The notes beneath the pieces are model-generated. The model was not told where the DNA came from, did not search any database, and saw only the letters and a list, made by a program, of their open reading frames with translations. A stretch of 34,297 nt of DNA from an uncultured Pirellulaceae bacterium (lineage in GTDB: Bacteria > Planctomycetota > Planctomycetia > Pirellulales > Pirellulaceae). The DNA is taken from contig CALDHM010000030.1 of assembly GCA_937941455.1 (NCBI GenBank), positions 1-34,297 of the forward strand, given 5' to 3'. The position numbers and the translations under genes were made by a program. Shown one piece after another: positions 1 through 34,297 of this stretch; within the stretch, counting starts at the first letter, position 1; each line of letters begins with the position of its first letter.

Positions 1-153
1 CCTGCGGCGGATCCATTCCTTGCGAAAGGAGTAATCCCGGCCCGTTTTCTCGTCTTTTCCAGCCAAAAAGGCCCTGCGTACGCACCTCTGAATGGCGTGC
101 ACGATGCACACCTCCCCAGCCCCAAACTGCTCCACTCGCAACGGTCGCCCCAT
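1..153 (-). CDS. REP-associated (Y1/IS200-like) transposase, 5' part only
   Basis: An open frame of 51 codons runs from an ATG at 151-153 leftwards off the window edge. A strong Shine-Dalgarno GAGGAGG (161-167) lies 7 nt before the start and a near-consensus promoter lies just upstream, so this is a real gene start. The visible peptide begins [15 protein letters not shown] and continues with [13 protein letters not shown] and a C-terminal FRKEWIRRR. This pattern (hydrophobic strand, H-x-I-x-R-C-x-R, F-L, then R-x-W-I) matches the N-terminus of planctomycete Y1-type transposases related to RAYTs, as I remember the family. The diagnostic HUH motif and catalytic tyrosine would lie outside the window and cannot be checked. 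Family assignment is therefore by N-terminal resemblance only; the presence of a translated gene is much firmer than its name. Confidence 0.68.
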
Positions 154-179
154 AGAAAGTCCTCCTCAAAGATTTTCAG

Positions 180-208
180 ATTGTAACACATCTGCAAAAC
201 GATGTCAA
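180..208 (-). promoter_or_regulatory. Sigma70-type promoter of the transposase gene
   Basis: Read on the minus strand, TTGACA (203-208) is followed after exactly 17 nt by TACAAT (180-185). That is a perfect -35 and a 5/6 -10 at optimal spacing. The predicted transcript would start near 173, leaving a leader of about 20 nt with the GAGGAGG ribosome site at 161-167. The -35 hexamer lies inside the tandem repeat at 191-274, and the second repeat copy carries another TTGACA (248-253) without a good -10. Confidence 0.72.
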
Positions 209-274
209 CAGAAAGATGGGTGGCACCAATATTTTTCTGCAAAACGATGTCAACATGGGTGGCACCAATATTTT
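191..274. repeat. Imperfect tandem direct repeat (~45 and 39 bp) over the transposase promoter
   Basis: Unit 1 (191-235) and unit 2 (236-274) are identical apart from a 6-nt indel: unit 1 has extra bases near 211-216. Each unit contains TCTGCAAAACGATGTCAACA followed by ATGGGTGGCACCAATATTTT. Each includes a TGTCAA (TTGACA on the minus strand) and a palindromic GGTGGCACC. A third partial unit starts at 275 (TCTGGCAC...ATATTTTT). The location over the -35 region suggests an operator or a transposase-binding array, but no regulator can be named. Confidence 0.85.
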
Positions 275-338
275 TCTGGCACATATTTTTTACATATTTT
301 TTTTATCACAAACTTTTGTGCAAACGTTTGAGGAGGGA

Positions 339-1106
339 CTAGACGAGGGGGATGCGGAGGCCGTCGTAGCCAACGGCGATGCCGGGGGGGAGACGCCGAT
401 TGACTTCGTAGTAGTCGAGTTGGCAGGCGCAGTGGGTGAAGTAGGTTTGTCGCGGTTTTAATCGTTCAGCCAGCGCGATTGCTTGGTCAATATTCATGTG
501 TGTCGGATGAGGGGCGGGTCGCAGGGCGTCGATCACCAGTGTGTCCAGTCCGGTGAGTAGGGTGAGGCTGGTCTCCGGCACTTCGCTGACGTCGGTGCAG
601 TAGGCGACGTTGCCGACCCGAAATCCAAAGACTTTGAATTTTGGTCCATGCAACAAGGGGATGGGTTGGATGGTGACCCCGAGAACTTGAAAGGGCTGGG
701 TTTGGATTTCGATCAGGTCGACGGCTGGAATTGCGCCGGCGTGGGTTTGTTCCTCGTCGGTGAAGGCATAGCTGAAAACCCGCCGCAGGTGTGTGGCCAC
801 GGTTGGCGAGCAATAAATCGGCACCGGACCACCCAGGTAGAACTGAAACAGCCGCAAGTCGTCGAATCCCATAAGGTGATCCGAGTGTTCATGGGTGTAA
901 GCGACCGCATGGACGATTCCCAGACCCTCGCGGAGCAATTGGGAGCGGAGGTCGGGCGAGGTGTCGATCAGGAGGTTGCCGCCGGGACAGCCCAGGATTG
1001 CGCTGCAGCGAGTTCTGATGTTTTTAGGCAGGCGGCCGACGCAGACGGGGCAGTGGCAACCGAGTGCGGGGACACCCACACTGGTGCCGGTCCCGAGGAG
1101 GATCAT
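339..1106 (-). CDS. PhnP-like metallo-beta-lactamase-fold hydrolase
   Basis: A zinc-dependent hydrolase of the PhnP-like branch of the metallo-beta-lactamase fold, whose characterised members are cyclic phosphodiesterases; the substrate here is unknown. The N-terminus reads MILLGTGTSVGVPALGC. It carries the Cys cluster GCHCPVC (C17, C19, C22) typical of the PhnP zinc knuckle, the metal motif THEHSDH (H72, H74, D76, H77), a later metal His (H153 in LLHGPKF), the bridging Asp in CTDVSE (D172) and a C-terminal His in FTHCACQ. I chose the ATG at 1104-1106 because family members begin right before the ILLGTGTS strand. An in-frame TTG at 1143-1145 would add 13 residues; neither start has a clear Shine-Dalgarno. 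It is transcribed divergently from secA. A weak candidate promoter lies at 1208-1236. Confidence 0.85.
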   Translation of the reverse strand: MILLGTGTSVGVPALGCHCPVCVGRLPKNIRTRCSAILGCPGGNLLIDTSPDLRSQLLREGLGIVHAVAYTHEHSDHLMGFDDLRLFQFYLGGPVPIYCSPTVATHLRRVFSYAFTDEEQTHAGAIPAVDLIEIQTQPFQVLGVTIQPIPLLHGPKFKVFGFRVGNVAYCTDVSEVPETSLTLLTGLDTLVIDALRPAPHPTHMNIDQAIALAERLKPRQTYFTHCACQLDYYEVNRRLPPGIAVGYDGLRIPLV

Positions 1107-1599
1107 TTGTCCCGTGATATCGATAGAGCGTGGCTTTTTGACCAAGGTTCGTTCGTTAACGTTTGGGTATTGATAGGCTGATTTGGCTGATCGGGGGGCT
1201 GATCAATACAATAGAGGCTGGCGGGGCGGCTCGCAACGGTCGTAAATCGGGCAAATTGGGCCTCGAATTTTTGGTTGCCGATAAGCCTGGGGCTTGTTGG
1301 GGAACAAGGGAGCGATTCTTGGGGCTCTTGCCAGCAACCGATCTCCGTTGACCCTTCGCCCCGACAGCTATAACTTGTTAAATAAGGCGATTCTTGAAAA
1401 CTAGGGTTTTCCCGAAACTGTAAGCCGGATCGCGTTAGGGTCCGGCATGCGCGAGAACCGCGGGCCAGTACCCAGCGGCTGTCGGGTTTTGGCACAAAGC
1501 CTGGTGGAATTTAGGCCGCTGGCGGTTGCGACCGGATGCTGCCATGTCGCGGGAAGCAGGTCCAAGGTCGAGCCCGAATCAACATAGAAACCATAGGCG
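1107..1599. other. Intergenic region between the metallo-hydrolase and secA
   Basis: No convincing gene is seen. A weak minus-strand promoter candidate (TTGCGA 1231-1236, 17 nt, TATTGT 1208-1213) could serve the metallo-hydrolase. Three short direct repeats of GGCTGAT begin at 1176, 1185 and 1197. A REP-like palindrome is annotated separately at 1420-1446. No secA promoter of good quality was recognised, and the secA start at 1600 has no strong Shine-Dalgarno. Confidence 0.4.
1420..1446 (+). repeat. REP-like palindromic element, copy 1
   Basis: The sequence begins GTAAGCCGGATCGCGTTAG and contains a perfect 6-bp stem GCCGGA (1424-1429)/TCCGGC (1441-1446) around an 11-nt loop. Its first 21 bases match the element at 31254 at 19 positions. 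Related but more divergent copies lie at 30368 and 32705. All four are intergenic and in the same orientation, which suggests a dispersed family rather than chance. Confidence 0.6.
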
Positions 1600-4500
1600 A
1601 TGGAAAAAACTTTAGAACGAATTTGGGATTTTCTGACCTTCTTTTTGGGGGGGTTGGCTCAAGCATTTGGGCGGGCTTTGACGGGCATCTTTGGATCGTC
1701 CAATGCTCGCTATGTCAAAAGCTTGCAGCCCAAAGTCGACGCGATCAATGCCCTTGAAAGTAAATACGAGAAGTACACCGATGCGGAACTCAAGGCTGAA
1801 ACGGAGCGTTTCCGTCAGCGGCTGAATGAAGGGGAAACGCTCGATGACATTTTGATTGAGGCTTTCGCGGTTTGCCGCGAGGGAGGCAAGCGATTTTTGG
1901 GAATGCGGCACTACGACGTCCAGTTGATTGGCGGGATGGTGCTGCACAGCGGCGCGGTGGCGGAGATGGTCACCGGCGAGGGAAAAACGCTGGTGGCGAC
2001 CCTGCCCGCCTACCTCAACGCGCTGACCGGCAAGGGGGTCCACGTCGTGACGGTCAATGATTACCTGGCTCGCCGCGACATGGAGTGGATGGCTCCCCTG
2101 TACATGGGACTGGGTTTGACCGTCGGCGCGATTCAAAGTGATATGAATGGGCCGGTCGGGAATCGCTTGCGTCAGGAGGCCTACGCCTGTGACATCACCT
2201 ACGGGACCAACAACGAATTTGGCTTCGATTATCTGCGCGACAACATGCGGCCAGCCGCGCGGGGGGACGATCGTTTTCCGAAGTCGTATCAGCAAGCTCA
2301 GGGCAAGCTCCATTACGCGATCATCGACGAAGTCGATAACATCTTGATCGACGAAGCCCGCACGCCGCTGATCATCTCTGGCCCGGCCCATCAAGACTCC
2401 CACCGCTACACGGACGCCGATCGGATCGCCCGCGCTCTGAAACGGGACGAACATTTCGTGGTCAATGAGAAGGACCATACCGTCACTTTGACCGACGCGG
2501 GGATCCGCGTGGCTGAGCGGATGGCCGGCGTGGAGAGTTTTTACACGATTGGCAATATGGACTGGCCACATTTGATCGACAATGCGCTGAAGGCTCATTA
2601 TCTCTACAAACTGGATGTGAATTACGTCGTCAAAGACGGGAAGGTCATTATTGTCGACGAGTTTACCGGCCGCTTGATGGATGGGCGGCAGTGGAGCGAC
2701 GGGTTGCACCAAGCGGTCGAGGCCAAAGAAGGGGTCAAGATCAAAGAAGAGACGCAGACGCTTGCAACGATCACGCTTCAGAATTACTTCAAACTCTATG
2801 AGAAAATCTGCGGGATGACCGGAACCGCAATGACCGAATCGGAAGAGTTTTGGAAAATCTACAAGTTGAACGTGGTGGCCATTCCGACCAACCGCAAAAT
2901 GCAGCGGATCGAGTATCCAGACATCATCTACAGTACCGAGAAGGCCAAATGGAAGGCCGTCGCGGACGAAATCGAATCGTATCATCGCTGGGACCTTGTG
3001 CGACTGAAGAGCGGGGAGTATTTCGTCGGTACGATCAAAAAGAGGGGCACCGACGAGGTGACCATCGCTACTGCGGAGGATGGGACGCTGGAGACGATTC
3101 CCATGTCCAAGGTCGAATTGGTCCAAGAGCGGGGACGGCCGATCTTGGTGGGTACCGTCTCGATTGAAAAAAGCGAGCATCTGTCGGCGATTCTTTCTCG
3201 CCGCGGCATCAAGCACGAAGTCTTGAACGCCAAGAACCACAAACGCGAGGCCGAAATCATCGCCCAGGCGGGGCGACGCGGCGCGGTCACCATCGCTACG
3301 AACATGGCGGGTCGGGGAACCGACATCATTTTAGGGGGCAATCCCGAAACGATGGCTTGGGCTCAACTCCAAGACAAATACGCAACGCGGCTCGAAGTTC
3401 CGCAACAGGAATGGGATGAGTTGGTTGAGAAAATCGAGCGCGAGCAGCGGATGAAGGAAGAGGGGGAAGAGGTCAAAGCACTCGGCGGTCTGCACGTGAT
3501 CGGCACCGAGCGGCATGACTCGCGCCGGATCGACTTGCAGCTCCGCGGACGCTGCGGCCGCCAAGGGGACCCCGGGAGCAGTCGGTTCTACCTCAGCTTC
3601 GATGATGATTTGATTCGGATTTTCGCGGGCCCTTTCGTCCGCCGCATGCTCGAGCTGGGGGGGCTCAAGGACGACATGCCGATCGAGAGCGCGATGGTCA
3701 CGCGGCGGATCGACAGCGCCCAGAAGAAGCGCGAAGAGTCCTACTTCGAAATGCGCAAGAATCTGCTCGAGTACGACGAAGTCATGGATGAGCAACGGAA
3801 GCGGATCTACCGATTTCGGCAGCGAATCCTGGACGGCGCGAGCTGCCGGGAAATCGTTACCGATATGATTCGGCACAGTGTCGAAGAGAACCTGGGGAAC
3901 TTCCTGGCCCGCGACTATGGGATCGAAACCTTTGCGATCTTCGCGGGGGGCAAATTGTCGGTGACGCTCGACCCGAAGATTTTCCGCAAGCTTACCTTTG
4001 TCGAGGCCGACAAGATCGCGCGGGAGGAAGCGGAGCGTCTGGCCGAAACGGAAATCATGAGCGCGATCGACGAGAATTTGCCGATCACGGAGGACGAAGA
4101 CGATTGGAACTGGGGCGCGCTGACTCGAACCGTTAATTCGCGCTGGAATGTCAATCTCCGCGAATCCGACCTCAAGGCAGTCGGCCGCGATCGCGTCGAC
4201 GAGTTGCTCGTGACTAAGGTGCGGCAAGCGATTCAGCGGACTGATTTGTCCGAAGGCGCGCCGATGCTCGAGGAGGATTATCACCTGAAAACCGCCAAGG
4301 CTTGGGTCCGTACCAAATTCGGCATCGAACTCGATCTGGAGGAGATGAAGCAAGCGGCCGCGCATAACGAACTCATCCCGCTGGTGACTCGACTGGCCCT
4401 GGAGCGTTACGACATTAAAGAGGCCGAATATCCCGTGCTGACGGGCATCAATCACTTCGATCGCTCGACACCGACGCAAGCGCAACTCGATCGGGAGGGT

Positions 4501-5319
4501 TTGGTTCAATGGGCCACGACACGCTTCGGTTCCACCGTGTCCGCCGACGAATTGTCAGGCAAGCAGCGCGACGAAATCTGTGACATGCTGCTGGCCAGAA
4601 GCCGATCGTGGCAAGCCGAATCGCGGCAGGCGATCGAGGAGCTTCGCGGAGAAATCGAAAAGCTGGTCGAGCGGGGGAACGTGCCACTTCGCGGATCCAA
4701 TGGTGCTGTCAATTCATTGGCCGCGTGGTTCAAGGAAAAAACCAAGGCTGAACTGCCGCTCGAGAAAATCGAAAAACTCGAATCGGCCGATCTGAAACAA
4801 CGCCTTGAATCGATGGTCGAGGATTTCTATCATCCCGAAATGCGACGGATGGAGCGGATGGTACTCCTGGAGGTTGTCGACAACGCCTGGAAAGATCATC
4901 TGCTGGCGATGGACTACCTGCGGAGTGCCGTCAGCCAACGCGGCATGGCCCAAGTCGATCCCAAGGTCGAGTACAAACGCGAAGGGATGCGGCTGTTCGA
5001 GAACCTTTGGAATTCGATCGGCGAACAAGTCTCGGACATTGTGCTGCGGATGGAGATCGTCAGCGAATCGGCTGCCAATCGCCGGGCTCCGGTGGAAATG
5101 AAGGCCGTTCACACGCCGGCTCCAAGCCGTGCGCCGGAAATGAATACCGAAATTGCCAGATTACAACAGGCGGCCATCGAGAATTCGCAGCATCGTGAGA
5201 ATCGTCCGTTAGAGCCGATTCGCAATCGCGGTAAAAAGGTGGGACGCAATGATCCGTGCCCGTGCGGCAGTGGCAAGAAGTACAAAGCGTGCTGCTTGCG
5301 GCTGGGGGCAGAGGATTAA
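1600..5319 (+). CDS. secA: Preprotein translocase ATPase SecA (extended form)
   Basis: The motor ATPase that drives unfolded preproteins through the SecYEG channel at the inner membrane. Visible landmarks are Walker A GEGKT (126-130), Walker B DEVD (243-246), EFTGRLMDGRQWSDGLHQA (354-372), CGMTGTAMTE, the helicase segments TNMAGRGTDI and LRGRCGRQGDPGSSRF, and a C-terminal SEC-C zinc motif around 1215-1232 (DPCPCGSGKKYKACC). At 1239 residues it is much longer than the ~800-900 usual for SecA. One extra segment of ~45 residues (about 463-509) sits in the second nucleotide-binding domain between the ...EIESYHR and RGRPILVGTVS strands. A second expansion of roughly 250-300 residues lies in the helical wing/scaffold region (about 760-1080). 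All catalytic motifs are intact, so it should be functional. waaA follows after 32 nt. Confidence 0.97.
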   Translation: MEKTLERIWDFLTFFLGGLAQAFGRALTGIFGSSNARYVKSLQPKVDAINALESKYEKYTDAELKAETERFRQRLNEGETLDDILIEAFAVCREGGKRFLGMRHYDVQLIGGMVLHSGAVAEMVTGEGKTLVATLPAYLNALTGKGVHVVTVNDYLARRDMEWMAPLYMGLGLTVGAIQSDMNGPVGNRLRQEAYACDITYGTNNEFGFDYLRDNMRPAARGDDRFPKSYQQAQGKLHYAIIDEVDNILIDEARTPLIISGPAHQDSHRYTDADRIARALKRDEHFVVNEKDHTVTLTDAGIRVAERMAGVESFYTIGNMDWPHLIDNALKAHYLYKLDVNYVVKDGKVIIVDEFTGRLMDGRQWSDGLHQAVEAKEGVKIKEETQTLATITLQNYFKLYEKICGMTGTAMTESEEFWKIYKLNVVAIPTNRKMQRIEYPDIIYSTEKAKWKAVADEIESYHRWDLVRLKSGEYFVGTIKKRGTDEVTIATAEDGTLETIPMSKVELVQERGRPILVGTVSIEKSEHLSAILSRRGIKHEVLNAKNHKREAEIIAQAGRRGAVTIATNMAGRGTDIILGGNPETMAWAQLQDKYATRLEVPQQEWDELVEKIEREQRMKEEGEEVKALGGLHVIGTERHDSRRIDLQLRGRCGRQGDPGSSRFYLSFDDDLIRIFAGPFVRRMLELGGLKDDMPIESAMVTRRIDSAQKKREESYFEMRKNLLEYDEVMDEQRKRIYRFRQRILDGASCREIVTDMIRHSVEENLGNFLARDYGIETFAIFAGGKLSVTLDPKIFRKLTFVEADKIAREEAERLAETEIMSAIDENLPITEDEDDWNWGALTRTVNSRWNVNLRESDLKAVGRDRVDELLVTKVRQAIQRTDLSEGAPMLEEDYHLKTAKAWVRTKFGIELDLEEMKQAAAHNELIPLVTRLALERYDIKEAEYPVLTGINHFDRSTPTQAQLDREGLVQWATTRFGSTVSADELSGKQRDEICDMLLARSRSWQAESRQAIEELRGEIEKLVERGNVPLRGSNGAVNSLAAWFKEKTKAELPLEKIEKLESADLKQRLESMVEDFYHPEMRRMERMVLLEVVDNAWKDHLLAMDYLRSAVSQRGMAQVDPKVEYKREGMRLFENLWNSIGEQVSDIVLRMEIVSESAANRRAPVEMKAVHTPAPSRAPEMNTEIARLQQAAIENSQHRENRPLEPIRNRGKKVGRNDPCPCGSGKKYKACCLRLGAED

Positions 5320-5338
5320 CGCAACGACAAGAAGTAGA

Positions 5339-5345
5339 AAAGGAG
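5339..5345 (+). promoter_or_regulatory. Ribosome binding site fixing the waaA start
   Basis: AAAGGAG lies 6 nt before the TTG at 5352-5354. This favours the TTG over upstream in-frame start codons that overlap the end of secA. Confidence 0.75.
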
Positions 5346-5351
5346 TTCTGC

Positions 5352-6674
5352 TTGAGTTGGATTTTCAATGCGATTTATCTGGCGGCGCTGTGTTTCAGTC
5401 TACCTTGGATTTTCTATCGGGTTGCATTTTTAGCGAAGGGCCGCCGCGGCTGGCGGCAGCGACTGTTCGGAAGAATTCCCGCCCTTGATTCGGACCGCCC
5501 CACGGTTTGGTTCCACGCGGTCAGCGTCGGCGAACTGCAATTGCTCGTCCCGTTGATCAAGCGATTGTCCCAGTTGAGACCCGAGTGGCAAGTTGCCATT
5601 TCCACCGCGACAGACTCGGGTTACCTGCTGGCCCAACAACGTTTTGCCGCCCACACGGTGTTTTTTGCCCCGCTGGATTTTAGTTGGGCTGTCCGGAGAG
5701 TGCTGCGACGGCTTCAGCCACGGCTGATCGTGTTGGCTGAGTTGGAACTCTGGCCCAATCTGTTGTCAATCGCCAAACAACAAGAAGTGCCGGTGATCGT
5801 CATTAATGGGCGGATGGGCGATCGGAGTTTTCGTCGATATCGCTGTTTGCCGGGCTTCACGAAGTCGATGCTCCGGTCGTTAGCCAAGATTTCTGCTCAA
5901 AATAACGAGTACGCTGTTCGCTTTGTAGCGCTAGGGGCTGAGCCATTGCGAGTCACCATCAGTGGCAACATCAAATTCGATGGAGCCTTCAATCCCGACT
6001 ATGTCCAGTTGGGACGGCGTTTGCGGGAGACATTCCAGTTTCGCGACGGCGACGTTGTGTTGGTTGCCGGGAGTACGCAGCCCGAGGAGGACGAGATGGT
6101 TGTCGAAGCCTTTGCGGCCGTTCGGGCACAATATCCGCAATTGCGCCTGGTCGTTGTCCCTCGGCATATGCACAATGTTCCGCCGCTGATCGAACGACTG
6201 CAGTCGATGGGAGAAACCTATGTATGCCGCAGTCACGTGAATGGAGGTTTTGCCGTCGATCCGATGCTTCGTCCGATTGTTGTTGTCGATGTTGTGGGGG
6301 AATTAGCGGGATGGTGGCAGGTCGCGGATTTAGCCTACGTCGGTGGTAGCATGGGCAAGCGGGGCGGGCAGAATATGATTGAGCCCGCCGCGGCTCGCTG
6401 CGCGGTTTCGTTCGGGCCGCGGACGGAGAATTTTCGCGATGTCGTATCGATGTTGCTGGCTGGTCATGCGGCGATGGTGGTTCATGATCGAGCAGAACTC
6501 GAGGCATTCATGGTGCGAGCGATCGTCGATGAACGGTGGCGAAAATCGATGGGTTCGGCGGCTCAACGGATAGTCGCCGAGCAACAAGGCGCCACGGATC
6601 GGACTTGTCAGCTTATCATTGAGCAGTTGGAGGGTGGCTCTCTCACGGCCCGCGGCCGGCGAATGGCCGCTTGA
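5352..6674 (+). CDS. waaA: 3-deoxy-D-manno-octulosonic acid (Kdo) transferase
   Basis: A GT30-family enzyme that transfers Kdo from CMP-Kdo to lipid A precursor at the cytoplasmic face of the inner membrane. The TTG start gives 440 residues, typical of the family. The N-terminus (SWIFNAIYLAALCF...PWIFYRVAF) is the usual membrane anchor, followed by a basic RRGWRQRLFGR. The N-terminal catalytic domain shows WFHAVSVGE (the Glu of SVGE is the presumed catalytic base), STATDSGY, and LAELELWPNLL. The C-terminal nucleotide-binding domain shows VAGSTQPEEDE, VVVPRHMHN, DLAYVGGSMGKRGGQNMIEP and FGPRTENF. It lies 32 nt after secA and is probably co-transcribed. Its presence argues that this organism makes Kdo-containing lipopolysaccharide. 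It opens the run of glycan genes that continues to 12944. Confidence 0.93.
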   Translation: MSWIFNAIYLAALCFSLPWIFYRVAFLAKGRRGWRQRLFGRIPALDSDRPTVWFHAVSVGELQLLVPLIKRLSQLRPEWQVAISTATDSGYLLAQQRFAAHTVFFAPLDFSWAVRRVLRRLQPRLIVLAELELWPNLLSIAKQQEVPVIVINGRMGDRSFRRYRCLPGFTKSMLRSLAKISAQNNEYAVRFVALGAEPLRVTISGNIKFDGAFNPDYVQLGRRLRETFQFRDGDVVLVAGSTQPEEDEMVVEAFAAVRAQYPQLRLVVVPRHMHNVPPLIERLQSMGETYVCRSHVNGGFAVDPMLRPIVVVDVVGELAGWWQVADLAYVGGSMGKRGGQNMIEPAAARCAVSFGPRTENFRDVVSMLLAGHAAMVVHDRAELEAFMVRAIVDERWRKSMGSAAQRIVAEQQGATDRTCQLIIEQLEGGSLTARGRRMAA

Positions 6675-6853
6675 TGGCTGCTAGCTTGGACTGGCTGGCG
6701 CTGTAGGGGGAATAATCCCTGCGTATCGATCTTTCTCTCAAGAAAAGATTTAGGGGTTGTGGAGAAAGTGCCGATTAAGTTATTAACTACGGTTTGGAAG
6801 AGTCGGCGGCCGCAGCTTTTTCACACCGGATGAATTCGGAGGTTTTGTAATCG

Positions 6854-9448
6854 TTGGCGATGGTGGCCAACCAAACTCAGAATGGACTCATGAGCACAAA
6901 AGAAACCGCCCGCGAACTGTTTTCGCTTGACTGCAATCGGCTAGACGATCCGCGTCTGATCAATTTTCATGAATTAGAGCAACACGCGGGCCGGATCTTT
7001 CGTTGGTCGGAACCGGTCTCGATGATTCGGTTGCCCTTAGCCCCGGGTCATTTTCGGATCGTGCTGGATACCGGGGGTTTACGCGGCAGCAATGCCGATT
7101 TCGCCTATCAACTCCACTGGAACGACTACCTCATTCCCGCATCGGCAATCAAGGTCAGCAATGGGCTGATCGAATTTGTGGTTTCGGCAGGGATGGCATC
7201 GTCGTCCTTTGAACAGCGACTAACCATCAGTTGCAAACCGCTGCATGCAGAGAATGGCCGACGCTTGCTGGGTATGCCGCTGTGCAGCCTGCGAGTTTAT
7301 GAGGTAGATGCCGAGCCGGTCAATCAAATTCTCAACATGGAATTAGCTCGGGCCAACTTGAAAGGGCAAAGGCCCAAGCGTCGCAGGTGGTTCGGGTCGC
7401 GCACACCCGAGCCGTCTTTACCGATTTGGCAGGTCCGAATTCCGCAATCGGAAATCGTTACGCGCGACATCGCCCCGCAGACGCATCCGCATTGCGAGCG
7501 GGTAGTGGTGGCGCCATGTGAGATCAATTCTCGCCATGGCACCGGTCTGTTGATCCAATATTTGATCAAGGATTTTCGCGATGTTGCCACCGTCAACTCG
7601 CTCCGTTGCTACAACGATGATCGCGTTGCGTCACGCGTCCATCATTGCTTGCCCAAGCACAACATGAGCCGGGCGGGGATTTACGACCAAGTCTATACTT
7701 GGTTTGGCGCCGCCCCCCCCTCGCGGGCTTATGTGGTGCCGTACTTCAAGTCGGATTTGTTGGTCGCCTTGGCATTGCGGGATCTTTTTTCGGTGAAGAT
7801 TTTCCTGCATATCATGGATGACAACTGCTTGTATGGTCAGGAGATTCCCACGCCGCTGTTGGCCGAAGCGTTGGACAAGTCAGATTTTGTCGCCGTGATT
7901 TCGCCGGAAATGCGGCAGGCTTACGAGCAGATGTTCGGCAAGCGGATGTGGTTGCTCCCGCCGATCGTTCCGGATCGCTTGATTCCCGAGGGGCTGATTG
8001 CAACAATCGACCAGCGTGAAACACCGCGCGAGAGAGTCCCTGAGATGCGGAAAACGTTGGGGCAGAAACTACGCGCCACCTGGAAAACGCTGCGTCATTG
8101 GGGGCAGTCAGCGAACGCCGTGACGGTCACCCCGCCTCGAGGTATTCTGATCGGTAACGTTTGGGATCGGGTTTGGCTCGATCGCTTGCGGAAGACGATT
8201 CGAGAAAGTGGTTTGCAATTGGATTGGTACAGCAATAATCCCGAGGCGGTCTGGCTCAAAGACTCCATTACGGATCTGGCGTCGGACGGCATTCATTTGC
8301 ACGATCCCTTGTGGGGCCAAGATTTGGTGAACGAACTGCGGTGTCGGCCTTATGCCATCATGCCAACCAGCGAGTTGGATGGTCGCGGCGAGAAGGAAAG
8401 TATCGCCCGGCTGAGTTTGCCAAGCCGAGTTCCGTTCATGATCGCAACCGCGCAAATTCCGCTGATCGCCGTGGGGAGTCCAGAGACTGCCGCAGCGAAA
8501 TTCATCGATCGCTTCGAGTTGGGGGCGACGGTGCCTTACTCGGGTAGCCATCTGCGCGAGGCGGTACAGCAGATTTGCCAGACCGATCGGCAAATGGCGA
8601 TTCGCCAACGAGCGGCCCAAATTGCACAATCGTTCAAGGCCGACGACGTCGGCAACTGGGCTTGGAAATCGTTGGAGCGCGGCGAGCCGATCGATCAGCG
8701 CTTCGAAGCGCTATTCCCCCCACGGCCCGGTGATTTCGCCTGTTTCTTCGACCCCAATCCACCGCCGCAGGTGCATTGGAGTTTTCGCGACACATGGCTC
8801 ATGCTCAATCGCCTAAAGCTGCAGAATTTCTATCCCCAACTTGTGATCGACGTCGGCGCGTCGACGGGAGTGTGGTCGTGGACGGCCGCCTCGGTGTTTC
8901 CTAAAGCTAAGTTTGTGATGGTGGACCCGATGATGTCCCGTTACGACCAAAACGCAAGAAACTACTATTTGCGGGCGTTCTCGGAGGTTGAGTTGGTGGA
9001 GGCCGCTCTGAGCGATACTTGCGGCGAGACGGAGATCCTGGTTTCCAACGACTTGTACGGTACCTCGCTGCTGAAGGTCGATGAAAAAACGAGAAAATCC
9101 AACGTGGCGACGGTTGAAGTATTAACCCTCGACGAGTTGGCTCGCCGCCGCAACTTGACGGGGCGAACCTTGCTAAAAATCGATGTTCAGTACGCCGAGC
9201 ATTTAGTGCTGGCCGGAGGCAAACAATTCGTCAAGGAGCAAGTGGATGCAGTCATTCTCGAGTTGACGATCGAGCGAGAGCATCCCCAAGCGAAAACCTA
9301 CCGCGAAATGTTGGACTACATGGAGGAACTCGGATTCGCGATGGTGGACGAAATGCAAGGCTGGCGCGATCCGGTAACAGGTCGCTTGGAGCAGAAAGAT
9401 ACATTGTTTATCCGCAAGGATCTGAACCGAGCCCGCAAGGCAGCCTAA
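6854..9448 (+). CDS. Glycosyltransferase fused to FkbM-family methyltransferase, with N-terminal accessory domain
   Basis: An 864-residue multidomain protein. (1) Residues ~45-145 form a beta-rich domain with FRWSEP (49-54), APGH (63-66) and IPASAI; the same motifs recur in the C-terminus of the next gene. (2) Residues ~220-610 look like a GT-B glycosyltransferase: SRHGTGLL, VVPYFKSDLLVAL, HIMDDNCLYGQEIP, VAVISPEMRQAY and a late GILIGNVWDRVW segment; the exact GT family is uncertain. (3) Residues ~655-860 are an FkbM-type SAM-dependent O-methyltransferase with the SAM motif IDVGASTGVWSW (from 665), VDPMMSRYDQNARNYY, EAALSD and KIDVQYAE (D777), where FkbM proteins usually have Gly in place of Tyr. 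Start: TTG at 6854, 11 nt after GGAGG; an ATG at 6860 is also possible. The sulfotransferase gene follows after 16 nt. Likely builds and O-methylates a surface glycan in the cytoplasm. Confidence 0.78.
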   Translation: MAMVANQTQNGLMSTKETARELFSLDCNRLDDPRLINFHELEQHAGRIFRWSEPVSMIRLPLAPGHFRIVLDTGGLRGSNADFAYQLHWNDYLIPASAIKVSNGLIEFVVSAGMASSSFEQRLTISCKPLHAENGRRLLGMPLCSLRVYEVDAEPVNQILNMELARANLKGQRPKRRRWFGSRTPEPSLPIWQVRIPQSEIVTRDIAPQTHPHCERVVVAPCEINSRHGTGLLIQYLIKDFRDVATVNSLRCYNDDRVASRVHHCLPKHNMSRAGIYDQVYTWFGAAPPSRAYVVPYFKSDLLVALALRDLFSVKIFLHIMDDNCLYGQEIPTPLLAEALDKSDFVAVISPEMRQAYEQMFGKRMWLLPPIVPDRLIPEGLIATIDQRETPRERVPEMRKTLGQKLRATWKTLRHWGQSANAVTVTPPRGILIGNVWDRVWLDRLRKTIRESGLQLDWYSNNPEAVWLKDSITDLASDGIHLHDPLWGQDLVNELRCRPYAIMPTSELDGRGEKESIARLSLPSRVPFMIATAQIPLIAVGSPETAAAKFIDRFELGATVPYSGSHLREAVQQICQTDRQMAIRQRAAQIAQSFKADDVGNWAWKSLERGEPIDQRFEALFPPRPGDFACFFDPNPPPQVHWSFRDTWLMLNRLKLQNFYPQLVIDVGASTGVWSWTAASVFPKAKFVMVDPMMSRYDQNARNYYLRAFSEVELVEAALSDTCGETEILVSNDLYGTSLLKVDEKTRKSNVATVEVLTLDELARRRNLTGRTLLKIDVQYAEHLVLAGGKQFVKEQVDAVILELTIEREHPQAKTYREMLDYMEELGFAMVDEMQGWRDPVTGRLEQKDTLFIRKDLNRARKAA

Positions 9449-9464
9449 GTCCCCGCTAACGATC

Positions 9465-10895
9465 ATGATTATTCGTTCGTTCGAATCCTACCATTCCTTT
9501 GCTGATGCTGCGCTCGAGTGCGGTTCGGACGAGCCGCGTCTCTATTTTCTGCACATCCCGAAAACGGCGGGCACAAGCGTGCGGCATTGGTTGATGGACC
9601 GGTTCGCTCACGATGATTTGTTGCCCTGCGATGTGATCGAAGAGTTGGAAAAACGAGCGCCTGAGGAGTTCCCCAAATACCGATTGATCAGTGGTCATTT
9701 CGGCTGGAATATCGAGAAGTATTATCCAGAACCCTTGAATGTCGTGACTTGGCTGCGCAATCCAATCAAGCGACTTCGTTCGAATTTCGCCTACATCCGC
9801 GAGAATGTCGACTATCTGTCGCAGATCGCTGCTAACCTCGGTTGCCATAATTGGATCGAGTATTACCAGCTCTGTGTCAGCCATGCCGATCACGAGATTC
9901 TTGAAGACCCGAATTATTTGGGATTCAGCGATAATCTGCAAACGCGTTATTTATCGGGTATCTTCCCGCAATTGGAACCGATTGAATTGGACGAGGCGAT
10001 TCTCGAGCGGGCCATCTCCAACCTTGAGCAGTTGTCATTCGTGGGGATTTGCGAGTGGATGGACGCGTCCATCGATTTAGCTTGCCTCGAATTTCAAGAG
10101 AATCATCGACCGCTGACAGCCTGGCACAATCCGACGAAACGCTCGATTACGTCGCACGGTCCCAAACAAGAAGAGGACGCAGCCATCGCCGCCAGCGAGC
10201 GTTTCGACATGCGTCTCTATGAGCATGCTTGCAAGCTCTTCGAACAGCGGATTGAGAAAATTCGCGAACTGTTACCGAGTTGCTATCGCGGGGAGTCTGC
10301 GAGCCAATTCCTGAGTGACTATCGCGACCCGAATCGGCTGGAGCAGATTCGCCTAGCGATCGATGAACAATTCCAAGCAAGAAACAATCCCAAGATCCGC
10401 CGGGAACGCGGAATTTTAGATTTTCGGCACCCGATCTACCAGAGTGGTTGGAATAGCCGCTCAGCCTTGGGGGATGGTAAGACGATCATTCGTTGGGCGG
10501 GTCCCAAGCGGCGTAGTCGAGTTTTTTTCCCCTTCGCACCGGGACACGATTATCGGGTCGAATTCACGATTCGCGTGCTGGCGAATTACCATTTTGTAAA
10601 AACGATGCAGATTTTTTCTGGGCCGTGGCGTCTTCAGCATGAATACGAGGAACTGCCGCGCCGAGAAAACTGTTTCCGTCAGTATCAAGTGAACTTCGTC
10701 GTGCCTGCCAGCGCGATCGATCCTCGAAGATTCATGACCGAGATCGTGTTCGAGGTCGATGGAGAATTGGTTGAATTGGGCTCAGGCAGCGGCATGCTAG
10801 GAAGTTTCGCCACGGACGCATTTCGATTTGCGGCGATCCGTGACGGTGCTAGGGCGCGGGAGCCCGGCTTGACGCAACCCGTTTCCGAGTCCTAA
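9465..10895 (+). CDS. Sulfotransferase (family 2-like) with C-terminal accessory domain
   Basis: A PAPS-dependent sulfotransferase, probably sulfating a carbohydrate. Residues ~25-280 carry the 5'-phosphosulfate loop HIPKTAGTSVRHWL (30-43, K33) and the 3'-phosphate motif VVTWLRNPIKRLRSNF (93-108, R98 and S106). GHFGW lies between them, as in eukaryote-like family 2 carbohydrate sulfotransferases. Residues ~310-476 form a separate beta-rich domain with IIRWAGP, FAPGHDYRV and VVPASAI. These match, in the same order, the N-terminal domain of the preceding glycosyltransferase/methyltransferase. The start is ATG at 9465, 16 nt after the upstream stop; the ABC exporter follows after 66 nt. Co-transcription is likely. 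The target sugar cannot be read from the sequence. Confidence 0.83.
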   Translation: MIIRSFESYHSFADAALECGSDEPRLYFLHIPKTAGTSVRHWLMDRFAHDDLLPCDVIEELEKRAPEEFPKYRLISGHFGWNIEKYYPEPLNVVTWLRNPIKRLRSNFAYIRENVDYLSQIAANLGCHNWIEYYQLCVSHADHEILEDPNYLGFSDNLQTRYLSGIFPQLEPIELDEAILERAISNLEQLSFVGICEWMDASIDLACLEFQENHRPLTAWHNPTKRSITSHGPKQEEDAAIAASERFDMRLYEHACKLFEQRIEKIRELLPSCYRGESASQFLSDYRDPNRLEQIRLAIDEQFQARNNPKIRRERGILDFRHPIYQSGWNSRSALGDGKTIIRWAGPKRRSRVFFPFAPGHDYRVEFTIRVLANYHFVKTMQIFSGPWRLQHEYEELPRRENCFRQYQVNFVVPASAIDPRRFMTEIVFEVDGELVELGSGSGMLGSFATDAFRFAAIRDGARAREPGLTQPVSES

Positions 10896-10961
10896 CGCGA
10901 TCGCTGACTCGCAGTTTCGGCCCCGCTCCAGAACGATTCGCCCAGTCATATCAGCAGTTCC

Positions 10962-12944
10962 ATGAAGCCATTTTTTCGAATTGTTATCCATGCACTTCGT
11001 TACAAGTGGTCGATTGCGGGAGCGACTCTCGCTTCGTTCCTGATCGCGGTGCTGTGGGGAGCCAGTATGTCGACGATCTATCCGGTCGTCGAGATCGTTC
11101 TCGATGGTCAGACCGGCAGCACTTGGGTGAATCGAGAAATCAGCAAGGCCGAGAAAACCATCGCCGATTTGACGGCCGAAGTCCAGCGGCTTCGTGATGC
11201 GCAGGCGACCTTGCAGGGAGTCGAGCTGGTCCGCAATCAAACGAGCTTCGACCGGATCACCAACCGCATCGGGGCCGAGCAACGGGCCTTGGATTGGTAC
11301 CGCTGGGTCCAGCCCTGGATGGATCAATACTCGCCGGCGACCCCATTTCAAACCTTGCTGGTAGCCCTGGCATGGCTGGTGGTTACGTCATTGATTAAGG
11401 GAATCCTGCTGATCATCAGCACCTACCTGGTAGCTCGCGTTGCGAATCGGACCGTGGCCGATTTGCGTCGGGTCTATTACCGCAAGGCTCTGGAGATGGA
11501 CCAGCATCGTATCGACACGTTGGGAACGTCGAACATGATGACCCATCTGTCCCACAATATGCTAATGATCAGCGCAGGTTTGCAGGCGTTCTATGGCCGG
11601 ATGATTCGCGAACCCCTCAAAATGATTGCCTGCCTGGCCTGGGCTGCCTGGATATCCTTCCCTTTGCTGTTGATTTCTTTGGCTTCCTTGCCCCTCGGCG
11701 CCTATGTCATACGCCGATTGACGAAAAGCATGAAGCGGTCGACGGCTCGCGAAATCGAAGGCATGTCTCATATTTTCCAAACTCTGATGGAAACGCTCGG
11801 GGCTCTGAAAACGGTCCGAATTTTCAATCGCGAAACGTCCGAACGAAAACGCTTCAAGAGCAATGCCCAAAGCCTCTACCGCATCTCGCAAAAGATCGCC
11901 TTCTATGACTCTCTGATTCGTCCGATCACTGAATTGCTCAGTATCGTGGCGATCGCCATGGCGATTCTAGTCGGTGCTTATCTGGTGTTGAACCAGGAGA
12001 CCCATCTGTTCAATATCAAAATGTCGGATCGCCCGCTGTCGCCCGGTCAACTTTTGCTCTTTTTCACGATGTTGGCTGGAGCTAGCGATCCGGCCCGCAA
12101 GATGAGCGAGGTGATCAATCAGCTGATTCGCGGCGGCATGGTCGCCGAGAGCCTCTTCAATACTTACGATGTCGCACCGGAAATCGTGGCTCGTAAACCG
12201 CACCAGCCTGTGCCAGAGCATTGCCGCTCGATCGAGTTCCGGCAGGTGACGTATGGCTATAACCACAAGCAGCCTGTCGTTCGTGATGTCTCCTTCGAAG
12301 TTCCCTTTGGCCAAGCCATCGCACTCGTCGGCGGCAATGGTTGCGGCAAGTCGACGCTAATGAATTTGCTGGCGAGGTTCTACGAAGTACAACAGGGAGC
12401 GATCCTGATCGACGGCGTCGACATTCGCGACATCAATCCTCGCAAATTGAGACGTCAGATAGCTTGGGTCACTCAAGACGCTTGCCTTTTCAAGGGGACG
12501 ATCTGGCAAAACATTGCCTACGGTTCGAAGCATGCCACCGCGGATGAGATCCAAGCTGCCGCAGACTTGGCCATGGTGACATCGTTCGCCAAGAATCTAC
12601 CGAAAGGATTCGAAACACAGGTCGGGGACAACGGTCGGCTGTTGTCCTCGGGACAGCGGCAGCGAGTCGCTCTCGCCCGGGCCATCCTTGCCGATCCGCG
12701 CATCTTAATCCTCGATGAGGCGACGAGCCAAATCGATGGTCAAACAGAAACTGTTTTGCACGAGGGACTGGCTCAATTCATTCAGTCCCGCACGACCTTT
12801 GTCGTGACGCATCGGGTCAGTTCGCTGAAGCTGGCCGACCGTGTGTTGATCATGGATGCGGGCCGGGTGATTTTTGATGGCACAACCGACGAAGCCCGTC
12901 GCGAATCCGAGACCTTTCGGTTTCTTTTTCACAAGGCGGCTTAG
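10962..12944 (+). CDS. ABC exporter (fused TMD-NBD, MsbA-like) with long coiled-coil loop
   Basis: A half-transporter of the ABC exporter type that would act as a homodimer in the inner membrane. The NBD shows Walker A VGGNGCGKST (456-465), signature LSSGQRQR (561-568, with Ser for the usual first Gly), Walker B ILILDEATS and a switch His in VVTHR. The membrane domain spans about 15-390. Between TM1 (about 15-45) and TM2 (about 130-156) lies an ~80-residue loop rich in E, K, Q and R (REISKAEKTIADLTAEVQRL...), predicted to form a coiled coil outside the membrane; typical MsbA-like exporters have only a short loop there. At 660 residues it is longer than the ~580 usual for MsbA. Sitting last in the glycan cluster, it may flip a lipid-linked glycan or lipid A; this is inference. 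Confidence 0.88.
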   Translation: MKPFFRIVIHALRYKWSIAGATLASFLIAVLWGASMSTIYPVVEIVLDGQTGSTWVNREISKAEKTIADLTAEVQRLRDAQATLQGVELVRNQTSFDRITNRIGAEQRALDWYRWVQPWMDQYSPATPFQTLLVALAWLVVTSLIKGILLIISTYLVARVANRTVADLRRVYYRKALEMDQHRIDTLGTSNMMTHLSHNMLMISAGLQAFYGRMIREPLKMIACLAWAAWISFPLLLISLASLPLGAYVIRRLTKSMKRSTAREIEGMSHIFQTLMETLGALKTVRIFNRETSERKRFKSNAQSLYRISQKIAFYDSLIRPITELLSIVAIAMAILVGAYLVLNQETHLFNIKMSDRPLSPGQLLLFFTMLAGASDPARKMSEVINQLIRGGMVAESLFNTYDVAPEIVARKPHQPVPEHCRSIEFRQVTYGYNHKQPVVRDVSFEVPFGQAIALVGGNGCGKSTLMNLLARFYEVQQGAILIDGVDIRDINPRKLRRQIAWVTQDACLFKGTIWQNIAYGSKHATADEIQAAADLAMVTSFAKNLPKGFETQVGDNGRLLSSGQRQRVALARAILADPRILILDEATSQIDGQTETVLHEGLAQFIQSRTTFVVTHRVSSLKLADRVLIMDAGRVIFDGTTDEARRESETFRFLFHKAA

Positions 12945-13169
12945 CATCGCCGCCGTTGTGAAATGTCCAGAAAAACGCCGAAAACTGGGCCGCAACCAAG
13001 CGCAGCCGCGGTTTGGGGGCATCGGCGAAAAAGCCGCGAAATGGCCGAAAAACTGCGGCGTTTTAGCGGCGGGTTGAGCATGATGCCAAGCGGTAGTTAT
13101 CATGGGGCCTTTCATTGGTAGCGTCTCGGCAACCCGAGCGTATCGTCAGATCTCATCCAGGAGAAAACA
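12945..13169. other. Leader region upstream of metK
   Basis: 225 nt, GC-rich, with two similar stretches (GCCGAAAACTGGG near 12978 and GGCCGAAAAACTGCGG near 13042) and a small hairpin CTCGG (13125-13129)-CAAC-CCGAG (13134-13138) about 20 nt before the ribosome binding site. It does not match the SAM riboswitch classes whose core sequences I can recall. The hairpin may be part of a leader structure, but no regulator is identified. Confidence 0.3.
13159..13163 (+). promoter_or_regulatory. Ribosome binding site fixing the GTG start of metK
   Basis: AGGAG lies 6 nt before the GTG at 13170-13172, giving a protein that starts [19 protein letters not shown] as expected for MetK. Confidence 0.8.
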
Positions 13170-14429
13170 GTGTCCAGCGGCAATTATTTGTTTACGAGTG
13201 AATCCGTCAGTATGGGTCACCCCGACAAGGTGAGTGATCAGATCAGCGATGCCGTGCTTGATTTCTGTTTGAAACACGACCCGTTCAGCCGAGTTGCTTG
13301 CGAAACGCTGGTCACGACCGACACGGTGGTTGTCGCCGGTGAAATCACGACCAAAGCCCCGTTGACGCGGCAAGCCATCGACAAGCTCGTCCGCGAGGTC
13401 GTGACCGACATCGGTTACGTGGGGCGGACCGAACAGGAGAAGGATGAAATCGGTTTCACCGCCGATCGCATTCAAGTCAACTGCCTGATCCATGCGCAAT
13501 CGCCGCACATCAGCCAAGGGGTCGATACAGGCGGGGCAGGGGACCAGGGGATGATGTTCGGATTCGCTTGCGATGAAACCAAGAGTCTGATGCCCCTGCC
13601 GATTCACTTGTCGCATCGCTTGCTCGAACACCATGCCCATTTGCGAAAGTCGAAAAAATTGGAGTGGTTGCGCCCGGATGCCAAAAGTCAAGTCACCGTC
13701 GAGTACAACGCCGATGGCACTCCGAACCGAATCCACACCGTGGTCTTGAGCACGCAGCATGACCAAACCGTCATGAAAAAGCTGAAGGGGCAAGACTACT
13801 TCACGGATGAAGCTCGCGACGAAATCATCGACAAAATCATTCGGCCAGTGCTGGAGAAGGAGCGGAAGGACCTGATCAAGGGTGACTTGGTTGTGATTTC
13901 GCCGGGGCGTAAAGCGAAACTGAAAGCCTCCGACATTCCCTGCCATATCAATCCTACCGGGTGCTTCCTGGTCGGCGGTCCGCACGGCGACTGCGGCTTG
14001 ACCGGGCGCAAGATCATCGTCGACACTTACGGCGGTCGCGGCCGACACGGTGGGGGTGCATTCAGCGGCAAGGACGCGACGAAGGTCGATCGTTCGGCGG
14101 CCTACATGTGCCGCTATATCGCGAAGAATATCGTGGCGGCCGGCCTGGCGAGCCGCTGCGAAGTTCAACTAAGCTACGCCATCGGCTATCCCGATCCACT
14201 CAACATCTGGGTCAACACCGAGGGGACCGCCAAGGTCTCGGAATCGATTCTGGTCGATCTCATCCGCAACAACTTCGACCTGACTCCGAAGGGGATCATC
14301 GAGACGTTGAAGCTGCGTCGTCCGATCTTCCGCCAAACAGCTCACGGTGGCCATTTCGGACGAGAAGGCGCCGATTTCACTTGGGAAAATACGGCTATGG
14401 CCAAGAAATTGGCGGCCCAGGTCAAATAG
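13170..14429 (+). CDS. metK: S-adenosylmethionine synthetase
   Basis: Makes S-adenosylmethionine from methionine and ATP in the cytosol. The three-domain MAT signatures are all present: [21 protein letters not shown] (from residue 11, with the ATP-binding His of GHPDK), [13 protein letters not shown] (121-133) and [17 protein letters not shown] (about 292-308). At 419 residues it is slightly longer than the usual ~385-400. The extra residues fall in the middle, where ...[18 protein letters not shown]... is followed by a lysine-rich stretch before INPTGCF; most MetK proteins read NPTGRF here. GTG start with a good Shine-Dalgarno; followed by an intrinsic terminator, so the transcript probably ends here. 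It supplies the methyl donor for the nearby FkbM domain among many other reactions. Confidence 0.97.
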
Positions 14430-14456
14430 AGCCGTCCAGTTGTTTCGTTTAATTAC

Positions 14457-14491
14457 AGCGCGGCCCCCATCCCGGTAGCCGTGCTTTTTTT
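14457..14491 (+). terminator. Rho-independent terminator after metK
   Basis: Stem AGCGCGGC (14457-14464) pairs with GCCGTGCT (14478-14485) with one G-U pair, followed by a run of seven T (14485-14491). It lies 28 nt after the metK stop. Confidence 0.82.
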
Positions 14492-14679
14492 ATGGCCTGA
14501 GCGAGTTGCTCGCAGCCGGTTGTGCTGTTAGCCGTCTGCATTGAGATTTCATGAGGAAGGGCCAATCTGGTATTGGGAGAAAACTTGATCTTCGGGTAAT
14601 CTGAAGGGGTCGTCTGATCCTGCACGAGGGTTGCTGGGTCGCTCTCGGAATAATTCGATCCCCGATATCGCCGTCGATT

Positions 14680-17205
14680 ATGAGCGTTGCAGCCGTCAAT
14701 CAACTCCAAATGCTTCATCAGTTGTTGGCACCGCACGGGCAGCAGCATCTTCTGCGGCACTGGGATGAATTGAGCGCCTCGCAGCAAATGGCCTTTGCCG
14801 AACAAATAACGGTGATCGATTGGGACGAGATCGACCAGTTGATCAGTGACAGCTATGGGGCCGGAGGTTCCGTCGAGCGTTTTCAAGATTTAGAGCCCCC
14901 TCGAGCGATCACGATCGATGAATCGCGAGATCCGCGGCGCCGACGAGCGGCCAGAAATGCCGGGATGCAGCAGTTGCAGCAGGGCAAGGTCGCCTTCGTT
15001 TTGACTGCGGGAGGGCAGGGAAGTCGCCTGGGCTTCGAGCATCCTAAGGGCCTGTACCCGATCGGTCCCTTCAGCCGTCGCTCTCTGTTTCAAGTCATGA
15101 TCGAGCATGCTCACGCGCGAGCCCGGCAAAGTGGCAGCCGCATTCCGATCTACATCATGTCGAATCCCGAATCCGATGGAGAGATTCGCGAGTTTCTCGA
15201 TCGCCATGAAGCGTTCGGATATCCACCGGATGATATTCGCGTTTTCTGTCAGGGGATGATGCCGGTCGTCGAGATCGGAACGGGCCGGGTCCTGCTGGCG
15301 GAAAAGCATCGTCTGTCGGTCAGCCCCGATGGGCATGGCGGAGTGCTGCGGGCCTTGCATCGGTCCGGCGCCATGGAGGACATGCGTCGCCGTGGCATTG
15401 AGACGATTTTCTACGGTCAAATCGACAATCCGTTGTTGCAGGTTTGCCATCCTGAGTTGATAGGATTTCATCTTCTGGAGGAGGCGGAGGTTACGACTCA
15501 GGTCGTCAGAAAAACGCATCCGCAGCAACGGGTGGGTAATGTCGTCTCTCGGGGCGGACGTTTGTCCATCATCGAGTACAGCGAACTGCCTGACGAACTG
15601 GCTCAGCAGACCAATCCCGACGGCAGTCTACGATTGTGGGCAGGCAACATCGCGGTTCACGTCTTCAACCGGGACTTTCTCGAACGAGCACTGGCTCATG
15701 CCGAAAGCTTGCCCTTTCACCGTGCCGAGAAGAAGGTCCCTTTCCTCGATGCGGCGGGGAATCTTGTCCAACCGAGCGAAAACAATGCAATCAAGTTCGA
15801 GCAGTTCGTCTTCGACTTGCTTCCGTTCGCGGAGCGAGCCCTGGTCTGCGAAATCGCAGCGTCCGAGGGATTTGCGGCTCTCAAGAACGCCTCGGGGTCT
15901 GCCGCGACAGAGACCCCAGAATGGGTCCGGCAAGCAATCCTGGACTTGCATACCGATTGGTTGAAAAACTGCGGGGTCCGTATACCCGATGGTGTGACGG
16001 TTGAGCTTGATCCCGCCGTCGCTGTCGATCAAGATCAATTGCGGGAGCGTATCGATTTGCCAGCGGAAATTTTGACCAGCCAGTACCTTACAGAGCGCGG
16101 GCAACTGAGAGATCGCGAGCGCTCACCGTTGATGGTCACGATCATGGCAGGAGGAGCGGGGACGCGCTTTTGGCCCTCAAGTCGCCAGGGGTATCCCAAG
16201 CAACTCCTGAAGCTAGTGGGGGAGCGAACGATGTTGCAAGCCACGGTCGATCGGCTCCGCGGACTATGCAATGTCGAGGACATTTTGATCGTTTCCAACC
16301 AAGCCCTGATCAAGGAAATTCGCCATCAATTGCCGGAGGTCCCGGCCACGTCGATCTGGGGGGAACCTTGCAAACGCGACACGGCTCCCTGCGTAGGATT
16401 GGCTGCTCACTGGAGTTTGCACCGCTCTCCGCAGGCGACTCTGGTCGTGATGCCTGCCGACCATGTGATCCGGCCTACGGAACAATTTCAAGAGGCACTG
16501 CGCTACGCTCACCAACTGATAGATGATGACCCCGAACGCATCGTCACGTTCGGCATTCGACCCACTTATCCTGCCGAGGTCTATGGGTATATCGAGCGCG
16601 ACGATGAGCGAACGATTGCCGGACAATTTCCCACGTTCTCGGTAAAACGATTTTGCGAAAAGCCGAATGCCGAGCGTGCGCGAGAATTCTTGGACTCCGG
16701 GGGTTTTTATTGGAATTCCGGCATTTTCGTGTGGCGCGCCGATACGATCTGGAAAGCGTTAAGCCAATTCGAACCCGAAATGGCAGCACACCTGGGGTTG
16801 ATCGGCGAGCGGATCGGCCATTCGGATTTCTCCGCAGTGTTTCAACGTGAATTTTCGCAAATCCGCGGCAAGTCGATTGACTACGCTGTACTCGAACGCT
16901 ACCAGCGGGTCGTGGTCATCGAGGCACCATTCGATTGGGATGATGTCGGCAACTGGACCAGTTTAGAGCGACTGAACCCTCAGGATGCCGACGGCAACAC
17001 CATTCAAGGGCGGCATTTGGGGATCCGTACCAGGCGATCGATCGTGATGGCGCGGCAGGAACATCTAGTGGCTACGATCGGAGTCGAGGATTTGATCATC
17101 GTGCAGACACCCGATGCTACGCTCATCGCGAAAAAATCCGACGAAGCAGCCGTGAAAAAAATCGTCGAACTGATCGAGCAAAACGGCTGGCAGGACTATC
17201 TCTAA
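14680..17205 (+). CDS. Fusion of UAP1-like UDP-sugar pyrophosphorylase and mannose-1-phosphate guanylyltransferase
   Basis: An 841-residue protein with two nucleotidyltransferase domains. Residues ~1-470 are a UDPGP-family enzyme of the UAP1 (UDP-N-acetylhexosamine pyrophosphorylase) type: LTAGGQGSRLGFEHPKG (from 108), YIMSNPESDGE, FCQGMMP, SPDGHGGVL, YGQIDNPLL and NAIKFEQFVFD. Residues ~485-841 are a mannose-1-phosphate guanylyltransferase: TIMAGGAGTRFWPSSRQGYPKQ (from 488), VMPADHVI, GYIE, FCEKP, WNSGIFVW, SIDYAVLE and WDDVGNW. The C-terminal isomerase cupin of bifunctional ManC/AlgA proteins is absent. The protein should make UDP-GlcNAc (or a similar UDP-sugar) and GDP-mannose in the cytosol, two donors for glycan assembly. 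No Shine-Dalgarno is visible at the ATG. A hairpin follows at 17245 in the convergent gap with carB. Confidence 0.87.
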   Translation: MSVAAVNQLQMLHQLLAPHGQQHLLRHWDELSASQQMAFAEQITVIDWDEIDQLISDSYGAGGSVERFQDLEPPRAITIDESRDPRRRRAARNAGMQQLQQGKVAFVLTAGGQGSRLGFEHPKGLYPIGPFSRRSLFQVMIEHAHARARQSGSRIPIYIMSNPESDGEIREFLDRHEAFGYPPDDIRVFCQGMMPVVEIGTGRVLLAEKHRLSVSPDGHGGVLRALHRSGAMEDMRRRGIETIFYGQIDNPLLQVCHPELIGFHLLEEAEVTTQVVRKTHPQQRVGNVVSRGGRLSIIEYSELPDELAQQTNPDGSLRLWAGNIAVHVFNRDFLERALAHAESLPFHRAEKKVPFLDAAGNLVQPSENNAIKFEQFVFDLLPFAERALVCEIAASEGFAALKNASGSAATETPEWVRQAILDLHTDWLKNCGVRIPDGVTVELDPAVAVDQDQLRERIDLPAEILTSQYLTERGQLRDRERSPLMVTIMAGGAGTRFWPSSRQGYPKQLLKLVGERTMLQATVDRLRGLCNVEDILIVSNQALIKEIRHQLPEVPATSIWGEPCKRDTAPCVGLAAHWSLHRSPQATLVVMPADHVIRPTEQFQEALRYAHQLIDDDPERIVTFGIRPTYPAEVYGYIERDDERTIAGQFPTFSVKRFCEKPNAERAREFLDSGGFYWNSGIFVWRADTIWKALSQFEPEMAAHLGLIGERIGHSDFSAVFQREFSQIRGKSIDYAVLERYQRVVVIEAPFDWDDVGNWTSLERLNPQDADGNTIQGRHLGIRTRRSIVMARQEHLVATIGVEDLIIVQTPDATLIAKKSDEAAVKKIVELIEQNGWQDYL

Positions 17206-17244
17206 AAGCCCATCCCCAACCCATCAGCGTCTCTAGCCCGAGGG

Positions 17245-17269
17245 ATCAGCGAGGGGATCGCCTGCTGAT
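17245..17269. terminator. Hairpin between convergent fusion gene and carB
   Basis: ATCAGC-(G)-AGG (17245-17254) pairs with CCT-GCTGAT (17261-17269) around a GGATCG loop, a 9-bp stem with one bulged G. It is placed between two convergent genes but has no T tract on either side, so it may protect or define 3' ends rather than act as a classic intrinsic terminator. Confidence 0.35.
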
Positions 17270-17435
17270 TCAGAGCGGCAGATTACCGCCGGTGAACGAT
17301 TCGGAAAGCTTCCTTGCCAACGCTTCGGGCCACTCGACATCGCAACTTCAAAAAGTGTCAGCGAGGGCCCGCTTTTGGGATCAGCTCTCAACATCGCCGT
17401 GCTTTGGCAGGATTTTTCCCCTGCATCCACAATCG

Positions 17436-20400
17436 CTATGCTGACGCTGTGTTGACCGCGACGCGATCCTGCAGCGCCTGGACGTCGAGTTCCTCGTGCC
17501 GCAGGGCCTCCATCGCGGCGACGGCTGCCTCGGCGGCTGGGGCCGTCGTGATGCAGGGCACGCCGTGTTGCACGGCCGTTGCTCGGATCCGGCCCTCGTC
17601 GGTGCGGGCCCCTTTGCCGTTGGGCGTATTCAAGATCATGGCGACCGACTCGTTCTTGAGATGGTCGATCAAATTCGGATGTCCCTCGGCGATCTTTTTC
17701 ACGCGCTCCACGGGGATGCCGGCGGCCTCTAGTCGTCGGGCCGTTCCCTCGGTTGCGATGATACTCAACCCCAGGGCCACCAAACGCCGCGCTAGCCCGC
17801 TGGCGATGTCTTTGTGCCGTTCCGAGAGGCTGATGAAGATCCGTCCCGAGGTCGGGAAGACAACACCAGCGGCAAGTTGGCTTTTGGCAAAGGCCAGCGG
17901 GAACGAATGGCTGATCCCCATGACCTCCCCCGTGCTGCGCATTTCGGGGCCCAGGACGATATCGACCCCCACGAATTTTCGGAACGGGAAGACGCTTTCT
18001 TTGACCGAGTAATTCGTGGGAATGACTTCGTACAGAAAATCGACATCAGCGAGGGTTTGGCCGGCCATGATCTTGGCGGCGATCGCAGCGATGGGGACTC
18101 CCGTAGCTTTGGCAACAAAGGGGACGGTGCGGCTGGCGCGGGGATTGACCTCCAACACATAGACGTTGAACACACCATCTTCCTTTTTGACGGCGAACTG
18201 GACATTCATGAGCCCGACAACCCGCAGGCGACGAGCCATGGCCACGGTCGCGGCACGGATGTCGTCAACCGTCTCTACCGGGAGGGAATGGGTCGGGAGG
18301 CAACAGGCCGAGTCTCCGGAGTGAACGCCCGCCTCCTCGATATGTTCCATCACGCCGGCGATCGTCACCCGCTGGCCGTCGGCAACGCAGTCGACATCGA
18401 CTTCGATGGCATCCTCGAGAAAGCGGTCGATCAGAACCGGCGCACCCTGAGATACCAGAAACGCCTCGGCGACGAATCGCTCGAACTGAGTTTGATCGTA
18501 GCAGATCTCCATCGCGCGGCCCCCGAGTACGAAACTGGGCCGAACCAGCGCGGGGAAGCCAACCTGCTCGGCGACCTTCCGCGCTTGGTCCATGGTCAAG
18601 GCCGTACCGTTAGCCGGTTGCTTCAGCCCCAGTTGCTGCAACAATTGTTGAAATTTTTCGCGGTCCTCGGCCGCCTCGATCGTATCGACGCTGGTGCCGA
18701 TGATTTTCACGCCGTTATTGACCAAGGCGCGAGCGAGGTTCAGTGGAGTTTGGCCGCCAAACTGCACGATGACGCCATCGGGTTGCACGCGATCGCAAAT
18801 GTTCAAGACATCTTCGACGGTCAGCGGCTCGAAGAACAGCAGATCGCTCGTGTCGTAATCCGTGCTGACCGTTTCGGGGTTCGAATTGACCATGATCGAC
18901 TCGATTCCCAAGTCGCGGAGTGCGTAGCTGGCGTGACAACAGCAATAATCGAACTCGATTCCTTGCCCGATGCGGTTTGGTCCCCCCCCTAGGATCATGA
19001 TCCGCCGTTTGCCCGGTTTCTTGGCCGGAGTCTCGTCCTCGTCCTCATAGGTACTGTAAAAGTAGGGTGTGTGCGCTTCGAATTCGGCGGCGCAAGTGTC
19101 GACGCTTTTGAAAGTCGCCCGGATCCCCAGGACGATCCGGCGGCGACGGACCTCGATTTCGGGAACATTCCAGATGGTTCCCAACTGGCGGTCGGAGAAG
19201 CCGTAACGTTTGGCCTTTCGCAGTGTGTCGGCCGCTGCCTCGGTGAGGCTGGGGATCCGCCGCAATTCCTCTTCGAGATCGACGATTTGGCGAAGTTGAT
19301 GCAAGAACCAGGGATCGATGTGGGTTAACTCGTGGATCTGTTCGAGGCTCATGCCGGCCTTCATCGCGTACCGGAGATACCAAGGCCGCTCGGCATTGGG
19401 GATCGCCAATTTGGAACGAATCGTGCCGATATCAGGCTGCGCGGGGGTTCCCCACAGATCCTTCGGATCGCTGCCAAACCCGAAACTTCCCACCTCGAGC
19501 CCGCGTAGCGCCTTTTGAAACGATTCCTTGAAGGATCGCCCGATCGCCATCGTTTCTCCGACGCTCTTCATTTGCGTCATCAGGGTTTGATCGGCTTCGG
19601 GAAATTTTTCGAAGGCAAACCGCGGGATCTTCGTGACGACATAATCGATGGTCGGCTCGAAGCAGGCTCGTGTTTTTCGGGTGATATCGTTCGGCAGTTC
19701 CCACAAGCGGTAGCCGACGGCTAGTTTGGCGGCGATTTTGGCGATCGGGAACCCCGTCGCCTTGGAGGCGAGGGCACTGGAGCGACTGACGCGCGGATTC
19801 ATCTCGATCACAATCATGCGATCGGAATGCGGGTCGCAAGCGAACTGGATATTCGAGCCTCCCGTTTCCACCCCGATCTCTCGAATCACAGCGATGCTCG
19901 CATCGCGCATCCGTTGGTACTCTTTGTCGGACAGGGTTTGGGCGGGTGCCACGGTGATGGAATCGCCGGTGTGAACCCCCATGGGATCGAAGTTCTCGAT
20001 CGAGCAAATGATCACGACGTTGTCGTCGAGGTCGCGCATGACTTCCATTTCATACTCTTTCCAACCGATGATCGACTCCTCGATCAAGACCTCGGTGATT
20101 GGGGAAAGGTCGAGTCCACGTTTGACGAGCAAGTCGAATTCATCGCGGTTGTAGGCGATCGCCGAACCGCTGCCCCCCATCGTGAAGCTCGGGCGGACAA
20201 TGCATGGCAGTCCGACCTCCTCCATAACCTTGCGGGCTTCGTCGACGGTATGCACCGTGCGACCACGGCAGGTCGATAGTCCGATTTTCGCCATCGCCTG
20301 TTGAAAACGCTGACGGTTTTCGGCCTTGTCGATCACATCGGCTTTGGCGCCGATCATCTCGACGCCGTAGCGACTCAGCACCCCATAGCGATCGAGATCG

Positions 20401-20699
20401 AGGGCCAGGTTCAGCGCGGTTTGGCCTCCAAGGGTGGGGAGGATTGCGTCGGGCCGTTCCTTGGCGATGATCTTCTCGACGAATTCCCAGGTTAGCGGCT
20501 CGATGTAGGTCCGTTCGGCTGTGCCGGGATCGGTCATGATGGTTGCCGGATTGCTGTTGACCAGAATCACTTCGTAACCTTCTTCACGAAGTGCCTTGCA
20601 CGCTTGGGTCCCCGAATAGTCGAATTCGCAGGCCTGCCCGATGACGATGGGACCGGAGCCGATGATAAGGATTTTTTTGAGATCAGTTCTGCGAGGCAC
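17436..20699 (-). CDS. carB: Carbamoyl-phosphate synthase large subunit
   Basis: Makes carbamoyl phosphate for pyrimidine and arginine synthesis, using ammonia delivered by CarA. The 1087 residues match the usual ~1070. The two homologous ATP-grasp halves are both visible: the first opens with [20 protein letters not shown] and the second (from ~565) with [63 protein letters not shown] and [18 protein letters not shown] are present. The C-terminal MGS-like regulatory domain (~940-1075) is present. The start is GTG at 20697-20699 with AGGAG (20708-20712) 8 nt upstream. It is divergent from the CAP-protein gene across 222 nt. No carA is in the window. Confidence 0.98.
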
Positions 20700-20707
20700 C
20701 CTGCTAA

Positions 20708-20712
20708 CTCCT
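20708..20712 (-). promoter_or_regulatory. Ribosome binding site fixing the GTG start of carB
   Basis: On the minus strand AGGAG lies 8 nt before the GTG at 20697-20699. Confidence 0.75.
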
Positions 20713-20921
20713 GCCTTGGGGTTGAATCGAAGTCTGGGAAAATCTGCAAATTCTTGAGCCTATCAGTAAACAGCCGGGCTGATCAAGTGGCCGAAAGATC
20801 GGAAAAACAGCGGTTTAGCTGGCAAAAAAAAAGATCGCAAATTCCGATAAATATGCTAAGTTTTATTAACAAACCGCATTCTTTGCCGCATCACTCTGGG
20901 ACAGAGAGAGGAACTATTGCC

Positions 20922-22433
20922 ATGTCACTTCGCCGACCCGGCTGCACCGACCAGCCGCTCAGTTATCAGGAAATGGAGCCGCGCCGTTTGTTGGCTGCGG
21001 CGAATCCCTCGAATTTCGATCAGTATGTGATCGAGTTGATCAACTTGGCTCGCACGGATCCCGCCGCTTATGCTGCGCGACTTGGGATTGATCTCAACGA
21101 AGGCTTACCGGCCGGAACGATTTCGTCAGCCCGTAAGCAACCGCTCGCCTTGAACCGGTTCATCACCGATGCGGCGCAAAAACACTCCGCGTGGATGCTG
21201 GCCAATAACATCTTGTCCCACACGGGTATCAACGGCACCAATCCTGGCCAGCGGATGCAAAATGCGGGTTACGTTTTCACCCCTCCTAGTAGTTGGTCCG
21301 AGAATATCGCCGTGCGGTCGACCAATGGAACGGTCAACGTACTGGAGTTCACCAAGTCGTTGCAGGACGCTCTGTTTGTTGATCGAAACTATCCGGGCCG
21401 TGCTCACCGGGTCGTGATGATGGACCCGAACTGGAAAGAAATCGGCGTTGGTGTCGTGGTCGGCAAATACAAAGGCAACAATGGCGTGATGCTGACCCAA
21501 GATTTCGCGTACTCCGCCGGACATTCATTTTTGACAGGTGTCGGCTACGCGGATACCGTGACGCGAGATCACTTTTATACGCCGGGCGAAGGCCTGGGTG
21601 GGATCACGATTACGGCGATTCGAGACGGCGGCGGGCAGACGTTCACAACCACCACCACCTCGTCGGGCGGCTACAGCCTGCGCTTGGCTCCCGGCCGCTA
21701 CAGCATCATGGCCTCGGGCGGCGGTTTGGGCCAATCACAATTCCTGCCCAATGTGATGATCGGGGCGGAAAACCGCAAGATCGATTTTGTGCAGGGAGTC
21801 GTTCGCCAAGCTCCCGAGGTGGCCGTGTTCGGGAATGGTCAGTCGATCATTCACGCCAACAATCAACCCTCACTCGCACAGCACACGCATTTCGGCTCCG
21901 CCAACGTGGGCGCGAACGGAGTTACCCGCACCTTCACGATTCGCAATCACGGCAATTCGAAGCTTTCTTTGACCTGGAACCCGTTGGTGATCACGACGAA
22001 CCCGCGCGATTTCCAAGTCATCTCAATGCCGTCGGCCAGTATCCCTGGGGGGGGGAGCACGAGCTTCACCGTTCGCTTCACTCCGAGTGCAGCGGGCTTG
22101 CGAACTGGCCAAATCCGTTTCGGAAACAACGATAGCAACGAGCATCCGTTTTTGATCAATATTGCCGGGGAAGGGACGTCGAGCATGCCCCCCGCAGGAA
22201 TGTTGCGGCCGGGGGATGCACCCGGTTCACGCGGCGGCGGGGGAGGTGGCGACAGTGGCGGCAACGGTTTTTCAATGCTGTCGCGTAATCAAGAGAATCG
22301 CCAGCTCAACTTAGCCGGTTCGGTGAAGCGTGCCAATTTTCCGCTAGATCAGCTAGATCAGTTTGTGGCCATTTGGAGCAAAGTATCCGACGAATCCCCG
22401 ACGTCTTACGATTTCGAACTGAGCCTCTGGTAA
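20922..22433 (+). CDS. Secreted CAP-domain protein with LEPR-XLL-type N-terminus
   Basis: A 503-residue extracellular protein. Residues 18-26 read MEPRRLLAA, matching the LEPR-XLL motif that planctomycetes carry at the N-terminus of many large surface proteins. Residues ~35-205 are a CAP (SCP/PR-1) domain: YVIELINLARTDP, LNRFITDAAQKHSAWM, LSHTG, WSENIAV, GRAHRVVMMDPNWKEIGVG and TQDFAY, keeping the His and Glu residues of the CAP cavity. Residues ~222-275 resemble a carboxypeptidase-regulatory-like beta-sandwich (GGITITAI...SSGGYSLRLAPGRYSIMASG). Residues ~300-420 are a choice-of-anchor/ASPM-SPD-2-Hydin-like domain (TFTIRNHGNSKLSLT, FTVRFTPSAAGLRTGQIRFGNND). A Gly-rich linker precedes a short C-terminal tail without a recognisable sorting signal. 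The ATG at 20922 was chosen because the LEPR motif then sits near the N-terminus and AGAGAGG lies upstream; the open frame extends further upstream without family support. Confidence 0.85.
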   Translation: MSLRRPGCTDQPLSYQEMEPRRLLAAANPSNFDQYVIELINLARTDPAAYAARLGIDLNEGLPAGTISSARKQPLALNRFITDAAQKHSAWMLANNILSHTGINGTNPGQRMQNAGYVFTPPSSWSENIAVRSTNGTVNVLEFTKSLQDALFVDRNYPGRAHRVVMMDPNWKEIGVGVVVGKYKGNNGVMLTQDFAYSAGHSFLTGVGYADTVTRDHFYTPGEGLGGITITAIRDGGGQTFTTTTTSSGGYSLRLAPGRYSIMASGGGLGQSQFLPNVMIGAENRKIDFVQGVVRQAPEVAVFGNGQSIIHANNQPSLAQHTHFGSANVGANGVTRTFTIRNHGNSKLSLTWNPLVITTNPRDFQVISMPSASIPGGGSTSFTVRFTPSAAGLRTGQIRFGNNDSNEHPFLINIAGEGTSSMPPAGMLRPGDAPGSRGGGGGGDSGGNGFSMLSRNQENRQLNLAGSVKRANFPLDQLDQFVAIWSKVSDESPTSYDFELSLW

Positions 22434-22524
22434 ACTGACCTGCCCGAGTCAAACAAGTCGGATCTCAGCCTCCGGATCAGAATGCGGGACTCGGCCGCAG
22501 CTGGCATGCAGTGAATTTCCCTGA

Positions 22525-23274
22525 CTACTGATCCAGAGCCCGGTAGCGAACCTCACGAAACTCGACCCACATCGGCGCGCCGCCGTGCAACTGCAACGCC
22601 AGGATCCCTTCGCCGCGGGCCGCCTCCGCGTGTTCATCGGTGAACTCCATGACGAGAACTCCATTCAAGAAATGTTGAATGTGGTTCCCGCGGGCGATAA
22701 TGCCAGCCTCATTCCAATCGTCCAGGCGGAAGATTTTTTTGAATTCTTCCTGATGCATCAGTTGTCCTTGGACTTGTTTTCCCACGTCGGTTTTCCAAGT
22801 CACGATTTCACCGACCAGACCCATGCGCCCCCGTTTTCCACCCTCGTCATAAATGAATCCCGATACTGACGGCAATTCCACCTCGTTCCGCAAGTCGTAC
22901 TGGTAGCCTTTGACGACCCACGCCTGGCGAGCCTGATCGGCGGGTATTCGCTCGGAGCGATACTGGATGCCGGAATTATTGGCCGCCGTCAGTCGATAGG
23001 TCACCCGCAACTCGAAGTCCTTGGTTCGACCCTCAGTCCAGATCAAGAACGTATTGCCGTTGGTCTTGTTGTCCGCAGTGGTTTCTCCGCGAATCACGCC
23101 ATCTTTGACACTCCAAAAACGTGGGTCTCCCTCCCAGCCTTGCAGATCGACGCCGTTGAAAAGGGAGACGAATTCCGGAGCAGGGGAGGGCTGGTCGGCG
23201 ACTTGAGCCGTTCCTCGAGAGGCACCGAGAGTGAATAACAGCCAGCACAGCACCAAGAGTCTTGTTGCGAGCAT
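22525..23274 (-). CDS. Secreted DUF1080 (3-keto-disaccharide hydrolase-like) protein
   Basis: A 249-residue exported protein. The first ~23 residues (MLATRLLVLCWLLFTLGASRG) are a signal peptide, cut probably near GTAQ. The rest is a single DUF1080 domain with a concanavalin-like beta-sandwich: FVSLFNGVDLQGWEGD, FWSVKDGVIRGE, FELRVTYRL, NSGIQYRSE, GYQYDLRN, WNEAGIIARGNHIQHFLNGVLVMEF, and GILALQLHGG plus VEFREVRYRAL at the end. Such proteins are very numerous in planctomycetes and are thought to act on sugars; some family members hydrolyse 3-keto-glycosides, but this one's substrate is unknown. It is convergent with the CAP-protein gene and followed upstream by the LOG-family gene on the same strand (120 nt). 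Confidence 0.9.
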   Translation of the reverse strand: MLATRLLVLCWLLFTLGASRGTAQVADQPSPAPEFVSLFNGVDLQGWEGDPRFWSVKDGVIRGETTADNKTNGNTFLIWTEGRTKDFELRVTYRLTAANNSGIQYRSERIPADQARQAWVVKGYQYDLRNEVELPSVSGFIYDEGGKRGRMGLVGEIVTWKTDVGKQVQGQLMHQEEFKKIFRLDDWNEAGIIARGNHIQHFLNGVLVMEFTDEHAEAARGEGILALQLHGGAPMWVEFREVRYRALDQ

Positions 23275-23394
23275 TTCAAAAACTTTCTTTCGAGGGGATC
23301 AGAATGCCTTGTTGATCCGGCTGCGGCCGCCGTACTCAGCTAACGCCAGAGCTTGGTCGGTTATGATCGCATGACTGAATCAAACGAAGAATTT

Positions 23395-24120
23395 CTATCG
23401 TTCTCCCAGCCACCATTTTGGTTTGCGGCTGGTCGACTTCAATTTGAAGCGAGTGACTGAGTGTTCTTGAATGATCCGGATCGCTTCGTCGACGGAATCG
23501 GTGACGAAGAGCATGTCTTGATCTTCCGGGCTGATGGTGCCAGCGTCAAGCATGGTTTTCATGAATTGTAAGAGTTCGTCCCAGTAGGCTTTGCCCATCA
23601 CCACGACCGGGAAATTTTTGATCTTCCCGGTTTGGATCAGGGTCAGGGCTTCGAACATCTCGTCCATCGTACCGAATCCACCCGGGCAAACCACGAAGGC
23701 GTAGCTGTATTTGACCAGCAGCACCTTGCGCACAAAAAAGTAACGCATCGTCACATGCCGATGCACATAGGGATTGACCTCCTGCTCGAAGGGGAGCTCG
23801 ATATTGCAGCCGACCGAATGCCCACCGGCCTCGAATGCGCCGCGATTGGCGGCTTCCATCACGCCGGGTCCACCGCCGGTCATCACAGTGAAGCCGATCT
23901 TGGTCAACGCCGCTCCGATGTCGCGGGCCTGTTGGTAGCTGGGATGGTCTTCCTTGAAGCGAGCCGAACCAAACACCGTGACGCACGGGCCGGCGAAATG
24001 GAGCTTGCGGAATCCGCGGACAAAATCCCACATGACCTTGAGGAGCATCCAAAATTCGCTCCACCGGGAGCGGGGCCCCTCCAAAAACATGCGTTCGTTT
24101 TTGACTTCGTTCTCACCCAT
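23395..24120 (-). CDS. LOG-family protein (TIGR00730, possible cytokinin riboside monophosphate phosphoribohydrolase)
   Basis: A Rossmann-fold protein of the LOG/lysine-decarboxylase-like family, whose studied members cleave nucleoside monophosphates to free base and ribose 5-phosphate. Both signature motifs are intact: GGGPGVMEAANRGA (82-95) and PGGFGTMDE (146-154). VTVFGSARF (48-56) opens the fold. An N-terminal extension of ~40 residues (RSRWSEFWMLLKVMWDFVRGFRKL) precedes it, as in larger bacterial members. I chose the ATG at 24118-24120 (241 residues); a TTG at 24130-24132 would add four. It is divergent from the feo operon. The substrate is not determined by sequence. Confidence 0.88.
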   Translation of the reverse strand: MGENEVKNERMFLEGPRSRWSEFWMLLKVMWDFVRGFRKLHFAGPCVTVFGSARFKEDHPSYQQARDIGAALTKIGFTVMTGGGPGVMEAANRGAFEAGGHSVGCNIELPFEQEVNPYVHRHVTMRYFFVRKVLLVKYSYAFVVCPGGFGTMDEMFEALTLIQTGKIKNFPVVVMGKAYWDELLQFMKTMLDAGTISPEDQDMLFVTDSVDEAIRIIQEHSVTRFKLKSTSRKPKWWLGER

Positions 24121-24312
24121 GGACGCTAGCAAAGGGTTAAATCAATCATCGCTTGGCACTTCGGAACCCAGTTGTCGACGGTCCCCAACCATAGCTTGCG
24201 ACTGCCTCACACGGAGCTTTTCAGCCGCGAAAAACCGATAAATCATCGACAAGACCGCGATTTTCTCTGAAAAATGGAGAACCTGCGGGGCATAACCTTA
24301 GCGTTCCTCGAC

Positions 24313-24341
24313 TTGTGAATCCATGGCAATTACGTTAAAAT
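24313..24341 (+). promoter_or_regulatory. Candidate promoter of the feo operon
   Basis: TTGTGA (24313-24318), 17-nt spacer, TAAAAT (24336-24341). It is 5' of feoA with a predicted start near 24348, right at the inverted repeat annotated next. Hexamers are 4/6 and 5/6 matches to consensus. Confidence 0.55.
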
Positions 24342-24347
24342 TTGATG

Positions 24348-24364
24348 TTGAGATTAAGTCTCAA
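24348..24364 (+). promoter_or_regulatory. Inverted-repeat operator, Fur-box-like, upstream of feoA
   Basis: TTGAGA (24348-24353)-TTAAG-TCTCAA (24359-24364) is a perfect 6-bp inverted repeat. Read as a 7-1-7 site (TGAGATT-A-AGTCTCA) it fits the geometry of Fur boxes and shares the TGA...TCA ends. It overlaps the predicted transcription start, the right place for an iron-responsive repressor. The identity of the regulator is inference. Confidence 0.6.
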
Positions 24365-24399
24365 TAAGGGTTGGTTTGGTTCCGGCAAATTATCGATTC

Positions 24400-24406
24400 G
24401 GGGAGG
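24400..24406 (+). promoter_or_regulatory. Ribosome binding site fixing the feoA start
   Basis: GGGGAGG lies 5 nt before TTG at 24412-24414, favouring that codon over the TTG at 24376. Confidence 0.75.
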
Positions 24407-24411
24407 CGTCC

Positions 24412-24639
24412 TTGATTACCGCAGTCACACTAGAACAACTCAAAGATGGTGATCGCGCGATCATTTCGGCGTTGAGCGGTAGCGACGTTGAGCTGGCCCG
24501 TCTATCGGCGTTGGGTCTGCGCAGAGGCGTCGAAGTGGAGATGATCCGTCACGGCCGCACGTTCATCGTTCAATTGGAACAAACTCGTCTGTGTTTGCGG
24601 CCAAATCTCCACACCAAGATTTTTGTTTCTCCGCAGTAA
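24412..24639 (+). CDS. feoA: Ferrous iron transport protein A
   Basis: A 75-residue SH3-like cytosolic partner of FeoB. It shows the FeoA pattern: VTLEQLKDGDRAIISAL, LARLSALGLRRGVEVEMIR (the L-x-x-L-G-(L/M)-x-x-G turn) and a C-terminal LRPNLHTKIFV strand. The TTG start is chosen from the strong Shine-Dalgarno 5 nt upstream. It is preceded by a promoter and Fur-like operator, and feoB follows after 108 nt, the classic feo order. Confidence 0.93.
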   Translation: MITAVTLEQLKDGDRAIISALSGSDVELARLSALGLRRGVEVEMIRHGRTFIVQLEQTRLCLRPNLHTKIFVSPQ

Positions 24640-24747
24640 TTTCGTCCGGCGATTCGTGCCGGTTTTGGCAGTGGCCGCAGCGGCGAGCCCTGTCCCGCTC
24701 TTTAAGCTGACGCACGCAGTGCGACGATCGACCTAATTTTGACCGCC

Positions 24748-27018
24748 ATGACAACGACCGCACCGTCAGCCAAAACGATCAATGTCGCCGTGTTGGGAAA
24801 CCCTAACACGGGCAAATCCACCTTGTTCAATGCCTTGACCGGCGCGACCCAACGTACCGGTAATTACCCGGGTGTGACGGTCGAACGCCGCGTTGGCAAA
24901 CTGCAACTGGGGGATCGCCTCCTGATTCTGACCGATTTGCCCGGGACATACAGCTTGAATCCGCGTTCGCCGGATGAAATGGTGGCGGTTCAATTTCTGC
25001 TGGGGAGCGATGTCGCGGAGCGCCCTCCCGACGTATTACTCTGCGTCGTCGATGCGACCAATTTGAAGCGTAATTTGTTTTTGGTCAGCCAGTTGTTGGA
25101 CCTGGGGCTTCCCACGGTAATCGCACTGAACATGATGGACGTTGCCAAGCGGCGCGGGCTGAAGATCGATGTCCAGAAACTCTCCGAGGAAATCGGTGCT
25201 GAGGTGATTCCGGTTCAGGCGCATCGCGGGGTGGGCTTGGCCGAGCTGAAACTGGCGATCGAACGCGCGGCACGCAGTTTGTCCGCTGGACAGCGCCCCC
25301 ACGATCCGTTTCCACCCACCATTGGCATGAGCCTGCAGCGACTGAAGCAAGTTTGTCCCGACGACTGCTCGCTGAAACAATTCGTGGTGACCCGCATGCT
25401 GTTCGATGGAGAAGGGACCGTAACAAGGCGGCTGGCCAAACTCGTTAACGAGTCGTTCCTCGAATGCTTGCCCGCCGAAAAACAAGCCATCTTGGCGAGC
25501 GATCGGATCTCGATCGGCGAGCATGAATCCCGCGCCCGTTATGAATGGACCAGCCGTTTGGTCGAGGCCGCGGTGCAGCAGGTCGGACCGCAGCGCGAGG
25601 CGTGGACGGTCCGCCTTGATCGATGGCTGACGCATCCTGTCTGGGGGCTGTTGGTCGCCATCGCGGTGCTCACCATGATGTTCCAATTGGTTTTTTTCTT
25701 GGCCGATCCAGCGTCGGCGCTGATCGATTGGTTGCAGGCGCGCGGAGCCGACGTGGTAGGCGCGGTGATTCCCGAGGGGATGCTGCAGTCGTTGCTGACC
25801 GATGGAATTCTAGCCGGTGTTGGAGCGGTGTTGGTTTTCTTGCCCCAGATCATGTTCCTGTTCTTCGCCCTAGCGGTTCTCGAGGACTCGGGCTATCTGG
25901 CTCGCGCTTCGTTTTTGGTGGATAAATTTTTATCTCGCCTGGGGCTGAGCGGTCTGAGCATGTTCCCCCTCCTCAGCTCGTTCGCCTGCGCGATTCCGGG
26001 GATTATGGCGGCTCGCGTCATCCGCGATCCGCGCGAACGATTGATCACAATTCTGATCGCGCCGCTAATGAGTTGCAGTGCTCGCTTACCGGTGTATGTC
26101 TTGTTGATATCGGCATTTGTACCGAACAAAAGTTGGCTGGGTGGTTGGCTAGGATTGCCCGGATTGACGATGCTCGCGATGTACCTGATCGGAATCGTCA
26201 CGGCAATTGTCGTGGTATGGGTGATCCGCCGCCTGATTCTGCGCGAGTCGTCCAACGAATTCATCATGGAGCTCCCCAATTACAAGTTCCCGCAATGGCG
26301 AGTGGTTGTTCGCCGAGTATTCGAGGGGGCCTGGGCGTTCGTGCACGGAGCCGGAACACTGATTGTAGCAGTGACGATTTTGGTCTGGGCCGCCGGGTAC
26401 TTTCCGCGAAACGCCGCCGACGATCCGCAAGCTCGGGCGTTGTACCAGGAACTCGAAACCGCGGAGGCGAATCTCGCTCGTTGGCAAGAACAAGCCGCAG
26501 AACAGAATGACCTGCCGGAAAATACCGCATTCGCCGAGACAATGTCCCAAGCTGAGACCGAACGGGCGAGCTTGCGGAATCGACTTGCCGCGCGGCAACT
26601 CGAGCAAAGTTATCTAGGGCGTATCGGCCGACTGGTCGAACCGCTGGTGGCCCCGCTCGGTTGGGATTGGCGGATTGGCAGTGCTGTGATCGCCGCGTTT
26701 CCCGCTCGCGAGGTCGTCGTGTCAACGCTCGGGGTCATTTTTGGGCTTGGTGAAGAGGCCGATGAGAACCAAGAAACCGTGCGGGAAAAATTAGCTTCGG
26801 CCCGCCGAGCTGACGGGACGCCGTTATTCACCCTTCCGGTGGCGCTCAGCTTGATGGTCTTTTTCGCGCTGTGTGCCCAGTGTGCCTCGACACTTGCGGT
26901 TATCAAACGCGAAACCAATAGCTGGCTGTGGCCGGTTGTGACTTTTGGCTACATGACGGCACTGGCGTATTCGGCGGCACTGCTCGTTTTTCAAATCAGC
27001 TCGCGACTGCTGGCATAA
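24748..27018 (+). CDS. feoB: Ferrous iron transporter FeoB
   Basis: The Fe(II) permease of the inner membrane, 756 residues. The N-terminal GTPase shows G1 GNPNTGKST (17-25), G2 GVTVE (42-46), G3 DLPG (63-66) and G4 NMMD (128-131), the usual FeoB variant of NKxD. The membrane part has two gate-type segments with the conserved Cys motifs: SFACAIPGIMAARVI and APLMSCSARLPVYVLL. A charged, coiled-coil-like segment (ARALYQELETAEANLARWQ... through ASLRNRLAARQLEQ) of ~65 residues lies between membrane helices in the second half, before a conserved FPAREVVVSTL. ATG start at 24748; a TTG at 24739 would add three residues. The small Cys-rich gene follows after 12 nt. Confidence 0.97.
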   Translation: MTTTAPSAKTINVAVLGNPNTGKSTLFNALTGATQRTGNYPGVTVERRVGKLQLGDRLLILTDLPGTYSLNPRSPDEMVAVQFLLGSDVAERPPDVLLCVVDATNLKRNLFLVSQLLDLGLPTVIALNMMDVAKRRGLKIDVQKLSEEIGAEVIPVQAHRGVGLAELKLAIERAARSLSAGQRPHDPFPPTIGMSLQRLKQVCPDDCSLKQFVVTRMLFDGEGTVTRRLAKLVNESFLECLPAEKQAILASDRISIGEHESRARYEWTSRLVEAAVQQVGPQREAWTVRLDRWLTHPVWGLLVAIAVLTMMFQLVFFLADPASALIDWLQARGADVVGAVIPEGMLQSLLTDGILAGVGAVLVFLPQIMFLFFALAVLEDSGYLARASFLVDKFLSRLGLSGLSMFPLLSSFACAIPGIMAARVIRDPRERLITILIAPLMSCSARLPVYVLLISAFVPNKSWLGGWLGLPGLTMLAMYLIGIVTAIVVVWVIRRLILRESSNEFIMELPNYKFPQWRVVVRRVFEGAWAFVHGAGTLIVAVTILVWAAGYFPRNAADDPQARALYQELETAEANLARWQEQAAEQNDLPENTAFAETMSQAETERASLRNRLAARQLEQSYLGRIGRLVEPLVAPLGWDWRIGSAVIAAFPAREVVVSTLGVIFGLGEEADENQETVREKLASARRADGTPLFTLPVALSLMVFFALCAQCASTLAVIKRETNSWLWPVVTFGYMTALAYSAALLVFQISSRLLA

Positions 27019-27030
27019 AGGTAGGGCGAT

Positions 27031-27225
27031 ATGGACTGGCAGGCAATGATCACGAGCTTGATTGTCGGCGCGGCGGCGGTCTACGTCGCCTGGTTCATTT
27101 TCAAAATGTTGAGGCGGGGCAAGGTTGAGTCATCGGGCGGAACTTGCCGCGGTTGCCAAGGATGTTCGGCCGGAAATCAGAAGCTAGTAACTCTGGAACC
27201 GCCCAGTCGTACCCACCAATCTTGA
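27031..27225 (+). CDS. FeoB-associated small Cys-rich membrane protein
   Basis: A 64-residue protein with one N-terminal membrane helix (about 7-25, ITSLIVGAAAVYVAWFIF), then a basic turn and the cluster CRGCQGC. This fits the FeoB-associated Cys-rich membrane protein family, found at the end of many feo operons in place of FeoC. It lies 12 nt after feoB and is surely co-transcribed. The cysteines could bind iron or sense redox state; the function is not established. Confidence 0.85.
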   Translation: MDWQAMITSLIVGAAAVYVAWFIFKMLRRGKVESSGGTCRGCQGCSAGNQKLVTLEPPSRTHQS

Positions 27226-27250
27226 CGAATAAGGCGAGCAGCACTTGAAA

Positions 27251-27324
27251 ACAAACCGTAGCTACCGTCGCCAGAAGATAGTCTTGCTTGGTACCTACCA
27301 TCCGGCGAAGTTAGCTACGTTTGT
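27251..27324. repeat. Long imperfect inverted repeat (two REP-like copies head to head)
   Basis: The left arm (27251-27281) reads ACAAACCGTAGCTACC and then GTCGCCAGAAGATAG; the right arm (27295-27324) is its imperfect reverse complement, ACAAACGTAGCTAACTTCGCC and then GGATGGTAG when read on the minus strand. About 25 of 31 positions match with one single-base gap. The 13-nt loop is CT-rich. It sits between the convergent feo operon and methyltransferase gene, so a transcript from either side would fold into a long hairpin. It may be a transcription end structure, a REP pair (BIME-like) or both. Confidence 0.7.
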
Positions 27325-27394
27325 GCCACTCGCCTAATCGAACCCGAGAGTAACTGCTGACATGTCGCAAGCGCATGGTAGTCAGCGGCGCCGA

Positions 27395-28114
27395 TCAAGA
27401 GATTGTGCGATTTGGATCGGCCCGTCGAGCAATGATCGTACGAAACAGGACGGGACCGTATCTCAAAAATCGGTACGTGCGAATCCGTTCGACAGTCAGC
27501 GCAGCTTGCGGGAAGGCCTCCAGGTAGTCATAGTTGCGATGCAGGGGAACCAAACCGAGGAGCCAAAAGGTCACCATGGCCAGCTTGAGGTAGGCGATAT
27601 TGAACCAGCGGGCCGGCCAACTCCCCTGTGCCGGTGACACGTCGGCAATCAGGAGTTGACCGCCGGGTTTGATCAAACTGGCAGCGTGAGCCAGCATCCG
27701 CTCCATATCGGCTCGATAGAAGATATTCAAGAAATAATTCGCAGCCACCGCATCGAAGGGCCGATCGGTGCGGTATTCGAAGGCATTGGCACAAACTAGT
27801 TCGGCCTCCAAACCTTCGGCCTGAAGTCGGCGCCGCAACACTTCGAGCATTTTTACGGACAAGTCGATGCACGTGACGATGGCTCCACGACGGGCGGCCA
27901 TCACCGCCTCCTCGCCCGTTCCCACCCCGAGAAACAAGACTCGTTCGCCGGGAGCCAAGTGAGACACGGCAAATTTTTTCGACGCGCGGATTTTTCCTCC
28001 TGAAAAAATCGCCGAACAGAGATCGTAGAACCATGTCGCTCGATCGTAGTTTTTTCCTAGAGTCAGATCGTTGGCCACAGCAGCCGTAGCTAAGAAATCA
28101 TGTGAATGGCTCAT
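27395..28114 (-). CDS. Class I SAM-dependent methyltransferase (UbiE-like)
   Basis: A 239-residue methyltransferase. Motif I is VLFLGVGTGEEAV (59-71), followed by the acidic residue of VTCIDLS (D84), then NAFEYRTDRPFDAVAANYFLNIF and IKPGGQLLIADVSP. The order and spacing fit the UbiE/class I fold. The N-terminal YDRATWFYDLCSAIFSGGKIRASKKFAV resembles quinone and lipid methyltransferases. A hydrophobic stretch near 176-191 (LKLAMVTFWLLGLVPL) may dock to the membrane, consistent with a lipid-like substrate, which is inference. ATG at 28112-28114 with no clear Shine-Dalgarno. Confidence 0.85.
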   Translation of the reverse strand: MSHSHDFLATAAVANDLTLGKNYDRATWFYDLCSAIFSGGKIRASKKFAVSHLAPGERVLFLGVGTGEEAVMAARRGAIVTCIDLSVKMLEVLRRRLQAEGLEAELVCANAFEYRTDRPFDAVAANYFLNIFYRADMERMLAHAASLIKPGGQLLIADVSPAQGSWPARWFNIAYLKLAMVTFWLLGLVPLHRNYDYLEAFPQAALTVERIRTYRFLRYGPVLFRTIIARRADPNRTIS

Positions 28115-28710
28115 TGCGATGTCCCTGGCAAAAGGAATGAAGTTGCGAGTCGCCCTTGATGCGTCGGCGAGACCAAAAGGTCATCATCGATAGCAGCTCA
28201 GTCCCCGGTTTCGCTGTCGTTTGCGTCCAGTTTTCTCCTGGGATTCCGATGACGATGCAGCACGACGTCATCGATTCCGAATCGGGACGAACGTTGCCGG
28301 CACGGGATTGTAAAGTCTTGGGCAGAATTCCCCAAGAGCGAATTGAGCCGCGGCTTGCAGGCACAAAAAAACCCCGCAGCCCAAGACTGCGAGGTGGCGC
28401 AATTCAAGATGTCAGGTGAGAATCAAGAGGTGAATGAAACTTGAAAAAAACGACCGGGATTGTGCGAAGGACCGGAACGGGACGGGTCCGTTTCAAGTCC
28501 CTCAACGATGACAGTCTGGTGGATCTTGCATTTCTATTGCCCCTCCACTTGATTGACGCAGCGGGTTGATCGACGTTGTTGAAGTCTACCCGCCTCCTGC
28601 AAGTTGGCAAACAAAAATTGAAGAAGTTTTTCCAAAACAAAGCGAAAGGATCACCTTGCGGTCTCGTTATGCTGAACAGCAAAAGATTGCCACGAGCGCA
28701 AGAGATGTCG
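28115..28710. other. Long intergenic region between methyltransferase and antiporter
   Basis: About 600 nt without a convincing gene; open frames on both strands have no recognisable family, no good ribosome site and arginine/proline-rich composition typical of chance frames. It contains an inverted repeat TCTTGGG-CAGAATTC-CCCAAGA near 28316-28337 without a T tract and a minus-strand terminator at 28364-28394. The terminator lies 317 nt past the antiporter stop, so the region may be a long 3' UTR or encode a small RNA. Confidence 0.4.
28364..28394 (-). terminator. Rho-independent terminator on the minus strand
   Basis: On the minus strand CCTCGCAG (28387-28394) pairs with CTGCGGGG (28372-28379), 7 of 8 positions, followed by a run of T (A tract at 28365-28371 on the plus strand). 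The nearest upstream gene on that strand is the antiporter, ending 317 nt away. Confidence 0.72.
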
Positions 28711-29820
28711 TTACTCGTTGTCGTCGGCCGCCGCCAACCAATGCTTGCGAAGGGCGCTGCGAATCGAAAGCGCCAAAGTGATCAGGGTTAAGGGCGCAGC
28801 GAAGAAGAGCAGCATTTTTCGGAATGGCGAGAGATAGCCACTGCCGGTCTCGATCATAATCATGTAGACGACGTACACCACATAGTAGAACAAAAACAGA
28901 AAACCTTCCCAGCGATTGATCCGACCGTCAAAAAAAATCGGTAGGCAGGCGACAGCGACCACAACCATGATCGGCATGTCAAACCACAATGCCTTCCCCG
29001 AAATCGTGATCGGATTCGGAGAAACCACTCCCGCCAAACCGAGCACGAACAGCAGATTGAACAGATTGCTGCCCACAATATTGCCGACGGCGATATCGCG
29101 TTGACCACGTAAGGAGGCGATCACCGACGTCATCACTTCCGGCAGCGAGGTGCCTGCGGCTACGATGGTCAGTCCAATCACCAGTTCGCTGACCTCGAAG
29201 GCGCGAGCGATTCCAACCGCACCCCAAATCAAAACCCGCGCCGCAACGATCATCAATGCCAAGCCGCCGACGATCAACCCGAGATCCGTGACTAGCCTGC
29301 GCAAGGTGCTTGTCTCGGGTTCGGGTTGCACCAAGATCGCTTCATCAAACTGTGCCGCCAAGGCCGATTCGCGTCGCGAACTTCGGACGATCCAAATTGT
29401 GTACGCGACCAAAGCGAGGACAGCCAGCAAACCTTCGAGCTTGCCCCAGGCTCGGTCAAGAAGCGATATGTAGACCGCTAACGATCCCAATACCATCAAC
29501 GGCACGTCGCGCCGAATCAATATGCTGGACACGATGAGCGGGGCCAATGCAGCCGACAGGCCGAGAATGAACAGCACATTGAAAATATTACTTCCAATGA
29601 CGTTACCAATACCGATTTCGCTACCGATAAGCGCAGCCTGCAAGGTCACTGCGGCCTCGGGAGCACTTGTGCCGAACGCCACGACGGTCAAGCCAACGAC
29701 AAGCGCGGAGACACGAAAAAATAAGGCAAGTCGTTCGGCGCCCCGGACCAAAAGATCCCCCCCGATTGTCAAGACAGCGAGACCAACGACCAAAGCGGCA
29801 ATGGGCCAAAATAATGTCAT
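28711..29820 (-). CDS. Calcium/sodium antiporter (CaCA family, YrbG-like)
   Basis: A 369-residue inner-membrane exchanger with about ten helices. The two inverted alpha-repeats that form the ion site are complete: GTSAPE (50-55) with GNVIGSNIFN (72-81), and GTSLPE (223-228) with GNIVGSNLFN (246-255). A hydrophilic cytoplasmic loop (~147-178, SRRESALAAQFDEAILVQPEPETSTLRR) separates the halves, as in family members from TIGR00367. It probably exports Ca2+ in exchange for Na+ or H+. The ATG at 29818-29820 has no clear Shine-Dalgarno. No operon partner. Confidence 0.93.
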   Translation of the reverse strand: MTLFWPIAALVVGLAVLTIGGDLLVRGAERLALFFRVSALVVGLTVVAFGTSAPEAAVTLQAALIGSEIGIGNVIGSNIFNVLFILGLSAALAPLIVSSILIRRDVPLMVLGSLAVYISLLDRAWGKLEGLLAVLALVAYTIWIVRSSRRESALAAQFDEAILVQPEPETSTLRRLVTDLGLIVGGLALMIVAARVLIWGAVGIARAFEVSELVIGLTIVAAGTSLPEVMTSVIASLRGQRDIAVGNIVGSNLFNLLFVLGLAGVVSPNPITISGKALWFDMPIMVVVAVACLPIFFDGRINRWEGFLFLFYYVVYVVYMIMIETGSGYLSPFRKMLLFFAAPLTLITLALSIRSALRKHWLAAADDNE

Positions 29821-30444
29821 CTGTGGAGGTTCAAAAAACAGTTCGAGTCAAATCATTCGCGGCATTGAGCTCACCGAGTTCCTGTCGCCGTAATGAAGAG
29901 AATGGCTCGGTCCAAAAGACCGGAAAAAACTGCCGTGCAACTCCATCCAGTCGACCGCTGCCTGGCAGCACCCATGGCTTTGCCCCAAAAACCGTCAGTT
30001 GCAGCGCTCTGCCCCACCATTCTCATAGACACCCGACGCAGATTCGTGTCGGGGATTCGTTTTGGGAAACAGCCCCGCAAAATTTCTGCGACTCGCATCC
30101 TCGGGGAAAATATCCAGGAATCCAATAGGGGTTGCAGCTAATTCGCTAACCAAAGCCAAATATTGTAGCATGCGAAGGGTTGCGACAACATGGAACGCGA
30201 AGGGGCGTTTTTCCGCGGGAAATTGTGCGTTTAAATTGCAGACGATGGTGATGACCCACCGTCAAGGGGATGAGGCAGCTACCGTTCCACAGCGGCCGCC
30301 TCGCCGGAAGAGTTGCCATTAGTGTCAACTCTCAAACCAAGAGCCTAATCCAAAACTGTCAGGCGTCGTAAGCCGAGGCGTAAGAGAGGGCACGTTTTGG
30401 AATAGGTTCGTATCTGGCCGAATGCTTCGATCCAACATCATCCA
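29821..30444. other. Long intergenic region upstream of the unrecognised gene
   Basis: About 620 nt between divergent genes with no supported coding region. It contains a 6-bp stem hairpin GAGTTG (30310-30315)/CAACTC (30326-30331) without a T tract, and the REP-like copy at 30368. No strong promoter was recognised. Confidence 0.4.
30368..30391 (+). repeat. REP-like element, copy 2
   Basis: GTAAGCCGAGGCGTAAGAGA plus GGGC. It matches the copy at 32705 at 19 of 24 positions and shares the GTAAGCCG start with copies 1 and 3. It lies about 55 nt before the start of the gene at 30445. Confidence 0.5.
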
Positions 30445-31167
30445 ATGATCGCTGCAGTTTTTGCTGAACTCAGGGAGGTTTACGATTTGACGCTCTTGAT
30501 CCTAGTTGCGGTATCCGTTGTCGTCATCACGCCGATCGTGTTCATGGTGTTGATCTCGAGGCGGATCAAAAAGTATCTCGAAAGCTGGCGGCGCGGACTG
30601 GTGAAACAGTTGGCTTTGCGAGAAACTCCGGTAGTGCTCGCTGTGCAACAGCAATTTGGATTGTGGTGTCAGAGTCGTGGCATGGAACTCTTGGGCGCTT
30701 TTCGTCATGACGCCGAGCCGAGACAGATCATCGTGGTCTGGAAATGCCCAAAGCCGATCAGTTATTTCCTCGTATTCCACGGACAAGCGGGTCAACGTCT
30801 GGCATTTATCTCGGCTGTCGATGAGGAACCGGATTCAACACTTACCAGCAGCAACTCGGACAGCCTCGGGGGTTTGCCGATCGTTGACGGGATCTGTCGC
30901 GAGGTTTTCTCAGGGGCGAATGCGGACGAATTGATGCGACGACATGCAGCTGCCCAAGAGTATTTGAAGCGGGTCAAGCATGTAACTTTTGGATTGGGCA
31001 AACAGCCTTTTCCCCAAATCTTGGAACAATCGATCCAACGCCAAATCCGTGGAATCCGCCGACGTGGCTTGGTCTCATTGTTCTACCTTTGGTGGCAGAT
31101 TGCCGGGCAGCATCGCAGGATCAATCGATCGATCGAGGAGCAGCATCGATCCGGTCTCTGGAGCTAG
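30445..31167 (+). CDS. Unrecognised protein with one N-terminal membrane helix
   Basis: I do not recognise a family. The 240-residue protein has one clear membrane helix at 16-38 (LTLLILVAVSVVVITPIVF...) followed by a basic segment RRIKKYLESWRRGLVK, so the rest is probably cytoplasmic. Residues ~60-130 could form a small alpha/beta domain (LLGAFRHDAEPRQIIVVWKCPKPISYFLVF). The C-terminal ~70 residues are helical and very basic (QSIQRQIRGIRRRGLVSLFYLWWQ, then RRINRSIEEQHR). It stands alone, with REP-like repeats on both sides and a convergent PIN-TRAM gene. Coding is supported by length, amino-acid composition and lack of overlap with another gene. The ATG at 30445 has no strong Shine-Dalgarno. 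Confidence 0.72.
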   Translation: MIAAVFAELREVYDLTLLILVAVSVVVITPIVFMVLISRRIKKYLESWRRGLVKQLALRETPVVLAVQQQFGLWCQSRGMELLGAFRHDAEPRQIIVVWKCPKPISYFLVFHGQAGQRLAFISAVDEEPDSTLTSSNSDSLGGLPIVDGICREVFSGANADELMRRHAAAQEYLKRVKHVTFGLGKQPFPQILEQSIQRQIRGIRRRGLVSLFYLWWQIAGQHRRINRSIEEQHRSGLWS

Positions 31168-31253
31168 GCGTTTAACAGCGTCGAAATATCGCATTCGCTA
31201 GTGGTCGAGCGTTGTGTCACTGCGAACAAGCGCCAGCCAAGAGTTGAATTTTA

Positions 31254-31280
31254 GTAAGCCGGATCGCGTGAGGCTAACGC
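31254..31280 (+). repeat. REP-like element, copy 3
   Basis: GTAAGCCGGATCGCGTGAGG and following bases; the first 21 positions match copy 1 at 19. It is followed by a small perfect hairpin TCGGC-GTAT-GCCGA (31287-31300). The site lies in the gap between two convergent genes. Confidence 0.58.
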
Positions 31281-31330
31281 AAGCTCTCGGCGTATGCCGA
31301 CCAAGCCATTACCGACAAACGCCAGCGGTT

Positions 31331-32386
31331 TCATGCCACGCTTTCGAACTTTCCGAAAACCATCCGGCCGGCATTCGTTTGCAACATGCTGGTCACCATG
31401 ATGTTCACGGTGTTGCCGATATGTTGTCGGCCATCTTCGATGACGATCATCGTGCCGTCATCGAGGTAGCCAACCCCCTGGGTGGGTCCCTCGCCAGCCT
31501 TCACAACTTTCACCGACATCTGTTCGCCGGGCAAAAACACGGGTTTGAGAGAATTGGCAACCTCGTTCAAATTGATTACCGGGACATTTTGCAGTTTGGC
31601 GACCTTGTTCAAATTGTAGTCCCCGGTAACCACCTTGCCCCCCAGATGTTTGGCGAGAGTCAGAAGCTTCAGATCGACGGGTTGGCCTTTCATCTCTGGC
31701 AATTCCCGATCGTAGATTTTCAGATCGACGTTTTCGTTGCTTCTCAGCCGATTCAACACGTCCAGACCTCGCCGCCCGCGGGACCGCCGCAGCCGGTCCG
31801 AGCTGTCGGCGATCGCTTGGAGTTCCATCAGGGCAAATCGCGGCAGGATCAACTGGTTTTCGATGATCCCGGTCTCCACGATATCGGCGATTCGCCCGTC
31901 GATCACAACGCTCGTGTCCAAGATGTATGGCATCGCGCCGCGGACATCCTTGCTGAATTCCACATAAGGAATGATGAAGCGGAAGTCGTCCTTGGTCTGC
32001 CACAAAAAGCTGACGCAAATATAGGATATGATGACCCCCAAAAAGGCGATCACGATCGACTTCAGCATGTCAGGCGGCAACGCCGCATCGGGCCCGATTG
32101 TCGCCGCGTAGTTTTCGAAGGCCGGCGTCAAGGCCAAACTGAAAATATAGGTCAACAGCAGACCCACCAAGATGCCAAAATAGACGGAGGTGATCAAATC
32201 GATACGCTTCCGCTTGATCAACACGTCCAACACGATCGCCACAATCGAACCAATCACGAACAAGGCGTAGATGGCTAACGTCGTGGCGAAGGAAATCCGG
32301 TTCCCAGAACCGGATGTGACCGAGATGGCCAAGCCCACCGACACCAAAAAAAAGAACGCTCGCAGCGCCCACAGCGATAAATTCAT
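31331..32386 (-). CDS. Membrane-anchored PIN-TRAM protein (YacL-like)
   Basis: A 351-residue protein with four predicted membrane helices (about 5-24, 35-56, 66-88, 109-129), then a PIN nuclease domain and a C-terminal TRAM domain. This is the architecture of Bacillus YacL. The PIN acidic residues are visible: D157 in YILDTSVVIDGR, E189 in LPRFALMELQ, D238 in PVDLKLLTLA and D256 in VVTGDYNLN. The TRAM part (~285-350) reads LPGEQMSVKVVKAGEGPTQG...GYLDDGTMIVIEDG. The acidic set looks complete, so RNase activity is plausible, but the substrate is unknown. ATG at 32384-32386. Confidence 0.9.
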   Translation of the reverse strand: MNLSLWALRAFFFLVSVGLAISVTSGSGNRISFATTLAIYALFVIGSIVAIVLDVLIKRKRIDLITSVYFGILVGLLLTYIFSLALTPAFENYAATIGPDAALPPDMLKSIVIAFLGVIISYICVSFLWQTKDDFRFIIPYVEFSKDVRGAMPYILDTSVVIDGRIADIVETGIIENQLILPRFALMELQAIADSSDRLRRSRGRRGLDVLNRLRSNENVDLKIYDRELPEMKGQPVDLKLLTLAKHLGGKVVTGDYNLNKVAKLQNVPVINLNEVANSLKPVFLPGEQMSVKVVKAGEGPTQGVGYLDDGTMIVIEDGRQHIGNTVNIMVTSMLQTNAGRMVFGKFESVA

Positions 32387-32458
32387 GATAAAACCTTAAT
32401 AATCGGGACTGGGAGGATAATGACAAGGGAGTGTTCCCCGCGGAGAGTCGGACCCAGC

Positions 32459-32500
32459 CAAAATAAAAATAGCCCGCACGGCACCCAGCCCAGCGCGGGA
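32459..32500 (-). terminator. Rho-independent terminator downstream of the dNTPase gene
   Basis: On the minus strand CCCGCGC (32494-32500) pairs with GTGCGGG (32474-32480), 7 bp with one G-U pair and a 13-nt loop, followed by CTATTTTTATTTT. It lies about 250 nt past the dNTPase stop and before the PIN-TRAM gene on the same strand. Confidence 0.7.
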
Positions 32501-32704
32501 TTCCGCCTCCGGGAATTCCCGGCAGGCGTAACGAATATAGAAATGCCTCAGGCCCTATTCTACTTGGCCCGGAAAGTCTTGGGCAAGGGTCGAGCACGAC
32601 AGCGCGGCTTACGGGAAAGAAGTCGACATGTAAATGGGCTCGCCCAATCGAAATAATCGGGCTAAGCCGTCCAAAAAAAGCCTCTTCGACAAATGTCAGC
32701 GGCC

Positions 32705-32728
32705 GTAACCCGATGCGCAAGCGATGGC
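32705..32728 (+). repeat. REP-like element, copy 4
   Basis: GTAACCCGATGCGCAAGCGA plus TGGC; 19 of 24 positions match copy 2 at 30368. It lies 22 nt beyond the dNTPase stop codon. Confidence 0.48.
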
Positions 32729-32749
32729 TAGTTTGGTGACAGGCTCCAT

Positions 32750-33874
32750 TTAACCACTACTGGAAAACATTCGCCGATACGTTTCCTCGCAGAAATGGTC
32801 GGTCATCCCTGCCAGATACTCGATCGCCATCTGCTGCACGCCGACTCGTTGCAGTCGGGGTTGGTAGTGAGCCGGAATCAGGTCGGGGCAGGTGCAGTAT
32901 CGCTCGAACATAGCCTTTAGTCGCGCTTGGGCGGCGCGGCGAATTTCGACCAGTCGCGGATGCCGATAGACCCGCTCGTACAGAAAACGCTCGAGTTCCC
33001 CTTTCATCTCTTCGATTTCGGAGCTGGGACCAAAGACGAAATCGCTCGCCATGGCAGCAGTTGCCGACGGAAATTGCCGCGCCTTCAATTCGTTCGAATT
33101 GTGGGAAACCAGATCATTGACCTGCAGGCCGATCAACCGATGCACGGTAGCCTTTCGCATCAGACCAGGAGTCAAGTTGGTATAGGCCGCCCGCACCATC
33201 TGCACGCATCGAGCAATCAAACCGAGATGCTCCATTTCGCTCAGCGACACGAGATTCAGCTTGATCGCGTCATCCGTATCATGGGCATCGTAGGTCGCGC
33301 TGTCGGCGGCATCGACCAGTTGCACCTCGAGCAACCGGTGCAGACCCGCCTTGCTCTTGTCAATTCGCGAGGTTTGCCCCGCCAAGACCTCACGTGTCAA
33401 ATTCAATCCGGTAAACCCGTCATACCGTATTTCGAGTTCTTGGACGATCGTCAGGGCGAATCGGTTGTGCGAGAATCCGCCAATTGCCGCCGCGCATTCG
33501 TTCAAGGCATCCTCTCCCGCATGACCATAAGGCGGATGACCGATGTCGTGCATCAACGCTAGGGCTTCGACCAAGTCTTCGTTCAAACGTAAGACGCGGG
33601 CGACCGTGCGGGCGATTGTCGCCACCTCTTGGGTGTGCGTCAACCGCGTGCGATGGTAGTCTCCCATTTCTCCAGTGAAGACTTGCATCTTGCCACTCAA
33701 CCGCCGATACGCGCTGCTGTGCAAGATCCGATCGCGATCGCGTTGGAACGGCCCGCGATAGGGATGATCAGCCTCGGCATGCAGGCGTCCCGCAGAGTCG
33801 CGACTGAACATCGCGTGGGGGGCCAAGATCAATTGCTCGCGCTCATCGACCAGCGAACGATTCTGCGTCTCCAT
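32750..33874 (-). CDS. dGTPase-like HD-domain dNTP triphosphohydrolase (type 2)
   Basis: Hydrolyses deoxynucleoside triphosphates to the nucleoside and triphosphate in the cytosol. At 374 residues it is a short type 2 member of the family. Motifs: RDRILHSSAYRRLSGKMQVF (47-66), RTRLTHTQEV with metal His H80, the HD pair in MHDIGHPPYGHAGE (H109, D110; H113 and H118 nearby), and DAADSATYDAHDTDDA with the fourth metal Asp. The ATG at 33872-33874 gives an N-terminus METQNRSLVDEREQLILAPHA. The aldolase gene lies 50 nt upstream on the same strand, so co-transcription is possible. Confidence 0.92.
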   Translation of the reverse strand: METQNRSLVDEREQLILAPHAMFSRDSAGRLHAEADHPYRGPFQRDRDRILHSSAYRRLSGKMQVFTGEMGDYHRTRLTHTQEVATIARTVARVLRLNEDLVEALALMHDIGHPPYGHAGEDALNECAAAIGGFSHNRFALTIVQELEIRYDGFTGLNLTREVLAGQTSRIDKSKAGLHRLLEVQLVDAADSATYDAHDTDDAIKLNLVSLSEMEHLGLIARCVQMVRAAYTNLTPGLMRKATVHRLIGLQVNDLVSHNSNELKARQFPSATAAMASDFVFGPSSEIEEMKGELERFLYERVYRHPRLVEIRRAAQARLKAMFERYCTCPDLIPAHYQPRLQRVGVQQMAIEYLAGMTDHFCEETYRRMFSSSG

Positions 33875-33924
33875 CTTGTTGCGTCCGTGAGCCTGAGAGC
33901 CGGGCAGGGGGGGCGAGCACGCGC

Positions 33925-34297
33925 TCAGCCGAGTCGCTTCCGCAAGTCGACTGCATGACCGGCCTGGCCAAATTGCACCATTCGATCACGGCATACTTTC
34001 TGCATCGCTTCGCGAGCAGGTTTCAGATAGTCGCGCGGATCGAATTTCTCGGGGCTTTCGGCAAACACCTTGCGGATCGCACCGGTGATGGCCAGGCGGT
34101 TGTCCGTGTCTACGTTGATCTTTCGGACGCCGTTCTTGATGCCGCGTTGGATTTCCTCGACGGGGACGCCGTAGGTTTCCTTCATCTCGCCGCCGTATTG
34201 GCGGATGATGTCGAGCAGTTCCTGGGGCACGCTGGAGGAGCCGTGCATGACCATGTGGGTGTCGGGCAGGCGGCGGTGGATCTCCTCGATGACGCTC
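33925..34297 (-). CDS. fba: Class II fructose-bisphosphate aldolase, C-terminal part
   Basis: The open frame continues off the right edge, so the N-terminal portion including the first metal histidines is not visible. The 124 residues seen are typical of class II aldolases: [17 protein letters not shown] runs into HGSSSVP (zinc His), then [19 protein letters not shown] and [17 protein letters not shown], the phosphate-binding and substrate segment. The C-terminus [20 protein letters not shown] resembles the Calvin-cycle-type subfamily. It cleaves fructose 1,6-bisphosphate in glycolysis and gluconeogenesis. It is upstream of the dNTPase gene on the same strand. Confidence 0.93.

Follow-up and report, generated by a model that had tools for sequence, protein, structure and literature searches.

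The window analyzed here is a 34,297-nucleotide stretch of DNA from an uncultured Pirellulaceae bacterium, in which waaA and the genes for a GT/FkbM fusion protein, a sulfotransferase and an ABC exporter follow one another on the plus strand (Table 1). The ORF coordinates bear out the arrangement described in the original prediction, with four genes in the same orientation and gaps of exactly 179 nt (waaA to GT/FkbM), 16 nt (GT/FkbM to sulfotransferase) and 66 nt (sulfotransferase to exporter). That description leaves out secA, whose end is 32 nt from waaA on the upstream side, and, downstream of the exporter, metK followed by an AGX-ManC fusion. An Rfam scan of the window gave zero families at the gathering score. 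Consensus terminators in the region (15 against a shuffle mean of 11.7) are near the shuffle level, consensus promoters (12 against 4.9) are above it, and neither count is used as evidence. Among eight genes measured, the sulfotransferase gene has the lowest GC content (0.526) and GC3 (0.604), a difference so small that a recent foreign origin of this gene was set aside.

Table 1. Genes, domains and gap block of the waaA-exporter region (window coordinates).
Feature	Position	Strand	Remarks and basis
waaA (Kdo transferase, GT30-like)	5352..6674	+	TTG start; PF04413
waaA-GT gap block common to G001	6753..6779	+	GGGGTTGnG-N7-TGCCGATTAAG; alignment of two gaps
GT/FkbM fusion, 864 aa, three domains	6854..9448	+	TTG start, or ATG at 6860; PF05050, model, fold search, family alignment A4
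N-terminal CBM-like beta domain of fusion	6941..7303	+	about residues 30-150; motif FRWS.P ... R.LG.P
GT-B fold domain of fusion	7490..8686	+	residues 213-611; fold match
FkbM methyltransferase domain of fusion	8849..9337	+	residues 666-828; PF05050, TIGR01444
Sulfotransferase, 476 aa	9465..10895	+	ATG start; HS 6-OST profile match and fold
ABCB-type exporter, clade B paralogue	10962..12944	+	ATG start; Pfam and tree

The product of waaA matches the WaaA/GT30 model PF04413 with 198.9 bits (cut-off 23.9), and its best NCBIfam equivalog score is 305.5, below the cut-off of 438. Within 1.5 kb upstream of waaA, secA can be found at 27 of 30 waaA loci, these being the best-scoring 30 from a search of 60 genomes, the own genome included. 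The fusion adjoins waaA at only two of them, in this genome and in its nearest relative (G001), and metK lies within 1.5 kb of waaA at three, where the fusion is absent. In view of the latter, metK and the AGX-ManC fusion were not taken up as dedicated partners. The original prediction had counted Kdo transfer as a member of the set; these figures speak against its membership, and a single pathway from waaA to the exporter as a conserved unit was rejected on the same synteny count. Probably, waaA is a housekeeping neighbor or bystander that belongs to a secA-waaA pair and lies outside the fusion-sulfotransferase unit. Judging from gene order, waaA and metK would be the older housekeeping neighbors, between which the fusion, sulfotransferase and exporter genes may have been inserted. 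The pattern of the gap block behind waaA was recovered at 7 of 216 loci, every one a copy of the waaA-GT gap of this genome or of G001. Being common to both genomes, this block fits a separate transcript, of which it could possibly be a promoter or regulatory site.

In the fusion protein, the FkbM domain scores 52.8 bits with PF05050 and 95.7 bits with TIGR01444, above the curated thresholds of 22.7 and 37.7. The O-methylation named in the original prediction is one possible activity of this domain; N-methylation has been reported for one member of the FkbM family (PMC9259500). Residues 1-665 give zero Pfam matches at E 10, the best match of a PDB profile search with the GT part reaches only E 0.1, and the full fusion profile finds nothing convincing among PDB sequences. 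At the level of structure, the GT part displays a GT-B fold and matches HepE (VIA Z 26.3, rmsd 3.7, 334 residues), BshA, MshA and PglA (VIA Z of about 25) as well as the LPS core glycosyltransferase WaaG (Z 22.6, rmsd 3.8, 319 residues), with a Foldseek E-value of 3.2e-11, on a fusion model of modest confidence (pLDDT 74.6, pTM 0.51). UDP-GlcNAc 2-epimerases are also among the Foldseek matches. The middle part of the fusion is probably a glycosyltransferase, an identity resting on fold, and a common fold does not prove glycosyltransfer. The EX7E motif is typical of GT4 glycosyltransferases. At this spacing, no pair of columns has E in at least six of the eight rows of the GT part, the site being read from the alignment and not from the structure. 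A one-pattern scan of viral contigs gave no relative of the GT domain, while the fusion matches 10 plasmid records, the five listed among them through its FkbM part only.

Regarding the sulfotransferase, a catalytic domain (residues ~20-276) is followed by a CBM-like C-terminal domain (residues 313-461). Pfam gives no match at E 0.001, a Gal-3-O-sulfotransferase match at E 0.06 being below its cut-off, and PF03567 (Sulfotransfer_2) does not match the window protein but matches its G356 relative (31.6 against a cut-off of 22). A profile of 11 sequences retrieves 5t03 (HS 6-OST) at E 1.3e-25 and 4ndz (HS 2-OST) at E 8e-12, and the model (pLDDT 81.9) superposes on HS 2-OST with a VIA Z of 17.7 (rmsd 3.6, 237 residues) and on HS 6-OST with a VIA Z of 17.4 (rmsd 4.4, 230 residues). 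K33, G36, H78, R98 and S106, which presumably are residues of the PAPS-binding site and the active-site His, are invariant in all 11 sequences, and in 5t03 as well as in 4ndz a His aligns with the profile position of H78. By family profile and structure, not by Pfam, the enzyme is probably a sulfotransferase of the HS 6-O/2-O type. APS kinase is present in 9/9 genomes.

The fusion and the sulfotransferase carry related CBM-like domains. The C-terminal domain of the sulfotransferase resembles CBM22 and CBM35 in fold (Z ~9), and the profile of the N-terminal domain of the fusion matches this domain, and also other proteins. The three CBM-like profiles match one another (A9-A10, probability 89%, E 2e-6; A9-A11, 99.6%; A10-A11, 93%), whereas controls against the catalytic domain of the sulfotransferase gave 0.04% (A9) and 0.5% (A11). 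Direct pairwise similarity between the two domains of the window is weak (z 4.1), and that of the pair in G004 is at shuffle level (z 1.0, with 35/200 shuffles as high). No Pfam model matches either domain, and their profiles find nothing convincing among PDB sequences.

The exporter matches PF00005 and PF00664 well above their cut-offs. It had been described as MsbA-like, but it is not the best MsbA candidate of its own genome: on the MsbA model TIGR02203 it scores 386.9 bits (E 1.5e-115), against 413 bits for the paralogue on contig C47, both being below the equivalog cut-off of 602. In the PDB, MsbA structures (E 8e-81 and weaker) rank after P-glycoprotein entries. In the tree, the exporter belongs to a monophyletic clade B (support 100/100, although the bootstrap is not fully settled, one row of the own genome, C10, and one of G111 having long branches), and the second paralogue forms a separate clade. 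The tree excludes L003, L109 and L005-L008, the first two because the ORF filter kept no frame for them. Given its score and its place in the tree, the exporter is not called MsbA here. At 8/8 loci examined, clade B genes have a glycosyltransferase gene next to them or at most 2 kb away, and the one clade-A locus examined (C47) has none beside it; among the GT4-type neighbors of clade B, two were assigned by Pfam and the rest by sequence match to those two.

With regard to gene order, the conserved unit consists of the GT/FkbM fusion and the sulfotransferase. Both are adjacent in three genomes (G000, G004 and G356) from two genera, the relatives of the window proteins being 49-53% and 32-33% identical to them. 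In each of the three, the neighbor of the fusion is the sole match of the sulfotransferase profile A2 at E 1e-10, with four candidates scored per genome and a profile built partly from G000 and G004. The GT family is found beside some sulfotransferase at five of seven loci, namely the three above, G287, where the sulfotransferase is of a different type, and G111, where three sulfotransferases stand in a row. In G318, ORF reading and Pfam on four neighbors revealed no sulfotransferase near the fusion family member. In G001, the order is waaA-GT/FkbM-ABC-metK with 153 nt between fusion and exporter, and no sulfotransferase was found beside them in this gap, by Pfam on five neighbors or by protein search, which gave a weak match elsewhere (E 9e-4). 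As G001 has the fusion and the exporter with no adjacent sulfotransferase, sulfation would be optional. Of the loci examined, that of this genome is the sole one where all four genes are adjacent; G001 has three of the four. Gene-order conservation as originally proposed thus holds for the fusion-sulfotransferase adjacency and not for the four-gene order, which was seen in no relative at the loci examined; the opposite outcome, that the genes are neighbors in no relative, is partly countered by G001, where the sulfotransferase is missing from the row. The scripts used for neighborhood reading retain the longer of two overlapping ORFs, so that real genes can drop out, as happened to metK in L009 (recovered, 92% identical) and to secA in G011 (recovered in the waaA-locus count).

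The association of the exporter with the pair, also part of the original prediction, finds support in the presence of clade B in 5/5 genomes of the Pirellulaceae family found with the fusion, although exporter and fusion lie on different contigs in G004, G356 and G287. Since these five genomes span two genera, kinship may explain the co-occurrence. Outside the family, G318 (77% complete) and G111 lack a clade-B exporter, although both carry the GT family. The genome surveys sampled 396, 396 and 392 genomes, scoring the 4, 3 and 4 highest-ranking candidates in each, and a further one scored the top 20, so that weaker copies can be missed in all of them; G001, absent from the lists of both 396-genome samples, was drawn from separate searches.

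Gene order, domain make-up, the conserved fusion-sulfotransferase adjacency and the placement of the exporter in a clade of its own were computed directly. From these, it appears somewhat more probable than the contrary that the pair makes, methylates and sulfates a glycan in the cytoplasm, with this ABC transporter as the probable exporter and waaA as a bystander. Both enzymes would act on one glycan, onto which the GT-B domain, by its fold, could transfer a sugar from a nucleotide-sugar donor; the FkbM domain, by its family, would methylate the product with SAM, and the sulfotransferase, by family, fold and PAPS-site residues, would move sulfate from PAPS onto it. The related CBM-like domains of the two enzymes probably hold the same glycan. 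Considering that clade B is repeatedly linked to glycosyltransferases and co-occurs with the fusion, the exporter would probably flip the finished, presumably lipid-linked glycan.

It can also be supposed that the exporter has no connection with the pair and serves a different glycan, made with the GT4-type genes that it neighbors elsewhere. In G002, G004, G016, G033, G356 and G287, a GT4-type gene is indeed found next to clade B or at most 2 kb away, the exporter is present without the fusion in G002 (77% complete), G016 and G033, and the GT4-type relative of this genome sits on contig C33. Considering, however, that the family genomes found with the fusion all have clade B, and that the exporter follows the pair here and the fusion in G001, this reading is rather unlikely. 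The original prediction, in which WaaA, the fusion, the sulfotransferase and the exporter all modify one Kdo-based, lipid A-linked LPS core, draws on the position of fusion and exporter behind waaA in this genome and G001, on WaaG among the fold matches, and on LpxK, which is found in 9/9 genomes and makes lipid A a likely product. It is nonetheless unlikely, given the secA-waaA pairing regardless of the fusion, the location of the fusion away from waaA in G004 and G356 (there together with the sulfotransferase) and in G287, the higher MsbA score of the C47 paralogue and a gap block that fits separate transcription.

It seems highly improbable that the target of glycosylation, methylation and sulfation by the pair is a protein or natural product instead of an envelope glycan. 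Natural products and, in one case, a peptide backbone are substrates of FkbM enzymes (excerpts of PMC9259500), and a polysaccharide cluster would be expected to have more genes than this pair. Against this, the sulfotransferase is closest, among solved structures, to glycosaminoglycan sulfotransferases, both enzymes harbor CBM-like domains, and no polyketide or peptide-synthetase domain occurs in the row of seven proteins that begins with secA and ends with the AGX-ManC fusion. Returning to an exported glycan made by the pair, a more specific version can be imagined. Some O antigens are methyl-capped, and their export is read by a CBM on the transporter. Here the reading domain would instead be on the enzymes: the CBM-like domains would recognise the growing end of the glycan, which would receive a methylated and sulfated cap and be handed over to a dedicated ABCB exporter. 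Such a capping system is quite unlikely.

A literature search over titles and the beginnings of abstracts, with few subscription journals covered, gave no description of this gene set. Polymers of a sulfated, glycosaminoglycan-like kind have been described for a PVC bacterium and for granular sludges, with bacterial pathways that are said to be not well known (PMC7356697, PMC10483923). In this respect, the GT/FkbM and HS-6-OST-like pair with related CBM-like domains offers a compact set of enzymes that can be tested, as well as a domain marker by which others may be traced, and synteny amends the suggested connection with Kdo and lipid A. The individual components differ from their known counterparts. 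The sulfotransferase is 24% identical to HS 6-OST (5t03) and 19% to HS 2-OST (4ndz) over the aligned part and, unlike them, is bacterial with an added CBM-like C-terminal domain. The GT part aligns with HepE, BshA, MshA and PglA (Z 24-26, 325-337 residues, rmsd 3.6-4.7) at 6-13% identity; unlike these GT4-type enzymes, it shares its polypeptide with a CBM-like domain and an FkbM domain, and its alignment displays no conserved EX7E pair. The exporter matches the MsbA/ABCB family but falls under the MsbA cut-off, in a clade B beside a second paralogue.

Among gene clusters, the putative sulfated glycosaminoglycan-like cluster of Pontiella sulfatireligans F21 (PVC group), whose exopolymer was detected chemically, likewise combines glycosyltransferases, a methyltransferase and a sulfotransferase (PMC7356697). 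It is larger, with fifteen gene abbreviations in the legend, eight potential hexosaminyltransferases and tuaB, and a GT/methyltransferase fusion is not mentioned in the excerpted description (PMC7356697), which sets it apart by description and not by sequence. In Synechocystis, gene disruptions demonstrate the role of the xss cluster in the sulfated exopolysaccharide synechan, and cyanobacterial ABC-type clusters with sulfotransferases have also been reported (PMC8205485). The xss cluster shares glycosyltransferases and sulfotransferases with the present locus, while it relies on Wzx/Wzy and eight GTs, with no methyltransferase named in the excerpts (PMC8205485), against an ABCB-type exporter and a GT/methyltransferase fusion here. 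Altogether, the present gene set is a modest variation on known sulfated-glycan gene sets.

The gene order in the window, which lies on contig C30 of a 4.04 Mb host genome (completeness 96%), is secA, waaA, GT/FkbM fusion, sulfotransferase, ABC exporter, metK and an AGX-ManC fusion. The original prediction had joined waaA, the fusion, the sulfotransferase and the exporter into one surface-glycan system, and the four ORFs, when re-derived, match it in position, strand and gaps (179, 16 and 66 nt). The waaA, FkbM and ABC assignments are based on Pfam, where neither the sulfotransferase nor the GT part of the fusion has a significant match; these two were identified through family profiles and structure.

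Features of the window and of loci extracted from other genomes (L-numbers)
Feature	Location	Strand	Remarks
waaA	5352-6674	+	
Conserved block in waaA-fusion gap	6753-6779		Common to the window and genome G001
GT/FkbM fusion	6854-9448	+	CBM-like, GT-B and FkbM domains
Sulfotransferase	9465-10895	+	476 aa
ABC exporter	10962-12944	+	Paralogue clade B
UDP-sugar pyrophosphorylase (UDPGP) joined to mannose-1-phosphate guanylyltransferase	14680-17205		Single 841-aa ORF; fused also in G001 (73%); a pair of overlapping ORFs in G006; UDPGP-type ORF on its own in G036 and G048
ORF with choice-of-anchor D domain	20604-22433		609 aa; NF012200, 77 bits vs 45; weak YkwD-type match
ORFs read by eye as DnaA-type, upstream of clade-B exporter	L224:6858-8306 (G356); L225:10931-12502 (G287); L123:4745-6634 (G002)		
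ORF with two sulfotransferase-like stretches	L203:7735-10920 (G075)		Single 1061-aa ORF

The fusion family is rare. Among 60 relatives, the host counted, 3 have full-length matches, and the family alignment holds six full-length members (own genome, G001, G004, G356, G287 and G318) together with two GT-only relatives from G111. With the best 3 or 4 candidates scored per genome, a profile spanning the N-terminal and GT domains picked out 9 genomes at E 1e-5 among 396 from the order (by the GT part in six, by the N-terminal domain alone in three), and a GT-domain profile matched a single genome, the host itself, among 392 in a phylum sample. The predicted model (pLDDT 74.6) has a beta domain at the N-terminus, followed by GT-B and FkbM domains; with a pTM of 0.51, the placement of the three relative to one another is unreliable. 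The GT-B domain resembles HepE, BshA, MshA and PglA (Z 24-26, rmsd 3.6-4.7). An EX7E pair is typical of GT4; in the family alignment no two columns at that spacing have E in at least 6 of 8 rows, and the GT-B part is therefore a candidate glycosyltransferase whose assignment rests on fold and context.

A sulfotransferase adjoins the GT family at five of seven loci. Fusion and sulfotransferase occur together in G004, with waaA on a different contig, and in G356, from another genus of the family, where an NAD-dependent epimerase precedes the two genes, themselves 31 nt apart. In these two genomes and the host, the sole match at E 1e-10 to the sulfotransferase profile A2, which was built with the host and G004 sequences, is the neighbor of the fusion (four candidates scored per genome). 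G287 has a sulfotransferase of another type 135 nt after the fusion, with a weak score (PF00685, 22.7 vs 22), and in G111 the two GT relatives are followed by three sulfotransferases. At the G318 locus no sulfotransferase was seen; the fusion there has another FkbM gene immediately upstream and a GT2 gene next to it. The G001 locus lacks a sulfotransferase and has 153 nt between fusion and exporter. Chance adjacency is unlikely, given that each genome has a single gene of this type among several thousand; the gene number is estimated from genome size, and the argument is not a formal null.

An 11-sequence profile of the sulfotransferase matches heparan sulfate 6-O-sulfotransferase (E 1.3e-25) and 2-O-sulfotransferase (E 8e-12), and the predicted model (pLDDT 81.9) reaches Z 17-18 to both. 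Residues invariant in the 11 sequences include F28, H30, K33, G36, H78, L97, R98, P100, R103 and S106. The putative PAPS loop starts about 30 residues from the N-terminus, a position that would fit a cytosolic enzyme, and APS kinase, the source of PAPS, was found in all nine genomes checked. The C-terminal domain (residues 313-461) is similar to CBM22 and CBM35 modules (Z about 9, with 121-127 residues aligned at rmsd 3.0-3.6); since several unrelated proteins of that common fold reach Z about 8 in the same list, this likeness alone shows no function.

The same domain appears related to the N-terminal domain of the fusion. Pairwise similarity between the two window domains is weak (z 4.1, with 0 of 200 shuffles as high), and the sulfotransferase C-terminal domain of G019 resembles both (z 8.0 and 7.0). 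By contrast, the G004 sulfotransferase domain scores no better than shuffled sequences with any of the three fusion domains (z 1.0-1.3), and with the two GT2-type copies from G019 the sulfotransferase domain of the window scores weakly or no better than shuffles (z 1.8 and -0.6). Compared as profiles, the fusion-domain and sulfotransferase-domain sets match with a probability of 89% (E 2e-6, a single-comparison E-value), and a third set of proteins from G019, G367 and G139 is linked to both (99.6% and 93%); two control comparisons, made with the catalytic domain of the sulfotransferase, came to 0.04% and 0.5%. Pfam at E 1 returned no model for any of seven further copies. This CBM-like FRW domain can also be found C-terminally on GT2-like, sulfotransferase-GT2 and other proteins of G019, G367 and G139 (L080, L214, L215 and L216).

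The secA gene lies within 1.5 kb upstream of waaA at 27 of 30 loci, own genome counted, and the fusion lies downstream of waaA at only two of the 30. At three loci metK adjoins waaA without the fusion, which suggests that the three genes from the fusion to the exporter were inserted between older neighbors. The conserved block in the waaA-fusion gap, seen in two related sequences, may be a regulatory site or a promoter from which a separate transcript would start. LpxK, found in nine of nine genomes, points to lipid A synthesis in general as likely.

The host has two full-length exporter matches. That of the window belongs to a clade of eight, clade B (support 100/100, the bootstrap being not fully settled), and is present at at least 50% identity in 6 of 60 genomes, own counted; it is also present in G356 and G287. 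A glycosyltransferase gene lies beside the clade-B exporter or within 2 kb at all eight loci, namely the fusion in the host (with the sulfotransferase between) and in G001, and a GT4-type gene in G002, G004, G016, G033, G356 and G287. No glycosyltransferase was seen adjoining the host's clade-A copy on contig C47 (one locus). Clade B is present in all five family genomes with the fusion and absent from the two genomes outside the family that carry the GT family (G318, 77% complete, and G111); it also occurs without the fusion in G002, G016 and G033, and therefore may serve a broader glycan pathway.

The best reading as a whole, held at slightly better than even confidence, is one in which the fusion would transfer sugar, methylation would follow, as would sulfation from PAPS, and the product would leave through the clade-B exporter; sulfation is the strongest of these steps and export the weakest.

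Sulfated glycosaminoglycan synthesis in bacteria is described as not well known (PMC10483923); PMC12555021 and PMC4807772 contribute little here. Of the papers on planctomycetes, one argues for an outer membrane that is an asymmetric bilayer, waaA, kdtA, msbA and lpxK being unnamed there (PMC3422733), and another reports sulfotransferase genes in some Shark Bay planctomycete MAGs, most planctomycete orders at that site being without them (PMC9723792). A putative sulfated glycosaminoglycan cluster of Pontiella contains glycosyltransferases, a methyltransferase and a sulfotransferase (PMC7356697), and the synechan cluster of Synechocystis holds two sulfotransferase genes (PMC8205485). Because these two sulfated-glycan clusters are among earlier cases, the system is of a kind already known, of which it is a variant by its three-domain fusion, its related CBM-like domains and its HS-6-OST-like partner.
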